The translations under genes were made by a program, and so were the position numbers. A stretch of DNA of 64,000 nt from Gemmatimonas sp. (lineage in GTDB: Bacteria; Gemmatimonadota; Gemmatimonadetes; Gemmatimonadales; Gemmatimonadaceae): NCBI RefSeq assembly GCF_021298855.1, contig NZ_JAJTHI010000001.1:1-64000 (forward strand), given 5' to 3'. The notes beneath the pieces are model-generated. The model did no database searches and had not been told where the DNA came from. It was given only the letters and a program-made list of their open reading frames with translations. Below, in pieces: positions 1-64,000 of this stretch (positions within the stretch are counted from its first letter, which is position 1; the number at the start of each line of letters is the position of its first letter).

Positions 1-149
1 AAAAACGGGCGCCACCGCTTCGCGGGGCGCCCGATTTCCTTGGCGGGTGGATATCGGGAGCCGCGCGCAGCGCTGGCTCCCGTGTTGTTCTTCCGAATTC
101 CTGCTCACTGCGTGCTGTGGTTCCTGCCGTCTGCCGTCTGCCGTTCACG
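1..149. repeat. Dispersed palindromic element, copy 1 (left end outside window)
   Basis: This stretch is about 85% identical by eye to 50,299-50,445. It contains two hairpins: CGGGCGCC (6-13) with GGCGCCCG (26-33), and GGGAGCC (56-62) with GGCTCCC (75-81). The right end (101-149) is built of CTGCCGT-type words. The matching left inverted arm, present in the second copy, would lie before position 1. It sits just beyond the 3' end of the minus-strand symporter, so it could also act as a terminator. Confidence 0.6.
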
Positions 150-152
150 CCG

Positions 153-1409
153 TTACACCGTCTCCGCCCCCCCCTCCGCCACCGCCCGCTTCGCATCATC
201 GAACGCGCCCTCGCTGCGTGACACCACCAGCGTGGCCACGCCGTTGCCGATGAGATTCGTGATGGCGCGTGCCTCGCTCATGAACCGGTCCACGCCCAGC
301 AGCAGCGCCACCCCCTCCACCGGCACGGTACGCGTGGCGGCGAGTGTGCTGGCCAGCACGATGAACCCCGACCCGGTCACGCCGGCAGCGCCCTTGCTGG
401 TGAGCATGAGAATGCCAAGCAGCGTGAGTTGCTCGCCGACCGACAGGTCGATGCCGTACACCTGGGCAATGAAGATCGACGCCATCGACAGGTAGATGCT
501 CGTGCCGTCGAGGTTGAACGAGTAGCCCGTGGGAATCACCAACCCCACCACCGGCTTGGCACAGCCGTACGCCTCGAGTTTCTGCAGCATGCGCGGGAGC
601 GCGGCCTCACTGCTGGAGGTGCCCAACACCAGCAGGATTTCGTCCTTGATGTAGCGAATGAAGCGCAACAGCCGGAAACCGTACAGCCGGCAGATGCCCC
701 CGAGCACGAGGAAGATGAAGAGCGCCATCGTGAGATACACGTCGAGCATCAGCCGCCCGAGGGGTAGCAGGGTCTTGAGCCCGAAGGCCCCCACGGTGTA
801 GGCCATGGCGCCGAAGGCACCGATGGGCGCAATCACCATGACCATGGCCACGATGCGGAAGAACACCGCCTGCAGGCGCACCAGCAGATCGGCAATGTCG
901 CGCCCCGCGTCGCCCACGGCCGTGAGAGCCACGCCAAACAGAATGGCGAAGAACACCACCGGCAGCAGGTCACCGCTGGCAAAGGCGGCGAAGATGTTGC
1001 TGGGCACGATGTGCAGGAAGAACTCCAGCATGCTCTGCTGCTCGCCTGCCTTCACGAACTTGCTCACGTCGCCCTTGGCGAGCGCGCTGATGTCGAGTCC
1101 GGCGCCCGGCTGGGTCACGTTCACCACCACCAGGCCGATGGCGAGAGCGAAGGTGGAGACGATCTCGAAGTAGAGCAGCGCCTTGCCGCCCACGCGCCCC
1201 AGCTTGGACAGGTCGGCCATGCTGGCAATGCCGTGCACGATGGTGAGGAAGATGATCGGGGTGATCACCATCTTCACGAGGTTGATGAACGTGTCGCCGA
1301 TGGGCTTGAGCGACTTGGCGAAGTCCGGTGCCACCACCCCGAGGATGATGCCCAGCGAGACGGCAACGAGCACCTGAAAGGTCAGGTTGCGGACGATTCT
1401 GTTGAGCAC
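153..1409 (-). CDS. Dicarboxylate/amino acid:cation symporter (DAACS, GltP/DctA family)
   Basis: Inner-membrane secondary transporter that couples uptake of dicarboxylates or acidic amino acids to Na+ or H+. The protein is hydrophobic throughout. It shows family hallmarks: an N-terminal helix after NRIVRNLTFQVL, the serine-rich reentrant loop GTSSSEAALPRM, the motif PTGYSFNLDGT, and the second reentrant loop SKGAAGVTGSGFIVLAST followed by GVDRFMSEARAITNLIGN. The GTG at 1409 gives about 418 residues and begins at the conserved N-terminus. An upstream ATG at 1493 would add a proline/arginine-rich tail and overlap the divergent hydrolase start, so I rejected it; neither start has a strong Shine-Dalgarno. 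The family cannot be resolved further to a substrate. The gene stands alone. Confidence 0.88.
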   Translation of the reverse strand: MLNRIVRNLTFQVLVAVSLGIILGVVAPDFAKSLKPIGDTFINLVKMVITPIIFLTIVHGIASMADLSKLGRVGGKALLYFEIVSTFALAIGLVVVNVTQPGAGLDISALAKGDVSKFVKAGEQQSMLEFFLHIVPSNIFAAFASGDLLPVVFFAILFGVALTAVGDAGRDIADLLVRLQAVFFRIVAMVMVIAPIGAFGAMAYTVGAFGLKTLLPLGRLMLDVYLTMALFIFLVLGGICRLYGFRLLRFIRYIKDEILLVLGTSSSEAALPRMLQKLEAYGCAKPVVGLVIPTGYSFNLDGTSIYLSMASIFIAQVYGIDLSVGEQLTLLGILMLTSKGAAGVTGSGFIVLASTLAATRTVPVEGVALLLGVDRFMSEARAITNLIGNGVATLVVSRSEGAFDDAKRAVAEGGAETV

Positions 1410-1491
1410 GCGGGGAGGGGGCGCGAGGGGCGGGGGGCGGGGGCGGGGGCCGGAAACGGCTGGCCTAGTGTAACACTTAGATTCCCCGTTC

Positions 1492-2535
1492 ATGGGCCCG
1501 TCGACCCGATCTCTCACCCCTCCGCCAAGGGCGTATCGCCCGGCTTGGTGGCTTCCCGATCCGCACAGCGCCACGCTCTGGGGCCGTCTGGGCCGCCGAG
1601 AGCCGCGTCTGGCGCTGCACACGGAGCGGTGGGACACGCCCGATGGCGATTTCGTGGAGCTGGTGCGCCAGGAGGGTGCGCACGGTGCCGACAGTCCTCG
1701 GCTGCTGCTGTTCCACGGCCTCGAGGGCGGGGCGCACTCGCATTACGCCCGGGCCATGTTCCGCGAGGCCCGCGCTCGCGGCTGGGCCGCCGATCTGCTG
1801 CTCTTTCGTACCTGTGGTTCCGAACCGAACCGCCTGCCGCGCAGCTACCACTCGGGGGAAACCAGCGATCCCCGGTGGGTGGTGGAGCAGCTGATGCGCG
1901 CGTTCCCCACCGCACCGCTGGGGCTCATGGGGGTGAGCCTGGGCGGCAACGTACTCTGCAAGCTGCTGGGCGAGTGTGGCGACGACCTGCCGCCGCAGGT
2001 GCGGGGGGCGGTGGCCATGTCGGTGCCCTTCGACCTGGCGGCCGCGTCGCGGCACATCGGCCGCGGCTTCGGCGCGGTGTATGAGAAGTTCTTTCTCAAG
2101 TCGCTCATCCCCAAGGCGCTCGCCAAGATCGACCGCCACCCCGAGCTGGCATCGCTGCGCACGGTGGCTCGCGCGCGCACGCTGTGGGAGTTCGACGACG
2201 CCTTCACCGCGCCGCTGCACGGCTTCCGCGACGCGGCCGACTACTATGCGCGCGCCAGTTCGCTGCCGTTTCTGCACGGCATCCGGCGTCCCACGCTGCT
2301 GCTCAGCGCGGTGGACGACCCCTTTCTGCCCCCGGCGGTGCTCGACCGGGTGCGCGAACAGGTGCGTGGGGTGCACACGGTAGAGATCGAGTTCCCCGAC
2401 CGCGGCGGTCACGTGGGCTTCACCAGCTACACGCGCCCGTGGAAGCCGTGGTACTACGGCGAGTGGCGGGCGGCGGAATTCCTCGCGTCCCGCTTCGATC
2501 AACGGAACGGACCCGTTGATCCGCGGGCACCGTAG
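1492..2535 (+). CDS. YheT-like alpha/beta hydrolase
   Basis: Cytoplasmic alpha/beta-fold hydrolase of the YheT/COG0429 type (esterase-like; physiological substrate unknown). Visible features are the oxyanion segment HGLEGG (residues 75-80), the nucleophile elbow GVSLGGN with Ser149, a likely acid at Asp275/276 in SAVDDPFLP, and the catalytic His307 in RGGHVGF. The length of 347 residues is normal for the family. It is divergent from the symporter with only about 80 bp between the preferred starts, so both promoters share that space. No partner gene suggests a substrate. Confidence 0.85.
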   Translation: MGPSTRSLTPPPRAYRPAWWLPDPHSATLWGRLGRREPRLALHTERWDTPDGDFVELVRQEGAHGADSPRLLLFHGLEGGAHSHYARAMFREARARGWAADLLLFRTCGSEPNRLPRSYHSGETSDPRWVVEQLMRAFPTAPLGLMGVSLGGNVLCKLLGECGDDLPPQVRGAVAMSVPFDLAAASRHIGRGFGAVYEKFFLKSLIPKALAKIDRHPELASLRTVARARTLWEFDDAFTAPLHGFRDAADYYARASSLPFLHGIRRPTLLLSAVDDPFLPPAVLDRVREQVRGVHTVEIEFPDRGGHVGFTSYTRPWKPWYYGEWRAAEFLASRFDQRNGPVDPRAP

Positions 2536-2722
2536 AAACTGCTCGCCGGAGTACACGGAGCAACGAAGACACGGAGAACTGATCGTTGTCCCCGTGTCTC
2601 CGCGCCTCAGTGGGCTCCGACGAGCTGTTCTGTAAGTACTTTCGGAGTCTTGGGTTTTGGGTGTCCTCGGTTTACTTCACCAATTGTTTCGCCTGCCCAT
2701 CGTCTTGTAGCCTTTCGTTATC

Positions 2723-3295
2723 GTGTCCGCTGTCGCTGTCGTTTCGCTCGTGCTTTTCGTCTCCGGCCTCGTGCTCGGCGTCTCCGCCATGCTGCACGGC
2801 ACCGAGCGCCCGGTGGCCCCCACGGTCGCGCCGCACGAGCGCCGCAGTGAGTATGACCCGGCCTCGGAGCCGTCGCCGGTAGCCAACCGGGCATCACTCG
2901 CGGCGCTCGCCTTCGGGTTCGGTCTCACCGGCTATCTCGTAGACCGCTCCCTCGGCTGGCCCTGGTGGGGCGCGCTGCTCGCCGCCCTCGCGGCCGGCAG
3001 CGCAGCCTTTTCCCTGCAGTCGCTGCTCATCGCCCGCTGGGCGATTCCGAGCGCCCGCGCCGACGAACCCGACCCGCGGTATCTGCTGCAGGGGACGCTC
3101 GCCCGTGTCACCCGCGATGCAGACGGAAACGGAACTGGCGAACTCATCTATGAGCTCGACGGGCACCAGTGCGTCCTGCCGGTGCGTTCACTCGATGGGT
3201 CGGCGCTCCCGCTGGGCACCGATGTGGTGATCGACCGCGTGGAAGATGGCGTGGCGTTCGCCGAACTGTGGGCCACCGTGGAGCAACGACTCTAG
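2723..3295 (+). CDS. Small membrane protein, possibly NfeD/YqiJ-like
   Basis: A 190-residue protein with an N-terminal hydrophobic segment (about residues 4-24) and two more near 57-78 and 82-103. They are followed by a soluble C-terminal domain of about 75 residues rich in beta-type sequence (GELIYELDGHQCVLPVRS, then LPLGTDVVIDRVEDGVAFAEL). That architecture resembles NfeD/YqiJ proteins with an OB-fold tail, but no diagnostic motif is certain. The start is GTG. It is followed 11 bp later by a small zinc-ribbon gene and probably shares its transcript. Function unknown. Confidence 0.6.
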   Translation: MSAVAVVSLVLFVSGLVLGVSAMLHGTERPVAPTVAPHERRSEYDPASEPSPVANRASLAALAFGFGLTGYLVDRSLGWPWWGALLAALAAGSAAFSLQSLLIARWAIPSARADEPDPRYLLQGTLARVTRDADGNGTGELIYELDGHQCVLPVRSLDGSALPLGTDVVIDRVEDGVAFAELWATVEQRL

Positions 3296-3306
3296 AGGAG
3301 AGTCCC

Positions 3307-3675
3307 ATGCCTGGACGCTGGAGCTGGACCGATGCCTGGATCTTCATTGCCGTCATCTCGGCGCTCCAGCTGAGCATGTTCATGCTGCTCACGAAGATCT
3401 ACTTCGTGATGCTCCCCGAGGGCGAGAATTGCCCCATGTGCGACAGCGACACGCTGTCCCTGGAGCGCAAGGGGTGGCGCCGCCTGCTGGGGGTGCGCTT
3501 CCGTCACAGCTGGTGTATTGGCTGTGGCTGGGCCGGGCTGCATCGGCGCAGCGATGCCTGGATGGCACAGCACCGCCCCCGCTGGCGCCCCTTTGCGCGT
3601 CAGCTCCCCGCGTCCATGGCGAAAAGCCGCAGCCACGCCGGCCAGTTGCCGCTCAACTCGAAGAAGTCGTCGTAG
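3307..3675 (+). CDS. Small membrane-anchored zinc-ribbon protein
   Basis: A 122-residue protein with one N-terminal transmembrane segment (WIFIAVISALQLSMFMLL) followed by a four-cysteine zinc ribbon made of CPMCD and CIGCGW about 30 residues apart. The rest is basic. The ATG at 3307 is preceded by the ribosome-binding site GAGGAGAG. The last ~25 codons overlap the 3' end of the opposite-strand gene at 3600-3890, so the C-terminus (AKSRSHAGQLPLNSKKSS) may be poorly constrained. It follows the upstream membrane gene closely. Function unknown. Confidence 0.6.
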   Translation: MPGRWSWTDAWIFIAVISALQLSMFMLLTKIYFVMLPEGENCPMCDSDTLSLERKGWRRLLGVRFRHSWCIGCGWAGLHRRSDAWMAQHRPRWRPFARQLPASMAKSRSHAGQLPLNSKKSS

Positions 3676-3890
3676 TACACGAGGCCGTGCTCTTCGAGCT
3701 GGGCAATGAGGTCGGTGAGGGTGTCTTCGCCGACCAGCGGCCCGATGGCAATGAGGCCGCCCTCCACGCGAAACTCGTCGTCCGTGAGATTGAGCGCCTC
3801 GTCGAACGACGCGCGCGTCAGACCGACGCGCTCGAACGCGCTCTTCGTGATGAGCAGCGTGGGCGCGGTGTGCGAGATGGTGATGGGCAT
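3600..3890 (-). CDS. Conserved-looking small protein of unknown function
   Basis: A 96-residue acidic soluble protein (MPITISHTAPTLLITKSAFE at the start, DDFFELSGNWPAWLRLFAMD near the end). It shows well-mixed amino-acid composition unlike the shadow frames around it. ATG 3890 is the only sensible start: upstream the frame becomes low-complexity. I recognise no family. It overlaps the zinc-ribbon gene tail to tail by 76 bp and is divergent from mnmG across a long palindrome. A short regulatory or adaptor protein is possible but unsupported. Confidence 0.6.
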   Translation of the reverse strand: MPITISHTAPTLLITKSAFERVGLTRASFDEALNLTDDEFRVEGGLIAIGPLVGEDTLTDLIAQLEEHGLVYYDDFFELSGNWPAWLRLFAMDAGS

Positions 3891-3899
3891 GCGGAAAGG

Positions 3900-4001
3900 T
3901 ACAAGGCAGGACGCCGGGAACAGGAGGCAGGGAGCGGGAAGCCGATCCCCTTTGGCCTGCTCCCCGCTTGCTGCTCCCGGCGTCCTGCCCCCTCCCTTGT
4001 A
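3900..4001. repeat. Long inverted repeat upstream of mnmG (GAGGG/GCAGG family, member 1)
   Basis: The arms are TACAAGG (3900-3906) with CCTTGTA (3995-4001), and a perfect 15-bp pair at 3905-3919 and 3975-3989 (GGCAGGACGCCGGGA). It occupies almost the whole space between the divergent 96-residue gene and mnmG. A -10-like TATCTT (4000-4005) ends 5 bp before the mnmG ATG. The words resemble the palindromes at 26,444 and 40,998. Confidence 0.6.
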
Positions 4002-4010
4002 TCTTGACGC

Positions 4011-5978
4011 ATGTCTGCCGACCGCATCCCCTCCCCCACCAGCGCCTCCCTCGAGGCGTCCTTTGATGTCATCGTCGTCGGGGGCGGACATGCGGGCACC
4101 GAGGCCGCCATGGCCGCCGCGCGATGCGGGGCGCAGGTGGCCCTCATTACCGGAGCGCTCGAGCAGATCGGCCAGCTCTCCTGCAACCCGGCCATTGGCG
4201 GCATTGCCAAGGGCACCGTGGTCCGCGAGGTCGATGCCCTGGGGGGGATCATGGCGCGGGCCACCGACCTGGCGTCGGTACAGTTTCGCATGCTCAACCG
4301 CGGCAAGGGCCCCGCCGTGTGGGCGCCGCGCGCACAGTGTGATCGTGGTCTGTATCGCCGCGCGGTGCGGACGCTCCTCGAAGCACAGCCCAACCTGCTC
4401 ACCATGCAGGGTATGGTTGCGCGCCTGCTCTTCGACGAGAGCGCTCACGACGGCGACCGTCGCGTTGCCGGCGTGGAAACCGCCGAAGGTCGGCGCTTCG
4501 GCGCTCGCGCAGTGGTGCTCACCACCGGCACCTTCGGACGCGGCACCATGCACATCGGTACCGACACGCGCATCAGCGGCGGCCGAGCCGGCGAAGCGCC
4601 CAGTGTGATGCTGGGGGAACAGCTCGACGCGGTGGGACTCGAAACCGCACGCTTCAAGACGGGCACACCGCCACGCATCGACGGGCGCAGCGTACGCTAC
4701 GACACGCTCGAACAGCAGGACAGCGAGATCGACGCGTTCGATTATTCGTGGTCGCACTTCTGGACCACCCCGCGCATCACAGCCGACGAACGCGGCGGAC
4801 GCACACGGCACCCCGTGCAGATGCCCTGCTGGATCACGTGGCTCGAGGGCCACGGCACGCAACTCATTGCCGACCACATTGCGGAGTCGGCGATGTACGG
4901 CGGCGCCATCGCCTCGCGCGGGCCGCGCTATTGCCCGAGTGTCGAAGACAAGGTGGTGAAGTTCCCCGACAAGCATCGCCATCAGCTCTTTCTCGAGCCG
5001 GAGGGACACGACACCACGGAGCTGTACGTGAACGGGCTCTCCACGAGCTTGCCCGCGCCGGTACAGCTCGAGGTGATGCGCACGGTGGCGGGACTCGAGC
5101 AGGTGCGCATGACGCGCGCCGGTTACGCGATCGAGTACGACTACTACCCACCCACGCAGCTCGATGCCTCACTCGCCTCGCGGGCCATTCGCGGCCTGTA
5201 CTTCGCCGGCCAGGTGAATGGCACGACGGGGTACGAAGAGGCGGCCGGCCAGGGGACGATCGCGGGGATCAACGCCGCGCGCTGCACGCAGGCTCGCGAG
5301 CCGCTCGTGCTGGGACGCGAGACGAGTTACCTCGCCGTGCTGGTGAACGATCTGGTCACGCGCGGCGTGGACGAGCCCTATCGGCTGTTCACCTCACGCA
5401 GCGAGTTCCGCCTCACCGTGCGCCAGGACAATGCGCTGGCACGGCTCGGGCCCATCGCCGAACGCGAAGGGCTGCTCAGCGACGACGAACGCGAGGTGAT
5501 GGCCGCGCGACTTGGCGCCGTACGCGACGCACTCCGGCTGGCCGAGCACACCAGCATGCCCCCCGAGATCGCCGACCCGGTGCTGGAGGCGGTCGGGTCA
5601 CGGCCACTGCTGCACGCGGTACGCGCCGCCGAACTGGCCAAGCGCCAGGATGTATCGCTCCAGGCGCTCTTCGGCGCCGCCGGGATTGGAGGTGACCTGC
5701 CCAGCGATGCCGTGGTGGGCGCCGAGCTCGAGATCAAATACGCCGGCTACTTCGAGAAGGAGCGGGCGCGGGCAGTACGGCTGGAAGCGCAGGGAGCCGT
5801 TCGGCTCCCCGAGCATTGGAATTACGAGGCGCTGCTGACCATCTCAATAGAGGCGCGGCAGAAGCTGAGCCGGCTTCGTCCGGCCACCTTGGCCCAGGCC
5901 AGCGCCATCCCCGGGATCAGTCCGGCGGATTTGCAGAACCTGCTGCTCGAACTGCGGCGCGCCCGCGCATCAATATAG
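4011..5978 (+). CDS. mnmG: tRNA uridine-5-carboxymethylaminomethyl modification enzyme MnmG
   Basis: FAD-dependent partner of MnmE that installs the (carboxymethyl)aminomethyl group on the wobble uridine of certain tRNAs in the cytoplasm. The 655-residue product has the N-terminal dinucleotide-binding motif VIVVGGGHAGTEAA (about residues 20-33). It also has the family signatures CNPAIGGIAKG, GPRYCPSVEDKVVKFPDK and GQVNGTTGYEEAAGQG, and the helical C-terminal domain that contacts MnmE. Length is typical. The ATG at 4011 immediately follows a -10-like TATCTT, so the message may be leaderless. Its usual neighbour mnmE is 41 kb away at 46,710; parA-parB follow after one gene. Confidence 0.97.
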   Translation: MSADRIPSPTSASLEASFDVIVVGGGHAGTEAAMAAARCGAQVALITGALEQIGQLSCNPAIGGIAKGTVVREVDALGGIMARATDLASVQFRMLNRGKGPAVWAPRAQCDRGLYRRAVRTLLEAQPNLLTMQGMVARLLFDESAHDGDRRVAGVETAEGRRFGARAVVLTTGTFGRGTMHIGTDTRISGGRAGEAPSVMLGEQLDAVGLETARFKTGTPPRIDGRSVRYDTLEQQDSEIDAFDYSWSHFWTTPRITADERGGRTRHPVQMPCWITWLEGHGTQLIADHIAESAMYGGAIASRGPRYCPSVEDKVVKFPDKHRHQLFLEPEGHDTTELYVNGLSTSLPAPVQLEVMRTVAGLEQVRMTRAGYAIEYDYYPPTQLDASLASRAIRGLYFAGQVNGTTGYEEAAGQGTIAGINAARCTQAREPLVLGRETSYLAVLVNDLVTRGVDEPYRLFTSRSEFRLTVRQDNALARLGPIAEREGLLSDDEREVMAARLGAVRDALRLAEHTSMPPEIADPVLEAVGSRPLLHAVRAAELAKRQDVSLQALFGAAGIGGDLPSDAVVGAELEIKYAGYFEKERARAVRLEAQGAVRLPEHWNYEALLTISIEARQKLSRLRPATLAQASAIPGISPADLQNLLLELRRARASI

Positions 5979-6153
5979 TAGGGCGCCGAACTGTCTGGGG
6001 GCCGCCTCGGCGCAGCAGTGGAATGCGGGTGGAGATGGAGGGAGGTGTAGGCTGGCGCTCACGAAGGCCGTTTCTCTCGTTTTGAAAATCGTGCGCCCCC
6101 GAATCACCTCTGAGGGTGTGATTAGTGTCAACGATCGGTACTGGCGCAGTTCT

Positions 6154-6179
6154 GGCGCGTATACAGACAGTATAACGCC
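6154..6179. promoter_or_regulatory. Inverted repeat before the SIMPL gene (possible operator)
   Basis: GGCGCGTATAC, a 5-nt loop, then GTATAACGCC form a near-perfect stem with one bulge. It lies about 90 bp upstream of the ATG at 6270. The embedded TATAAC could serve as a -10 element, but I see no convincing -35. The rest of the 291-bp mnmG-SIMPL spacer shows nothing else that I can name. Confidence 0.3.
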
Positions 6180-6269
6180 ATAAACGGATCCGCGAACCGT
6201 GATGACCCAACGCGCTGAGCGGGGGTAGGATTTCGTACCACGACATTGGCCGACAGGCCGGGAGAGACG

Positions 6270-7061
6270 ATGGACACGCGCCGAGTGCGACCCGAGGGGA
6301 CTGTAAGCAGTGCGCTGCGAGGAGTGCGGACGATGGGGCTGTTGCCCGTGGCGCTTGGCGCCGTAGCAATGAGCCTGGCGCTCGCCCGTACCGGCGAGGC
6401 CCAGCAGGGGCAGGCCCCGCAGCTTCCGACGATCTTCGTTTCCGGACGTGGTGAAGTGCAGGTCGCCCCCGATCGGGCGCGCGTGCAGGTGGGGATGGAG
6501 ACGCAGGCACGCACATCCCAGCTGGCCGCGCAGGAGAACAACCGGAAGCAGGCCGCCATTCTCGCGGCCATTCGCAAGCTGGGTATTCCCGACGCGAACA
6601 TTCAGACGCTCAACTACACCGTGAACCCGGTGCAGCGGTACGACGAGAAGCTGCAGCGGGTGGTGATCGACGGCTACCAGGTCACGAACATCGTGCAGGT
6701 GGAGACCGACCGCCTCGAGCTGGCGGGCCCGATCATTGACGCCGGGCTGTCGAGCGGCGCCAATCGGGTGGCGGGGCTCGACTTCATCGTGAAAGACCGC
6801 GCAAAGGCACAGGATATGGCGCTTACCGATGCCGTGACGTCTGCTCGCCGCCAGGCGGACGTAGCCGCCCGGGCCGCCGGCGGCATGATCGTCGAGCTCA
6901 TCGAGCTCACGATCAACGAATTCGAGCGTCCGGAGCCGCGCGGCATGGTGGCCATGGCGATGAAAGCTGAAGCCGCCGACGCGCCCGCACCGATTGCCTC
7001 GGGCACCAATACCATCAGCGTGAGCGTGGGCACGCGCTGGCGCTTTGCCAAGAGCCCCTGA
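6270..7061 (+). CDS. SIMPL-domain (DUF541) exported protein
   Basis: SIMPL proteins are periplasmic or surface proteins of poorly defined, often stress-related, function. After a signal-peptide-like segment (TMGLLPVALGAVAMSLALA, cleavage near GEAQQ), the product carries ISVSGRGEVQ-type sequence (FVSGRGEVQVAPDRARVQVG). It ends with the repeated beta/alpha pattern typical of the family, including YTVNPVQRYDE and GYQVTNIVQV. ATG 6270 follows GGGAGAG at good spacing, so I prefer it over an in-frame TTG at 6246. About 263 residues. Monocistronic, ending before a strong terminator hairpin. Confidence 0.85.
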   Translation: MDTRRVRPEGTVSSALRGVRTMGLLPVALGAVAMSLALARTGEAQQGQAPQLPTIFVSGRGEVQVAPDRARVQVGMETQARTSQLAAQENNRKQAAILAAIRKLGIPDANIQTLNYTVNPVQRYDEKLQRVVIDGYQVTNIVQVETDRLELAGPIIDAGLSSGANRVAGLDFIVKDRAKAQDMALTDAVTSARRQADVAARAAGGMIVELIELTINEFERPEPRGMVAMAMKAEAADAPAPIASGTNTISVSVGTRWRFAKSP

Positions 7062-7086
7062 GGCTCCCGCAGGGCATGTGAGCAAC

Positions 7087-7102
7087 TGTTTCACGTGAAA
7101 CA
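7087..7102. promoter_or_regulatory. parS site 1 (perfect palindrome)
   Basis: TGTTTCACGTGAAACA is the exact 16-bp chromosomal parS consensus bound by ParB. It lies about 600 bp upstream of parA, just after the SIMPL gene. Confidence 0.95.
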
Positions 7103-7130
7103 CCGTGATCTTTTCGCTCTGCCAGCGGAG

Positions 7131-7180
7131 GAAGCCCGCGGACCTGCCCCTGCAACAGGGAATCCGCGGGCTTCTTCGTT
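7131..7180 (+). terminator. Probable intrinsic terminator of the SIMPL gene
   Basis: GAAGCCCGCGGA (7131-7142) pairs perfectly with TCCGCGGGCTTC (7163-7174), and an inner CCCTG/CAGGG stem adds to it. A short T-containing tail (TTCGTT) follows. Confidence 0.6.
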
Positions 7181-7182
7181 GC

Positions 7183-7440
7183 TCCCCCGATGAGTTCCCC
7201 CGCCGATGGCGCCGAACTGATGTGGGGAGAACCGGAGAACCGGGGAAAGGGAGGACGGTGGCCGCCGTGACCACATTCGCTGCAACAGCTCTGCTGCAAC
7301 AGGTTTGCCGCGGAAGGTTCAAGGGCCCCCAGTTTCTCTGTTTCCCCGATTCTCCCCCGATCATTTCCCCCCGCCGGTGACGCCGAACTGAGGTGGGGAG
7401 AACCGGAGAACCGGGGAAAGGGAGGACGGTGGCCGCCGTG
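7183..7440. repeat. Tandem duplication between the two parS sites
   Basis: Two ~87-bp copies (7183-7269 and 7352-7440) share GGAGAACCGGGGAAAGGGAG and the run up to GGCCGCCGTG. The bases between them (7291-7361) recur in altered form at 7446-7522. TCCCCCGAT followed by an A/T-containing TTCC recurs a third time near 7511. The period is about 160-170 bp. Internal inverted repeats (GGGGAGAA with TTCTCCCC) allow hairpins. With parS sites on both sides this fills the 638-bp gene-free stretch 7062-7699. Confidence 0.75.
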
Positions 7441-7579
7441 CTCGGAGTTGCCGCGACAGGCGTGCCGCGGAAGGCTCACCGGACACCCAATCATCTCCCC
7501 TTCCCCGATTCTCCCCCGATCAGTTCCACAGCGCGGGTTCCCCACCCGCTAGCCAACGCCGAGCCAGGCCAACCGGTCG

Positions 7580-7595
7580 CGTTTCACGTGAAACC
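7580..7595. promoter_or_regulatory. parS site 2 (core palindrome)
   Basis: CGTTTCACGTGAAACC keeps the 14-bp core GTTTCACGTGAAAC, with only the outermost base of each side differing from consensus. It lies 105 bp upstream of parA. Confidence 0.9.
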
Positions 7596-7636
7596 CGTAA
7601 ACGGCGGGGGGGCGGCTGGAATTTCGTCGCGCACCA

Positions 7637-7665
7637 TGGTGAGCCGCACCGGATCCTCCTATACT
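7637..7665 (+). promoter_or_regulatory. Candidate parA promoter
   Basis: TGGTGA (7637-7642), a 17-bp spacer and TATACT (7660-7665) resemble a sigma-70 type promoter. It lies 35 bp before the GTG start of parA and downstream of parS site 2. Confidence 0.5.
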
Positions 7666-7699
7666 TCGCCTCCCGCGAACCCCCCTCTCAGCCATCCCT

Positions 7700-8524
7700 G
7701 TGGGACGCATCCTCGCCATCGCCAACCAGAAAGGCGGAGTCGGCAAGACGACGACCGCCGTGAACCTCGCCGCCTCCCTCGCGGTCGCGGAGCAGCGCAC
7801 GCTGCTCATCGACGCCGACCCGCAGGGGAACGCCACCTCCGGCTGCGGCATCAGCCGCGACGACTTCGCCGCCAACACGTACGACGTGCTGCTCGGCGAA
7901 GCATCCATCGATGAGGCGCTGGTCCGTGGGGTGCAGTTCCGTCATCTCGACGTGCTTCCCACGACACCGGACCTGGCCGCGGTGGAGGTGGAGCTCGTCG
8001 ATGCCGACGATCGCGTCACCCGCATGCGTCAGGCGTTGGCTGCGGTGCGGGACCGCTACGACTTCATCCTCATCGACTGCCCACCCAGTCTGGGGCTGAT
8101 CACCCTCAACATGCTGGTAGCGGCGGACGCCCTGCTCATCCCCCTGCAGTGCGAATACTACGCGCTCGAGGGACTGTCCCAGCTGATGGAGACGGTGCAG
8201 CGCGTGCAGGATTCGCTCAATCCCGCGTTGGCCCTCGACGCCGTGCTGCTCACCATGTTCGACCCGCGCCTCAACCTGTCGAAGCAGGTGGCGGCCGACG
8301 CGCGCGCCCATTTCGGCGACCTGGTACTCACCACGGTCGTGCCGCGCAACATTCGGCTGGCCGAAGCGCCCAGTTTTGGCAAGCCCATTGTGGTGTACGA
8401 CGTGGCCTCGGTGGGCGCACAGGCGTATATGGCCGTGGCGCGAGAGCTGATCGAACGCGCCGCCCATCCCACACCCCCCAGGAACACCGTGGCCGCCGAT
8501 CTCCCCGTGGAGGGCGCCCCGTGA
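7700..8524 (+). CDS. parA: Chromosome partitioning ATPase ParA (Soj)
   Basis: Deviant Walker ATPase that binds the nucleoid and moves ParB-parS complexes during chromosome segregation. The 274-residue product starts with ILAIANQKGGVGKTTTAVNL, which contains the deviant P-loop KGGVGKTT. It continues with LLIDADPQGNATSG, the Walker B-like FILIDCPPSLG, and TTVVPRNIRLAEAPSFGKP. The GTG at 7700 is the only start that includes the P-loop strand. It overlaps parB by 4 bp and is preceded by two parS sites. Confidence 0.97.
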   Translation: MGRILAIANQKGGVGKTTTAVNLAASLAVAEQRTLLIDADPQGNATSGCGISRDDFAANTYDVLLGEASIDEALVRGVQFRHLDVLPTTPDLAAVEVELVDADDRVTRMRQALAAVRDRYDFILIDCPPSLGLITLNMLVAADALLIPLQCEYYALEGLSQLMETVQRVQDSLNPALALDAVLLTMFDPRLNLSKQVAADARAHFGDLVLTTVVPRNIRLAEAPSFGKPIVVYDVASVGAQAYMAVARELIERAAHPTPPRNTVAADLPVEGAP

Positions 8525-9525
8525 CCCCGGAACCACCGCGCCGGCTGGGGCGCGGACTCGATGCCCTCCTCGCCCGTCGAGAGCCTGCCAAGACAGCGCC
8601 GGCCCCGAGTGCCGGCCCAACCGGGGCCGGTGCGCCGGACCCCGCCGCCACGGCAGCCGCCGGGGCGTCATCCGTGGCGCCGGCGCCGGCAACCGACACC
8701 AACGCGGCCGGCACCCTGCGCACCCTCAAGCTGTCCGAGATTCGCCCCAATCCCTTCCAGCCGAGAAAGGAGTTTCGCCCGGATGAATTGGCCGACCTCG
8801 AAAACAGTCTGCGCACCAACGGGCTCCTGCAGCCCATCACCGTGCGTCCGGCGCCTGGCGGCAGCGGCTACGAGCTGATCGCCGGCGAGCGGCGCTACCG
8901 GGCGGCCAGCCGCCTGGGGTGGACGGACATCCCGGCGCTGGTGAAGCCCGTCGACGACCGCATGCTGGCCACGCTGGCAATGATCGAGAATCTGCAGCGG
9001 GCCGATCTCGATCCGATCGAAGAAGCCGACGGCTACCAGCGCCTCATCGACGACTTCGCGCTGACCAATCAGGAAGTCGCCGACGTGGTGGGGAAGGACC
9101 GCTCGACGGTGGCCAATGCCCTCCGCCTGCGACAGCTCCCGGCGAGCGTGCGGCGGCTGCTGCAGGACAAGCAGCTCACGGCCGGCCATGCGCGTGCGCT
9201 GCTTCCCCTCGCCACGGAGCGGGCCATCGTCGACATGGCACGGGAGGTCGTGGCGAACGGTTGGTCGGTGCGGGAAGTCGAGCGCCGGGTACAGGCCGGG
9301 CGCCCGAAACCGCCCGCTGCCGGCAAGAAGCCGGACGCCTCGGCCACCCCCGCCGGGGCGTCCGGCGCCGTGGTGCGGCAGATCGAGGAACGCCTGCGTC
9401 GGAAACTGCAAACGGGCGTGTCCATTCAGTTGACAGCGAAGGACAAAGGCGAAGTGCACATCGCCTTCTATTCCAACGACGACCTCGAGCGCCTGCTCGA
9501 AGTGCTTGGAATCGCCCTGGATTGA
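8521..9525 (+). CDS. parB: Chromosome partitioning protein ParB (Spo0J)
   Basis: CTP-dependent parS-binding clamp protein. The 334-residue product begins with the ParA-interaction motif RRLGRGLDALLARR. A proline/alanine-rich linker (about residues 20-65) follows, then the ParB/Srx domain with IRPNPFQPRKEF, the CTP-binding ELIAGERRYRAA and MLATLAMIENLQRADLDPIEEADGY (boxes I and II). A helix-turn-helix (LTNQEVADVVGKDRSTVANA) and a C-terminal dimerisation segment complete it. The GTG start overlaps the parA stop (GTGA). The perfect parS at 7087 is its expected target. Confidence 0.97.
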   Translation: MTPEPPRRLGRGLDALLARREPAKTAPAPSAGPTGAGAPDPAATAAAGASSVAPAPATDTNAAGTLRTLKLSEIRPNPFQPRKEFRPDELADLENSLRTNGLLQPITVRPAPGGSGYELIAGERRYRAASRLGWTDIPALVKPVDDRMLATLAMIENLQRADLDPIEEADGYQRLIDDFALTNQEVADVVGKDRSTVANALRLRQLPASVRRLLQDKQLTAGHARALLPLATERAIVDMAREVVANGWSVREVERRVQAGRPKPPAAGKKPDASATPAGASGAVVRQIEERLRRKLQTGVSIQLTAKDKGEVHIAFYSNDDLERLLEVLGIALD

Positions 9526-9568
9526 ACCACACAGGCGCCATAAACGCGCCACTATCAGGATACACACG

Positions 9569-10642
9569 ATGATCGCGACGCTTTCGCGTTCCTTCGGTCG
9601 CTCGGCGGCTCTGCTGGCCCTCCTGGCCGCTGGCCTGGGCTGCGCTCGTGGTGATGGTGAGCGGGCTGGTGGCGCCGACAGTGCTGTCGCCGGTGTCCCC
9701 TTCAAGGTGGCGCTGCTGACGCCTGGGCCAATTTCCGACAAGTCGTGGAACGGCGGGGCCTACGAGGGGCTCACCATGTTGCGCGACTCGTTGGGCGCGC
9801 AGATCTCGCATATCCAGACCAAGACCCCTGCCGAGTTCGAGGAGAATTTCCGCCAGTATGGGGCGCAGGGGTACGCCATGGTGGTGGGCCATGGCTTCGA
9901 GTTCCAGGACGCCGCGTCGCGGGTGGCGCCCTCGTATCCCAAGACCCGCTACATCGTGACCTCGGGGCGGGTGGTGGGGCCCAACCTGGCGGGCATCGCC
10001 TTCCTGTTCGAGGAGGCCTCGTACCAGGCGGGAATGATTGCCGGCGCGATGACCACCACCAACAAGCTGGGGCTCATTGCCGGCACCGAGCTCCCGCCGG
10101 TGAAGGCCAGCTTCGAAGCCTTTGCCCGTGGCGCGAAGGCGATCAATCCCCAGGTTGAAGTCATTACGTCGTACATCGGCAACTGGGATGATGTGAGCGC
10201 CGGCAAGGAACAGGCGCTCGCGCAGATCGCGCGGGGCGTGGACATCATCTTTCAGAATGCCGACGCCGCAGGGTTGGGCATCTTTCAGGCGGCGAAGGAA
10301 AAGCGCGTGTATGCCTTCGGCACCAACGCCAACCAGAACGATGTGGCCCCGGACGTGATCATCGGCAGTGTGGTGATCGACCTGCCCCGCGCGTTCATGC
10401 GGATCGGGCGGGAGGTGCAGGGTGGCACCTTCCAGGGGCGCGTGATCAGCCTTGGCGTGAAGGATGACGTGGTGCGACTGGTGCTCAATCCGGCCCTCGC
10501 CTCCCGTGTCCCTGCCGCCGCCAAGGCAGCCGCGGACAGCGTGGGCGTGTTGCTCCGCGAAGGGCGCTTCCACGCGATGAAGGACCTCACGATGGGCGCC
10601 GACATCGCCAAGCCCATCGCCACGCCCGCCCCCAAGAACTGA
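9569..10642 (+). CDS. BMP-family ABC transporter substrate-binding lipoprotein
   Basis: Periplasmic binding protein of the PnrA/BmpA (basic membrane protein) family, which usually binds nucleosides. The 357-residue product has a signal peptide ending in AALLALLAAGLGC, where the Cys is the probable lipid-attachment site, although the -3 residue is not ideal. It has the family-typical start of the mature domain, FKVALLTPGPISDKSWNGGA, and later GLIAGTELPPVKASFEAFARG. ATG 9569 is chosen because it gives the signal peptide. It is first in an operon with the Nif3-like gene, an ATPase and two permeases. Confidence 0.88.
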   Translation: MIATLSRSFGRSAALLALLAAGLGCARGDGERAGGADSAVAGVPFKVALLTPGPISDKSWNGGAYEGLTMLRDSLGAQISHIQTKTPAEFEENFRQYGAQGYAMVVGHGFEFQDAASRVAPSYPKTRYIVTSGRVVGPNLAGIAFLFEEASYQAGMIAGAMTTTNKLGLIAGTELPPVKASFEAFARGAKAINPQVEVITSYIGNWDDVSAGKEQALAQIARGVDIIFQNADAAGLGIFQAAKEKRVYAFGTNANQNDVAPDVIIGSVVIDLPRAFMRIGREVQGGTFQGRVISLGVKDDVVRLVLNPALASRVPAAAKAAADSVGVLLREGRFHAMKDLTMGADIAKPIATPAPKN

Positions 10643-10645
10643 GGC

Positions 10646-11482
10646 ATGTCCACGCCATCGCGGGACCGCATTCTGGCGCAGGCCACCGGGAACGGTGTCG
10701 TTGGGGCCCACGCCCCGCTGCGGGACATCGTGCGCGCGCTCGACGACGAATTGCGCACCGCCGAGCTCCCCGATTACGCCGGCGCCATGAACGGGTTGCA
10801 GGTGGCCAACCGTGGCACCGTCACCAAGGTGGCCGTGGCCGTGGATGCGTCACGTGCCGCGATCACCGAAGCGGCGATCTGGGGCGCCAACCTGCTCATC
10901 GTGCACCATGGGCTCTTCTGGGGTGGGGCGCAGCCGCTGACCGGCGTGGCCTACGACAAGTATCGCACCCTCTTTGGCGCCGATATCGCCGTGTATGCCA
11001 CGCACCTGCCGCTCGACGGCCACGCGGAGCTGGGCAACAACGTGCGCCTGGCGCACGCACTCGACCTCACCCCGGGCGGTGGCTTTGCCCGCTACAAGAC
11101 GTTCGATGTGGGCGTGATGGGCGAGGGCGAGCTGCCGACCGCCGAGCTCGTGGCGCGGGTGGAAGCCTTTGTCGCGCGCTATGGGGGCGCGGTGCGGACG
11201 TCGGTGGAGGCGGCCGGTCGCACCACGCGTCGCTGGGCGATCTGCACCGGTGGTGGCGCGAACAGCGAGACGCTGCGTGAGGCGCGTGAACGCGGCATCG
11301 ACACGCTCATCGTTGGGGAAGGTCCGCACCACACCACGGTGGAGGCCATCGAGCACGATCTGTGTGTGGTGTATGCCGGCCACTACGCCACCGAGACGCT
11401 GGGTGTGCAGGCACTCGGTGCCTGGCTCGAGCAGCGCTTCGGCCTGCCGTGGACGTTCCTGCATCTCCCCACCGGTTCGTGA
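10646..11482 (+). CDS. Nif3-like dinuclear-metal protein (YbgI family)
   Basis: Nif3/YbgI proteins form toroidal hexamers with a two-metal site; the biochemical role is unsettled. The 278-residue product shows the metal-binding signatures LLIVHHGLFWGG near residue 90, ATHLPLDGHAELGNN near 120, and the C-terminal TLIVGEGPHHTTVEA with YAGHYATETLGVQAL. Length matches the short form without the inserted central domain. It lies 3 bp after the binding-protein gene and overlaps the ATPase gene by 4 bp (GTGA), so it is co-translated with the transporter. Confidence 0.9.
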   Translation: MSTPSRDRILAQATGNGVVGAHAPLRDIVRALDDELRTAELPDYAGAMNGLQVANRGTVTKVAVAVDASRAAITEAAIWGANLLIVHHGLFWGGAQPLTGVAYDKYRTLFGADIAVYATHLPLDGHAELGNNVRLAHALDLTPGGGFARYKTFDVGVMGEGELPTAELVARVEAFVARYGGAVRTSVEAAGRTTRRWAICTGGGANSETLREARERGIDTLIVGEGPHHTTVEAIEHDLCVVYAGHYATETLGVQALGAWLEQRFGLPWTFLHLPTGS

Positions 11483-13104
11483 GCCAATCCGGGGCGCCCG
11501 CCGGCGCGGCACCGGAACACGGGCCGGGCGCTGGCGGGGCGCCCGTATCCGCTCGTGGTGCGTCCGTGACGCCGCTCCTGGTGCTCGACGGCCTGTCGCA
11601 CCGCTTCGGTCGCGTGGAGGCCCTGCGCGGAGCGTCGCTGACCGTTCGCCCGGGCACGGTGCACGCGCTGCTGGGGGAGAACGGCGCCGGCAAGAGCACA
11701 CTCATGCGCGCCGCCTTCGGCCTGCTGCAGCCCGATCGGGGAGTGCTGCGCTGGAAGGGGGCTCCGCACCGGCTCGCGTCCCCCGCGGCCGCGCTGCGTC
11801 TGGGCATTGGCATGGTGCACCAGCATTTCACGCTGGTGCCGGCCATGACGGTCGCGGAGAATGTCGCCCTGGGAGGGCATGGCGCGTTCGACCCCGCCCA
11901 GGCAGCGGCGCGCGTGCGCGAGGTGGCCATGCGGGCGGGGCTCACGCTCGACCCCGACGCGCGCGTGGGGGCGCTTCCGGTTGGCGCGCAGCAGCGATGC
12001 GAAATCGTGAAGGCGCTGGCCCGCGACGTCGAACTCCTCATCCTCGATGAGCCCACGGCCGTCCTCGCCCCCGGCGAGGCCGCGGAGCTCCTGACGTGGG
12101 TTCGGCGCTACGCCGATGCGGGCAACGCCGTGGTGCTCATCACGCACAAGCTGCGCGACGCGCTCGCGGTGGCCGACGACGTGACCGTGCTGCACCGCGG
12201 GCGGACCGTGCTCACCACGCGCGCCGCCGACAGCTCACAGGAGGCACTGGCCGCCGCCATGATCGGGGACGCCGTGATCGGGGACGGCATGGTCGGGGAC
12301 GGCATGGTCGGGGACGCCGCGACGGGTCACGGCACCGCCGGTCACGCCGACGGCACGGCCGCCGACCGCCCGGCTGCCGCCACCGTCCGCACGAGCCGCC
12401 CCGCCCCGATGACCACGGGCCGCGTGGTGCTGGCGCTCGACGGCGTGACGGTGCGCGATGCGCGCGGCGTGCTGCTGCTGCGCGAGGTGACCCTCACCGT
12501 GCGTGCCGGCGAGATCGTGGGCGTGGCGGCGGTGGAGGGCGCCGGCCAGCATCCACTGCTGCGCGTGCTCGCCGGCCGCATGGAGGCCAGCACCGGACGC
12601 GTGCAGCGCCCGGCGCGCGTGGGGTTCGTGCCGGAAGACCGTCACCGCGATGCCCTGCTGCTCGACGCACCGCTCTTCGAGAACGCCGCCCTGCGCGGCG
12701 CCGGCGCACGGCGTGGGCGCATGCCATGGGCGGCACTGCGGGCCCACACGAGCGCCCTGCTGGCGCGTCACGATGTGCGTGCGCCGCACGCCGCGGTGCC
12801 GGCACGCACGCTCAGCGGCGGCAATCAGCAGAAGTTCGTGCTGGGACGTGAACTCGCCGACGAGCCGGAGGCGCTCGTGGTGGAGAATCCCTCGCGTGGA
12901 CTCGACTTCAAGGCCACCGCCGCCGTGCAGGCGGCGCTGCGCGCCGCCCGCGATGGTGGCACGGCCGTGGTGGTGTACAGCAGCGATCTCGACGAGGTCC
13001 TCCTGCTCGCCGACCGCGTGGTCGTCATGTATGCCGGTCAGCTCACCGAGGTGGCACGCACGCGTGAAGCCGCCGGACGCGCCATGCTGGGGAGCGAGCG
13101 CTGA
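11479..13104 (+). CDS. Duplicated ABC ATPase of a BMP-type (nucleoside) importer
   Basis: Energising subunit with two fused ATPase domains, as in NupO/YufO and sugar importers. The first domain has the P-loop LLGENGAGKSTLM and Walker B ELLILDEPTAVLAP. The second has EIVGVAAVEGAGQHPLL in place of a canonical P-loop, a good signature ARTLSGGNQQKFVLGRE and a degenerate Walker B (ALVVENPSRGLD). This asymmetry is normal for the family. The start is either GTG 11479, overlapping the Nif3-like stop, or GTG 11566, nearer the conserved LLVLDGLSHRFG. The linker between the domains carries a 15-bp coding repeat. Confidence 0.88.
   Translation: MSQSGAPAGAAPEHGPGAGGAPVSARGASVTPLLVLDGLSHRFGRVEALRGASLTVRPGTVHALLGENGAGKSTLMRAAFGLLQPDRGVLRWKGAPHRLASPAAALRLGIGMVHQHFTLVPAMTVAENVALGGHGAFDPAQAAARVREVAMRAGLTLDPDARVGALPVGAQQRCEIVKALARDVELLILDEPTAVLAPGEAAELLTWVRRYADAGNAVVLITHKLRDALAVADDVTVLHRGRTVLTTRAADSSQEALAAAMIGDAVIGDGMVGDGMVGDAATGHGTAGHADGTAADRPAAATVRTSRPAPMTTGRVVLALDGVTVRDARGVLLLREVTLTVRAGEIVGVAAVEGAGQHPLLRVLAGRMEASTGRVQRPARVGFVPEDRHRDALLLDAPLFENAALRGAGARRGRMPWAALRAHTSALLARHDVRAPHAAVPARTLSGGNQQKFVLGRELADEPEALVVENPSRGLDFKATAAVQAALRAARDGGTAVVVYSSDLDEVLLLADRVVVMYAGQLTEVARTREAAGRAMLGSER
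12259..12318 (+). repeat. In-frame 15-bp coding minisatellite (4 units)
   Basis: Four consecutive 15-bp units of the form (A/G)TG(A/G)TCGGGGACG(C/G)C encode (M/V)(I/V)GD(A/G) four times in the linker joining the two ATPase domains, residues about 261-280. The period is a multiple of three, so copy-number change would alter linker length without frameshift. Confidence 0.85.
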
Positions 13105-14147
13105 TGCACGGCAGCGCGCGCGCCCTCGCGCAGCTGGGGATCGTGCTGCTGGCCGCCCTGGCGCTGTTGTCGCTCCTGCTCGTGGCCACCGGCCATGCCG
13201 TGGGGCCCGCGCTGACCGCCCTCGTGCGGGGCGCCTTCGGCTCGTCCTACGCCATCACCTCGGCCACCATCGTGCGCATGATCCCGCTGGGGTTCGCGGG
13301 GCTGGCCGTGTCGCTCGCCTTCCGCGCCGGCATGCTGAACATCGGCGCCGAAGGGCAGCTGCTCATGGGGGCGGCGGCGGCGGCGGCTCTGGCTGTGCCG
13401 CTGGCGTCGGCCCCGGCAGCGGTCGGCATTCCGCTGTTGCTGACCGGGGGCGCCGTGGCGGGCGCCGCATGGGCGGCCGTGGCGGCCCTGCTGCGCCTGC
13501 GCTTCGGCGTACTGGAAGTGATCAGCACCATCATGCTCAACTTCGTGGCGCAGTACCTGACCGGATGGCTGGTACGCGGACCGTTGCAGGAGCCCACGCG
13601 CGTCAATCCGCAGTCGGCATCACTGGCCAGCGCACTGCAGCTGCCGGTGCTGCTGGAGGGCACACGGCTGCATGTGGGTGTGCTGCTGCTGCTGCTGCTG
13701 GCGTTCGCCACGTGGTGGTGGCTGAGCCAGACGGCGAGCGGCTTCCGTGTGCGCGCCGTGGGGATGAACGAAGCGGCTGCGCGCAGCGCCGGCGATGTGG
13801 CCGTGGGGCGCACGATCGCCGGGGCGTTCGTGCTGAGCGGGCTGCTGGCTGGTCTGGGAGGGGCGGTGGAATACACCGGCATCACCTACGCCCTCTACGA
13901 GAACTTCTCGCCGGGGTACGGCTACACCGCCATTGCGGTGGCGCTGCTGGCCCGACTGCACCCGGTGGGGGTGCTCGGTACCGCGCTGCTCTTCGGCGCG
14001 CTGGAGGCCGGCGCCAACGCCATGCAGCGTGATGCCGGTGTTCCGAGTGTGGTGGTGAGCGTGGTGGAAGCCGTACTGATTCTGCTCATCGTGGGCGCCG
14101 ATCGCTGGTCGGGCCGACTGTCGGCGCGCGCAGAGGCGGCCACCTGA
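13104..14147 (+). CDS. ABC importer permease 1 (BMP-associated)
   Basis: Inner-membrane permease of the branched-chain amino acid/ribose type that pairs with BMP nucleoside-binding proteins. The 347-residue product is strongly hydrophobic, with about 8-9 segments. It includes the family motif LNIGAEGQLLMGA and GFRVRAVGMNEAAARSAG, the cytoplasmic coupling segment. The ATG overlaps the ATPase stop codon (TGATG) and the gene overlaps the next permease in the same way. Confidence 0.88.
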   Translation: MHGSARALAQLGIVLLAALALLSLLLVATGHAVGPALTALVRGAFGSSYAITSATIVRMIPLGFAGLAVSLAFRAGMLNIGAEGQLLMGAAAAAALAVPLASAPAAVGIPLLLTGGAVAGAAWAAVAALLRLRFGVLEVISTIMLNFVAQYLTGWLVRGPLQEPTRVNPQSASLASALQLPVLLEGTRLHVGVLLLLLLAFATWWWLSQTASGFRVRAVGMNEAAARSAGDVAVGRTIAGAFVLSGLLAGLGGAVEYTGITYALYENFSPGYGYTAIAVALLARLHPVGVLGTALLFGALEAGANAMQRDAGVPSVVVSVVEAVLILLIVGADRWSGRLSARAEAAT

Positions 14148-15070
14148 TGCAGGAGAGCAGCGTGCTCGCGATTGGCGGCGGGTTTCTCGAGGCCACGGTA
14201 CGCACGGCCACCCCGCTGGCGTTTGCGGCGCTCGGGGAGTGCATCAGTGAGCGCGCCGGTGTCATCAACATTGGTCTCGAGGGGTCGATCATCGCCGGCG
14301 CGCTGGGCGCCACGGTGGCGGCCGGTGTGCTGGGTGTGGGCGGCGGCTTCGCGGTGGGGGCCTTGGCCGGGCTCCTGGTGGCGGCGCTGTTCGCCTTCTT
14401 CACCGTGGGGCTGCGCGCCGACCAGATCATCACGGGCACGGCCATCACCATGTTCGCCCTCGGCCTCACCGGCACGCTGTACCGCTCCATCTTCGGCGCG
14501 GCCGGGGTGGCGCTGGACACGCCCACGGCCGGCGTCGTGCGCATTCCCGGCCTCGCGGAGCTTCCGCTGGTGGGGGGCGCGCTGTTCGCCCAGCCGGCCG
14601 CCACGTATGTCGTGACGCTCCTGGCCTTCGTGCTCGCGTGGTACATGGCCCGCACGCATCAGGGACTCGCGCTGCGCGCCATTGGCGAGTATCCCGACGC
14701 GGCCATTGCCGCCGGTATCACGCCGCGCCGCTATCAGGCGCTGGCGGTGCTCTTCGCGGGCGGCATGGCAGGGCTGGCCGGCGCCACGCTGGTGCTCGCG
14801 CAGGCAGGGACGTTCGTGGAGGGGATGAGTGCGGGGCGTGGGTTCATTGCCATCGCCATCGTCGTGCTTGGGCGCTGGCGCCCGCTTGGCGTGGCCGCGG
14901 CGGCGCTGCTCTTTGGTGCGGCCAACTCCCTGCAGGTGCTCTTCCAGAGCATGGGGTGGCAGGGGGTGCCATATCAGCTCTTTCTCGCCCTGCCGTACCT
15001 GCTCACGCTGCTGGTGCTGGCCGGCGCCAGCGGGCGGGCGGCCGCGCCGGCGGCGCTGGGGAAACGGTAG
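14147..15070 (+). CDS. ABC importer permease 2 (BMP-associated)
   Basis: Second membrane subunit forming the transport channel with permease 1. The 307-residue hydrophobic protein carries the matching motif VINIGLEGSIIAGALG near the N-terminus and the coupling segment GLALRAIGEYPDAAIAAGI. Its ATG overlaps the stop of the first permease by 1 bp. It ends the operon. The next gene starts 281 bp downstream, and I see no clear feature in that spacer. Confidence 0.88.
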   Translation: MQESSVLAIGGGFLEATVRTATPLAFAALGECISERAGVINIGLEGSIIAGALGATVAAGVLGVGGGFAVGALAGLLVAALFAFFTVGLRADQIITGTAITMFALGLTGTLYRSIFGAAGVALDTPTAGVVRIPGLAELPLVGGALFAQPAATYVVTLLAFVLAWYMARTHQGLALRAIGEYPDAAIAAGITPRRYQALAVLFAGGMAGLAGATLVLAQAGTFVEGMSAGRGFIAIAIVVLGRWRPLGVAAAALLFGAANSLQVLFQSMGWQGVPYQLFLALPYLLTLLVLAGASGRAAAPAALGKR

Positions 15071-15351
15071 CAGGACCACATGAGCGCCGCGGGTCGAGGG
15101 TACGGCGAAACCGGCCACGATGACCCGCTCCAGGACCTGCCGCACCACCGGATCGCGACCGTCGCTGTGGTTGTCGGTGTTGAGCGGGATGCGTCTGCGT
15201 GCCCTCTGGGGAGGGAACGGTCCCGTGGTGCACACCAGGTGCCTGACAGCACCTCCGGCGCGCGCGACGTATTCTTGCGTACGGTCCTGCCCCGCCTCGT
15301 CCCCCCGTCCCGCGGCCGTCGCTCCATCCCCTCCCGTTCATCCCCACGCCC

Positions 15352-16662
15352 ATGTCCGCGTTCGCCCGTCGCTGCCTGCTTGCTCCTGCACTGCCGCTGG
15401 CGGCCGTGCTGTGCCTGACCCCCAGCCTGTCGGCCCAGTCCGGGCCGAAGCCGCGCGACGAGGCCGCGGTGCTCGCCGCCGCCAAGGCCATTCACGCGAA
15501 GGTGCTGTCCATCGACACCCATGTGGACATTGCCCCGTCGAACTTCACCGCCACCGGCCCCAACTACACGCAGCGGCTGCCGCGCACGCAGGTGGATCTC
15601 GTGAAGATGGAAGAAGGTGGCCTCGTGGGCGCCTTCCTCATCGTGTACGTGGGGCAGGACACGGCGCTCAACGCCGCCGGCTACGCGCGCGCCAACGCGC
15701 AGGCGATCGAGAAGTTCGAGGCCATTCACCGGCTCACCGAAACGCTGGCGCCGTCGCGCGCGGAGATTGCCTACACGGCGGCCGACGCGCGCCGCATTCA
15801 CCAGAGCGGCAAGCGGGTCATCTTCATCGGCATCGAGAACGGCTTTCCCATTGGCAGTGACCTCTCCAATGTGCAGAAGTTCTACGAGCGCGGGGGGCGC
15901 TACCTGTCCCTCGCGCACAACGGGCACAGCCAGCTCTCCGACAGCAACACCGGCGAGCGCGACGGGGTGTGGCTGCACAACGGGCTCTCGCCGTTGGGCC
16001 GGCAGGTGATTGCCGAGATGAACCGGCTGGGCATGATGATCGACGTCTCGCACCCCAGCAAGCAGTCCATGCTGCAGACGGTGGCGCTCAGCACGGCGCC
16101 CATCATTGCGTCACACTCGGGGGCCCGCGCGCTGTGCGGGCACAGCCGCAACATGGACGACGAGCAGCTCGACGCGCTCAAGAAGAACGGTGGCGTGATT
16201 CAGCTGGTGGCGTTCAACAGCTACGTGAAGTGCAACCCCACGCGTGACGCCGAGCGGGCGGCGGCCATCGATGCGCTGCGCAAGGAGTACGGCATTGCCG
16301 CCGGCAATCGGGCAGAGGTGCAGCGCGCCATGGACGCGCTCCCCAACGACCGGCGCAACGCGTACCTGGCCAAGCAGGAGGACATCACGGCCCGTCGCTA
16401 CCCGGCCGATCCCGCGGCCACGGTGAAGGACTTCGCGGACCACATCGATTACGTGGTGAAGCGCATCGGCATCGACCACGTGGGCATCAGCAGCGACTTC
16501 GACGGTGGCGGGGGTGTGGACGGCTGGCGCACTGCGTCCGAGTCGTTGAACGTGACCGCCGAGCTCGTGCGCCGCGGCTACACGGAGCAGGAGATCGCCA
16601 AGATCTGGGGCGGGAATCTGCTGCGGGTGATGGAGCGGGTGGAGAAGGTGGCGGGGAAGTAA
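15352..16662 (+). CDS. Exported membrane dipeptidase (peptidase M19)
   Basis: Zinc dipeptidase of the renal dipeptidase family, exported. The 436-residue product has a signal peptide (RRCLLAPALPLAAVLCLTPSLSAQ). The metal-binding pattern of the family follows: SIDTHVDIAP (His-x-Asp), YLSLAHNGHSQLSD, MMIDVSHPSKQSM, and IIASHSGARALCGHSRNMDDEQ. IGIDHVGISSDFDGGGG, near the C-terminus, completes the active site. Length is normal. The upstream spacer holds a weak TATTCT; no promoter is certain. It is convergent with tldE across a strong palindrome. Confidence 0.92.
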   Translation: MSAFARRCLLAPALPLAAVLCLTPSLSAQSGPKPRDEAAVLAAAKAIHAKVLSIDTHVDIAPSNFTATGPNYTQRLPRTQVDLVKMEEGGLVGAFLIVYVGQDTALNAAGYARANAQAIEKFEAIHRLTETLAPSRAEIAYTAADARRIHQSGKRVIFIGIENGFPIGSDLSNVQKFYERGGRYLSLAHNGHSQLSDSNTGERDGVWLHNGLSPLGRQVIAEMNRLGMMIDVSHPSKQSMLQTVALSTAPIIASHSGARALCGHSRNMDDEQLDALKKNGGVIQLVAFNSYVKCNPTRDAERAAAIDALRKEYGIAAGNRAEVQRAMDALPNDRRNAYLAKQEDITARRYPADPAATVKDFADHIDYVVKRIGIDHVGISSDFDGGGGVDGWRTASESLNVTAELVRRGYTEQEIAKIWGGNLLRVMERVEKVAGK

Positions 16663-16724
16663 GGCGCGCCTGGCCGGGATTGGTGGCCAGATCGCGTGGG
16701 GGGGCGGAAAGGCTATGATCGCGT

Positions 16725-16804
16725 GTGGGGCAGGGAGTTTCGGGTATCGGGTTTCGGGTGTACACCCGCCACCCGAAACCCGACACTCGAAACGTCCCGC
16801 CCCA
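16725..16804. terminator. Bidirectional terminator-like palindrome
   Basis: The arms of about 35 bp pair GTGGGGCAGGGAGTTTCGGG... with its near-exact reverse complement ending ...CGTCCCGCCCCAC. The best-matched inner arms are TCGGGTTTCGGGTG and CACCCGAAACCCGA around a ~10-nt loop. It lies between the convergent dipeptidase and TldE genes. Confidence 0.65.
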
Positions 16805-16843
16805 CATGTGACATCAGCCCCCCGCCCCAACCGCGATCTCAGC

Positions 16844-18193
16844 TCACACCGCCTCGCTCAATGACGTGAAGTTGAAATCCCGCACCTTCAGGCTCGGCAT
16901 CACCACGTCTCCGCCTTGCTCGGTGCCCGCCACCCGTTCGGCGCGACCGAGGGCCTCGAGGTTGTTGAGCATGAACAGCGGCGACTCGTTGAAGCGGAAA
17001 TTGCGCAGGCTCTTGGTGATCCTGCCGTTCTCGATGAGGAACGTGCCGTCGCGCGTGAGCCCCGTGTAGAGAATGGTGCGCGGGTCCACTTCGCGCAGAT
17101 ACCACAGACGCGTCACGAGAATGCCGCGCGTGGTGCCCTTCACGAGGTCGTCCACGCTCTGCGTGCCACCCGCCATCTTGAAGGTGCTGGGCCCACCGGT
17201 GGGTGTCTTGCCCTGCTTCCTGGCCCAGAAGCGCGAGTAGATGAGCTGCTTGAGCACACCGTTCTCGATCCACACCTGGCGACCCAGTGGCATGCCCTCG
17301 AAGTCCCACGGGCGTCCCTGCAGCTGCGGATCGCTCGGATCGGAAAAGAGGGTGACGCGTTCGTCCATGATCTTCTCGCCCACCTTGTTGCCGCCGCCCT
17401 GCTTCACGAACGGGCTGCGCCCTTCGTCGGCGCTGCGGGCATCGGCATACTGACTGATCAGCTGCACGATGTCGCCCACGGCCTGCGGCTCGAGAATAAC
17501 CGTGTACCGTCCCGGCTCGATCGCCACCGGATTGCGCGACAGCTTTGCCTTGGCGCTCGCCGTTTCCGCCACCCGGCGCGCGTCGAGCTGTGCCCAGTCG
17601 GCGTTGTCGGCCGCGGCCCAGCCACTCCCCGTGCCGTCGCTGGTACGCACCGTGAGCGTGTAGTTCGCATTGGTGCTGCGGTGGTAGGCGAACATGCCCG
17701 TGCTGTTGCCGATTGCCAGCGCACCGGCGGTGGTCACGAGATATCCGGCCGCCTTGAGATCGCCCGACGTGCGCGCGATCTCGAGCGCGGACAGCGCGGC
17801 CTTCGCCCGATCCGCCGCCGAGAGATTCGCCGTGCTGTCGAACCACGCATTCACCGGCGTGTACTGCTGCGCCGCGAGCTGCGGCATGTTCTCGGGATCT
17901 TCCGGGGCCAGACGCGCCAGCCGTTCACTCTCGGCCACGGCGCGCGCGATGCTGTCGTCGGAAAAGTCGTTGGTGGTCACCACGGCGTGCCGGGCGCCGA
18001 AGAAGCTCTGAATCCCGAGCTGTCCGTCGGTGGTGCTGCCCGCGGTACTCACCTGATTGTCGGCGAAGCGGATGTTCCCCGCCGTGTACGTGTTCACCTG
18101 CACGTCGATGGCGTCGGCCTTGGAGCGCTTGATCGCCTTCTCCACGATGGCCTGCGCCTGCTCGCGGGTGAGGATGGCATTGTCCGCTTGCAT
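16844..18193 (-). CDS. TldE/PmbA-like metalloprotease-partner protein
   Basis: TldD/TldE heterodimers degrade unfolded or natural peptides, and in E. coli they mature microcin B17. In the complex TldD supplies the zinc site. This 449-residue product has the family fold with an N-terminal helical domain (NAILTREQAQAIVEKAIKRS) and conserved stretches RYTVILEPQAVGDIVQLISQ, MPLGRQVWIENGVLKQLIYS and the C-terminal TRDGTFLIENGRITKSLRNF. It lacks the HExxxH metal motif seen in its partner, as expected for a TldE subunit. ATG 18193 overlaps the stop of the upstream tldD-like gene by 1 bp. Confidence 0.85.
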   Translation of the reverse strand: MQADNAILTREQAQAIVEKAIKRSKADAIDVQVNTYTAGNIRFADNQVSTAGSTTDGQLGIQSFFGARHAVVTTNDFSDDSIARAVAESERLARLAPEDPENMPQLAAQQYTPVNAWFDSTANLSAADRAKAALSALEIARTSGDLKAAGYLVTTAGALAIGNSTGMFAYHRSTNANYTLTVRTSDGTGSGWAAADNADWAQLDARRVAETASAKAKLSRNPVAIEPGRYTVILEPQAVGDIVQLISQYADARSADEGRSPFVKQGGGNKVGEKIMDERVTLFSDPSDPQLQGRPWDFEGMPLGRQVWIENGVLKQLIYSRFWARKQGKTPTGGPSTFKMAGGTQSVDDLVKGTTRGILVTRLWYLREVDPRTILYTGLTRDGTFLIENGRITKSLRNFRFNESPLFMLNNLEALGRAERVAGTEQGGDVVMPSLKVRDFNFTSLSEAV

Positions 18194-19833
18194 TACGCCT
18201 TCCTCCCGGTGTTGATCACGTTCACGTTGCGGAAACGCGCCGGCGGCGAGCCGTGCGAGACCGCGTTCACCTGTGGGGGCTGCCCCTTGCCGTCGAAGAA
18301 CGAGCCGCCCAGTTCGTAGCTGCGCGGGCCACCGATCATGTCCATGCTGTTCCAGAAGTCCGGCGTGCGGATCTGGTAGGCCACATCCTTCAGCACGCCC
18401 ACGACCTTGCCCCCCTTGATCTCGTGGTACAGCTGGCCACCGAACTGCGCGTTGAAGCGCTGCTGGTCGATGGAGAAGGAGCCGTCGCCCTGAATGAGGA
18501 TGCCGCGGTCGGTGGCGGCGATGAGATCGTTCATGGTGAGATCCTTCTCACCGGGCATGAGCGACACGTTGGGCATGCGCTGGAACTGCACGTTGTCCCA
18601 CCCCTGCGCATACGAGCAGCCATGCGAGCGCACCGGACGACCGTGCTTCTCGTACCACCAGCGCAGCCACGGCGCCTGTTCGCGCGTGGTCTGGTAGTCG
18701 TTGAACACGCCGTTCTTCACGATGAGGAACTCGTCGGGCTTCACGCCGTCGTCGTCCCACCCGATGGTGGAGAGCCCGCCTTCCTGCGAACGGTCACCCT
18801 GGACGTTCATGAGGCTCGGCCCGTACTTGAGCGTCCCCAGCATCTTCTCCGGCGGCGCCACGAAGCTGGTGCCGGCGTAGTTGGCTTCGTAACCCATGGC
18901 GCGATCGAGCTCGGTGGGGTGCCCGATGCTCTCGTGAATGGTGAGCCACAGATTCTGCGGGTCGAGCACGAGATCGTACCGCCCCTGCTCCACCGGCTTG
19001 CCGGTGAGCTTGGCCGCCGCCTCGTCGCCCCACTGCTGCGCCTTGCCCACCAGGTCGTTCGACAGCACGTACTCCCACCCGCGGGCCATGGGGGCCACCA
19101 TGTTGCTGCGGTTCTGGAAGTCGGTGAAGTCGCTGCTCACCGCGGTGATCTGCATGGTGGGCCACGAGCGCACCACGTCCTGCTTCGTCACCGTGCCGTC
19201 GGTGTTGGCGTAGTGGCGTTCGTCCTTCACGAAGAAGAATCCGCTGAAGACGTACTTCACGTTCTTGGCCTTCATGGCGTTCGCGTTGGCCGTGATGAGC
19301 AGGTCGGCCTTCTGCTCAACGGGCACGTCGAACGGATCCTGCGTGAAGGCGCTTTTCCAGTAGCCATCCTTCACCGCGGGCGTCGGCAGCCATTCCACAC
19401 CATGCGCGCGCGCGACCGTGCTGGCCTTGGCAATGGCCACCGCCTCACGCGCCGCAGAGGCCGCGCCGTCGATGGTGAGGATGCGCGTCGCCGAAAAGCC
19501 CCACGTCCCGTCTACCAGCGCGCGGACGCCGAGGCCCACCGTATCGGTGTCCACGACGTTCTGGATCTGCTGCTCACGGGTGAACACGAAGTTCTGGCGC
19601 TGGCGGCTGCAGCGCACGTCGGCATAGCTGGCACCGGCCATCTTGGCCGCATTGAGCGCCGCGTCCATGAGGGTGCGCACATTCGCGATATCCTCGAAGG
19701 CCTCGAGGGTGCGCCAATCGGGGGCCGGGGCGGCACTCAGCAGCCGCGGAATACCGGCCAAACCGCTGCCGGCCAGCAAGGCGCCGCCAAGTGCGGTGCC
19801 GCCCTGCCGGAGAAAATCACGTCGGGAGGTCAT
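18193..19833 (-). CDS. TldD-like metalloprotease with Tat signal
   Basis: Catalytic partner of the adjacent TldE-like protein. The 546-residue product starts with a twin-arginine signal (SRRDFLRQGGTALGGALLAG), so this pair would act outside the cytoplasm, unlike E. coli TldD/E. The zinc motif HESIGHPTELD (HExxxH) is present, followed by GWDDDGVKPDEFLIVKNGVF and CSYAQGWDNVQFQRMPNVSL. The TldE-like gene downstream lacks an obvious signal, which leaves the compartment of the complex uncertain. Confidence 0.87.
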   Translation of the reverse strand: MTSRRDFLRQGGTALGGALLAGSGLAGIPRLLSAAPAPDWRTLEAFEDIANVRTLMDAALNAAKMAGASYADVRCSRQRQNFVFTREQQIQNVVDTDTVGLGVRALVDGTWGFSATRILTIDGAASAAREAVAIAKASTVARAHGVEWLPTPAVKDGYWKSAFTQDPFDVPVEQKADLLITANANAMKAKNVKYVFSGFFFVKDERHYANTDGTVTKQDVVRSWPTMQITAVSSDFTDFQNRSNMVAPMARGWEYVLSNDLVGKAQQWGDEAAAKLTGKPVEQGRYDLVLDPQNLWLTIHESIGHPTELDRAMGYEANYAGTSFVAPPEKMLGTLKYGPSLMNVQGDRSQEGGLSTIGWDDDGVKPDEFLIVKNGVFNDYQTTREQAPWLRWWYEKHGRPVRSHGCSYAQGWDNVQFQRMPNVSLMPGEKDLTMNDLIAATDRGILIQGDGSFSIDQQRFNAQFGGQLYHEIKGGKVVGVLKDVAYQIRTPDFWNSMDMIGGPRSYELGGSFFDGKGQPPQVNAVSHGSPPARFRNVNVINTGRKA

Positions 19834-19936
19834 GAGGAACAGTGGACTCCGCCAAACTGGTGGGAAAGCGGGCGGGGCGCCCGCGGGACATGCCGACAGG
19901 TACGAACGGGAGACCGGCTTCGTTTCGACACCCTGA

Positions 19937-19963
19937 GAACGCGGCAGCGTTGCTGCCGCGTTC
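19937..19963. terminator. Perfect 12-bp hairpin between the HD gene and tldD
   Basis: GAACGCGGCAGC, loop GTT, GCTGCCGCGTTC. A second hairpin-like pair (AGCTGAG/CTCAGCT) lies at about 20,000-20,030. Position is after the minus-strand HD gene and before tldD; no T tract, so a terminator role is tentative. Confidence 0.45.
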
Positions 19964-20023
19964 AGAGCCGAGCGCCCAACTCTCAGCCGGAGAATTGACA
20001 GCTGAGGCTTGGGGTCTCAGCTC

Positions 20024-20539
20024 TCAGCTCCGCCCCCAGAGCCCGAGCACCTCGTGCACCCGCGCATCCGCCGTCGCGCGCGCCTGCGCCCACGGGATCA
20101 GCCCCCGCGCCGCGTCGGTGCACAGCAGCTCCGCGCGGGGCGTGATCCCCACGCGCCCGAGGTCCAGCCGGTCCGCATCCCAACAGGCCAGCAGGGTTGC
20201 ATCGCCGGTCGTGTGTCCGTCGGTGTGCAACCGGCACGCCTCGTACAGCAACTCGAAGCGCGTGTCGTCGAGGTGCACCAGCGAGCCGCGCAGCGCATGC
20301 GCCAGGTCGCCGCCACGCAACCCGTGATCGGGGTCGAGGTGCTCGTTCACCCGCCGCGCGTCATGAAAAAGCGCGAACAGCCGCACCACCTCCGCATCGC
20401 CCCCCTGTGACTCGGCGACGCGCAGTCCGTTCTCCCACACCCGCGCCCAGTGGTACACCCCATGGTAGCCGTCGTGCGGCAGCGAGTAGCCGCTGAGAAT
20501 GACCTGCAGGAGTGCACCGTAATCGTGAGCGTTGGGCAT
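20024..20539 (-). CDS. HD-domain-like protein
   Basis: A 171-residue protein with the arrangement YHGVYHWARVWENGLRVAES, then LFALFHDARRVNEHLDPDHG (His-Asp pair), then ACRLHTDGHTTGD and LLACWDADRLDLGRVG. This is the H...HD...H...D spacing of HD-domain metal phosphohydrolases. ATG 20539 is the natural start. The substrate is unknown. It lies downstream of the SNF2 helicase gene on the same strand with a 94-bp gap, so co-transcription is possible. Confidence 0.72.
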   Translation of the reverse strand: MPNAHDYGALLQVILSGYSLPHDGYHGVYHWARVWENGLRVAESQGGDAEVVRLFALFHDARRVNEHLDPDHGLRGGDLAHALRGSLVHLDDTRFELLYEACRLHTDGHTTGDATLLACWDADRLDLGRVGITPRAELLCTDAARGLIPWAQARATADARVHEVLGLWGRS

Positions 20540-20633
20540 GGGGAGGGTGAGGCGTGAGAGAAAGAGTGCCGTCTGAGAATACCGCCGGAGCGTGGAACCT
20601 GGATTCTCCTTCCGACCGCTCGGGTCTCTCGGC

Positions 20634-23600
20634 TCACCCGAACAGCAGCTCCAGCTCGGCGCGCCCGATCGCTCCCAGCCCGCCCTTGTCTTCGCCGAGA
20701 ATGGCATCGGCCAGCGCCCGCTTGCTGGCCTGGAGTTCCAGAATCTTGGACTCGATCGTATCGCGCGCCACCACGCGCGTGGCCAGCACATGACGCAGCT
20801 GCCCGATACGGTGCGCGCGATCGATCGCCTGCGCCTCGACCGCCGGATTCCACCAGGGATCGAGCAGATACACGTACTCGGCGGCCGTGAGGTTGAGTCC
20901 GTGCCCCCCGGCCTTGAGGCTGATGAGAAACACCGGCGCGCCCTCGGCCGACTGGAAGCGCGCCACGCGCGCGCCACGGTCGCGCGTCCGGCCGTCCAGA
21001 TACTCGTAGCGCACCCCCGCCTCATCGAGGCGCGTCTTCACGAGGGCCAGGAAGCTCGTGAACTGCGAGAAGACGAGCGCCTTGTGCCCTTCGGCGGTGA
21101 GCTCCTGCAGCGACGGAATGAGCGCATCGAGCTTGGCGCTGGGCAACGTGGTGCCGCTCGCGTCCACCAGCACCGGGTGACAGGCCGCCTGCCGCAGCCG
21201 CAGGAGCCCCTCGAGGATGTGCATGCGGGAGCGCGCCATCCCCTCGCGGTCCACGAGGTCGAAGAGCTGTTCGGCGTAGCGCACCCGTACCGCTTCGTAG
21301 AAGGCGCGCTGTTCGGGCTCCAGCTCCACCTCCAACGTCTGTTCGATGCGCGCCGGCAGCTCGGCGGCCACCTGCGCCTTCGTGCGCCGCAGGATGACCG
21401 GACGCAGCGCCCGTGTCAGCAGGTCGTCGGGCGCCTCGGGCGTACTCCACACGCCGGCGGCGGCCGTGGCCGGCCCCAACAGACGCGCGGCCGAGCTGAA
21501 CTTCGACGACGCCCCCAGCATCCCCGGGTTGAGGAACTCGAAGAGACTCCACAGCTCTTCGATGCGGTTTTCGATGGGCGTCCCGGTGAGGGCCAGCCGA
21601 TGGTCGGCTTGCAGCACGCGTGCCGCCTTCGCGGTGGCCGTGCCCGCGTTCTTGATGGCCTGTGCCTCGTCGAGCACCACGTAGTCGAAGCGCTTCTGCC
21701 CCAGCTGCACCACGTCGCGGCGCAGGGTGCCGTAGGTGGTGATCACCACATCGGCATCGAGCGCGTCGAGCGCCACATCGGTGCGGTCGCCATGACTCAG
21801 GTCCACCACCCGCAGCCGTGGGGTGAAGCGCGCCGCTTCCTGCATCCAGTTGAAGACGAGGGAGCGCGGAACCACCAGCAGCGACAGCCCCGCGCGTTCC
21901 ACCCGCCGGGCTTCGAGCAGCGCCAGCACCTGCACCGTCTTGCCGAGCCCCATGTCGTCGGCCAGGCAGCCGCCCAGCCCGAACTGCCGCAGGAAGGCGA
22001 ACCAGCCCAGGGCCTCATGCTGGTAGCCGCGCAACGCCCCCACGAACGTGGCAGGCACCGGGACGGTCCCGATGGTGCGGAAGGTGCGCAGCTTCGTGCG
22101 TGCCTCCGCCAGTTGGGCGTCCACATCCACGGCCGGCAGCGACTCGAGAAGAATGTCCACGAGCGCCAGCTGCCCCCGCTTGAAGCGCACCACACCGCCC
22201 CGCCGCTCTCCGAAGGCCTGCAGCGCCTGCCAGGCGTTGAGCGATTCGCGCGGGAGGACGCCGATGGCGCCATCGGGCAGGGGAAGTTGCGTGGCGCCGC
22301 TGGCGCGCGCGGCGAGGACCTCCATCAGGGGCACCACATGCGATCCGAACGTCACGTGGCCTTCGAGATCGAACCAATCGACACCGGTGCGCCCCGTCAC
22401 CGTGACCGGACCGGCCGCGACCAACGGCTGCCCTTCGTATTCCACGTGCCACCCGTCGTGCACGAGCGCCGCCAGCACCGTCGGGGCCTGCGGCCCGGGG
22501 AGTGCCAGCCCCATGCGATGCTCCGCCGGGAAGTAGAGCTCCTGTGCCCCGGCAGCGCGCACCTTCGTCACGGCTTCCCGTTCGAGCGACAGGCGACGGC
22601 GGTAGAGGGTACGCGTGGTGCCGTCGAATACCCACGGCGTGGACGAGTGGGCATCGGCGAACGCGTTGCCATACCGAAAGCGCACGGCGAGCCGGGTGAA
22701 CGGCCGCCGCGACCAGGGCGCATCCGCACGCGCCGTGAGGTAGCGCGCGGGGGTGACGTCGAACTCGGTGTGCACCGTCCCATCGGGCAGCGCAAGCGCC
22801 GGCAGCCCGGGCGTGCCGTGGTACTGCTCGAGAAAGGCGGAGGGATCGTCACCCAGATCGAGCTCGCCCTCGCGCCAGAGCAGCGCCAACAACGGTTGCA
22901 GCACGCCCGATTCGACCCGCGCCAGGGCATCGCCCTTGAGCATCAGTCCCGACGGGGTCAGCACGTCCACGTCGTGCAGCGCATGCTCCTGACGGTCGCG
23001 CACCAGCGACGCGGTGAGGGCGTAATGCGACGCCGACGTTGGAGCGGCGGAGGTCGTGACGCGCAGCTGCACGGTATACGGCGCCCCGTCATCCCACCGC
23101 AGCACGCGCCCCTCGAGCGACGGCTTGAGGCTGCGCACCATGCTGCGCCCCGTTTCACAGAGCAGCCGCAGGGTGGTGGGAAAGGCGCGCAGCGGAATGA
23201 CGAAGCCGTTGGCGGGCATTGCGGCGTCCGGCGCCGTGTCGCTGGTCCCGAGCAACAGGTTGGCAATGAGGCGATCGGCCGGATCGGGCGCATCCACCCA
23301 CGCCGCGGCGGCAAAGCCGAAGTGCCGCGGTGCATCCCACACCCCGTCGCGGTTGCGGCGCTGCGTGGCCACGTCAACGCGTACCCCATCGGCCTGCGGC
23401 GCCCCGGTCAGATGCACGAGGTACACGATCCGCCGGTCGGTGGGGATCGATCGCGCCGTCTGCCGACTGGCGGAGAGCTCACGCTGCGCCTGCGCCCCCG
23501 CAATCTGCCGCAAGGCCGCGCGCCACGGTTCCACCGCCGGCGGCGCGCCGAGCTCCAGCACCGCCCCCCCATCCTGCTGCTCGAGCGCCTCCAGGTAGGC

Positions 23601-23972
23601 GTCGTTGACGGGCGCCGCCGCTTCGAACGTCACCGACGGCGGGGGGGCATCGGCACGCAACGCCGCCGGCAGGGCCTCGTCCTCGTCGAGGCGCAGCAGC
23701 AACGCCCACTGGTGCTTGCAGGCACCACGCCCCGCCGCCGCCGCACACGAACAGGAGAGCGTCACCACCGACGCGGCCACGGTGATCGTGGTCTCGTAGG
23801 TCGACGTACCGCGCACCACCGCCACCACATGCTCCGGGCCGATCTCCAGCACCCGGAGACGATCGGCAGCGACGTACGCACGCGCCCGTTCGACCACGGG
23901 CGCGGGGAACAGGGCAGCAAGGCGAGGATGAATCACACGATACCGAACGGAGGGGGCGGCCAATACCGCCAA
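20634..23972 (-). CDS. SNF2-family helicase with N-terminal SWIM zinc finger
   Basis: ATP-driven DNA translocase of the bacterial SNF2/HepA-like type; cellular role unproven. The 1112-residue product has an N-terminal SWIM finger (LSCSCAAAAGRGACKHQWAL, about residues 73-92) and a long variable middle. The helicase core follows: LADDMGLGKTVQVLALL (motif I), VVLDEAQAIKN (motif II), LTGTPIENRIEELWSLFEFL (motif III), and C-terminal motifs V-VI in GHGLNLTAAEYVYLLDPWWN and QAIDRAHRIGQ. TTG 23972 is the assigned start, without a clear ribosome-binding site. It follows tex by 29 bp on the same strand, suggesting an operon. Confidence 0.9.
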   Translation of the reverse strand: MAVLAAPSVRYRVIHPRLAALFPAPVVERARAYVAADRLRVLEIGPEHVVAVVRGTSTYETTITVAASVVTLSCSCAAAAGRGACKHQWALLLRLDEDEALPAALRADAPPPSVTFEAAAPVNDAYLEALEQQDGGAVLELGAPPAVEPWRAALRQIAGAQAQRELSASRQTARSIPTDRRIVYLVHLTGAPQADGVRVDVATQRRNRDGVWDAPRHFGFAAAAWVDAPDPADRLIANLLLGTSDTAPDAAMPANGFVIPLRAFPTTLRLLCETGRSMVRSLKPSLEGRVLRWDDGAPYTVQLRVTTSAAPTSASHYALTASLVRDRQEHALHDVDVLTPSGLMLKGDALARVESGVLQPLLALLWREGELDLGDDPSAFLEQYHGTPGLPALALPDGTVHTEFDVTPARYLTARADAPWSRRPFTRLAVRFRYGNAFADAHSSTPWVFDGTTRTLYRRRLSLEREAVTKVRAAGAQELYFPAEHRMGLALPGPQAPTVLAALVHDGWHVEYEGQPLVAAGPVTVTGRTGVDWFDLEGHVTFGSHVVPLMEVLAARASGATQLPLPDGAIGVLPRESLNAWQALQAFGERRGGVVRFKRGQLALVDILLESLPAVDVDAQLAEARTKLRTFRTIGTVPVPATFVGALRGYQHEALGWFAFLRQFGLGGCLADDMGLGKTVQVLALLEARRVERAGLSLLVVPRSLVFNWMQEAARFTPRLRVVDLSHGDRTDVALDALDADVVITTYGTLRRDVVQLGQKRFDYVVLDEAQAIKNAGTATAKAARVLQADHRLALTGTPIENRIEELWSLFEFLNPGMLGASSKFSSAARLLGPATAAAGVWSTPEAPDDLLTRALRPVILRRTKAQVAAELPARIEQTLEVELEPEQRAFYEAVRVRYAEQLFDLVDREGMARSRMHILEGLLRLRQAACHPVLVDASGTTLPSAKLDALIPSLQELTAEGHKALVFSQFTSFLALVKTRLDEAGVRYEYLDGRTRDRGARVARFQSAEGAPVFLISLKAGGHGLNLTAAEYVYLLDPWWNPAVEAQAIDRAHRIGQLRHVLATRVVARDTIESKILELQASKRALADAILGEDKGGLGAIGRAELELLFG

Positions 23973-24001
23973 GAGCAGGCAACCGTCAAAGATAGCCTGC
24001 C

Positions 24002-26359
24002 TTACTTGAAGCGGATGCCGTTGGGCGCCACGGCACCCTTCGTAGGGACGAAGGGCTTCGCAGCGGGCTTGAAACCACCCTTGAGTGGCGCGCGCTGGGC
24101 ATGACCCGGCGGCCGATTCTCGCGGGCGTTCTGTTCCACATCGCGGCGGGTCCCCCCCTCGGTGCTGCCCCCCTTGGGACCCATGCCGCCGTCGCTGCGC
24201 ATGCTCAGCGCAATGCGATTGCGCGGCAGATCCACGCTCTGCACCGTGACCTTCACCTTCATGCCCACCTTCACCACGTCGTTCGGATCCTTCACGTAGC
24301 GGTCGGCAATCTGGCTCACGTGCACGAGTCCATCCTGGTGCACCCCGATGTCCACGAACACCCCGAAGGCCACGATGTTGGTCACCACCCCTTCCAGCAC
24401 CATGCCCGGGAGCAGATCACTGGGCTTCTGGATGTCGTCGCGGAACGCCGGCGGTTCGAACGCCGCACGCGGATCACGTCCCGGCTTCCTGAGCTCAGCC
24501 GCGATGTCCACGAGCGTGGGCATCCCCACATCGCCGCTCACGTACTTCCGCAACTCGATGCGGTCCACGAGGGCGTCGTTGCCAATGAACTCGGCCACGT
24601 TCACGCCCAGGTCCTGCGCCATGCGCTCCACCAGGGGGTAGCGCTCGGGGTGCACCGCGCTCGCATCGAGCGGATGCGCCCCCCCGCGCACGCGCAGGAA
24701 GCCGGCGGCCTGTTCGAACGCCTTCGCCCCCAGGCGCGGCACCTCGGTGAGATCCTTGCGCGAGGTGAAGCCGCCCTTCCGGTCACGCAACGTGACAATC
24801 GCCTGCGCGAGACTCGGCCCGATACCGGCCACGTAGCCGAGCAACGCCGCCGAGGCGGTGTTCACCTCCACGCCCACGCGATTCACGGCGCTTTCGACCG
24901 TTTCGTCGAGGCGCTGCTTGAGCTTCGTCTGGTTCACATCGTGCTGGTACTGCCCCACGCCAATGCTCTTGGGGTCGATCTTCACCAGTTCGGCGAGCGG
25001 ATCCTGCAGACGGCGCGCGATGCTCACGGCGCCACGCAGCGACACATCGAGCTCCGGGAACTCCTGGCGCGCCAGGTCGCTGGCGCTGTACACCGACGCG
25101 CCAGCTTCGTTCACCACCACCACCTGCGGACGCGGCGCCTCCAGTTCACGCAGCGCCGCCTTGGTGAGCGTTTCCGTTTCGCGACTGGCCGTCCCGTTGC
25201 CAATGGCAATGAGCTCCGGCGCGAAGCGGTTGACCATGGCCCGCACGGCGCCAGCGAAGCGGTCTTCCTGATGGAGATACAGCGTGTCGGTGTGCACGAG
25301 CGCCCCGGTGGCGCTGACCACGGCCACCTTCACGCCGGTGCGGAATCCCGGATCGAGACCAATGGTCTTCTTCTCGCCGGCCGGGCTGGCCAGCAACAGC
25401 TGTTCGAGGTTGCGTCCGAAGATGGTGATCGCTTCGTCGTCGGCGCGCGTCTTGAGCTCCACGCGCAGCTCCACCTCGATGGCCGGCGACAGCAACCGCT
25501 TGTACGCGTCCGCGCACACGAGCGTGAACTGCTGCTGCGCCGGCCGGCCGGCACCGACCTCGCGGAGCAGCCGTGCGTTGATTTCCTCCACGGGCGCTTC
25601 GATGCGCCAGAGCAGTTCGCCTTCGGTCTCGCCGCGGCGAATGGCAAGCATGCGATGACTGGGAATGGTGCCGAGCGACTCGGCGAAGTCGAAATAGTCC
25701 TTGAATTTCGATTCGTCGCTCTTCTTCTCGGCCAGCACACTGCTCTTCACCACGCCCTTGGCGCGCGTGACCTCGCGCACCCAGCCGCGAATGACCGCAT
25801 CTTCGGCAATCTGCTCGGCAAGAATGTCCCGCGCGCCCTGCAGCGCAGCCTCGGCGGTGGGCACCTCGCTGGGCTTGCCATCCACCTCGGGAAGAACGAA
25901 CTCGGCGGCCCTGACGAGGGCGGCCGCATCATCGAGCCCTCCGTCCCACAGCGCCTCGGCCAATGGCGCGAGGCCACGCTCACGCGCAATCATGGCGCGG
26001 GTGCGGCGCTTCGGCTTGAATGGCAGGTACAGGTCTTCCAGCGTCTGCTTCGTGTCTGCCGCCATGATGGCGGCCTTGAGCGTCTCGTCGAGCTTTCCCT
26101 GCTCGTCGACGCTCTTGAGGATGGCGGCGCGGCGATCCTCCATTTCCTGGAGGTACTCGGCGCGCTCACGCACATCGCGAAGCTGCACCTCGTCGAGCCC
26201 GCCGGTCATCTCCTTGCGGTAGCGGGCAATGAATGGCAGGGTGGCGCCCTCAGCGAAGAGGGCGAGCGTGCGCTGAACCTGCTGCGCGTTGAGCGACAGT
26301 TCGGTCGCCACGCGTGCCACGAGCACGGGGGCGAGGGTATCGAGGGTCGGGGCAGTCAT
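24002..26359 (-). CDS. tex: Tex-family RNA-binding transcription accessory protein
   Basis: Tex is a conserved nucleic-acid-binding protein linked to transcription and stress tolerance. The 785-residue product has the N-terminal helical region (LPFIARYRKEMTGGLDEVQL), the YqgF/RNase H-like domain starting TIGLDPGFRTGVKVAVVSAT, and the helix-hairpin-helix segment with GVEVNTASAALLGYVAGIGP. It ends with an S1 domain (GVVTNIVAFGVFVDIGVHQD, then DGLVHVSQIADRYVKDP). A basic, glycine-rich tail of about 60 residues follows the S1 domain. ATG 26359. Upstream is a long palindrome that separates it from pfpI. Confidence 0.95.
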   Translation of the reverse strand: MTAPTLDTLAPVLVARVATELSLNAQQVQRTLALFAEGATLPFIARYRKEMTGGLDEVQLRDVRERAEYLQEMEDRRAAILKSVDEQGKLDETLKAAIMAADTKQTLEDLYLPFKPKRRTRAMIARERGLAPLAEALWDGGLDDAAALVRAAEFVLPEVDGKPSEVPTAEAALQGARDILAEQIAEDAVIRGWVREVTRAKGVVKSSVLAEKKSDESKFKDYFDFAESLGTIPSHRMLAIRRGETEGELLWRIEAPVEEINARLLREVGAGRPAQQQFTLVCADAYKRLLSPAIEVELRVELKTRADDEAITIFGRNLEQLLLASPAGEKKTIGLDPGFRTGVKVAVVSATGALVHTDTLYLHQEDRFAGAVRAMVNRFAPELIAIGNGTASRETETLTKAALRELEAPRPQVVVVNEAGASVYSASDLARQEFPELDVSLRGAVSIARRLQDPLAELVKIDPKSIGVGQYQHDVNQTKLKQRLDETVESAVNRVGVEVNTASAALLGYVAGIGPSLAQAIVTLRDRKGGFTSRKDLTEVPRLGAKAFEQAAGFLRVRGGAHPLDASAVHPERYPLVERMAQDLGVNVAEFIGNDALVDRIELRKYVSGDVGMPTLVDIAAELRKPGRDPRAAFEPPAFRDDIQKPSDLLPGMVLEGVVTNIVAFGVFVDIGVHQDGLVHVSQIADRYVKDPNDVVKVGMKVKVTVQSVDLPRNRIALSMRSDGGMGPKGGSTEGGTRRDVEQNARENRPPGHAQRAPLKGGFKPAAKPFVPTKGAVAPNGIRFK

Positions 26360-26443
26360 AGGCGCGGATACTACGTGCGCCGGACTGTGTTTTGGAGGGC
26401 TTGCGTTAATGCGGTCAGGCGCGTCGGCGACGCGCCTTTATGA

Positions 26444-26538
26444 CAAGGGAGGGAGCAGGGGGAAAGGATTCAGGCGGCAGGGGGAAGGATCACCTTCCAC
26501 CTTCACCCTGACCCTCTTCCCCCCTGCTCCCTCCCTTG
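26444..26538. repeat. Long inverted repeat (GAGGG/GCAGG family, member 2)
   Basis: CAAGGGAGGGAGCAGGGGG (from 26,444) pairs with its reverse complement ending at 26,538, about 20 bp of near-perfect stem with a 50-bp loop that is itself G-rich then C-rich. It separates pfpI from tex, both minus-strand, so it could terminate pfpI. Confidence 0.7.
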
Positions 26539-26592
26539 CAACCAAAGCGGGCCAGCCAGCAGCCGGCCCGCCTACCCCGCGCGCACCGCCGC

Positions 26593-27339
26593 TCAGCGCC
26601 CCAGCGTTTCGATCACGAGCCGCGCCGCCGCGGCGCCCGAGTACTGCTGCTGCCCGGTGATGAGTCGGCCATCGCGGACCGCGAACGACCGGAAACGCTG
26701 GTCCACCACGAAGTTGGTATCGGCCATCGCGCGCGCCTCGTCCTCGATCCAGAACGGCTGGATACGCATGCCCACGAAACTGTCGGCGAACTGCTCCTCG
26801 CTGTTCGCGAAGCCCGTCCAGGTCTTCCCCTTCACGAGGAGCTCGCCGTTCGACAGGCGCGTCTCGAGCAGCAGGCAGGTCCCATGGCACACGGCCGCCA
26901 CCACCTTGCCGGCCTCGTAGCTCTCGGCCAGCAGTGCCTGGAGGGCGGTGTTGCCGCGGAAGGTGATCATCGGCGACTGCCCACCGATCACGAACAGGGC
27001 GTCGTAGTTCGCCACCTCGAGGCCCTCGATCGACGCGGTGTTCGCGAGCAGCGAGGCGTGCGACGGCGACCTCTTGAAGCCCAGCGAAATCAGGTCGTGC
27101 GCCGAGTACCCGCTGGCGTCCTCCGGATCGGAATAGCTGTCGGCCTGCAACGCGCCGCCAAGCGGACTGCGGATCTCGACGGAGTATCCGGCTTCGGTGA
27201 ATTCCCAGAATGGATGGGTGAGTTCGGCCCACCAGAAGCCCACGGGCCACTGCGTCACGGGGGACACGGCGGCATTGGCCGCGAGCATCAGCACGCGCTT
27301 GGGGCGGGCCGTGGTCGACACATTGATGTTGGCACTCAT
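26593..27339 (-). CDS. DJ-1/PfpI-family protein (class I glutamine amidotransferase-like)
   Basis: DJ-1/PfpI proteins include glyoxalases, deglycase-like stress proteins and proteases; the exact activity here is not determined. The 248-residue product has the nucleophile elbow VVAAVCHGTCLLLE with the reactive Cys, the preceding YDALFVIGGQSPMITFRGNT, and an N-terminal VLMLAANAAVSPVTQWPVGFWWAELTHP with conserved acidic and aromatic residues near the active site. It is divergent from an HxlR-type regulator across a 121-bp spacer full of palindromes, the classic arrangement for a redox- or electrophile-sensing pair. Confidence 0.85.
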   Translation of the reverse strand: MSANINVSTTARPKRVLMLAANAAVSPVTQWPVGFWWAELTHPFWEFTEAGYSVEIRSPLGGALQADSYSDPEDASGYSAHDLISLGFKRSPSHASLLANTASIEGLEVANYDALFVIGGQSPMITFRGNTALQALLAESYEAGKVVAAVCHGTCLLLETRLSNGELLVKGKTWTGFANSEEQFADSFVGMRIQPFWIEDEARAMADTNFVVDQRFRSFAVRDGRLITGQQQYSGAAAARLVIETLGR

Positions 27340-27390
27340 CTGGCTGTGGTCGGTGAGGAGTTGACAGCGACAACGGATCGACCACAGCGT

Positions 27391-27460
27391 ATGGTATCAC
27401 TCCCCGCTGGACCAGTATGCACTTTTTGGGGTGATACTTACACTTTTGAGAGTGTTATCG
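27391..27460. promoter_or_regulatory. Putative HxlR operators between pfpI and the regulator
   Basis: GTATCACTCCCC (from about 27,395) faces GGGGTGATAC (27,429-27,438) as an imperfect palindrome. Immediately after comes ACACT TTTGAG AGTGT, a perfect 5-bp inverted repeat ending 8 bp before the HxlR ATG. These symmetric sites are typical targets of dimeric winged-helix regulators and would allow control of both divergent genes. Inference only. Confidence 0.5.
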
Positions 27461-27799
27461 ATGCCTGAGTTCGTATTCGAAGGGCTCGTGTTTCAGAGTC
27501 CCGTGGAGCTCGCCCTGCACGCCATCGGCGGCAAATGGAAGATGCCCATACTCTGGCGTCTCAATCGGCGCACGTGGCGCTACAACGAACTGCACCGCGA
27601 CCTCACGCGCGTATCGCACAAGATGCTCACGCAGCAGTTGCGCGAGCTCGAGCAGGCGGGATTGCTCACGCGCACCGTGCACCCCGTGGTGCCCCCCCAC
27701 GTGGACTACGCGATCACGGATCTCGGACGCACCGCGCTGCCGGCGATCGAGGCGTTGCGGGCGTGGGGAATGGCCTACCGGAGAAAGCGGGAGCGGTGA
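27461..27799 (+). CDS. HxlR-family winged-helix transcriptional regulator
   Basis: A 112-residue DNA-binding protein. The family signature ELALHAIGGKWKMPILWRL is followed by YNELHRDLTRVSHKMLTQQL (recognition helix region) and the wing/strand segment LTRTVHPVVPPHVDYAITDL. Members often sense aldehydes or oxidants. ATG 27461 is preferred over a TTG upstream because it begins at the usual N-terminus and leaves the palindromes outside the coding region. Probably represses itself and the divergent pfpI gene. Confidence 0.92.
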   Translation: MPEFVFEGLVFQSPVELALHAIGGKWKMPILWRLNRRTWRYNELHRDLTRVSHKMLTQQLRELEQAGLLTRTVHPVVPPHVDYAITDLGRTALPAIEALRAWGMAYRRKRER

Positions 27800-27841
27800 G
27801 CGAGCGGACCGGCGGGGACGCCGGTCTGTCCCTCTCGACGC

Positions 27842-28807
27842 TCAGCCGCACCCCGCAATCGCACTCTCCCACAGCACGCGCCACGCGCCTTCGCGCCGCG
27901 CGAGAACGGCGGCACCGAGCGCCACGCCGTCATCGCGGCCGAACAGCAGCCGCACATCCGGCGAACCGGTGGCGCGGAACGCGAGCAGCGGTTCGGCCAC
28001 CACGAGTTCCTCCTCGTGGCCCGAGGCGCGCTCGTGCCACCCCACGCGCCACGTGGCCGCAGTGTTGCCGAGCGCGTCGACCACGAGCACGAGGCGCTCC
28101 TCCTTGGGATCGTCCTCCTGATTCACGCGGCGGGCCAGCAGGGCCACGACGAACGTGCTGTCGACACCGCGGGAGCGCCACGCGCGCAACACCACGAAGG
28201 GGAGCGCGCGGAAGGTGGCACTCGTGTCGTCGGGGAGACGTGAGGCGAGGCGGGTGAGATCGGCGGCGAGTCGCGCCGAGTCTCGCGGCGCCAGCCCTTC
28301 GATCGAATCGAGCGGAATGGGCGTCACGCGCCCGGCCGCGAAGGCGGCGGTCCACGGCGGCACCGCGGCGCCGGCGTCGACGGCGAGGCGGGCCACCGGC
28401 CACGCCGAACACCCGGCCTCCCCCGGCGGTGCCAGTTCCACGGCCAGGCGCGCGTCACTTACCCGCCCGCCCCGCGAAAAGAGCTCGACGCGCGCGTCCC
28501 CGACAAGCGCACCCACCCCGGTGGTATCCCCCACGCTGCTGTCCGCCGCCTCGGGGAGCAGCAGCGACCCGGCCACCATGCCGCCGTCGACGGTGGGGAG
28601 CACCACGAAGGGGCCCGCCGCCATGTCCCAACCGCTCACGCGGCCCTCGAGGGCGGCGGGCTCGGGACGCACGCCGTTTTCGGCCGGTGCCGCCGAATCG
28701 CCGCCGGCCGGCGACCGGGGGCGATCGCAGGCCATGCCGACGAGGGCCAGACCGACCAGGCACGCACGCCATGCGACACAGCGGAAAAAGACAGGGTGCC
28801 GGGGCAT
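27842..28807 (-). CDS. Lipoprotein of unknown function
   Basis: A 321-residue protein with a lipoprotein signal (CLVGLALVGMAC, Cys about residue 27) followed by a proline/alanine-rich spacer. The mature part has no family I recognise; it looks like one globular domain with beta-rich sequence such as GPFVVLPTVDGGMVAGSLLL and LVLVVDALGNTAATWRVGWH. It is convergent with the HxlR gene (42 bp) and divergent from an MFS gene. Confidence 0.65.
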   Translation of the reverse strand: MPRHPVFFRCVAWRACLVGLALVGMACDRPRSPAGGDSAAPAENGVRPEPAALEGRVSGWDMAAGPFVVLPTVDGGMVAGSLLLPEAADSSVGDTTGVGALVGDARVELFSRGGRVSDARLAVELAPPGEAGCSAWPVARLAVDAGAAVPPWTAAFAAGRVTPIPLDSIEGLAPRDSARLAADLTRLASRLPDDTSATFRALPFVVLRAWRSRGVDSTFVVALLARRVNQEDDPKEERLVLVVDALGNTAATWRVGWHERASGHEEELVVAEPLLAFRATGSPDVRLLFGRDDGVALGAAVLARREGAWRVLWESAIAGCG

Positions 28808-28918
28808 GTGAAGAAGTATGGCACGGGATGTACTGGACAGCGACCATACCGGCCCAGAGCATTACCCACCGACCCGGCTCGATCTCCGTGGCCCATTCAC
28901 CGCCCGAACCACCTACCC

Positions 28919-30286
28919 GTGACCACGCCCGCCATCGCCAGATCCAAGGGGCTGCTCAACGCCCTCGGGCTGCACCGCCCCGAATTGCGGGCCTGGGCCA
29001 TGTATGACTGGGCCGTGTCGGCCATGCAGACCGTCATCACGACGGCCGTGTTTCCCATCTACTTCATCTCGGTCGCCGGCGCCGACATGACGAAGGCGGA
29101 GGCCACCGCCTGGTATTCGTGGGCCAACACGGCAGGCGCCCTCCTCATCGCCGTCCTGTCGCCGGTCCTCGGTGCCATGGCCGACTATCGCTCGGCCAAG
29201 AAACGCTTCCTGAGCGTCTTCATGCTGCTCGGCGTGTTCAGCACCATGGGCATGTTCTTCATCATGCACGGGGACCTGTTCCTGGCCGCCACGCTGTTCG
29301 TGCTCTCGCTCGCGGGCGCCACGGGCAGCATGACGTTCTACGAGTCGCTGTTGCCCCACATCGCGCGCGAAGACGAAATCGATCGCGTCAGCACCGGCGC
29401 CTACGCCATGGGGTACATCGGTGGCGGGCTGCTCCTGGCCATCAATCTGGCGTGGATCAGCAATCCGGCGCTCTTCGGCCTTCCCGCCGGCGATGATCTC
29501 ACGCCGGCAGAGGCCACGCTGCCAGCACGTCTGGCGTTCCTGAGCGTGGGAGTGTGGTGGTTGCTGTTCAGCATTCCCACGCTGCGCGGCGTGCCCGAGC
29601 CGCCGCGTCGCATCGAGACCGACGAAACGCCGACCGGCAATTCCGTGGTCGTGGCGTTCTCGCGGCTGCGCGAAACGCTCGGTGAAATGCGTCTCTACAA
29701 GCAGGCGTTCCTCACCATGCTGGCGTTCACCATCTACAACGACGGCATCCAGACGATCGTGCGCATGGCCACGGTCTTCGGTGAGGAGTTGGGGCTGCCG
29801 CGGTCGGACCTCATCACGGCCGTTCTCATCGTGCAGTTCGTGGGCATTCCGTTCTCGTTCCTGTTCGGCACGCTGGCCTCACGACTGGGCACGAAGCTGT
29901 CCATTCTGCTGGGGCTGGCGGTGTACACCGGTATCTGCATCTACGCCTACACGATTCACACGGTCACCGAGTTCTACCTGCTGGCCGGCATGGTGGCCAT
30001 GGTACAGGGCGGCACCCAGGCGCTCAGCCGCTCGCTGTTTGCCAGCATGGTGCCCAAGCACAAGAGCGGCGAGTTCTTCGGCTTCTACAGTGTGTTCGAG
30101 AAGTTCGGCGGCATCCTCGGGCCGGCGGTCTTCGGCATCGCGGTGAGCACGACGGGCAGTTCGCGCAGCGCCATTCTGTGGGTGATCGCCTTCTTCGTCG
30201 TGGGCGGCGCCATGCTCATGACGGTGAACATCGCCGAGGGGGAGCGCATGGCGCACGACGCCGACGCGCACACCCTGTCGGCCTGA
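28919..30286 (+). CDS. MFS transporter, UMF1 (Atg22-like) family
   Basis: Polytopic inner-membrane permease of the major facilitator superfamily. The ~455-residue product begins near the UMF1-typical RAWAMYDWAVSAMQTVITTA and has 11-12 hydrophobic segments. It includes ADYRSAKKRFLSVFMLLGVF (the MFS loop 2-3 region) and the YNDGIQTIVRMATVFG motif common in this family. The GTG at 28919 is chosen because it removes a non-conserved N-terminal extension. Substrate unknown; efflux of amino acids or metabolites is typical for relatives. Confidence 0.87.
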   Translation: MTTPAIARSKGLLNALGLHRPELRAWAMYDWAVSAMQTVITTAVFPIYFISVAGADMTKAEATAWYSWANTAGALLIAVLSPVLGAMADYRSAKKRFLSVFMLLGVFSTMGMFFIMHGDLFLAATLFVLSLAGATGSMTFYESLLPHIAREDEIDRVSTGAYAMGYIGGGLLLAINLAWISNPALFGLPAGDDLTPAEATLPARLAFLSVGVWWLLFSIPTLRGVPEPPRRIETDETPTGNSVVVAFSRLRETLGEMRLYKQAFLTMLAFTIYNDGIQTIVRMATVFGEELGLPRSDLITAVLIVQFVGIPFSFLFGTLASRLGTKLSILLGLAVYTGICIYAYTIHTVTEFYLLAGMVAMVQGGTQALSRSLFASMVPKHKSGEFFGFYSVFEKFGGILGPAVFGIAVSTTGSSRSAILWVIAFFVVGGAMLMTVNIAEGERMAHDADAHTLSA

Positions 30287-30307
30287 GCGCCAGGACACGC
30301 CGGGGCC

Positions 30308-30685
30308 CTATCGGGTTCCCTGGCCCACTGCCAGCAATCGCTCGTCGTACGGCGGATAGACCGGGCCGCCCAGGTCCCAGTGCCACGCGTCACGGCGCGT
30401 GCCGGTGCGCGGATCCTTGAGGGGCTTGTACTGGAGCCGCGCGACACTGAGACCGAGGGCCGCGCCGTACGCCACGAGACGGGCGCGATCGGTGCTCACC
30501 AGATGCACCAGCGGCGTGTCCTTCCAGACATGCCGGTGCAGCCAGAGGCCGCCGTCCATGGCGTGAATCATGCCCTCGCGACGCTTGACGTACTCCCGGC
30601 ACCCGCTGAAAAGATTCAACGCCCGCAAGCGCGCGTGGCGCCGGTGGGAATCCGGGTCATTCACGATGGCCGGCAGCGTGGGCAT
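30308..30685 (-). CDS. Small protein of unknown function downstream of polA
   Basis: A 125-residue basic, soluble protein (GGLWLHRHVWKDTPLVHLVS, DAWHWDLGGPVYPPYDERLL). I recognise no family. It is rich in His, Arg and Trp and lacks membrane segments. It starts 12 bp after the polA stop on the same strand and probably shares its transcript, which is the only functional hint. Coding composition looks genuine. Confidence 0.6.
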   Translation of the reverse strand: MPTLPAIVNDPDSHRRHARLRALNLFSGCREYVKRREGMIHAMDGGLWLHRHVWKDTPLVHLVSTDRARLVAYGAALGLSVARLQYKPLKDPRTGTRRDAWHWDLGGPVYPPYDERLLAVGQGTR

Positions 30686-30697
30686 GCCTCCACCCCC

Positions 30698-33643
30698 TCA
30701 GGACTTGGCCGTCACCCAGTCGGTGCCACTCCCCATCTCCACGAGCAGCGGCACGTTCAGATCTGCCGCGCCCTCCATCTCCCGCTTCACCAGCGCCGCC
30801 AACGCCGCCTCTTCCTCGGGAGGCAGCTCGAACACCAGTTCGTCATGCACCTGCAGCAGCATGCGGGCGGCAAACCCCTCGCGCGCCAGCGCCGCGTGTA
30901 CCCGGATCATCGCGATCTTGATGAGATCGGCGGCCGACCCCTGGATGGGGGCATTGGCGGCCACGCGCTCCCCAAAGGCACGGATGTTGAAGTTGCGCTC
31001 CTTGAGCTCGGGGATGTAGCGACGCCGCTTGAAGAGCGTTTCGACGTAGCCCTTCTGCCTGGCCTCCACCACACACCGGTCGAGGAAGGCCTTCACCCCG
31101 GCAAAGCGCTCGAAGTAGGTATCGATGAATGCCTTCGCTTCGGCGTTGGAGATGCGCAGCTGGCGGGAGAGCGCGTGCGCCCCCTGGCCGTAAATGGTCG
31201 CGAAGTTGATCGTCTTCGCGCGCGCGCGCATCTCGCCCGTGACGTCCGTCAGCGGGATGCCAAAGATGATCGCGGCCGTCTGCCTGTGAATGTCACCGCC
31301 GGCCTGGAAGGCGCTGACGAACGCCGGATCACCGCTGAGGTGCGCGAGGAGGCGCAGCTCGATCTGTGAATAGTCCGCGCTGAGCAGGCGCCACCCGGTA
31401 CGCGGCACGAACCCGCGACGAATCTCGCGCCCCAGTTCACGCCGGCTCGGAATGTTCTGCAGGTTGGGATCGGAGCTCGAGAGGCGCCCCGTGGCCGCGA
31501 CGGTCTGGTTGTACGACGTGTGCAACCGGTGGTCGCGCGGATGCACGAGCCGGGGCAACGCGTCGATGTACGTGCCCTCCAACTTGAAGATCTCACGGTA
31601 CTCCATGAGCAGCGTGGGAAGCACGTGCCCTTCCTCGGCCAACTCCTGCAGCACGCTCGCGTCGGTACTGGGGCCGGTGGCCGTCTTCTTCTTCACCGGC
31701 AGGCCGAGCTCCTCGAAGAGCACCGTGCGCAACTGCGGGTTGGAGTTGATGTTGAACTCGTGGCCGGCCTCCGCATAGATCGCCTGCTCGACCCGCGCGC
31801 GCTCGGCGGCGAAGCGCGTCTTGAGCGATTCGAACCAGGCCAGATCGATGGCGATGCCGTCGTACTCCATGTCGGCAAGCACCGACACCAGCGGCACCTC
31901 CATATCGCGCAGCAACGGCAGCATGGCGTGCTGCTCGAGCTGCGGCTGGAGCAGCGCCCGCAGCCGCATCGTCACGTCGACATCCTCGCACGAGTAGTCG
32001 CGCGCGGCATCCACCGGCACCACATCGAATCCCAGCTGCTGCTTCCCCTTGCCGCACAGCTGCTCGTACGCGGTCATGGTGTGCCCGAGATACTCGAGCG
32101 CCAGCAGGTCGAGCCCGTGTGAACGACGACCGGGGTCGAGCAGGTAGCTGGCGAGCATCGTATCGAACTCGAGTCCGGCCAGCCGTACGCCGGCGCCGCG
32201 CAGCACGAGCATGTCGTACTTGGCGTTCTGCGCGATCTTCTTCACCGCCGCGTCTTCGAGCATGGCGCGCAGCGGCGCGCAGGGCGCACTGTCGAAGGGT
32301 GGCAGATTCACCGGCTCCGGCACACCGGCGTTGAGGCGACGCCCGGCGATTCCGGCATCGCCCGAGAGCAACGCCAGGTTGCCCGAGCCGTCATCGCGGC
32401 GATGACGGAAGGGCAGGTAGTAGCCCTCGCCCGGCGCGACGGCAATGGAGAGCCCCACGAGCGTGGCACGCATCGCATCCACGGGATTGGGCGCATCCGG
32501 ATCGCACACCGTTTCGGTATCGATGGCAATGTACGGTACCTCGCGCACCCGCTGCAGCATCCTGGTCAGCGCGTCGACCGTCTCGACCGTGGCGTAGCGC
32601 GCGTCGGCCAGCACCGGCACGCCGCTCGTGCTCTCCCGCACCGGCGCTGCCACGGGCCGCGCACCGGCGTGGGCCGCGGGGGCAGCCACCTCCGCGCTGC
32701 CGGTGGTCGTGGCCGCCGCCGGCGGCGCGACGGCCACTCCCCCCACATCCTTCAGCAGGCTCGTGAACTCGAGCTCGAGATACAGCGCCCGCAGCGCGGC
32801 GGTGTCGGGGGCGTTCACGTGCAGCTGCTGCGGGTCCAGCTCCACGGGCACATCACAGCGAATGGTGACCAGCTGTTTCGACAGGCGCGCCTCGGCTTCG
32901 TACTGGAGCAGCGCCTCGCGCGGACGCTTCTTCGTGATCTCCGAGGCGTGCGCGAGGATGTTCTCCAGCGGGCCGTACTGCGTGATGAGTTCGATGGCGC
33001 CCTTCTCGCCGATCCCCTTCACCCCCGGCACGTTGTCGCTGCTGTCGCCCACGAGCGCGAGATAGTCGATCACCCGCTCCGGCGGCACACCCAGCCGCGC
33101 GCTCGCGTTTTCCATGCCCACCCAGCTCTCTTCAACGCTGGCGGGCCCGCCTCGCCCGGGATTGAGCAGCCACACCCCGGGACGCACCAGCTGCTGAAAA
33201 TCCTTGTCGCCCGACACGATGACCACGTGGTAGCCGGCCTCGACCCCCTTCTTGGCCATCGTGCCGATCACGTCGTCGGCTTCGAACCCCTCGGCGGTCA
33301 GCACCGGAATGTCGTAGGCCGCCAGCAGCTGCAGCACCCGCTCCAACCCCTGATCGAAGTCGGCCTGCAGGTCGTCGGCAAGCTTCTCGCGCGTGGCCTT
33401 GTAGTCGGGGTACAGCGCGTCGCGGAAGGTGGCGCCGCTGTCGTGGACCCACGCCAGCAGCTCCGGCTGGTGCGTCGTGAGCAGCCGCTTGAGGAAGTTG
33501 GCCACGCCCCACGCAATGCTGGTGTTCTCACCACGACTCGTGCTGAGCGGACGCTGCAGGAGCGCGAAGAACGCGCGGTAAATGAGCGCGTAGCCGTCGA
33601 TGAGGAAGAGCCGAGGCGCCGGGGGGCGGGTGACGTCAGCCAC
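30698..33643 (-). CDS. polA: DNA polymerase I with both exonucleases
   Basis: Repair and Okazaki-fragment polymerase. The 981-residue product has three domains. The N-terminal 5'-nuclease (about 1-300) includes LFLIDGYALIYRAFFALLQR and EGFEADDVIGTMAKKG. The 3'-5' exonuclease (about 345-545) starts YIAIDTETVCDPDAPNPVDA, with exo residues retained. The polymerase domain includes DYSQIELRLLAHLSGDP (motif A), RAKTINFATIYGQGAHALSR (motif B) and LLQVHDELVFELP (motif C). Because the DxE of the exo motif is present, proofreading is probably active, unlike Taq-type enzymes. The start is GTG 33643. Confidence 0.97.
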   Translation of the reverse strand: MADVTRPPAPRLFLIDGYALIYRAFFALLQRPLSTSRGENTSIAWGVANFLKRLLTTHQPELLAWVHDSGATFRDALYPDYKATREKLADDLQADFDQGLERVLQLLAAYDIPVLTAEGFEADDVIGTMAKKGVEAGYHVVIVSGDKDFQQLVRPGVWLLNPGRGGPASVEESWVGMENASARLGVPPERVIDYLALVGDSSDNVPGVKGIGEKGAIELITQYGPLENILAHASEITKKRPREALLQYEAEARLSKQLVTIRCDVPVELDPQQLHVNAPDTAALRALYLELEFTSLLKDVGGVAVAPPAAATTTGSAEVAAPAAHAGARPVAAPVRESTSGVPVLADARYATVETVDALTRMLQRVREVPYIAIDTETVCDPDAPNPVDAMRATLVGLSIAVAPGEGYYLPFRHRRDDGSGNLALLSGDAGIAGRRLNAGVPEPVNLPPFDSAPCAPLRAMLEDAAVKKIAQNAKYDMLVLRGAGVRLAGLEFDTMLASYLLDPGRRSHGLDLLALEYLGHTMTAYEQLCGKGKQQLGFDVVPVDAARDYSCEDVDVTMRLRALLQPQLEQHAMLPLLRDMEVPLVSVLADMEYDGIAIDLAWFESLKTRFAAERARVEQAIYAEAGHEFNINSNPQLRTVLFEELGLPVKKKTATGPSTDASVLQELAEEGHVLPTLLMEYREIFKLEGTYIDALPRLVHPRDHRLHTSYNQTVAATGRLSSSDPNLQNIPSRRELGREIRRGFVPRTGWRLLSADYSQIELRLLAHLSGDPAFVSAFQAGGDIHRQTAAIIFGIPLTDVTGEMRARAKTINFATIYGQGAHALSRQLRISNAEAKAFIDTYFERFAGVKAFLDRCVVEARQKGYVETLFKRRRYIPELKERNFNIRAFGERVAANAPIQGSAADLIKIAMIRVHAALAREGFAARMLLQVHDELVFELPPEEEAALAALVKREMEGAADLNVPLLVEMGSGTDWVTAKS

Positions 33644-33669
33644 GGCACCCCCGGCCGGCGGGGGCGCGC

Positions 33670-35079
33670 TCAGCGCGCGCCGAGCTTGCGGCGAATGGCG
33701 AGGTCGAGGTCGCCGCGGCTCTGTGGCGAGAGGCGCCAGCGGCCAAAACCGGTCTGGTCGATGAAGAAGAGCTGGATGCGCAGCTCGCGGTATTCCCAGA
33801 TCTGCTGGCGGACGCGCTCATTCGGATTGAGCAACCCGGTGTCGATGATGTTGTCCGGATCGCCCAGCGCCACGAAGGCGGTGCCGCGATCCGACTGCCA
33901 GCCGGCTCCGACGTCGTCGCGAAACCGGAGGTTGGCGGTGCGGATACGGGCAAAGTAATCACGCAACCCCTCGTGTTCAGCGGTGCCCGGCACCGGATCG
34001 GTGGCCTTGAGAAACGTCGTCCAGGCCGTGGCCCGGTCGGCGAGATCGGCATCCCGCAACGCCCTGAGCTGATCGGGGGTGGTGAACCAGCGCAGGTACG
34101 CGAGCATCTCGTCGAAGGTGCCTATGGGCACATCTTCGCCGAGGGTAACCAGGACGCGCGTACGCGCCGTATCGGTGCGGCCGGCGGCCGTGACCTGAAT
34201 GGTGTTGATGCCGATGGCCAGGCGGTTCACCGGCAACCCGATGGTGGTGCTGCGCCCCGCCCCGCGCTGCGGCAGTTCCACGACGGTGTCGAGTCCCACG
34301 ATCTCGGCGTCACCCACGGCACGCACCCGCACACTGCCCGGTGGTGTACTGCCGACCGCGTCGATGTAGAGCGCCAGCAGCGAGTCGATACCGTACACCA
34401 GCGTGGAGCGCGGACGCGCCAGCACACGCGGTAGCGAGTCGACCGTCTGACGGGGAATGGCCTCGTACACGGGAATGGCGGTGGTCAGGCCGTCCGGCGC
34501 CAACGCGGGCACCTGCAGCGAGACCTCCTCGCTGGAGCTCCGGATGCTCGACTCGTCCTTGACGCTGACCGTCATCGTGTAGCGTCCCGGCGCCAGACGC
34601 AGGAACTGCTGCCAGATGATGCTTTCGTCGGTACGAGACGTTTCGCGGAAGGTGGGCACGCGCACCTGTTCGGTGGCTTCGATGGTGCGCACGACCGTGG
34701 CACCCTGTCGCAGCTGCACGCGGGCCACATAGGCGGCGGCGTACCGGTCACCCTCGCGCGCAAAGCCCAGCGAACGTGAGGGGAGCGACAGCGCCAGCAG
34801 CGTGAGCGTACTGTCCGGCGACGGGGCGCGGAGGAACGACACGGAGGCGGTAAAGGGTATCGTCCCGGCCCCGGCAACCAACCCCATGGCGCGGTACAGC
34901 CGGGTCATCTCCGCCGGGGCACCGGGGATGGGAACACCTGGCGCGCCCGGCGCGCCCGGCGGCACGGCCGAGGCTGCTCCGGTAGGACGCGGCTTCGCAC
35001 ACCCCGTGAGCGCGAGGAGAACGGCGACGGCACCGGCGATCGTCCCCGCGGCGGGACGTGGAAGCAGCTTGCGTAACAT
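33670..35079 (-). CDS. GWxTD-domain lipoprotein
   Basis: An exported lipoprotein (signal with LLALTGC) of about 469 residues. The C-terminal region has the GWxTD-domain pattern: TPDQLRALRDADLADRATAW, then LRDYFARIRTANLRFRDDVG, GWQSDRGTAFVALGDPDNII (a GWxSD variant) and QIWEYRELRIQLFFIDQTGF. The preceding ~300 residues contain repeated beta-rich stretches. The family is common in Acidobacteriota, Gemmatimonadota and Bacteroidota; function unknown. ATG 35079 gives the proper signal peptide. It is divergent from the kinase and 26 bp upstream of polA on the same strand. Confidence 0.83.
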   Translation of the reverse strand: MLRKLLPRPAAGTIAGAVAVLLALTGCAKPRPTGAASAVPPGAPGAPGVPIPGAPAEMTRLYRAMGLVAGAGTIPFTASVSFLRAPSPDSTLTLLALSLPSRSLGFAREGDRYAAAYVARVQLRQGATVVRTIEATEQVRVPTFRETSRTDESIIWQQFLRLAPGRYTMTVSVKDESSIRSSSEEVSLQVPALAPDGLTTAIPVYEAIPRQTVDSLPRVLARPRSTLVYGIDSLLALYIDAVGSTPPGSVRVRAVGDAEIVGLDTVVELPQRGAGRSTTIGLPVNRLAIGINTIQVTAAGRTDTARTRVLVTLGEDVPIGTFDEMLAYLRWFTTPDQLRALRDADLADRATAWTTFLKATDPVPGTAEHEGLRDYFARIRTANLRFRDDVGAGWQSDRGTAFVALGDPDNIIDTGLLNPNERVRQQIWEYRELRIQLFFIDQTGFGRWRLSPQSRGDLDLAIRRKLGAR

Positions 35080-35125
35080 GTGTGGCTGATGGGACGAAGG
35101 GTGCGGCACGTTCCTGAGCCTTGTC

Positions 35126-35154
35126 TTGCTGCGACTGCTGGACGGCGTTACGTT
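35126..35154 (+). promoter_or_regulatory. Candidate promoter of the kinase gene (leaderless mRNA)
   Basis: TTGCTG (35126-35131), a 17-bp spacer and TACGTT (35149-35154). The first transcribed base would fall at or next to the GTG start at 35161, predicting a leaderless message. Confidence 0.5.
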
Positions 35155-35160
35155 CGCCCC

Positions 35161-36108
35161 GTGGCTATCGAGACGCTAGTCGGGACGACATTGGCCGGGT
35201 ACACGGTACGCGGAAAAGTTGGTGAGGGTGGGACGGCAACCGTCTTCCGCGCCGATCATCCGACGCATGGTACCGTTGCCCTGAAGGTGCTGCGGGAGAA
35301 GTTGCAGCACGACAAGACCGCCGTGGCGCGTTTTCTCCGTGAGGCGCAGTTCGGTGCTCGGGTAGAACACGCGAACATCGTGCGTACCCTAGACTACGGG
35401 CAGTCGGACAGCGATCGCTACTATCTCGCCATCGAATGGGCGGGGGGGGAGATCCTCGACAAGTACGCCGAAAAGAGCGGTCCGCTTCCCTGCAAGGAAG
35501 TCGCCGCGATCATGGCGCAGATCTGTGGTGCTGTTCAGGCCGCCCACGACGTGGGTATCGTGCACCGCGACCTGAAGCCGGAAAACATCATGTACGACCC
35601 GGCCACCCGGCAGATCAAGCTGCTCGACTTCGGCATTGCCGCCGATACCGAGGCAGCCCCCGATCAGCGCCTCACCCGCGCCGGCTTCTTCGTGGGCACG
35701 CTCATGTACGTGGCCCCTGAGGCGCTGTCCGGAGAGCTGGTGGGACCAGCTGCCGACCAGTATTCGCTGGCCACCATTGCGTACTACCTGCTGTCGGGGT
35801 GCCTGCCCTACACCGGCAAGTCGCCGCGCGAGCTGTTCTCGCAGCTGCTCACGCAGCCGCCCGTGTCGCTCAACAAGGCCAAGCCGTCGCTCACCTTTCC
35901 CGCGGCGGTCGAGGCCGTGGTCATGAAGGCGCTTTCCAAGGCTCCGGCGGAGCGGTACCCGTCGGTCATGGCCTTCTGCGAGGCGTTCAGCGACGCCGCG
36001 AACTCCACGGCCAGCAGCTCCGGCGCGGCGGCCGCCGCAGCCACCACCGACGCCGGCAAGGACAAGGGTGGGCTGTTCGGGAAAATGAAGGGACTGTTCG
36101 GCCGTTGA
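35161..36108 (+). CDS. Eukaryotic-like Ser/Thr protein kinase
   Basis: A 315-residue kinase of the Pkn type. The glycine loop GEGGTATVF (21-29), invariant Lys42 in VALKVL, catalytic loop IVHRDLKPENIM (Asp137) and DFG (156-158) are all intact, so it should be active. An activation segment with LTRAGFFVGTLMYVAPEAL follows. After the catalytic domain comes a Ser/Ala-rich tail and a short amphipathic end ([12 protein letters not shown]); no transmembrane segment or sensor domain is present. The start is GTG. The stop overlaps the pyrE start (TTGA), coupling the two genes. Confidence 0.92.
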   Translation: MAIETLVGTTLAGYTVRGKVGEGGTATVFRADHPTHGTVALKVLREKLQHDKTAVARFLREAQFGARVEHANIVRTLDYGQSDSDRYYLAIEWAGGEILDKYAEKSGPLPCKEVAAIMAQICGAVQAAHDVGIVHRDLKPENIMYDPATRQIKLLDFGIAADTEAAPDQRLTRAGFFVGTLMYVAPEALSGELVGPAADQYSLATIAYYLLSGCLPYTGKSPRELFSQLLTQPPVSLNKAKPSLTFPAAVEAVVMKALSKAPAERYPSVMAFCEAFSDAANSTASSSGAAAAAATTDAGKDKGGLFGKMKGLFGR

Positions 36109-36704
36109 CCACGTCGGACACGTCGCTCGCCCGGTATTCCGAACGGCTCGTCGCCCTGCTGGCCGAACGATCGGCCAAGCGGGGCGATTTCGTACTCGCC
36201 TCGGGGCGCCGCTCGTCGCTGTACGTGGACTGCCGCCTGACGGCCATGCATCCGGAGGGACAGCTGCTCATTGGGCGCGTCGGCCTGGCGACGCTGCGCC
36301 ACAGCGGCTGGCCCGTCGATTCGGTGGGGGGGTTGACCCTGGGGGCCGATCCCATCGCGTATGCCATCGCCCATGCCAGCGCCCTGGCGGCCGAAGGGGG
36401 TGACGGGGAAATGGTTCGGGCCTTTACCGTGCGCAAGGAAGCCAAGCAGCATGGCACCGGCAAACTCATCGAGGGCCCGTTTCAGTCTGGCGACCACGTG
36501 GTCGTGGTGGAGGATGTGATCACCACCGGGGGCTCGGCGCTCAAGGCCGTCGAAGCCGTGCGCGCGGCTGGCGGCGCGGTGGTCGGGGTGCTGGCGCTGG
36601 TTGACCGCCAGGAAGGCGGGCGCGAGGCCATCGAAGCGACGGCCGGGGTGCCGGTGATCAGCCTGGTCACGGCCGAGCAGCTGGCGCCGCTGATCAGAGG
36701 GTAG
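36105..36704 (+). CDS. pyrE: Orotate phosphoribosyltransferase
   Basis: Converts orotate and PRPP to orotidine 5'-phosphate in pyrimidine synthesis. The 199-residue product has the PRPP-binding motif [20 protein letters not shown] and the N-terminal [20 protein letters not shown]. It also has [12 protein letters not shown] and [20 protein letters not shown], where the lysines bind the phosphates. The TTG start overlaps the kinase stop codon by 3 bp of a TTGA, so it is translationally coupled to a protein kinase, an unusual pairing. The salvage gene upp is in the same window at 50,466. Confidence 0.93.
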
Positions 36705-36759
36705 CACTCCGCGTCTTCCGGGCGAGACGGAATCCCCCCTCGCGCGTCTTTCGGGTGTC

Positions 36760-38457
36760 ATGACCGCCTCTGCCCTGTCCCGGTCCACCCCGCTCGCCTC
36801 GCACCGCATTCCCACGCCGTTCGCCGGCACGCGCGCCCTCGCCTTGCCGGCGAACGTGCTGTTCGAGGAAGAGCGCGCCAAGGACCTGGCCACCTTCCGC
36901 CAGGCGGGCAAGCGGCGCCTGTGGAGCACGGTGGTCATTGCCGTGGTGCTGGTGGCGGCCATGCAGGTGGGGCTGGCGCGTGTGCCCTTGGCAACCGTGG
37001 CCGCCATGTTCGCCACCGCCCTCGCGCTCAATGGCGCGCTGTCGGCGCTCGGGCGCTCGCCGGCGCTTTACCGCCGGTGGCTCAAGTATGTCTTTGCCGT
37101 TTTCGACGCCGCGCTGATCAGCAGTGTGGTGTTCCTGTTCGGCGCCCCCGTGCTCGTGCTGGCGTACGTGCTGGCCATCGTGCCGTACTCCTTCGATCGG
37201 GGGCCGGCGCTGGGGTACGTCACCACCGCCGCATCCGTGATCGGCTTTCTCGCGGCGAGCCTTGCCCACAACGCGGCCATCCCGCAGAACGCCACTCCGG
37301 TGCCGCAGATCCTGCTCGCCGCCGGATTGCTCGTGGTCATGGCGCAGCAGGTCATTCAGATGCCGTCGCGGCTCATTGCGCGGTTGCGCCGAACGCGCGA
37401 GCGCATGGCGCAGGTGGAGCGCGGGGATCTCGCGGTGCGCGCCGATGCCCGGCACGCCGACGAGCTGGGCTTTCTCGAGCGCAGCTTCAACGGCATGCTC
37501 GACGAGTTGCAGCTCCTCATTGAAACCGTGCAACGGGAAGCCGATGAACTCGCGGCCGTGGCCACGCAGGTGTACAGCGCGGCCAGTACGCTGCAGCGGC
37601 GCGCCGGTGAGGTGGCGGGCGGAGCGCACGCCCTGCGCGAGGAATTGGAAACGCAGCAGGCGCGCGCCGCCAACGGCGTGCGTACGGGTCATGAGGCGCG
37701 CCGCACCGCCGACGCCGCGCGCCGCACGGCAGATGTCACGGCCGCCGACGCGCACGTAGTGGATGACGTGGTCGCGGCCAGCCGCGAGGCCATCGAGCGG
37801 GCGGCGCAGGCGCTGGTGCGGGTGGGCCGTGACGTCACGGCCACGGCGGCCACGGTGCGGGCCCTGCAGCCGGCCTCCGAACAGGTGGGCCGGTTCGTGG
37901 ATACGGTCTCCCGCATTGCGCGGCAGACCAACATGCTCGCCCTGAACGCCGCCATCGAAGCCTCGCGCGCAGGTGAGGACGGGTTGGGGTTCGCGGTCGT
38001 CGCCGACGAAATTCGCGCGTTGAGCGTGGAGAGTGCCCAAGCCGCGAAACGCGTGGCCGCCACCGTGCAGCGCGTGCGCGACGAGATCGACACGGCCGTG
38101 CAGGCCATGGATACCACCGCCCACGAAGTCCAGGGAGCCGGCACCATTGCGCGTGATGCCACGCGGGCGCTGTCGAGCATGGTGGACGGCATCACCCGCA
38201 TCACGAAGCAGAGCGACGAAGTCGCCGCCCTGGCGCAGACCCAGGCCACGCTGTCGGCCTCGGCGGCCACGGCTTTCGATGCACTCGACCTGTCGGCGCA
38301 GCGGGCCTCCAGCGGCGCGCGCGCCGCGGCCGATGGTTCCGACGCGCAGCGGGCCAGCATCGAGGAGCTCTCGCGCAGTGCCCAGCAGCTCACACAGGCC
38401 GCGGCCCGGCTCCGGGTGCTGGCGCTGCGTCACACGGCGGAGTCGCCGCTGGTGTGA
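36760..38457 (+). CDS. Methyl-accepting chemotaxis-like protein without a periplasmic sensor
   Basis: A 565-residue receptor. About four to six hydrophobic segments (residues ~50-200) form a membrane domain with no large periplasmic part. A HAMP-like stretch ([20 protein letters not shown], then [20 protein letters not shown]) follows, then a long coiled-coil signalling domain. The hairpin tip [20 protein letters not shown], then [20 protein letters not shown], is well conserved. No cheA, cheW or cheR is nearby. It overlaps the AraC gene tail to tail by 28 bp. The signal sensed is unknown; a membrane property or an intracellular cue is likely. Confidence 0.85.
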
Positions 38458-39374
38458 TGGTGCGCGGTGGCGCTGGTCGCGGCGGCCGTGTGCGGCTCGG
38501 GCGGGCGCGACAACCACGCCGGCGGTGACGCAAAGGGATCGAACTCGCGCAGCTGGGCGAGATACGGCAGCACCAGCTGTTCCCGCATCATCTCCAGCAT
38601 GCTCTCACCGGTGTGCCGACGACGAAACTCGGCGGCACCAATGTGCAGGGTCCCCGAGAGATGACGGGAGAAGCTCTGTGGCGAGGAGTACTCCATGAGG
38701 TACGCCGCCTGAGTGATGCTGCACCCCGGGTTTTCGAGGAGGTGGGCCGCGCGTACCATGCGGGCCGACGCGAGGTAGCGCTTGGGTGTGGGAATGCCGT
38801 GGCGAACGAACCGGCTCATGAGCGTGGTGGGAAGGACGCCCATGTGCCGAGCCAGCTGTTGCACCGTGGTGAGGCTGCGCGGCACGGTGAAGAGCGTGTC
38901 GAAGAAGCGTACGCTGGCCGACACGGCCCCCTGCAGATCGCGCCGGAGCACCGAGATGGCGCGGGTGTCGATGTCCTGCACGTATTCGGTGGTGACCAAC
39001 GTCCGCAGGGTGCGCCATCCGGCCGGATCGCGCGCATCGACGAGGGTGCGCACCCCATGTTGGCCGAGCGAGAGGAGGGCGGCCGAGCTGCGGGCTTCGT
39101 TGCCGGTGAGCAGGGCCACGGCGGGCACACGCGGAAACTCCCGCACCAGGCGCGCCATGGAGGGCGCGTACTGCTGCTGATAGCGCGACACCGACACGAT
39201 GACCGCGGACACGGAATGTGTTCGCAGGTCGTGCAGCACCTGATCGAGGGTGTCGCGGTGCATCGCCACACAGCTCCCGTTCGTGAGAGCGTCGACGCGT
39301 TGTTGTTCCGATGGCGTGACGAAGGTGACGACGGCGGATGCGCCGCGTTGGCGGGCCGGATTGCTCGTGGACAT
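38430..39374 (-). CDS. AraC-family regulator with receiver-like N-terminus
   Basis: A ~314-residue regulator. The C-terminal part contains two AraC-type helix-turn-helix units: [20 protein letters not shown] and [20 protein letters not shown] with the usual FRRRH following. The N-terminal ~120 residues ([17 protein letters not shown] ... [20 protein letters not shown]) resemble a receiver fold but lack the phospho-acceptor Asp. A Thr/His-rich tail of about 30 residues ends the protein and overlaps the chemoreceptor gene. ATG 39374 preferred over GTG 39380. Targets unknown. Confidence 0.83.
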
Positions 39375-39582
39375 GACCACTCTCGAACGATGGGGGGCGG
39401 GATCGCGCCGCGCGCGCTCATGTGCGCAGGCGGTCGGTGAGCGGGGATGGCCAGCACGGTAGCCGCGCGCGTCATTCGGGTGTCACCGTCACGCGTGATG
39501 GTGGGCGCCTACCGCGTGAAATTGATGACGCCGTGACACGATCCGGCGAGGCACGGGGCGGCGATTGCGCGCGCGAAACCGC

Positions 39583-39588
39583 TATATT
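39583..39588 (+). promoter_or_regulatory. Candidate -10 element of rnpB
   Basis: TATATT lies 7 bp before the predicted first paired base of RNase P RNA, the position expected for a -10 hexamer. No good -35 is visible at 16-18 bp. Confidence 0.5.
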
Positions 39589-39595
39589 GCGCAGG

Positions 39596-40035
39596 AACGG
39601 ATATCGTCGGCCGGACGGTCGCGAAATCGGGGAACGGGCCTTCATGGTCACGCCACGATTCCGAGGAAAGTCCGGGCTCCACAGAGCAGGTCGCCAGGTA
39701 ACGCCTGGGCACGCATGGCGCGAGCGGTGCGTGACGGACAGTGCAACAGAAAGCAAACCGCCGTCTTCGCAAGAAGGCGGTAAGGGTGAAAGGGTGGGGT
39801 AAGAGCCCACCGCGCGGCTGGCAACAGTCGTGGCACGGCAAACCCCGGCCGGAGCAAGGCCAAATAGGCGGTGAGAGGCGGCTCGCCTCGACCCCGTCGA
39901 CCTGCCTTCGGGCAGACTCGGCGAACCGCGGGTAGGCTGCTGGAGCGTGCCGGTGACGGCACGCCGAGAGGAATGACCGTCCGGTGCACCTCGGTGTACC
40001 GACAGAACCCGGCTTACAGGCCGGCGGTATCCGTT
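39596..40035 (+). ncRNA. rnpB: RNase P RNA, bacterial type A
   Basis: Catalytic RNA of RNase P, which cuts tRNA 5' leaders. All core signatures are present in order: GAGGAAAGTCCGGGCTCCAC (39,660 on), GCCAGGTAACGCCTGGG, CAACAGAAAGCAAACCGCC, AAGGGTGAAAGGGTG with GGTAAGAGCCCACCGCG, GGCTGGCAACAGTCGTGGCA, GGAGCAAGGCCAAATAG, GGTAGGCTGCTGGAGCG, AGAGGAATGACCGTC and ACAGAACCCGGCTTA. Helix P1 is long: 39,596-39,612 pairs with 40,019-40,035. P2 is GGACGGTC (39,613-39,620) with GACCGTCC (39,975-39,982). About 440 nt. Open reading frames across it are spurious. Its protein partner gene rnpA lies only 4.3 kb away. Confidence 0.98.
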
Positions 40036-40060
40036 CAACTCCTGTTTCGGGTTTTGGGTC

Positions 40061-40960
40061 TTGGGTTCTGCGCTCATCGGAACGGCGCGCCGCGCGATGG
40101 CGTCGGCGCTGTTGCTCACCGCCTGCGGTGGGGGCGGCGGGCGTGTATCCACCGCGGCAACCCCGGTTTCCGGCGCAGCCGCGCCAGCGCTCCCGGCAGC
40201 GGTGCCGGCCCCGCTGCGCGTAGCGCTTCCGGCGCGGCTCGTCAGCACCACCTGGCGCGTGCAATCCTCCGCGCGGGTCACCGTTACCGGTGACGGCGGG
40301 GAGCAGCGCATTGACAGCGATGCCGTCGTTTCCTGGTCGGCGGAGCGGCAGCCGCACGGCGCTCTGCGGGCCAGTGGCCAGGTGGATTCCTTCACGGTGC
40401 GCACCGAGCTGGACAGCCGTCGCCCGGCCACGGCTCCGGCTCCGGTGCTACCGGGGCTCATCCTGCTGGACGCGACGCTCGACAGTGGCGCGGTACGGGT
40501 CTCCACGCGTCCCCCATTGGCCAATGAGTGCGATCGTCCGGAAGCGAGCGCCGCGGCAGTGGCACGCGATCTTCTCGTGCGGGTCCCGAACGGTGTTGCC
40601 CTTGGAGATCGGTGGCGAGACAGCGTGGTGACGCTTACCTGTCGCAGTGGTGTCCCCATAGTAGTGCATACAACAGTACTCTCCCAGCTGGAAGAGCTGA
40701 CCGACGAGGTGCTCGTGGTACGCCGAGACCTTGCCGCGCGGTATCAGGGGAAGGGGGGCACGGCCTTCAGGACGCTCGAACTGACGGGCACCGGGGTCGG
40801 AGCCCAGCGCGCCCGCGTTCATGCGCTGCGGGGCACCCTGGAGCGCCTGGAGGGCACGATGACACTGACCTTGCAGGCCACCGAGCGACTGCCGGGCAGC
40901 GCCCCGCGCAGCCAGCAGATCGTGCAACGCACGGAGTTCTCGGCGGTGCGGGCGCGCTGA
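40061..40960 (+). CDS. Lipoprotein of unknown function downstream of rnpB
   Basis: A 299-residue product with a lipoprotein signal (ARRAMASALLLTAC, Cys at about residue 22) followed by a glycine/alanine/proline-rich spacer. The mature domain is beta-rich (VTVTGDGGEQRIDSDAVVSW, TMTLTLQATERLPGS) and I cannot assign a family. TTG 40061 supplies the two arginines expected in a signal peptide; ATG 40097 would leave no basic N-region. It begins 25 bp after RNase P RNA and is probably on the same transcript. Confidence 0.65.
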   Translation: MGSALIGTARRAMASALLLTACGGGGGRVSTAATPVSGAAAPALPAAVPAPLRVALPARLVSTTWRVQSSARVTVTGDGGEQRIDSDAVVSWSAERQPHGALRASGQVDSFTVRTELDSRRPATAPAPVLPGLILLDATLDSGAVRVSTRPPLANECDRPEASAAAVARDLLVRVPNGVALGDRWRDSVVTLTCRSGVPIVVHTTVLSQLEELTDEVLVVRRDLAARYQGKGGTAFRTLELTGTGVGAQRARVHALRGTLERLEGTMTLTLQATERLPGSAPRSQQIVQRTEFSAVRAR

Positions 40961-40971
40961 GCATTGCGGAG

Positions 40972-40993
40972 CGGCCGGCCGGTGGGCCGGCCG
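40972..40993 (+). terminator. GC-rich hairpin after the lipoprotein gene
   Basis: CGGCCGGCC, loop GGTG, GGCCGGCCG: a perfect 9-bp stem starting 11 bp after the stop codon, with TTCATG after it. Likely terminator, though the T run is short. Confidence 0.55.
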
Positions 40994-40997
40994 TTCA

Positions 40998-41093
40998 TGA
41001 CAGGCGAGGGGGCAGGGGGAAGGTGGTCAGGAGGATGGGGGAAGTTCTTGCCCCTGCTCCCTGAATGCCTTCCGCCTGCCCCCTCCCTTGTCA
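40998..41093. repeat. Long inverted repeat (GAGGG/GCAGG family, member 3)
   Basis: TGACAGGCGAGGGGGCAGGG (40,998 on) pairs with the reverse complement of 41,068-41,093 (read as TGACAAGGGAGGGGGCAGGC), about 23 of 26 positions. It lies between the convergent lipoprotein gene and dnaN and shares its words with 26,444-26,538. Confidence 0.7.
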
Positions 41094-41127
41094 CCCCACG
41101 CGCGCCCCCGGCGCGCCCACCATCCAA

Positions 41128-42240
41128 TCAGTCCATCAACCGCAGCGGCATCACCAGGCACAGGTACTTGGCCGGATCGTCCCAGCCTTCGGGCTCGATC
41201 GTGGCCGCGCGCTCGGGGGCCTTGAACGTCAGACGCACCTGTTCGGTGGGCATGAAGCGCAGGATCTCGAGCAGGTACGTGGCGTTGAAGCCGATATCGA
41301 GCTGATCGCCCGTGTAGTTGACCGGGAGCTCGTCGCTGGCTTCGCCAAGATCGGGCGTGGTCACGCTGAACTTCAGCATGCCGGTGTTGAAGGACATCTT
41401 GATGCGGTGCGTCTGATCGCTGGCAATGACGCTCATGCGCTTGAGTGCCTGCGTGAGCGCGGCCTTGTCGGCGAGGGCGTAGCGATCGTTGTCCTTCGGG
41501 ATGACCTGCTCGTAGTTGGGATACGGGCCTTCCACCAGCCGCGTGAACACGGACGTGAACGGCGAGCGGAAGCCCAGGTGATTGTCGCCGCGCGCGATCT
41601 CGAGCTCTTCTTCGGCGGGGAAGAGGCGACGGATCTGTTCGAGCGCCTTGGGCGGCACGATGAGATCGCCCGGCGGCGCACTGCTGGCTTCGACGGGCAG
41701 CTCCATCTTGGCGAGCCGATGGCCATTGGTGGCCACCATGCGCATGCGCTCCTCACGCAGCTCCCAGAGCACGCCGTTCAGAATGGGGCGGGACTCCTCG
41801 GTGCTCACGGCGAAGGCCGTGTGGGCGATGAGCTTCTGCAGCTCCCCCGACTTGACCCGCCACGAGTCGTTGAAGCGCACGCTGGGGAACGTCGGGAACT
41901 CGTCGCGCGGCAATCCGAGCAGCTTGAATTTGGATCGGCCGCACTCGAGGGTTACCCGCTGCTCGCCGCTGGTCGCGATCTTCACCGGCGACGGGGGGAG
42001 CTCGCGGGCAATCTCGCTGAGCTTCTTGGCGGGAATGGTGATGGCGCCGGGCGTTTCGACATCGGCACTGACTTCCGTGCTGACGGCGATGTCGAGATCG
42101 GTCGCCGAGAACCGAATGCCGCGATCGGTGGTCTCGACGAGCAAATTGGCCAATACCGGCAAGGTGGTCTTGGCCGGTACGGCAGCGGTCACGGCCTGAA
42201 GGCCTTCCTGCAGCTTCTCACGCGAGATCGTGAACTTCAT
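41128..42240 (-). CDS. dnaN: DNA polymerase III sliding clamp (beta subunit)
   Basis: Ring-shaped processivity clamp. The 370-residue product shows the three-repeat clamp fold: MKFTISREKLQEGLQAVTAA at the N-terminus, TTLPVLANLLVETTDRGIRF, the middle-domain TAFAVSTEESRPILNGVLWE with VATNGHRLA, and the C-terminal VRLTFKAPERAATIEPEG with YLCLVMPLRL, the peptide-binding end. ATG 42240. It follows dnaA on the same strand after a 233-bp spacer, the common dnaA-dnaN order. Confidence 0.97.
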   Translation of the reverse strand: MKFTISREKLQEGLQAVTAAVPAKTTLPVLANLLVETTDRGIRFSATDLDIAVSTEVSADVETPGAITIPAKKLSEIARELPPSPVKIATSGEQRVTLECGRSKFKLLGLPRDEFPTFPSVRFNDSWRVKSGELQKLIAHTAFAVSTEESRPILNGVLWELREERMRMVATNGHRLAKMELPVEASSAPPGDLIVPPKALEQIRRLFPAEEELEIARGDNHLGFRSPFTSVFTRLVEGPYPNYEQVIPKDNDRYALADKAALTQALKRMSVIASDQTHRIKMSFNTGMLKFSVTTPDLGEASDELPVNYTGDQLDIGFNATYLLEILRFMPTEQVRLTFKAPERAATIEPEGWDDPAKYLCLVMPLRLMD

Positions 42241-42473
42241 GCCCGGAATTGTGGAAGGACTGCGGGTACCTGCTGTTTAAAAACAGACTTAGATAGAAAA
42301 ACAGCAGTAGCAGCAGGGGGTGTGGGCTTGTTTACAAACGCTGCAACCTACGCGTTTTCAGTCACTTCCGCCATACCACCTCATGTGGACATCCTGTGGG
42401 GTGCCGGAGGTACTCCCCGGCGGCACACAGTGGGGGGGTGGGCCAATGTGGGGGCGTGTGGAGCGGCGGGGAT
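42241..42473. other. oriC: Candidate replication origin (dnaA-dnaN spacer)
   Basis: This 233-bp spacer holds six TGTGG-starting words in one orientation (42,250; 42,321; 42,384; 42,395; 42,447; 42,457). The best, TGTGGACAT at 42,384, is two mismatches from a DnaA box. An unusually A/T-rich patch at about 42,270-42,310 contains the palindrome CTGTTTAAAAACAG and could be an unwinding element. Being next to dnaA, dnaN and the rpmH cluster makes it the best oriC candidate, but no box inside it is perfect. Confidence 0.45.
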
Positions 42474-43892
42474 TCAGGAGCCCAGCTGACCGGTTGTCCG
42501 CAGGGTTTCCAACATGGTGCGCACCTTCAGCACACGCTCGGCAAACCCGGTCTCCGCGCCCATATCCTCGGCGACGCGTTCCAGGGAGTGGATGACCGTG
42601 GAGTGATCGCGACCCCCGAAGGCGTTGCCGATCTCCACCAGCTGCAAGGCCAGCAGCTCCCGGCACAGATACATGGCAATCTGCCGCGGCACGGTGAGCT
42701 GCTTGGTGCGTGTCTTGGAGCGCAGGCCATCCGGCGTTACGCCCCACTCGCGGGCCACGACCTGCTGAATGGTGGCGACGGTGATGGTGGTGGGCGGAAC
42801 GTCGGGGAAGTCGGAGTGCGTGGCGCCGCGCAGCTTGTCGCGCAGCGCCTCCCGCGCCAGGTCCACGGAGATGTCGCGGTGCTTGAGCGACGCGTAGGCG
42901 AGCAGCTTGATGATGGAACCCTCGAGCTCGCGGACGGACGACTTCACATGCTGCGCGATGAACTCGATGACCTCATCGGGGATGGTGAGCTCGAGGTGAT
43001 CGAGGCTCGCCTTCTTCTTGAGGATGGCGATGCGATGTTCGAAGTCGGGCGAGTCGACGTTGGCGACCATCCCCCACTCGAAACGCGACACGAGGCGCGA
43101 CTCGAGGCCGGGGATCTCCTTCGGGGGCCGATCGGAGGTCAGCACGATTTGTCGTCCGGCCTCGTAGATGGCATTGAAGGTGTGGAAGAACTCCTCCTGG
43201 GTGCTCTCCTTGCCCTTCAGGAACTGCACGTCGTCCACCAGCAGCAGGTCGATTTCGCGGAAGCGGCGGCGGAAGTCGCCCATCTGGCCGGTCTGGATGG
43301 CGCCGATGAATTCGTTGGTGAACTGCTCGGTGCCGACGTAGGCGATGCGCAGGGAGGGGGTCCGCCGCCGCTGTTCGTGGGCGATGCCCTGCATGAGGTG
43401 GGTCTTGCCGAGCCCGGTCTCGCCGTAGATGAAGAGGGGGTTGTAGACCTTGCCGGGCGCCTGGGCGGCGGCCTGGGCGGCGGCAGCGGCGACATCGTTC
43501 GACTTGCCGATGACGAACTGGTCGAAGGTGTACCGCGGATTGAGTGGCGTAGACATGCGCGATTGCTGCGCCACTGGTGGCGCGACAATCGGGGCCGGAG
43601 GAGGCGCCACGAACATGTCCATCTGGACCCGCCCCACCCGCTCCTCGTGCACCTTGAAGCGGATTTTGATGGGGTGGCCGAGCGCGACGGGGGCGAACGT
43701 CGCGAGCAGGTCGGCGTGCTTCGAGTCGTTCCAGTCGGCGGAGAACTGGTCCGGGGCGCCAATGACGAGCGTGTCGCCTTCGACGGCAATGGCGTCGGTG
43801 GGCTCGAGCCAGGTGCGGTACGTCTGCTCCGGAAGCACCTGCCGCGCCCGTTGGCGCAGGCGATCCCAGGTTTCGGCAGGCGATAGCGACAT
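42474..43892 (-). CDS. dnaA: Chromosomal replication initiator DnaA
   Basis: AAA+ initiator that binds DnaA boxes and melts oriC. The 472-residue product has domain I (TWDRLRQRARQVLPEQTYRT), a short Pro/Ala linker (about 108-125), and the AAA+ domain starting PRYTFDQFVIGKSND. The AAA+ domain has Walker A GETGLGKTHL and Walker B LLLVDDVQFLKG. The C-terminal DNA-binding domain carries GNAFGGRDHSTVIHSLERV. ATG 43892. Its promoter region contains a perfect DnaA box, implying autoregulation. Confidence 0.98.
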   Translation of the reverse strand: MSLSPAETWDRLRQRARQVLPEQTYRTWLEPTDAIAVEGDTLVIGAPDQFSADWNDSKHADLLATFAPVALGHPIKIRFKVHEERVGRVQMDMFVAPPPAPIVAPPVAQQSRMSTPLNPRYTFDQFVIGKSNDVAAAAAQAAAQAPGKVYNPLFIYGETGLGKTHLMQGIAHEQRRRTPSLRIAYVGTEQFTNEFIGAIQTGQMGDFRRRFREIDLLLVDDVQFLKGKESTQEEFFHTFNAIYEAGRQIVLTSDRPPKEIPGLESRLVSRFEWGMVANVDSPDFEHRIAILKKKASLDHLELTIPDEVIEFIAQHVKSSVRELEGSIIKLLAYASLKHRDISVDLAREALRDKLRGATHSDFPDVPPTTITVATIQQVVAREWGVTPDGLRSKTRTKQLTVPRQIAMYLCRELLALQLVEIGNAFGGRDHSTVIHSLERVAEDMGAETGFAERVLKVRTMLETLRTTGQLGS

Positions 43893-43934
43893 GGGCGACT
43901 CGAGCGGTGGCGAACGGAAGCGACGCGGGCGGCG

Positions 43935-43964
43935 AAGGTACCCCGTTTATTGTGGATAAGTCAA
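43935..43964 (-). promoter_or_regulatory. dnaA promoter with embedded DnaA box
   Basis: On the minus strand, TTGACT (43,964-43,959), an 18-bp spacer and TACCTT (43,940-43,935) form a plausible promoter. TTATCCACA (43,959-43,951), a perfect DnaA box, lies in the spacer and touches the -35. Binding of DnaA there would block polymerase. This is part of the 329-bp gene-free stretch 43,893-44,221, which also holds the rpmH promoter. Confidence 0.65.
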
Positions 43965-44091
43965 TTGGCACAACGGGCGTGAGTTGGCCGGCGCGGGCGC
44001 GCCAATACGTGTTGGCAAGCAAGTCTCCCGGTGGATGCTCAACTCGTTGTCCCGAGCCAGTTTAGAAGGGAAATTCCGGCGCGCACGCCCC

Positions 44092-44120
44092 TTGACCCTC
44101 ACCACCGGCCCGGGTACATT
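44092..44120 (+). promoter_or_regulatory. rpmH operon promoter
   Basis: TTGACC (44,092-44,097), exactly 17 bp, then TACATT (44,115-44,120). This is the best sigma-70-like promoter in the window, about 100 bp upstream of rpmH. Confidence 0.7.
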
Positions 44121-44221
44121 CTGAGGCTCGACGGGATGGCGCGAGGCGCCTGTCCGGTCCACCATACTGACGTTGCGCCGGCATTCCGGCTCGTTTTCCC
44201 TCGTTCTTCGTAGAGTTCGCC

Positions 44222-44386
44222 ATGGGCAAGCCCACTTATCGTCCGCGCAACACGCGTCGCATCCGTAAGCACGGCTTCCGTGCGCGCATGGAGACGAAGT
44301 GGGGGCGCGCCGTCCTCGCTCGTCGCCGCAAGAAGGGGCGCAAGCAGCTCACCGTCCAGCTCCCGTCCAAGTACGCTGGCGCCTGA
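44222..44386 (+). CDS. rpmH: Ribosomal protein L34
   Basis: A 54-residue basic protein of the large ribosomal subunit. It begins [20 protein letters not shown] and continues with [20 protein letters not shown], the L34 hallmark. The ATG at 44222 is preceded by GAGTTCGCC; a good promoter lies about 100 bp upstream. It heads the rpmH-rnpA-yidD-yidC-mnmE cluster. Its 3' part overlaps the rnpA reading frame if rnpA starts at the only ordinary start codon available. Confidence 0.97.
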
Positions 44387-44744
44387 GTCACAGGCGTTCC
44401 CGCGTCCGCTTCGGCTGACGCGCGGCACCGACCTCGAACGAGTTCGTCACGAAGGGAAGCGAGTGCGCACCGCGTCACTGGACGTGCGCGCCACCGCTTC
44501 CCTTCACGCGTTCTCGCGCGTCGGGTTCGTCGTGCCCAAGTACAAGCACTCCGGGGTGGCGCGGAACCTGGTGAAACGCCGCCTCCGGGAGCTCGTACGG
44601 CGGCACATGCTCCACCTCCTCCAGCAGCACCCCCCACTCGATGTGGTCGTGCGCGTCTTCCCCTCGGCCTACGACCGTGACCTTGCCACCCTCGGCGGAG
44701 AGTTGGAGCAGGCCATCCGCCAGCTGCTCAAGCGGGTCGGGTAA
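44280..44744 (+). CDS. rnpA: RNase P protein component, start inside rpmH
   Basis: Protein subunit of RNase P. The conserved body is clear: [20 protein letters not shown] at the N-terminus, [20 protein letters not shown], then [16 protein letters not shown] and DVVVRVFP. No ATG, GTG or TTG precedes that body in frame except GTG 44280, which lies within rpmH and adds a ~48-residue Ser/Arg/Pro-rich extension. The in-frame stop at 44,211 limits it upstream. The alternative is a non-standard CTG at 44,376, overlapping the rpmH stop. GTG 44463 would cut off the conserved N-terminus. Thermus rnpA also encloses rpmH out of frame. Confidence 0.85.
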
Positions 44745-44751
44745 ACCGGGC

Positions 44752-44964
44752 GTGGTACGGCAGCTCTTCATCCTGCTCGTGCGCGGCTACCAGGTCGCCC
44801 TCTCGCCCATCTTCGGTGGGGCGTGCCGCTATTATCCTTCCTGTTCCGCCTACGCCATCGAAGCGCTGGAAAAACATGGCGCGTGGCGCGGGGGGTGGAT
44901 GGCGTTGCGCCGCATTGGCCGCTGCCATCCGTTCCGGCCGGGCGGATTCGACCCGGTGCCCTGA
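44752..44964 (+). CDS. yidD: Membrane protein insertion efficiency factor YidD
   Basis: Small amphipathic membrane-associated protein that assists YidC. The 70-residue product contains the family pattern [20 protein letters not shown] followed by [20 protein letters not shown] and [17 protein letters not shown], with conserved cysteines. Start GTG 44752, 7 bp after the rnpA stop; an upstream in-frame extension overlapping rnpA is not conserved. Order rpmH-rnpA-yidD-yidC-mnmE is standard. Confidence 0.93.
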
Positions 44965-45048
44965 CGCGATCGCTTGCCGCACTCTCCCCCCGGGATTCGC
45001 CGTCGGGCCAACCGGACAGGGTCACTCCAGCGTTACTCTCAATTTCCC

Positions 45049-46713
45049 ATGGAACCACGTCGTATCGTTCTGGCTGTCGTGCTCATGGCGGCCGTGCTGC
45101 TCGTCACGCCGTACCTCTTCCCCACGCCCACGCCGGTCCCGGGCGCCCGGAAGGCCACGGCGGATTCGGCGCAGACCGTGTCCGACAGCAGCGCGCCGAG
45201 CGTGAGTGGTGCCGTGGCCGGCGACGCGATGGGCGCGCCGGCGGTGCCGGCCGAACCGGCGGTCGTGCTGCCGGTCGATACCGCCGTGGTGAACACTGCC
45301 GTGGCCGACTACCGCACCACGAGCAAGGGCGCTGCGCTCATCGGCGCCTCGCTGACGCAGTTTCAGGCACTGTCGAACGGGGGACGCACCCGCAGCGGTA
45401 CCGTGGAACTCGCGCTCCCCAACGAGCGCATGCTGGGGTATCGCCTCGTCGTGCCCGGCGACACGATCGACCTCACCACGCAGACGTTCCGTTCCACGCA
45501 GTCGGCAGACGGCAACAGCACCGTCATCACGTACGACGCGGATCTGGCGGGACGGCTGGTGTCGATCCGTTACTCCTTCCTTCCCGACAGCTATCGCGTC
45601 AACGTCGCGGCGGCGGTGGCGGGGGTGCCAGAAAACAGCTACCTGCTGGTGGACCTCCCCACGGGGTTCCGCAGCTCCGAGTCGGACACCACCGAAGACC
45701 ATTCACATCTGGCGTACGCGTACAAGCCGGAGCTCGCGGGCGCCGAGGGGATCGCCTTCCGTTCCGTCGACCCGGGTGAGCGCGAAATCGAGGCCGGTCC
45801 CATTTCCTGGGGCGTCGCGAAGAACAAGTATTTCATCGTGGGCGTGCTCGCCCCCAAGGGGGGCACCCCGTTCGCCGAGATCAACGTGACCGGTGGGCCC
45901 CGCATCAACGATGAGGCGGTACGCGGGCAGGCCACACTGGTCACCCCGCTCAAGGCCGGCAACGCGGCCTTCGAAGTGTATGTGGGCCCGCAGGAGTTCA
46001 AGCGGCTGGTGGCGCTGGGGCGCGAATTCGAAACGTCCAACCCCTACGGCGGCTGGATCCAGGGGATCGTGCAGCCCTTCGCCACCATCGTCATTCGCCT
46101 CCTCCTGTGGATGAAGAGCACGCTCGGGCTGTCGTACGGCTGGATTCTCGTGATCTTCGGCGTGGCCATCCGCATCATTCTCTGGCCGCTCAACCAGAAG
46201 GCCATGCGCAGCAGCATGCAGATGCAGCGCATCCAGCCCGAACTGCAGGCCATCCAGACCCGCTACAAGAACGAGCCGCAGAAGCTGCAGCAGGCCATGA
46301 TGGAGCTGTACAAGGAACATGGCATGAGCCCCTTCAGCTCCCTTTCGGGGTGCCTGCCCATGCTCATCCCGCTGCCGGTGTTCTTTGCGCTCTTCTTCGT
46401 GTTCCAGAACACCATCGAGTTCCGCGGTGTGCCGTTCCTCTGGTTCCCGGACATCTCGGTGAAGGACCCGTACTACATCATTCCCGTGCTCGTGGCGGCC
46501 ACCACCATGCTCATGTCCTGGATCGGCATGCGCGGCACGAAGTCGAATGAGCAGCAGAAGATGATGATGTACCTCATGCCGGGGATCATGCTGGTGTTCT
46601 TCTTCAGCATGGCGTCGGGACTCAACCTGTACTACTTCATCCAGAACCTCGCGTCGCTGCCGCAGCAGTGGCTCATTGCGCAGGAGCGTTCCAAGCCGCT
46701 GGTGAAGGGATGA
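45049..46713 (+). CDS. yidC: Membrane protein insertase YidC (Oxa1 family)
   Basis: Inner-membrane insertase and chaperone. The 554-residue product has an N-terminal transmembrane segment ([20 protein letters not shown]), then the large periplasmic beta domain of Gram-negative YidC (about residues 80-340, with a Pro/Ala-rich start). The five-segment Oxa1 core follows: [20 protein letters not shown], the cytoplasmic helices [20 protein letters not shown], and [23 protein letters not shown] 45049 is chosen at the signal anchor. It overlaps mnmE by 4 bp (ATGA). Confidence 0.96.
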
Positions 46714-48092
46714 CGCTGCTGCCCGGCGACGACGACACGATCGTCGCGCTGGCGACCGCCTCCGGGCGTGGCGCGGTGGCCATGGTTCGTCTTTCGGGAG
46801 CGCGCGCCATCGACATTGCGCGCGCTCTCGGCGCATTCGGCGGGGTCACGGGCGGCGCCGTCGACCCCCGCCGCGCGCAGCTGGTGAAGTTGGCCGACCC
46901 GGACACCGGGGCACCGCTGGAGCAGGCGCTCGTGACCGCCTTTCCCGCCCCGCACTCGTTCACCGGCGAGGATGTGGTGGAAATCGGGACGCACGGCGGG
47001 GCGGTCTCGCCGGCCGTCGTGATGGGCGCCTGCATCCGTCACGGCGCGCGCGCGGCCCGGCCCGGGGAGTTCTCCCGTCGCGCGGTGCTGCGGGGCCGCA
47101 TGGACCTGCTGCAGGCGGAGGCCGTGGCCGACCTGATCGAGGCGCGCACGCAGGCCATGCAGCGACAGGCGCTCGCCCAGCTCGACGGCGGGCTCTCGCG
47201 CCGCCTGCAGGCATTGCGCAACGAGGTGATTCACCTCGAGGCGCTGCTGGCCTACGACATCGATTTCCCCGAGGAAGATGACGGCCCCATCGCGCCGGAA
47301 CGGGTGGCGGCGGCGGCGCGGGCCCTCGGCGAGGCCCTGGAGGCGCTGCTGCGCACCGCGCCACGCGGCGCGATGGTGCGCGACGGCGCCCTCGTGGTCA
47401 TCGCGGGGCCGCCCAACGCCGGCAAATCGAGCCTGTTCAATGCGCTGCTCGGCGAGTCGCGCGCAATCGTGACGGCGGTGCCGGGCACGACGCGTGACGC
47501 GATCGAGGCGCTGCTGGACCGGGGAAGCGGGCACCTGCCGCTCCGCCTGGTGGATACCGCAGGGCTGCGCGACACCGAGGACGAGGTGGAACGGCTGGGG
47601 ATCGAGGTGAGCGGACGCTATCTCGCCCAGGCCCAGGTGGTGCTGGCGTGCGGGGCCAGCATGGAAGATCTCGTGCATACGCAGCAGGTCGTGCGTGAGC
47701 GCACGACCGCCGTGGTGGTGCCGGTGCTCACCAAGAGCGACCTGCGCACGGCCATCGACGGGACGGGTGACGGCGACGCGGTGCCGGTCAGCGCGGAAGC
47801 GGGCGACGGACTTGCCGCGCTCTTGCCGCGCATCGATATGGCCGCACAGGCACACACACCGGGGGACACCGACGCCGTCATCATTACCCGGGAGCGCCAT
47901 CGTGCGGGGCTCACGGTCGCGCACCACGAAGTGGCGGCCTTTCAGGCGGCGTGGAACCATGGTGCGCTCCCCGCGCCCGTGGCGGCGGTGCATCTGCTCG
48001 CGGCGCGCGAGGCGCTCGCGGAGCTCATCGGGACGGTGGACACGGAAGACGTGCTGGACCGGGTCTTCCGCGACTTCTGTATCGGGAAGTGA
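46710..48092 (+). CDS. mnmE: tRNA modification GTPase MnmE
   Basis: Partner of MnmG in wobble-uridine modification. The 460-residue product has the N-terminal folate-binding domain ([20 protein letters not shown]), helical domain, and an inserted G domain. The G domain carries [19 protein letters not shown] (G1), [11 protein letters not shown] (G2), [20 protein letters not shown] (G3) and VLTKSD (G4). The C-terminal FCIGK retains the catalytic Cys. ATG 46710 overlaps the yidC stop. The gene ends the rpmH cluster; mnmG is not adjacent here. Confidence 0.97.
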
Positions 48093-48122
48093 TCTCGAGA
48101 ACTGAGGTCTGAGATCTCAGGT

Positions 48123-48287
48123 GGAGAGTTGCGAGGCTGAGGCGGAGACTTGAGCTCGGATCGCGGTGAGCACGAGGGTTCTAGCAGTGAGAAGTTGAGC
48201 GTCGTTCATCGACTCTCACCGCTAGCCAGCTCAACTCGCATTGCGATCCGGGCTCAACTCTGAGCCGTTTCAGCCTCTCAACTCTCC
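48123..48287. repeat. 165-bp imperfect inverted repeat after mnmE
   Basis: The outer arms are GGAGAGTTG(C)GAGGCTGA (48,123 on) and its complement ending at 48,287. The inner arms are CTAGCAGTGAGA (48,181-48,192) and TCTCACCGCTAG (48,214-48,225). Perfect 10-bp palindromes flank it: TGAGATCTCA at 48,110 and TGAGCGCTCA near 48,298. It fills the convergent spacer between mnmE and the protease-like gene. Confidence 0.7.
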
Positions 48288-48311
48288 GACTCAACTCTGA
48301 GCGCTCAGCGC

Positions 48312-49268
48312 TCAGCTGACCACCGTAAGGCGCGGCCGCTCGGTGATCGGTTCGGCCGCGGCCGCGATTTCGTGCGCGCTCGCGCGCACCGACCAGGCAA
48401 AGCCGCGCCCCTGAATGGCGGCGTCCACCATGCGGGCGCCGAGGAAGTAGCCGGCGCGTTCGGGGAGCACGGTGCGCTCGAGGGTGCGGGCCTCGTCGCT
48501 CATGCCACCGGACAGGTAGCGCAACCGCAATCCCAAGGCCGCACGCTCGAAGTCGAGCGTGGCGGCACGGGTGAGCACCGGCTCCACTTCGCGCACGCGC
48601 GCGTACTGCCGCCGGCCGAAGCCGAAGTACTCCCACGCCGCATGTCCCGGGCTGACCGCGCGGGACACCTGCACCGCGAGTCCCTCGTTCACGAGCAGTT
48701 CGCGCAGGGAGGCCTGCCGTCCCGTTTCCCAGTATGAGTAGTAGCCACCGGCGTCGCGCACGAGGTCACGCATGCTGCTGCGGCTCGTGGGGGAGGTGTA
48801 GCGGATCACGTGCGTGATTTCGTGCGCCAGCCAGAGCGGAATGAGCTCGGGATCGAGGCCCAGCCCCTGCGTATCGGGGTTGGCAATGCCGGTGAAGTGC
48901 TCGAGGCAGACGAACGCGATGCCGCGGCCGTTCACCACCAGCTCGCCGGCGTTGGCCGCCCCCACGCCCACCATGAGCACGATGTCATACGGCACGTCGA
49001 CGTCGAGCAGCATGCGCACCTTGTCTTCGGTGTGCCGCGCCAGCGTCACGAGATCGGCCGTGGCGAGCAGCGCGTGCAGGTCGCTGCGGTCGGCGGCGAC
49101 GGTGTTGCGCACGACCTCCTCGAAGTGGGGACCAGACGGCTCGAGGACGTAATTGTCCCAATAGGCGGTCAGCAGTTCGCGGTGTCGCTCGAAGTACTCG
49201 AGGTAGGCCGCGAAACGGTCTTCGGCTTCAAGAACCGCGAGAAAATCAGGAACGAGATTGATCAACAT
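48312..49268 (-). CDS. Predicted zinc-dependent protease-like protein (DUF2268 type)
   Basis: A 318-residue soluble protein with a zinc-metallopeptidase motif WLAHEITHVIRY (HExxH) in the middle. It is followed by LLVNEGLAVQVSRAVSPGHA, whose glutamate could be the third ligand. This pattern matches DUF2268-type predicted Zn proteases, but I rate the family call as moderate. ATG 49268 is used: the upstream extension is arginine-rich shadow sequence. No signal peptide. It stands alone between the palindrome and a 268-bp spacer that holds only a GGCGGG/CCCGCC hairpin near 49,400. Confidence 0.7.
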   Translation of the reverse strand: MLINLVPDFLAVLEAEDRFAAYLEYFERHRELLTAYWDNYVLEPSGPHFEEVVRNTVAADRSDLHALLATADLVTLARHTEDKVRMLLDVDVPYDIVLMVGVGAANAGELVVNGRGIAFVCLEHFTGIANPDTQGLGLDPELIPLWLAHEITHVIRYTSPTSRSSMRDLVRDAGGYYSYWETGRQASLRELLVNEGLAVQVSRAVSPGHAAWEYFGFGRRQYARVREVEPVLTRAATLDFERAALGLRLRYLSGGMSDEARTLERTVLPERAGYFLGARMVDAAIQGRGFAWSVRASAHEIAAAAEPITERPRLTVVS

Positions 49269-49536
49269 CAACGACCCGGGGTCGGGAAGCCGGCGCGATC
49301 GTGACCGTGTGTCGACGCGCGGGGACGAACCCCGGCGCGAGACACCTATCGCTCGCCGAACGAGACGCGGAGGTGGGAAGCGTCCACGCACGCCATGGAA
49401 GGCGGGAAGTTAGCCCGCCCCCAATGTCACAACAAGAGACCATCGACATGGAATGTGGAGAACCGGCGTCGCCTGGTTCAACTCGGTGACGGTTCATGCC
49501 GAGACTCTGCGACATCCCCGGGCTTCCGATGTCACC

Positions 49537-50190
49537 ATGACCACGCTCCACCTTATCGAACTGACCTGCCCCGTCTGCGCCGTGGCCTTCCGTTCGCAGA
49601 CCGTCGTGGCCACCAATGGGTTGGGCGGCAAACGCACCGACTTTCACGAGCGCGCGGCCGGGATGCAGCCGCTGCCGTACTTCGTGCATCTCTGCACCCA
49701 CTGCGGCTACGCCGGTGTGGCGCGCGACTTCAAGGACGACGTGGTGCCGAGCACCCTGCTCAAGGAGCGGGTGTCGAGGGAGCTGACACCGGCGCTGCGC
49801 GCGTCGTTGCCCTCGGGGTCGCTCAAGTACGAGCATGCGGCCAAGGTGGCGGCGTGGCAAGGAAATGAGCCGCGCTATCTGGCAGACCTCTACCTGCGTG
49901 CGGCCTGGTGCTGCGTGGACGAGGGGGACACGGAAGCGGAGCGGTACTTCCGTCGCCATGCGGCGTGGGCCTTTGCCGACGCCCTGGCGATGTTCGACGG
50001 CATGCCCCCCAACGAGCGCGCGGTGATCACCTATCTGGTGGGGGAACTGTGGCGCCGCGTCGGGGACGACGCCCAGGCGGAGCAGTGGTTCAACCGGGTG
50101 GCGCACGAAGTGACGGAACCGACGGCACAGGGGTGGGTGCTGCAGGTGGCCGAACAGCAGAAGCGGCAGCCGCGGGAGTGGTTCACGTAG
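49537..50190 (+). CDS. DUF2225 family protein
   Basis: A 217-residue cytoplasmic protein. The N-terminal region has paired cysteines, LTCPVCAVAFRSQTV and HLCTHCGYAGVARDF, a zinc-ribbon-like arrangement characteristic of DUF2225. RTDFHE-type sequence (KRTDFHERAAGMQPLPYFVH) lies between the pairs. The C-terminal half is helical and TPR-like (EAERYFRRHAAWAFADALAM, ELWRRVGDDAQAEQWFNRVA). ATG 49537 is the start nearest the conserved part. Function unknown. Convergent with upp across a repeat element. Confidence 0.82.
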   Translation: MTTLHLIELTCPVCAVAFRSQTVVATNGLGGKRTDFHERAAGMQPLPYFVHLCTHCGYAGVARDFKDDVVPSTLLKERVSRELTPALRASLPSGSLKYEHAAKVAAWQGNEPRYLADLYLRAAWCCVDEGDTEAERYFRRHAAWAFADALAMFDGMPPNERAVITYLVGELWRRVGDDAQAEQWFNRVAHEVTEPTAQGWVLQVAEQQKRQPREWFT

Positions 50191-50244
50191 CGGCGGATCT
50201 GGTGCGGTGCGGGATGGGTGGTGGAACCGCTGAAAGTGGAACCA

Positions 50245-50442
50245 CAGACGGCAGACGGCAGGAACCACAGCGCGCAGACGGCAGGGGTTCGGAGAAACCA
50301 AACGGGCGCCACTGCTTCGCAGGGCGCCCGATTTCCTATGCCGGTGGACATCGGGAGCCGCGCGCCGCGCTGGCTCCCGCATTGTTCTACCACATGCCTG
50401 CTGTCTGCGCGCTGTCGTTCCTGCCGTCTGCGCGCTGCCGTC
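50245..50442. repeat. Dispersed palindromic element, copy 2 (complete, 198 bp)
   Basis: Terminal inverted repeats of about 40 bp (50,245-50,285 and 50,397-50,442) are built of GGCAGACGGCAGG and CCTGCCGTCTGCGCGC words. Inside are two hairpins: CGGGCGCC (50,303) with GGCGCCCG (50,323), and GGGAGCC (50,353) with GGCTCCC (50,372). The interior matches 1-149. It lies between the convergent DUF2225 and upp genes. No transposase or clear target duplication was seen. Confidence 0.75.
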
Positions 50443-50465
50443 GACCCCGACCGCCGTCCGGCCGC

Positions 50466-51122
50466 CTACCGCGTCCCGAACAGCCGGTCCCCGGCGTCGC
50501 CCAGCCCCGGCAGGATGTAGCCGAACTCGTTGAGCTCCCGGTCGAGCGATGCGGTGAGGACGGGCACGTCGGGGTGCGCCGCCGCCAGGCGGTGCACGCC
50601 CTCCGGAGCGGCCACGAGACACAGGAAGCGAATGCGCGTGGCGCCGGCGCGCTTGAGCGAGGACACGGCGGCGGCGGCACTGCCTCCCGTGGCCAGCATG
50701 GGGTCGAGCAGCAGGAAATCACGCTCCGACACGTCGCCCGGCACCTTGAAGTAGTAGTCCACCGGCTCGAGCGTATCGTGGTCCCGGTAGAGCCCGATGT
50801 GCCCAACGCGGGCGGAGGGGATGAGGCGCAGGATCCCCTCCACCATGCCCAGTCCGGCGCGCAGAATGGGCACCAGCGTGAGCTTCTTGCCGCGTACCGT
50901 CCAGCCGCTGGTGGGTTCGAGTGGCGTGTCCACGGTGGTGGGCTCCAGCAGAAGATCCCGGGTCGCCTCGTACGCCATGAGCATGGCGATCTCGTCCACC
51001 AGCTCCTTGAACTGCTTGGTGGAGGTCGCGCGATCGCGCAGCAGCGTGATCTTGTGGCGCACCAGCGGGTGGTCGACGATGCGGAGCGTCGGGAAGTCGA
51101 TGCCGTTTTGGGAATGAGCCAT
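50466..51122 (-). CDS. upp: Uracil phosphoribosyltransferase
   Basis: Salvage enzyme that converts uracil and PRPP to UMP. The 218-residue product has [20 protein letters not shown] near the N-terminus and [20 protein letters not shown]. The PRPP-binding loop is [20 protein letters not shown], and the uracil-binding end is [21 protein letters not shown]. All are typical for Upp. ATG 51122 matches the usual start; upstream sequence is non-conserved. It is divergent from the LOG-family gene. Confidence 0.95.
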
Positions 51123-51223
51123 ATCCGATAATGACCGGAAACGACGCGAAGCGCGAGCGGCTGGCCGAGGGGGGCGCCGCGACGGCAGCGGTGCGGCGGC
51201 GTTGCACGCGCTACACTTCTGGC

Positions 51224-51838
51224 ATGACGACTGCTGCCGCCACGCCCCACACGACGCTCCAGCGCGTCGCCGTCTACTGCGCCTCGAACGAGGGGGCCCA
51301 CCCCGACTACGTGCACGCCGCCCGCGCCTTGGGAACACTGCTGGCCAACCGCGGGATCGCCGTGGTATACGGCGGCGGTCGGACCGGGCTCATGGGTGCC
51401 TTGGCCGATGCGGCCATGGCGGCGGGTGGCGAGGTCATCGGCGTCATGCCGCACGGTCTGGTCGAACGTGAAGTCGCGCACCGCGGCATCACCTCGCTGC
51501 AGGTGGTGGATTCGATGCATGAGCGCAAGGCACTGATTGCGGAGCTCGCCGATGCCTTCATCGCCATGCCCGGTGGTCTCGGCACCCTCGAGGAGCTGTT
51601 CGAAACGTGGACGTGGGCCACGCTGGGGGTGCACCGCAAGCCGCTGGGGCTGCTCGACACGCGCCAGTTCTGGGAGCCGTTGCTGTCGCTGGTCGCGCGT
51701 CTCGACCAGGAGGGCTTTCTGCGCGGGGCGCCCGCGGAGTGGCTCGTGCGCCACGACGATCCGGCCCACCTGCTCGATCGCCTGACCTCCTTTGACCCCC
51801 CCCACGTACGGCGCTGGTTGAGTATCCGCGATACATGA
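51224..51838 (+). CDS. LOG-family (cytokinin-type) nucleotide phosphoribohydrolase
   Basis: LOG proteins cleave the N-glycosidic bond of nucleoside 5'-monophosphates. They were long annotated as lysine decarboxylases. The 204-residue product has the Rossmann-like start [35 protein letters not shown], and the active-site motif [20 protein letters not shown] with PGGxGTxxE. ATG 51224 follows a -10-like TACACT at 51,212-51,217 by only 6 bp, so a leaderless message is possible. In-frame upstream starts add unconserved residues. Confidence 0.9.
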
Positions 51839-51938
51839 GGCCGCGCCGCCGCGCCGCGCCGCGCGACTGAGGCCACGCCGTGCGCAGCCCGCGGGCTGCA
51901 CCTAGCGTTGCCATGGCCGAACGCCGAGAATCGAGGGC

Positions 51939-54476
51939 ATGCACGCGTCTCGCTCCACGGAGTGGTTGCTGACGGGATCGCGCCTGGTGCCGCTTTCGCG
52001 CTGGCTGGCGTACACGGCGCTGCTGCTCGTGGTGCCGGGGCTGCTGGGATGGATCCTCGGCGTCCACTGGCTGGTGCATCCGCTCTCCACCTTCGCTCCC
52101 GCCCGCGTAGGCGGCGTGGCGCTCATCCCCGCCGCGGCTGGTGCCATGCTGGCCCTGCTCGCCGGCCGCCGGAAGATCGCGCGTGTGCTCGCGGTGTTGT
52201 GCGTGGTCCTCTCGGTGATCACGATCGCGCTCGTCATGCGTGGCGTGCCCACGCCGCTGGACGGGCTGGTGCTGCAGCGACAGCCCGATGGTGTCGACGT
52301 GGCGGTGGGGAGCATCCCCATTTCGATCGGCATTCTCTTTCTGCTGTACGCAGCGGGGATGCTGCTGCTCACCGGTGCCCGCCCCGGTGAACAGGCCGCA
52401 CTGCTTGCCGGCGCCCTGGCGTCATCACAGGTGGCCTTGGCCGGCGTGCTGTTTCTGGCGCAGCTGGCCGGGTTGTTGATCGACACCGGCTTGGAACCGC
52501 TGGCGGGCTCGCTGCATGGGTTGCTGGCAGCGCTTGCGCTGGGTGTGGCGCTGCTGGAACGTCTCCCGCAACGCGAAAGCGGTGGCCACGCCCCGCCGCG
52601 CTGGCTGCCGGCGCTGGTGGGCGTGTCTTCGGCGTTGGTGGTACTCGTACTCTGGCAGGTGCTGGTTGCGCGCGAGCAGGCCCAGGTGCGCGACCGCAGC
52701 GCCATCACCGCCCAGGCGGTGGACCGGGGGCTGCAGCGCCAGTACCGCTCCATTGAGCGGACTCTCGCGAGCGCGGCCGCCTATCTGGGTGAACTGCGCA
52801 CGGTGGACGACGCGATGTGGCACGCGGGGCTGCGGCGCATGGTGGAGGGCACCGAAGGATTGCGGCATATCCTGTGGGTGGACTCCGCCGGGACCGTGCT
52901 GCGCTCGACGTCGGCCGACACCCTGCCGTCGCGCGTGCTGGATGCCGTGCGCACCCACGTGCGATCGCAACAGTTGCGCGGGGAGACGCCTGTCCGGCGG
53001 TACAGCACCACACTCTCCCCCGGACCATGGCCGCTGGCCCTGTGGGTGCCCGTGCCCTCCGCCTTTCGCGGCACCACGGCGGTGGTGGGATTGCTCGACG
53101 ACGTGGCGCTCGTGCGGCCATTCGTGAACGAGGTGGCGCGTGATGTGTGGGTGCGCGTACGCGCGGCCGATACAACGCTGTTCGAGGTGGGGCGCACCGC
53201 GACTGCCGGGCCGCGTTTCACGGCGCCGCTGCAGATCGGCGCGCGCGCCCTCGCGATCGACATTGTCGAGCCGGTGGACGCGCCGCACTCGCCCCTGCCG
53301 GAAGTGGTCCTGGCGCTCGGCCTCACGGTGTCGATGCTGCTCACGACCACCCTGTGGCTCCACCGGCGCATCTGGCTGCAGCGCTTCGAGGAGAGCCAGC
53401 GCTTTCGTACCGTGTTCGACACGGCCTTTCAGGTGCAGCTCCTGCTCGATGCCAATGGCATGGTGCTGGAGGCCAATCGGGCTGCGGGTGAGCTCGCGGC
53501 AATGCCGCCGGCGCAGCTGGCGGGGGTCCCGTTCTGGCACGCGCCCTGGTGGGATGGCGACGCCGATACGGCGGAGCGGGTGCAGGAACGCTTCGGGCGC
53601 GCCTGCGGTGGCGAGATCCAGCGCTTCGAGGTGGAGCTGACCGCGGGTCGCGAACGCGCCGTCACGATGGACTTTTCGCTCAAGCCGCTGAACGACAGCA
53701 ACACGGGTGCTCACCGCGTGATTGCCGAAGGGCGCGACCTCACCATTCGCAAGCGCGCTGAGGAGTCGTTGCGCGAGATCAGTGCGCTCACGACCATGGG
53801 GCGGCTCGCCGCGCGCGTGGCGCACGAGATCAACAATCCCCTGGCCGGCATCCAGAACGCCTTTCTGCTTCTTCGCGGGTCGATTCCCGAGACCCACCCC
53901 CACTACCGGTTCGTGGGGGCGATCGAACGCGAGATCGCCCGCATTGCCGCGGTGACGCGGCAATTGTACGAGACCTACCGCCCTGATCAGTCCACCGCGA
54001 CGCAATCCTCCGTCATTCTCGCGGTCAGCGACGCGGTGAGCTTTCTCGAACAGGTGAACCGCGGCCGGCCCGTGCACATCAAAATGGACGTGTCGCAGGC
54101 GCCATCACTCGTGCCGGTCCCCGATGCGCTGCTTCGGCAGACACTGTACAACCTGGTGCAGAATGCCGTGGAGGTGTCGCCCGCCCACGGCACCGTGACC
54201 GTCTGCGCGGTGCAGGAGGGGGAGAGCTGCGTCCTGCGCGTGGCCGACGAAGGGCCGGGTGTGCCGCCTGCCATCCGCGACCGCATCTTCGACCCCTTCT
54301 TCAGCACCAAGGATCGAACCGTGAAGACCGCTGGTATGGGAATCGGACTGGCACTCGTGCGTCAGTCCGTTCTGGCGGTCGGCGGCACCATCGCCGTGCA
54401 CGATCGCGCGGGCGGCGGTACGGAATTCGAGGTGCGTTTGCCCATGACTCCCCTGGACACTGGAGCGCTGCGATGA
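51939..54476 (+). CDS. Membrane sensor histidine kinase with PAS domain
   Basis: An 845-residue sensor. The first ~210 residues hold about six to seven hydrophobic segments. A further segment (WLPALVGVSSALVVLVLWQV) precedes an extracytoplasmic region of about 220 residues, and another (VVLALGLTVSMLLTTTLWLH) returns to the cytoplasm. A PAS domain (FRTVFDTAFQVQLLLDANGM), HisKA with His629 in RVAHEINNPLAGIQNA, and an ATPase domain (LYNLVQNAVEVS, DEGPGVP, GMGIGLALVRQSV) follow. ATG 51939 begins in hydrophobic sequence. It overlaps the response-regulator gene by 4 bp. Confidence 0.9.
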   Translation: MHASRSTEWLLTGSRLVPLSRWLAYTALLLVVPGLLGWILGVHWLVHPLSTFAPARVGGVALIPAAAGAMLALLAGRRKIARVLAVLCVVLSVITIALVMRGVPTPLDGLVLQRQPDGVDVAVGSIPISIGILFLLYAAGMLLLTGARPGEQAALLAGALASSQVALAGVLFLAQLAGLLIDTGLEPLAGSLHGLLAALALGVALLERLPQRESGGHAPPRWLPALVGVSSALVVLVLWQVLVAREQAQVRDRSAITAQAVDRGLQRQYRSIERTLASAAAYLGELRTVDDAMWHAGLRRMVEGTEGLRHILWVDSAGTVLRSTSADTLPSRVLDAVRTHVRSQQLRGETPVRRYSTTLSPGPWPLALWVPVPSAFRGTTAVVGLLDDVALVRPFVNEVARDVWVRVRAADTTLFEVGRTATAGPRFTAPLQIGARALAIDIVEPVDAPHSPLPEVVLALGLTVSMLLTTTLWLHRRIWLQRFEESQRFRTVFDTAFQVQLLLDANGMVLEANRAAGELAAMPPAQLAGVPFWHAPWWDGDADTAERVQERFGRACGGEIQRFEVELTAGRERAVTMDFSLKPLNDSNTGAHRVIAEGRDLTIRKRAEESLREISALTTMGRLAARVAHEINNPLAGIQNAFLLLRGSIPETHPHYRFVGAIEREIARIAAVTRQLYETYRPDQSTATQSSVILAVSDAVSFLEQVNRGRPVHIKMDVSQAPSLVPVPDALLRQTLYNLVQNAVEVSPAHGTVTVCAVQEGESCVLRVADEGPGVPPAIRDRIFDPFFSTKDRTVKTAGMGIGLALVRQSVLAVGGTIAVHDRAGGGTEFEVRLPMTPLDTGALR

Positions 54477-55222
54477 GTCGTGGTCGCATTCTGATTGCCG
54501 ACGATGAACCCACCTTTCTCACCTCGACGGCCGAATTGCTGCGGGGTGAGGGGTTTCACGTGGATACGGTGGAGGACGCCGAAGGGGCGCTGCAGGCGAT
54601 CGCGGCGGCGCCCTACGACCTCCTCATCACGGATCTCGAGATGCCGGGCAATGCCGACCTTGACCTGGTGCAGCAGGTGGCCCACATGAGTGGCGGGCTG
54701 CCCATCATCATCATCACGGGGTTCCCCAGTGTGCGCTCGGCGGTGGCCTCGATCGAGCTGCCCGTGGCGGCCTATCTCGTGAAGCCGGTGCACTTCCCGG
54801 ATCTGCTCAAGCGGGTCTCGGGCGCCGTCGCGCGCTTCCGCTCGTATCAGGCCATGCAGAGCGCCGAGACGCGGCTGCGCGCCTATCGGGAGCAGATCGA
54901 ACCCGCAGAGTCGCGCGTGTCGTCTGCACTGCCGGTGCGGCCCATGAGCGAGCCTCGCGCCGGCGTGGACACGTTCCTGGCGCTCACCCTTCGCAACGTG
55001 ATGGGGTCACTCACCGACCTGGAACAGCTCGGGCGGGCGCTTGCCGGCACATCCACCTCCGAGGCGCATCCCTGCCAACTCATCAACTGTCCGCGCGGTG
55101 CACAGCTGCAGGCGGCCGTGGAAGAGACGATCACCGTGCTGGAGGAAACCAAGGGGGCATTCAAGTCGAAGACGCTGGGGGACTTGCGGCAGCGTCTCGA
55201 ACTGTTGCTGAAGCATGTGTGA
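54473..55222 (+). CDS. Response regulator without a DNA-binding domain
   Basis: A 249-residue protein, cognate to the overlapping kinase. The receiver domain (1-125) is complete: acidic pair Asp10-Asp11 in RILIADDEPTF, phospho-acceptor Asp54 in LLITDLEMPG, Thr82 in IIITG, and Lys104 in YLVKP. The C-terminal half is helical, ending in VEETITVLEETKGAFKSKTL and LRQRLELLL. I know this pattern from other non-DNA-binding regulators but cannot name a function. No helix-turn-helix is apparent. Output may be protein-protein. Confidence 0.88.
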   Translation: MSRGRILIADDEPTFLTSTAELLRGEGFHVDTVEDAEGALQAIAAAPYDLLITDLEMPGNADLDLVQQVAHMSGGLPIIIITGFPSVRSAVASIELPVAAYLVKPVHFPDLLKRVSGAVARFRSYQAMQSAETRLRAYREQIEPAESRVSSALPVRPMSEPRAGVDTFLALTLRNVMGSLTDLEQLGRALAGTSTSEAHPCQLINCPRGAQLQAAVEETITVLEETKGAFKSKTLGDLRQRLELLLKHV

Positions 55223-55238
55223 GGCGTTCCGGCGCAGA

Positions 55239-55525
55239 ACACCTCGCGGTGTCGTTATGCACACGCAATCCACATTGGGTGCGCCGCGTGATGTTCCACA
55301 CGGAAACCCCTCTTGCGGGGCCGGTCCAGCTGCGCAACCTTCCTATTGCCGGACGTAACGGTGCACGCCGCAGTGTGCGGGTCGCCGTTGGTCGGGAAGT
55401 ACAGGCACCACCCACATAGGGATCACTCGCTGATCCCACCTTGGCGGACGGGACTCGGGTCCCGGTCAGTCGAAGGCGCGCAGCCCCCGCTCTCCGAGCG
55501 CCGGCACCGCGCCTTTTCTGTTTTT
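55239..55525 (+). ncRNA. Hairpin-rich spacer ending in an intrinsic terminator (possible ncRNA or 3' UTR)
   Basis: The 369-bp gene-free stretch 55,223-55,591 holds a chain of hairpins: ACACC/GGTGT (55,239), CCCC/GGGG (55,307-55,320), a nested ACCTTCC-AACGG/CCGTT-GGGAAGT structure (about 55,338-55,402), GGGATCA/TGATCCC (55,419-55,437) and GGGAC/GTCCC (55,450-55,463). The last is GGCGCG...CGCTC/GAGCG...CGCGCC (55,475-55,513) followed by TTTTCTGTTTTT. The final hairpin is a textbook terminator. It could end the kinase-regulator operon or a separate small RNA. I recognise no known RNA family and no promoter. Confidence 0.45.
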
Positions 55526-55591
55526 CCCATGTGATTTGCCGCAGTCCCCTCACGATGCCCGACGCTTGTCAGCATCTCACCAGGTCCGCAC

Positions 55592-57142
55592 ATGAGCCAC
55601 GTCGCTCTGTACCGCAACGAGATCGCCGCGTCACACGCTCTCGCCCGCGCCATCCCCGGCCCCTCGCGTCACGTCGGTGGCCGCGATCACGACACCTCGC
55701 CTGCCGCCGCCACCGCGGCCGCGGCTTCCCGGCGCATCCTGCGCATCCTCGTCGTCTCCCCGGACAGTGCGGCGCAGGATGCGCTGCGCACCGCGTTCGA
55801 AGGCGAGGGTACCGAAGTGTTGAGGGCGTCCGGTGCGCCCGGCGTAGTGGACATGGTCGCCCGCGCGCAGGTGGATCTGGTGGTCTGCGACCAGCAGCTG
55901 GCCGATAACGGCGGCTTCGCGCTGCTCGACGCCATGCACGACCGTCACCCCGAGGTGCTCACGGCGCTCCTCGCGGTGCCCGGGCTGTCCTCGGCACCGC
56001 AGCAGGCCTCCGAGCACGGGGCGAGTGACTACCTGGCGCGACCGGTCGATGCACACGAGGCCGTGGCCTTTCTCCGGCGGCTGGGCACAATGGCGCTGGT
56101 TCGCGAGGCGGCGGTACCGGTGCCGGGCGCGCCGCAGGCGGCGCCGATGTTCCGCGGCATGTATGGCACCACGCCGATCATGCGGGACGTTTTTCGCCTG
56201 ATCTCGCGCGTGGGGCGCACCGACGTGACGGTGCTGGTGACGGGCGAGAGCGGGACGGGCAAGGAGCTCGTCGCGCGCGCGCTCCACGACGAAAGTGGCC
56301 GGCGCAACAAGCCCTTCGTAGCGCTCAACTGCTCGGCGCTGCCGTCGGAGCTCGTGGAGAGCGAGCTGTTCGGCCACACGCGCGGTGCCTTCACGGGAGC
56401 CGTGAAGGATCGCGGCGGCCTCTTCGAAGCCGCGCACGGAGGGACGCTCTTTCTCGACGAGATCGGCGACCTCGGCCCGCTCGCACAGGCGAAAGTGCTG
56501 CGCGCGCTGGAGAACGGCGAGGTGATGCGCGTGGGAGGCACCCGATCGACGCACGTGGACGTGCGCGTCGTGGCGGCCACGAACCGGCCGCTTGATGACA
56601 TGGTGGTGGATGGGCGGTTCCGCGAAGACCTGCTGTACCGGCTCAAGGTGATCTCGCTGGCGCTCCCGCCACTGCGCGACCGCAAGGACGACATTCCCCT
56701 GCTCGCGAATCACTTCCTGCATGTCTTCGCGGCACGCCACCACCTGCCCGCCCGGGCCATCGGTGAGGATGCACGCGACCTCCTGATGTCGTACGACTGG
56801 CCGGGGAACGTACGCGAACTGCGCAACGTGATCGAAGGCGCGATCGTCATGTGCGACGGCGCGGAGATCGCCGTGTGCGACTTGCCGGCCAGTCTCGCCA
56901 ACAGCATCCCCCGCCCGCTGATGCCCCTGACGCTGCTCGAGCAGTCGGCCGAGCTGCCGTTCGTGGAGGCGCGCGAGCGCGCGCTGCGCGAATTCGATCG
57001 CGCGTTCCTGACGGCCGCGCTGGCCCGCAACGGCGGCAACATCGCGCGCACGGCCCGGGCGCTCGGGTTGCACCGGCAGTCGTTGCAGAAGCTGCTGGCG
57101 CGCCGCGACCTGCGAAACGGGGAAGTACACCGCGAGCGCTAG
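55592..57142 (+). CDS. Sigma-54-dependent activator with partly degenerate receiver
   Basis: A 516-residue enhancer-binding protein. The N-terminal receiver (about 48-165) keeps the acceptor Asp100 (LVVCDQQL), but the acidic pair is reduced to SPD (56-58) and the usual Lys is Arg150 (YLARPVD). The AAA+ domain is intact: GESGTGKE (218-225), GAFTGA (265-270) and GGTLFLDEIGDL, with RFREDLLYRL and the WPGNVRELRNVIEGA segment. A Fis-type helix-turn-helix ends it (NGGNIARTARALGLHRQSLQ). The GAFTGA loop means it should contact sigma-54. Its kinase is not obvious; the one at 51,939 already has a partner. Confidence 0.93.
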   Translation: MSHVALYRNEIAASHALARAIPGPSRHVGGRDHDTSPAAATAAAASRRILRILVVSPDSAAQDALRTAFEGEGTEVLRASGAPGVVDMVARAQVDLVVCDQQLADNGGFALLDAMHDRHPEVLTALLAVPGLSSAPQQASEHGASDYLARPVDAHEAVAFLRRLGTMALVREAAVPVPGAPQAAPMFRGMYGTTPIMRDVFRLISRVGRTDVTVLVTGESGTGKELVARALHDESGRRNKPFVALNCSALPSELVESELFGHTRGAFTGAVKDRGGLFEAAHGGTLFLDEIGDLGPLAQAKVLRALENGEVMRVGGTRSTHVDVRVVAATNRPLDDMVVDGRFREDLLYRLKVISLALPPLRDRKDDIPLLANHFLHVFAARHHLPARAIGEDARDLLMSYDWPGNVRELRNVIEGAIVMCDGAEIAVCDLPASLANSIPRPLMPLTLLEQSAELPFVEARERALREFDRAFLTAALARNGGNIARTARALGLHRQSLQKLLARRDLRNGEVHRER

Positions 57143-57380
57143 GTGGTGCCGCGGGAGGCGCCATCTGCGCGCCCGCCCGCGTCCCACCACGTCATCACGC
57201 CGATCGGGCGGCATGGTCCTCTTCCGGCGGCGTCACCGCAGGCAGGGGAGGCCATCACGCGACACGCCGGTCCACGCCACCTTGCCCGTCGGCGGCACCG
57301 CGGGGATAGATTGCGCCACGGCCAACAGTGGCCGGCGGTACCGCCTTGAGGCGGCTAATGTGAATAACGCCGAGGATGTG

Positions 57381-57704
57381 ATGGGTCGGCATGCACTGCT
57401 CGATGCAGTCATCCCTTTGGTGGCCGAACGTTTCAAGGCACTCGCGGAACCGGCCCGGTTGCAGCTGCTGCGCGCGCTCATGCAGCGGGAGCACACCGTG
57501 AACGAGCTGGTCCTGTCCACACGGCTCGGCCAGGCCAATGTGTCCAAGCACCTGCAGCTGCTGCACACGCTCGGGTTCGTGCGCCGGCGCAAGCGCGGGC
57601 TGTTCGTGCACTACGCGATAGCCGACCGCCAGGTGGCGAAGCTGTGCGCCCTGATGTGCGCCCGGGTCCGTGCCGAAACACCGCGCTCTCGGAACGGCGG
57701 GTAG
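57381..57704 (+). CDS. ArsR-type winged-helix regulator
   Basis: A 107-residue regulator. The core FKALAEPARLQLLRALMQRE, then HTVNELVLSTRLGQANVSKH and LQLLHTLGFVRRRKRGLFVH, is a typical ArsR fold. The metal-binding ELCVCDL segment is replaced by ELVLSTRL, so metal sensing at that site is unlikely. ATG 57381 has GAGG at good spacing; GTG 57360 is an alternative. A small hairpin ends just upstream. It lies 161 bp before the peptide-system operon on the same strand and could control it, but no operator was identified. Confidence 0.82.
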   Translation: MGRHALLDAVIPLVAERFKALAEPARLQLLRALMQREHTVNELVLSTRLGQANVSKHLQLLHTLGFVRRRKRGLFVHYAIADRQVAKLCALMCARVRAETPRSRNGG

Positions 57705-57865
57705 CCGAAGGGCTGATCATTCGGCCGACGGGGCGCTCTTCGCGCCGCATGAGATGACAGCCCGCTCACGGCCACCCGCATGTTGTGCCCCACGCGACCC
57801 GCCTGGTGCGGCGCGTCGGTCGGCCCGCCCGGGTCGATGGCTTCTCTCGCCACGGGGCGTCTCGC

Positions 57866-58474
57866 ATGCACACGCTTCAGGTCGGTGACGCAGGCACTCG
57901 GCGCCTGCTCCAGGCGGCTGCACTGCTGCTCCTGTTCACGGCGCTCGCGGCACCGCTCGTGGCGGCGCCCGCAACGGCCGCGGCACCCGCCGTGGCACCG
58001 GACGCCGTCGATCCGCTCCGCACGACGCGTCTCGTCCGCCGCCTCCACCTGCGCCTCGGCGGCGCTGCCGTGACGGCGCTGCCCCCCCACGAACTGCAGC
58101 ACGCACACAACGACTGCGCGGTGACCATCGTGACTCGGCTGCACCGCCAGGCCACGCACCCCGTGCCCCCCCTCCCCGCACCACACACCCTCGCTCGCCA
58201 ACTCGAGCTCGGCCCGCGCGGGGTGGCGCTCGAGCCACTCGCCCGCACCCTCCGCCAACTCGGCTGGACCGCCCGCGTGCAACGGGCGCGCACCCCGCTC
58301 CACCCCCCGGCCATCGCCCTCGTGCACCCGGGACACTTCGTACTGCTCCTGCAGCAGTCGCCGGCAACGGTGGAGTACTTCGATCCGCTCATTGGCCTGG
58401 TCCAGGAACCACAGCCGCACTTCGCAGCACGCTGGACCGGCAACGGCGTGCAGTTGTCCGCAGGGGACAACTGA
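57866..58474 (+). CDS. Exported stand-alone C39-type cysteine protease
   Basis: C39 peptidases remove leader peptides after double-glycine sites and are normally fused to cytoplasmic ends of ABC exporters. This 202-residue protein is different: it has a Sec signal (RRLLQAAALLLLFTALAAPL, about 12-40) and no ABC domain. Catalytic residues are in place: Gln78 six residues before Cys84 (QHAHNDC), His157 in HPGHFVLL and Asp173 in EYFDP, with PAIALVHPGH as in the family. ATG 57866 gives the signal peptide; an earlier ATG at 57,785 adds 27 residues. Two small Gly-run proteins follow at once and are the probable substrates. Confidence 0.75.
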   Translation: MHTLQVGDAGTRRLLQAAALLLLFTALAAPLVAAPATAAAPAVAPDAVDPLRTTRLVRRLHLRLGGAAVTALPPHELQHAHNDCAVTIVTRLHRQATHPVPPLPAPHTLARQLELGPRGVALEPLARTLRQLGWTARVQRARTPLHPPAIALVHPGHFVLLLQQSPATVEYFDPLIGLVQEPQPHFAARWTGNGVQLSAGDN

Positions 58475-58540
58475 CACTCGGCGCGCCGGCGCCTCCCGCG
58501 CGACGGCCGCCATCATCATCACCCACGCAACGGAGAATCC

Positions 58541-58852
58541 ATGTTGCTTCGACATACCACTTCCGTCCTGGCGCTCGCCGTCGCCGTCGCCCTCGGCGCA
58601 GCACCGCCCGCCAACAGCGCGGCACGCGTCCCCACCACCGTGCCGAACACGCCCGCCACCACCGAAATCGGCGGCGGCGGACCCGGCCTCACCTGCCTCG
58701 GCTGCGTCGGGGCCGGTGTCGTCGGCCTGGCCACCGCCGGCTTCGGCGGCCTGTACGTCACCCTCATGGTCGGCGGCGCCAAAGCCGTCGCCTTGGGCGG
58801 AAGCGTCGTCACCTGCGCCGCCGCCTGCGTCGCCTACTTCAACGAGGAATGA
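58541..58852 (+). CDS. Exported small protein A, bacteriocin-like precursor with C-x2-C / C-x3-C core
   Basis: A 103-residue precursor in three parts. Residues 1-27 are a Sec signal (LRHTTSVLALAVAVALGAAP, cleavage near NSA). Residues 28-43 are a Thr/Pro linker. A Gly run (44-47, after TEI) leads to a ~56-residue core with Cys52, Cys55, Cys92 and Cys96. The core is small, hydrophobic and glycine-rich (VGAGVVGLATAGFGGLYVTL), like pore-forming peptides. The Gly run is a plausible C39 cut site. GGAGA precedes the ATG. It is a paralogue of the next gene; no named family recognised. Confidence 0.75.
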   Translation: MLLRHTTSVLALAVAVALGAAPPANSAARVPTTVPNTPATTEIGGGGPGLTCLGCVGAGVVGLATAGFGGLYVTLMVGGAKAVALGGSVVTCAAACVAYFNEE

Positions 58853-58857
58853 TCACC

Positions 58858-59268
58858 ATGCGACAGACACTCATGCACCTCGCCTGGGGGCTCGCCACCG
58901 CTGCCCTCGCCATCGCCACCCCGCTGCGTGCCATCGGCTCGCCGGACACGCCGCCAATGACGGCCGCCGCCGCCACGGCCATGACCGCCACGGCCATGAC
59001 CGCCACGGCCACCCCCGCGGCCGCCCTCCCCGCCAATGCCGGCGCCGCCGTGAACACGCCGCCTGTCGCCTCACCCACCACCGGTGAGTACGGAGGCGGA
59101 TGGAGTCAGGTGTACTGCGCCGCCTGCGTCGGACTCGGTGCCTACGCCCTGTTCGCCGGCGGGTTCACCATGCTGCCGGTCATCCTCGCGAATCCGGCCG
59201 CGTACGGCACCTTCTCCGGCACCTGCGTGCTCGCCTGCCGGTCGGTGCTCGACGACCTCATGAAATGA
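58858..59268 (+). CDS. Exported small protein B, paralogue of A
   Basis: A 136-residue precursor with the same plan: Sec signal (MHLAWGLATAALAIATPLRA), a longer Ala/Thr/Pro linker with a duplicated 15-bp coding unit (58,975-59,004), a Gly run (79-81, in GEYGGGW), then a ~55-residue core. The core has Cys87, Cys90, Cys123 and Cys127 (YCAACVGLG ... GTCVLAC), matching protein A in CxxCVGxG, AGF and TCxxAC. ATG 58858 follows GAGGA at good distance; ATG 58849 overlaps the stop of A but sits too near the ribosome-binding site. Together A and B look like a two-peptide system. Confidence 0.75.
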   Translation: MRQTLMHLAWGLATAALAIATPLRAIGSPDTPPMTAAAATAMTATAMTATATPAAALPANAGAAVNTPPVASPTTGEYGGGWSQVYCAACVGLGAYALFAGGFTMLPVILANPAAYGTFSGTCVLACRSVLDDLMK

Positions 59269-59281
59269 CACGAGGGCTGAG

Positions 59282-59782
59282 GTGATCTCCCGACCCACCT
59301 CCGTCGCCGTGCTGGGAGCCGCTGCCCTCACACTGGGTACGCTCCTGGCTCGGCCAGCCCGCGGCGATGACGGCGCGCCGGCGCGCCGGCAATCCGAGGC
59401 GATCCTCGCCGCACGCGTGGCCACCGCCATCACCGCGCTGCCCCAGCCCATGGGCGCCGCCACACCAACCACTCGACTCGTCGTCGCCGCCGACTGCCCC
59501 GCCTCACACGCGGTGGTGCGCGTGCTCCTCCGCCGCGTGACCCACCATGCCACCGTGCCGCCACTCGTGATCCTCACCGATCGCTCATGGCAAACGCTCG
59601 ACTCCCTCCGCTCCGCAACCGCCAGCACGCTCCAGCAGGTCGCGCAGCTCCCCCAACGCGTCGGCGTGACCCCCGCTGCCGTCACGACCTATCCGCCCGG
59701 CAGCGCGCCCGGAGCAACCACCTCGCTCGGGGTGCATCAGGTGCTCGCGCACCTCGCCCCGCTCCCACCCGCCCGACCATGA
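59282..59782 (+). CDS. Exported thioredoxin-fold protein with a single cysteine
   Basis: A 166-residue protein with an N-terminal signal or anchor (SVAVLGAAALTLGTLLA). The rest fits a TlpA/thioredoxin-like pattern: RLVVAADCPASHAVVRVLL where CPAS stands for CxxC (Cys72 is the only cysteine), LVILTDRS, and QRVGVTPAAVTTYPPGS with Pro131 at the cis-proline position and a following glycine turn. A one-cysteine active site could act as a monothiol redoxin on the cysteine-bearing peptides encoded just upstream. The GTG start has GAGGG 5 bp upstream. Stop overlaps the next ATG (ATGA). Confidence 0.65.
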   Translation: MISRPTSVAVLGAAALTLGTLLARPARGDDGAPARRQSEAILAARVATAITALPQPMGAATPTTRLVVAADCPASHAVVRVLLRRVTHHATVPPLVILTDRSWQTLDSLRSATASTLQQVAQLPQRVGVTPAAVTTYPPGSAPGATTSLGVHQVLAHLAPLPPARP

Positions 59783-60420
59783 CCCCACCAGTCAGCCACC
59801 GCCGTTCGCGAACCACACGACCCGCCAACCGGCGGCGCGACACGGCGGCATCGAGCACGTCCGCACCGCGGCTGCTCCCCGCCTATCTCATCGCCGTCAG
59901 CATCACGGTCAGCATCGCCTTCATGATGCTCATGGCCATGCAACGCTCCGCACCGTTCGATTTCACCGGTCAGGTGGAAATGCTGCTCCCCCTCGCCAAG
60001 CTCAGCGTCTTCGCAGCGCCACTCGTCGTCGCCGCACGAGCAGCCGGCGCCGCAATCACCGTGTGGCTGGTGGCCGGCGCCCTCAATGAACCGCTGCCGC
60101 TTCGTAGCATCGCCGCCACCGTCGTGCTGTGGATTCCCCTCCTGGAGCTGTCGGCGCTGGTTGATGGCGTCGCCATTCTGCTCGATCCGCAGAGCGGATG
60201 GAACCAGGCCCACATCCCCCTCGGCCTCGATGCCCTGCTGCCGCAGCTCGAAGGCCGCACGCTCGTCGCGGCTCGCCTCGTCAACCTGCCATGGCTCGCC
60301 TTTACCGTCGTGCTCTGGCAACAGCTGCGCACACGCCACGACCGCAGCGACACCGTCGCCGTGCCCGCCGCCCTCGCCGCGTCACTGCTGCTGGTGTTGC
60401 TGCCCCTGCTGCAGCGCTGA
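59779..60420 (+). CDS. Five-segment membrane protein of the peptide locus
   Basis: A 213-residue inner-membrane protein: a basic N-terminus (SHRRSRTTRPANRRRD) and then about five hydrophobic segments, such as LLPAYLIAVSITVSIAFMML, FAAPLVVAARAAGAAITVWL and AVPAALAASLLLVLLPLLQ. The topology is like Yip1-type proteins, but no motif decides. The ATG overlaps the thioredoxin-like stop. Given its position between the redoxin and the ABC genes, a role in export or self-protection is possible; nothing in the sequence proves it. Confidence 0.6.
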   Translation: MTPPVSHRRSRTTRPANRRRDTAASSTSAPRLLPAYLIAVSITVSIAFMMLMAMQRSAPFDFTGQVEMLLPLAKLSVFAAPLVVAARAAGAAITVWLVAGALNEPLPLRSIAATVVLWIPLLELSALVDGVAILLDPQSGWNQAHIPLGLDALLPQLEGRTLVAARLVNLPWLAFTVVLWQQLRTRHDRSDTVAVPAALAASLLLVLLPLLQR

Positions 60421-60461
60421 ACGCCCCCTATCCCCTCCCCGCTCTCCACACCACAGCCACC

Positions 60462-61178
60462 ATGCTGGTTGTCGACCGCGCCGTCGCCGAATACCCGCGC
60501 TTCACCCTCGGTCCCGTCACCCTCACCCTGCAGCCCGGTGATCGGGTCGCCCTGCTGGGCCGCAATGGCACCGGCAAGAGCACCCTCTTGGCACTCATGG
60601 CCGGGCTGCGGCAGCCCGAACGCGGGACCGTGTCCGCCGTTCCCAGCGGGGATGATCATCAACTCACCCTGCGCCGTGATGTCGCGTATGTGGGCGCTGC
60701 CCTGCAGGCGCTTCCCTGGCACTCCGTCCAGGAACACTTCCGCTTCATGGCGCAGATGTACGCGGCCTGGAACACCGACCGCGCCCTGGCCCTGGCACAT
60801 GAACTCGCGCTCGATGTGGGAGCCACCACCGGCACGCTGTCGCGTGGCAACATCGTGAAGCTCAACCTCGCAACCGCGTGGGGGCGACAGGCCGACATCC
60901 TGCTGCTCGATGAGCCAACCGCTGGCCTCGATCCCATCGCGCGCACCGACCTGCTGCGCGAGCTGCGCCGAAGCATCCACGCGTGTCCCAACGCCATCGT
61001 CGTCTACGCCACCCATCTGCTCGACGAGCTGCCCGAGATCCACCCCACTCGGCTGCTCGTCCTGCGCGACGGGATGGTGCACAGCCACGAGCGTGAAGCG
61101 ATGGCGCCGTTGCATGTGACGGACCTCACGGCACTGCTTACCGAAGCGCCACGGCGCAGTACCCCGGAGGTGGCATGA
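60462..61178 (+). CDS. ABC transporter ATPase of the peptide locus (YtrB/EcsA-like)
   Basis: A 238-residue single ATPase. Walker A is LLGRNGTGKSTLLALMAG, the signature is the variant TLSRGNIVKLNLATA (LSRGN in place of LSGGQ), and Walker B is ILLLDEPTAGLDPIARTDLL. The insert MAQMYAAWNTDRALALA resembles YtrB/YhcG-type ATPases, which often occur in peptide-antibiotic export or resistance operons. ATG 60462 follows a 41-bp gap. It overlaps the permease gene by 4 bp, so the two form one transporter. Confidence 0.88.
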   Translation: MLVVDRAVAEYPRFTLGPVTLTLQPGDRVALLGRNGTGKSTLLALMAGLRQPERGTVSAVPSGDDHQLTLRRDVAYVGAALQALPWHSVQEHFRFMAQMYAAWNTDRALALAHELALDVGATTGTLSRGNIVKLNLATAWGRQADILLLDEPTAGLDPIARTDLLRELRRSIHACPNAIVVYATHLLDELPEIHPTRLLVLRDGMVHSHEREAMAPLHVTDLTALLTEAPRRSTPEVA

Positions 61179-61858
61179 CGCGTCCCGCCTGGCAGTCGCT
61201 CATGGCCATCCACTTCCGACGCGCCCGCGCCAGTCTGCTGGCGGTCACACTGGCCATGGGGCCGCTCTGCGTGCTGTTCGCGCACAAGTCGGGATATCGC
61301 GCCGAAGACATCGTCGCCAACCTCATCATGCTGTGCGCGTTCCTGCCATTCGGCGTGGGCAGCGCCGTGGCCAAGTCCAAGGCCGACGGTTCGCTCGCCT
61401 TTCTGGCCAGCCTGCCGGTCAGCGCCGCTGAACATGTGCGGGCCTGGCTGGTGCTCACGGCGCTGCTGGCCACCCCAATGGTTGTGGCGGTAACGGCCGC
61501 CACGTTGGTCTTGCCCGTGGGACTCCCCGCTGTCGCGGCACCGGCCATCGCGGTAACCACGCTCGCCTTCATCGTGAGCGTCACGCTGGCCATGCTGGCG
61601 GTGCAGCTCAGCCAGCCCCCCGCCGGCGCCGGTGCCTACCTGATTGCCACCATGAGCACGGTGCTGCTGGTGCTCTTCGCCGTGGGCAAGGTGGCCGAGT
61701 GGTCGCCTACGCTGTTCTCGGCGGTGGTGCGGAGCCCGTTCTTCGTTCCGGGACTCTCGGTCATCCTCTGGGGGGTGGTGGGCGTCGTTTTCTGGCGCTC
61801 CTGCCGTCGCATTGGACACTACATGACCAGCTACGTGGGTGATCCACCCCAGGCATGA
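61175..61858 (+). CDS. ABC-2-like permease of the peptide locus
   Basis: A 227-residue membrane protein with about six hydrophobic segments, for example LIMLCAFLPFGVGSAVA, LVLTALLATPMVVAVTAATL and FFVPGLSVILWGVVGVVFW. The N-terminal amphipathic stretch AIHFRRARASLLAV is typical of type-2 ABC permeases. Its ATG overlaps the ATPase stop and its stop overlaps the next start, so the whole block is translationally coupled. Substrate most likely one of the small proteins or a product of their action; this is inference. Confidence 0.8.
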   Translation: MTRPAWQSLMAIHFRRARASLLAVTLAMGPLCVLFAHKSGYRAEDIVANLIMLCAFLPFGVGSAVAKSKADGSLAFLASLPVSAAEHVRAWLVLTALLATPMVVAVTAATLVLPVGLPAVAAPAIAVTTLAFIVSVTLAMLAVQLSQPPAGAGAYLIATMSTVLLVLFAVGKVAEWSPTLFSAVVRSPFFVPGLSVILWGVVGVVFWRSCRRIGHYMTSYVGDPPQA

Positions 61859-63057
61859 CGCACACACGCACGGAGACACCGCTGGGCACGTGGCGCATCT
61901 GCTGGCAGCTGGGGGTGTCCGCGCTGGCCACATCCACCACCGGCACCGCCACGAGCCTTGCCCTGGTGGTCGCCAGTGTGGCGTGCGTGGTGGGCGCCGA
62001 TCGGGCATTCCAGTCGCTTGGCCAGCTGGTGCAGCAGCTCGCTGATGGTGGCAATTCCCCCACGGCCCAGCTCGAGGTGTCGGCCTGTCCGAAATGCCAG
62101 GCCGCGCTCTCGTCGTGGGCCACGCTGCACCCCCTGCTCGAGCGATCTGCCGTGACTACGGTGGTCGTGCGTGGCGTCGGCGGCATTTCCATTCCGCACC
62201 GCACCGTCCCCGTGCGCTGTGTTCCTCCAGGTCAGACACCCGCGGCGGTCAGCTGGTGGAGCAGCGGGGCGCGCCTGGCGTGGCACGAGCAGCCACCCCT
62301 CGGCAGGAGCCACGGGGTGGTACTCGCCGGTGTCGAGCTGGCGCCAGGCCGTCGCGGCGCCGAGCGCGCGATCACGATTGAAACGACTGCGGGTGCCTGG
62401 GCTGTGGTCGGAACGCTGCCCGCACGGCCGCTTCTGTCGCAGCACCGCGAGGAGAACGGTGCGCTGCTCGTGCCGTGGCGGGCGCCCTTCGATCGCCTGT
62501 GCCAAGGTGGCACGCCGCAGTGGCGTGTCGTGGCGCGCGATACCCTGGCGCTCACGCGCGCGCTGACCGAAGTGGACGCCGAGTTGCGCCGTGCGCTGCA
62601 GTGGCGCCCCACCGACGTGCCACCATGGCGCGTTCGCCGCCTCGATCGCTTCGGCACGCTGGTGCGTGGACTCGTTGATCGATTTTCGCGATGGCTCATG
62701 GTGGTACCACTGCTGGTCATGGGACTGGCGGGAGCCGGCATCTTCAGTGTGCAGGCGCTCGAAAGTGCTGCCCGCATGGACGAGTTCGGCGTCCGCCGAG
62801 CCGTGGGCGCCAGTCGCACCACGCTGATGGGCCAGCTTGCCATGGAAGCGATGATTGTGAGTGTCGTGGGGGTGGCGTTGGCGACGGCGGGCCTGTGGTT
62901 GGCCGGCCTGCTCGAGGCGGGCGCGGTCGCGCTGTGGCGGGCGGCTGCACACGGCGCGGGCATCGCGATGCTCATGACCACGCTCGGGATGTTTCTGCCC
63001 GGGGTGAGCGCGCTGCGCGCGGCGTCCATTGCGGCGCTGGAAGGCGGGCACCACTGA
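61855..63057 (+). CDS. FtsX/MacB-like permease 1
   Basis: A 400-residue protein with one N-terminal transmembrane helix (ATSLALVVASVACVVGADRA), a ~230-residue extracytoplasmic domain, and a C-terminal FtsX domain of three helices. Conserved FtsX text is ALESAARMDEFGVRRAVGASRTTL. The extracytoplasmic domain begins with a CxxC (Cys78-Pro-Lys-Cys81), unusual in this family and next to a redoxin gene. It overlaps the preceding permease by 4 bp. No own ATPase is adjacent except the one at 60,462. Confidence 0.82.
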   Translation: MTHTRTETPLGTWRICWQLGVSALATSTTGTATSLALVVASVACVVGADRAFQSLGQLVQQLADGGNSPTAQLEVSACPKCQAALSSWATLHPLLERSAVTTVVVRGVGGISIPHRTVPVRCVPPGQTPAAVSWWSSGARLAWHEQPPLGRSHGVVLAGVELAPGRRGAERAITIETTAGAWAVVGTLPARPLLSQHREENGALLVPWRAPFDRLCQGGTPQWRVVARDTLALTRALTEVDAELRRALQWRPTDVPPWRVRRLDRFGTLVRGLVDRFSRWLMVVPLLVMGLAGAGIFSVQALESAARMDEFGVRRAVGASRTTLMGQLAMEAMIVSVVGVALATAGLWLAGLLEAGAVALWRAAAHGAGIAMLMTTLGMFLPGVSALRAASIAALEGGHH

Positions 63058-64000
63058 ATGCGCATGGGGCGCGCGACTGAGCCGCTGCTGCAGCTGTGGC
63101 AGGCCACCGATCTCCTGCGCGCCACCCGTCGTCAACCCTGGCTCGTGGCCGTGGCCCTGCTCTCGCTGGCGGCCACCACGGCCATCAGCGCGCTGGTGCA
63201 TGCAGGCGTGACGGGGGTGTCGGCTGCCTTGCGTCGCGATTTGGCGCAGGACGGTGGTGATGTCCTGCAGCTGCAGCCCGCAACCGCGGCCGTCCCCTGC
63301 CCGCTCTCCGCGCACCGCTGTACCGAGCGCGGCGCCGCAACGGTGCGGCGTGGCGTGGGCACACTGCACACCCTGGCCGCCACGCTTCCGGCGTCGTCGC
63401 ACGCGTTGGTCCGCGAGGGGTCGGCGCTGCTGCACCGGCCGCCCCGCCGCCAGCGCGTCGGCCTGCTGGGAACCGGCCGGGCACTCTTCGGGCTGCAATC
63501 CAGTCGCGTGGTGAGTGGTCGGGTGTGGTCGGCACACGAGGAGCGCAGCGCCCGTCGCATCGGGGTCATCGGGCGCACACTGGTCGACTCCCTGTTCGGC
63601 GGCCAGGTCCCCGCCCGCGTGCGTCTGGGCTCCGTCACCATCGCCATCATCGGTGTCGTGCAGTCGGGACCCGTGGCACCGATCGATCTCGACCACGTCT
63701 TCATCGTGCCACCGCCGGTGTTCCGCGATCTGACGAACCCCGCGACAGGCGCCTACAGTCTGCTGGCACGGGGCCACGACCACGGCGAGGCGGTTTCGGC
63801 ACGCGTCGGGCTGCTGCGCCTCCGCCGCCAGTCGCCTCGCCGCTTCACCAGCGTGACCGCGTCCACGGCACAGGAGCGGCTGGGCGACGTCGCGAAGCTC
63901 GAGGACGCGCTGCGCTCCGGCGCGCGTGCGCTGTCGTTCGTCCTCGCCTTGGCGTCGGTGGTGGCCGTGGCCGCGCTCAGCGCCTCCATCGCGCGCGCGC
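63058..64000 (+). CDS. FtsX/MacB-like permease 2 (cut by window end)
   Basis: The reading frame starts at ATG 63058, directly after the previous stop, and runs to the window end (at least 314 residues). It has an N-terminal helix (WLVAVALLSLAATTAISALV), a MacB-like periplasmic core with GVIGRTLVDSLFGG and IAIIGVVQSGPVAPIDLDHV, and the first returning helix ALSFVLALASVVAVAALSA. The last section should be an FtsX domain beyond 64,000. Like permease 1 it has a cysteine pair soon after the first helix (Cys81, Cys88). Confidence 0.8.
   Translation, partial: MRMGRATEPLLQLWQATDLLRATRRQPWLVAVALLSLAATTAISALVHAGVTGVSAALRRDLAQDGGDVLQLQPATAAVPCPLSAHRCTERGAATVRRGVGTLHTLAATLPASSHALVREGSALLHRPPRRQRVGLLGTGRALFGLQSSRVVSGRVWSAHEERSARRIGVIGRTLVDSLFGGQVPARVRLGSVTIAIIGVVQSGPVAPIDLDHVFIVPPPVFRDLTNPATGAYSLLARGHDHGEAVSARVGLLRLRRQSPRRFTSVTASTAQERLGDVAKLEDALRSGARALSFVLALASVVAVAALSASIARA

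Follow-up and report, generated by a model that had tools for sequence, protein, structure and literature searches.

An exported peptidase C39 and small exported cysteine peptides are encoded together in a seven-gene cassette that recurs in Gemmatimonadota: 22 loci, spread over 11 genera and 4 families, have its genes in one order. The core encodes the C39 protease, peptide A, peptide B, a thioredoxin-like protein (R), a Yip1-like membrane protein (M), an ABC ATPase and an ABC-2 permease. The original prediction described these genes, along with two FtsX/MacB-like permeases, in one window (the whole 64,000-nucleotide stretch of Gemmatimonas sp. DNA analyzed here), and the observation is confirmed as real and broader than first claimed. 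Export through Sec, with C39 cleavage and the closing of disulfides coming afterwards outside the cytoplasm, is a well-supported route, because the genes are co-conserved, the precursors have signal-like starts and a -4/-2 motif, and their cysteines are paired.

The Gemmatimonas locus

The nine consecutive same-strand genes described at 57866-64000 are all present (Table 1). The ninth runs past the window, with its stop at 64293, on a contig that extends to 65216. The 4 bp overlaps hold at R/M, ABC ATPase/permease and permease/FtsX1, but the one proposed for A/B depends on an ATG at 58849. Since this upstream ATG is absent in the nearest relative, G015, the start of B is more likely 58858. Pfam, NCBIfam, PHROGs and PADLOC hold no family that A, B, R or M credibly matches, and PADLOC found nothing at the locus.

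Table 1. Genes and predicted mature peptides of the cassette locus, in contig coordinates
Feature	Coordinates	Strand	Basis
ArsR/SmtB-type HTH regulator	57381..57704	+	NF033788 above its cut-off
Exported/membrane-anchored peptidase C39	57866..58474	+	PF03412 E 6.7e-6, above curated cut-off (Pfam)
Peptide A precursor, 103 aa	58541..58852	+	Signal-peptide-like start, spacer, EIGGG motif, C-x2-C...C-x3-C core
Predicted mature A, from residue 47	58679..58849	+	Register of -4/-2 motif; predicted cut after I-G-G-G
Peptide B precursor, 136 aa, paralogue of A	58858..59268	+	Start 58858 kept in G015 and G003
Predicted mature B (GWSQVYCAAC...)	59098..59265	+	Predicted cut after YGG; fewer non-synonymous changes than leader plus spacer
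R, thioredoxin-like position, single Cys (CPAS)	59282..59782	+	Synteny
M, polytopic membrane protein	59779..60420	+	Yip1-like in relatives; orthologue in 21/21 testable loci
ABC ATPase	60462..61178	+	PF00005 E 3.7e-24
ABC-2 type permease	61175..61858	+	Weak ABC2_membrane match; PF13346 above cut-off in one relative
FtsX-like permease 1 (FtsX1)	61855..63057	+	PF02687 E 1.2e-10
FtsX/MacB-like permease 2 (FtsX2)	63058..64293 (window holds 63058..64000)	+	MacB_PCD E 4.5e-9

Within the genus, 3/30 genomes have the cassette, including that of the window (G000). G015 is about 90% identical across the whole operon, and G003 retains the HTH regulator, C39, A, B, R, M, ABC ATPase and permease at about 37-72% protein identity. 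In G003 FtsX1 has decayed to a remnant and FtsX2, found in G000 and G015 only, is absent; the FtsX pair is therefore dispensable. L004, L017 and L018, the three Gemmatimonas loci, are alone in having an orthologue of the ArsR/SmtB-type regulator next to the cassette. FtsX1, FtsX2 and ArsR are lineage-specific additions confined to Gemmatimonas. The two FtsX/MacB-like permeases had been counted as parts of the system, but they adjoin the cassette only in this genus and are decayed in one of its three loci. A peroxiredoxin-like gene lies upstream in nine loci of family f5.

Conservation of the cassette

The C39 gene is found in all 22 loci, and M, the ABC ATPase and the permease in all 21 whose contig reaches far enough. 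Homology across loci comes from iterated profiles seeded with the window's own proteins, by which R is not linked, and core protein identities to the window fall to about 15-30%. The set recurs in order at 22 loci, and such peptides occur in 0/10 neighborhoods of exporter-fused C39 taken as controls, so the association is more than chance. Distance matrices of C39, M, ABC ATPase and permease are correlated (r 0.73-0.94; 0/2000 permutations as good), a correlation to which shared ancestry contributes.

An A-type peptide profile run over 395 genomes has 20 loci at E<1e-4, and all of them adjoin an exported C39; no A or B without the protease was found. With the gene set also co-conserved, neither of the outcomes that would have refuted the original prediction was observed. 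In 19 of the 20 this C39 was already known, and the remaining one, in G187, had been missed by the Pfam C39 scan; on reading, it encodes C39, A and B peptides and a C-x-x-C redoxin. A profile from the window lineage is too narrow, and its match in G075 (E 0.005) sits in an unrelated 617-aa ORF. Weak matches of the A6 profile in G254 and G018 likewise overlie unrelated genes.

The C39 protease

The prediction of an exported C39-type protease holds, with PF03412 above its curated cut-off and the active-site residues kept in relatives. In the window these are Q78, C84, H157 and D173, and the N-terminus has R/K followed by a hydrophobic stretch. Among relatives covering the positions, Q and C are present in 20/20 and H and D in 22/22. 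The cassette C39 proteins are encoded by free-standing genes of 190-290 aa with a basic-then-hydrophobic N-terminus, have no fusion to an ABC exporter, and form a group apart (local support 0.96) from C39 fused to exporters and from the remaining free-standing C39. A genome search with the window's own C39 has Gemmatimonas sp. UBA2094 as its sole match, because the window lineage is divergent. The wider family was reached by a Pfam C39 scan of the phylum, followed by the neighborhoods of free-standing 190-290 aa copies, many of which head the run of cassette genes. Free-standing C39-like genes without peptides and spurious C39 matches were set aside (L056, L057, L059, L060, L061, L078, L080-L082 and L089-L092).

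Peptides A and B

A and B are paralogous small exported cysteine proteins, as originally described, with four invariant cysteines and signal-like starts. The family has 57 precursors, read from 21 loci that mostly encode two each and six at most, and the A-type precedes the B-type in most loci with readable peptides. All 57 share one plan: a signal-peptide-like start, a poorly conserved spacer and a C-x2-C...C-x3-C core. A hydrophobic N-terminal stretch is present in 57/57 and a basic residue before it in 56/57 (the same rule gives 0/22 on the ABC ATPases), where the choice of peptide starts with a signal-peptide preference favors the 56/57 signal-like count. The cores are hydrophobic and helical, and they conserve neither His nor acidic residues that could bind metal. 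In the AlphaFold model of A, a signal helix (4-19) and a coil (20-47) are followed by helices 48-77 and 82-102, with block pLDDT of 56-77. The cysteines lie at the start of the first core helix and the end of the second, an arrangement suggestive of a hairpin that disulfides might close.

The 57-member family has no credible match in Pfam, NCBIfam, PHROGs or PDB sequences. A profile search against bacteriocin and RiPP families had been suggested as a check for A and B; the window peptides have no NCBIfam match at E 1, and the best among relatives is a chance-level hit of one B-type peptide to TIGR03949 (E 0.42). A bacteriocin-like function is putative, and the mature peptides are mostly neutral to slightly acidic, not cationic.

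The motif [VI]-x-G-x-[GQ] lies ahead of the core in 47/57 peptides, compared with a mean of 3.3 and a maximum of 12 in 1000 sets of shuffled spacers. Its middle Gly is invariant in both the A-type and B-type alignments. Ten of the 57 lack the strict motif; the window peptides match in relaxed form only (I-G-G-G in A, the Gly part alone in B), and B of G003 reads T-G-Q-G. C39 substrates usually carry Val/Leu/Ile at -4 and a Gly pair at -2/-1 (PMC6363468). The motif shares the -4 Val and -2 Gly, which places the predicted cut after V-x-G-x. Classic C39 leaders have no Sec signal and read L(-12)...E(-8)L(-7)..[VIL](-4)xG(-2)G(-1); their -7 and -12 leucines are absent here, so leader recognition must differ in part from the classic systems.

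Between G000 and G015, A has no non-synonymous changes in the 61 codons from IGGG onward and 6 in its 42 leader codons, and B has 2 in 56 mature codons and 34 in 80 leader-plus-spacer codons. Among 19 orthologue pairs, the mature part is better conserved than the leader in 16 and less conserved in three.

R, M and the ABC transporter

In all 18 non-Gemmatimonas loci with sequence, the position of R is taken by a C-x-x-C redoxin whose N-terminal segment is hydrophobic. The motif is CPAS in the window and G015 and CQSC in G003; the window lineage has lost the second cysteine. The redoxins of relatives have weak Redoxin/Thioredoxin_2 matches. R itself has no Pfam match, its profile comparison with the redoxins is non-significant, though in the right register, and its AlphaFold model is poor (pLDDT 40). 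Its dN/dS is 0.44, against about 0.2 for C39, M, ABC ATPase and permease. A thioredoxin fold is plausible for R because C-x-x-C redoxins occupy the same position and the register agrees. Of the one-cysteine thioredoxin-fold protein originally described, the single cysteine stands, but the fold is not proven from R itself.

M matches PF04893 (Yip1-like) weakly in 4/16 members (best E 6e-6, under the Pfam cut-off), and a plasmid search with M found nothing. The ABC ATPase and its partner permease weakly resemble PmtAB, with a PmtB match (E 0.013) far below the family cut-off. No gene of the cassette is demonstrably an immunity gene, and the conserved neighbors of the cassette loci include no outer-membrane component.

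Other loci pairing exported C39 with exported precursors

A scan of the loci for C39-like leaders has four matches, three of which lie near a free-standing exported C39 in proteins with a signal-like N-terminus: L088 (LSAAQMGEVSGG), L077 (LSVAQMSDVQGDG) and L069 (LSETEMADIEGG). These leaders are near-canonical (LSxx[EQ]Mxx[VI]xG), and the residues past the motif at L088 and L077 look like amphipathic helices. The next genes include an OEP (TolC-like) gene at both L088 and L077, and at L077 also HlyD and a MacB-type ABC ATPase. The three loci lend independent support to the idea that exported C39 proteases may cut exported precursors in Gemmatimonadota. L088 and L077 would follow the same logic with a different architecture, and exit through TolC is plausible there.

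It is possible, at slightly less than an even chance, that Gemmatimonadota have a general mode of Sec first and C39 outside, in at least three architectures. One would be the cassette of C39, peptide pair, redoxin, Yip1-like protein and ABC transporter. In the second, precursors with amphipathic helices accompany an exported C39 and TolC/HlyD/MacB, and in the third the exported C39 is paired with LSETEMADIEGG precursors. The products of the cassette would be hairpin toxins of a new class, multi-component and closed by disulfides.

Proposed maturation route and function

Both the precursors and the protease were predicted to carry export signals, and both do have signal-like N-termini. Removal of the leader after translocation, also predicted, is supported by these signals, the co-conservation of the genes and the cut-site motif. 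Two (up to six) pre-pro-peptides would cross the inner membrane by general secretion, where the signal peptide comes off. Next, a C39 anchored in the membrane and facing the periplasm would remove the spacer after V-x-G-x, just before the cysteine core, and a membrane-anchored thioredoxin-like protein may close the hydrophobic helical hairpin by joining the C-x2-C and C-x3-C pairs across it. Release and/or self-protection would fall to the ABC ATPase, the ABC-2 permease and the Yip1-like protein, which would move the finished peptides out of the producer's membrane. The most likely purpose would be antagonism by the A and B pair, in the manner of two-peptide bacteriocins.

We consider the maturation route very probable and the whole scheme, with antagonism as the most likely purpose, probable. 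Antagonism as such has roughly even odds. The sequences directly provide co-conservation, export signals, intact protease residues, the cut-site motif, paired cysteines and selection in comparison with one relative. From these we infer the actual cut, the disulfide pattern, the direction of the transporter and toxicity.

The same route could instead deliver signals, for quorum or kin recognition, sensed via membrane proteins. C39-cut peptides also serve signaling in Gram-positives (PMC6363468), and the neutral charge of the mature parts and the strong purifying selection on them would suit such a role. It seems unlikely, since the genes conserved alongside the cassette include no histidine kinase or receptor and up to six different peptides per locus would be unusual for a signal.

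The peptides might also be building blocks of the envelope or surface, as the Fap amyloid system would suggest; its FapD is the one periplasmic C39 found in the literature. The conserved neighbors include no FapF-like barrel or repeat-rich fiber subunits, and the patchy spread (20/395 genomes; 3/30 in the genus) is unlike that of a housekeeping envelope part, which makes this role quite unlikely.

A redox or metal-handling envelope module, with C39 merely a maturation factor, is very unlikely. A redoxin is present in every complete locus, and the upstream ArsR in Gemmatimonas and the upstream peroxiredoxin-like gene in f5 would be in keeping with such a module. ArsR is limited to three loci, however, the peroxiredoxin belongs to one family's neighborhood, and the hydrophobic helical cores offer no conserved metal ligands.

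That genes of separate function became neighbors by chance in one lineage holds for FtsX1, FtsX2 and ArsR, but for the seven-gene core this reading, of negligible probability overall, is already contradicted by an order kept at 22 loci with identities as low as those given above.

Comparison with known systems

Two-peptide bacteriocins of class IIb (lactobin A/cerein 7B type) likewise are adjacent, paired, hydrophobic helical peptides. Unlike these, the cassette peptides appear to be Sec-exported, have four conserved cysteines, are not cationic and have no family match. Plant alpha-hairpinins have two helices closed by paired Cys motifs, with C-x3-C on both arms. The cassette peptides differ from them in having C-x2-C/C-x3-C and hydrophobic helices, and no homology is claimed. 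Halocin C8 and SdpC, considered as analogues, have no profile match and are not claimed either.

The combination of a small ATPase with an ABC-2 permease resembles PmtAB/LanFEG-type transporters for membrane-active peptides, to which the cassette adds the Yip1-like protein. MacA/TolC-like partners were to be sought past 64,000, but there is no MacA, TolC or second ATPase up to the contig end at 65216; the window locus, which also has no MacB ATPase, is unlike MacAB-TolC, and genes of that kind lie at L077 instead.

Like double-glycine peptide secretion (PCAT/AMS exporters, class II bacteriocins), the cassette has a C39 with the characteristic fold and Q, C, H and D, and its likely substrates have a hydrophobic -4 and Gly at -2 and are small secreted peptides in pairs. 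Unlike double-glycine/PCAT systems, its C39 is unfused and would act outside, its precursors have Sec-like signals and no -7/-12 leucines, and its transporter is of the small ATPase plus ABC-2 permease type. The original statement that the C39 of known double-glycine systems is cytoplasmic holds for the exporters, but a periplasmic C39, FapD of Pseudomonas, has been published (PMC5557850). FapD, of the Fap functional amyloid system, is a Sec-exported periplasmic C39 whose catalysis is required for fiber secretion and whose substrate is reported as unclear (PMC5557850). The cassette C39 is exported like FapD, but its likely substrates are adjacent and motif-marked, and, unlike in Fap, no FapF-like outer-membrane barrel or fiber subunits occur among the conserved neighbors.

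A full-text literature search, with subscription journals mostly beyond its scope, found no description of such a system. Since none is described and FapD is a precedent, C39-dependent peptide maturation takes a new form here, with a peptide family that is also new, but the cassette is not the first case of a periplasmic C39. In this form the steps of double-glycine peptide secretion would be inverted, with export first and the cut outside. Genome mining for exporter-fused C39 and for leaders that lack a signal peptide is apt to overlook it. For periplasmic C39 proteases, which have hardly been studied, the cassette offers motif-marked candidate substrates, and it defines a 57-member peptide family in a phylum whose peptide chemistry is little known.

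Other loci with an exported C39 protease

L088 and L077 (Gemmatimonadota loci, like those below) have Sec-type precursors adjoining an exported C39. A scan of the examined loci for C39-like leaders found near-canonical ones in these precursors, and the sequence past the leader is of the amphipathic-helix type. A gene for a TolC-like OEP then follows at both loci, and at L077 it is joined by HlyD and a MacB-type ATPase. Judged by sequence, they are a predicted second architecture in which precursors are cut outside, after translocation.

L069 and L079 have an ABC ATPase accompanying the exported C39. The upstream precursor of L069 has a hydrophobic N-terminus, then LSETEMADIEGG directly followed by YCFGC, and the locus also encodes a 487-aa protein. 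The two loci may represent a third architecture. The exported C39 of L058, from a genome of the same genus as the window, is broken off by the contig end.

Features of the discussed loci
Feature	Location	Details
Exported C39 locus L088	G255:C2	
Exported C39 locus L077	G279:C77	
Exported C39 locus L069	G165:C19	
Exported C39 locus L079	G392:C38	
Exported C39, start only	L058:7905-8036 (G010)	N-terminal sequence LQSTLYDCGPAALAT
Two FtsX-like permeases	window 61855-64000; the second gene runs on to contig position 64293	400 + 411 aa
Peroxiredoxin-like gene	L066, L067, L068, L071, L083-L087	~1.1 kb before C39 domain end

Accessory genes and variants

The FtsX-like permeases of the window have no ATPase with them and match TIGR03434 weakly; they resemble an ADOP/MacB-type pair that has been split and orphaned. 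In L068 (genome G135), the A-type core of the first peptide sits in a reading frame that has no proper start, likely reflecting a frameshift, either real or from assembly. Nine loci of family f5 have a peroxiredoxin-like gene upstream of the cassette, which may be mere neighbourhood or a component of the system.
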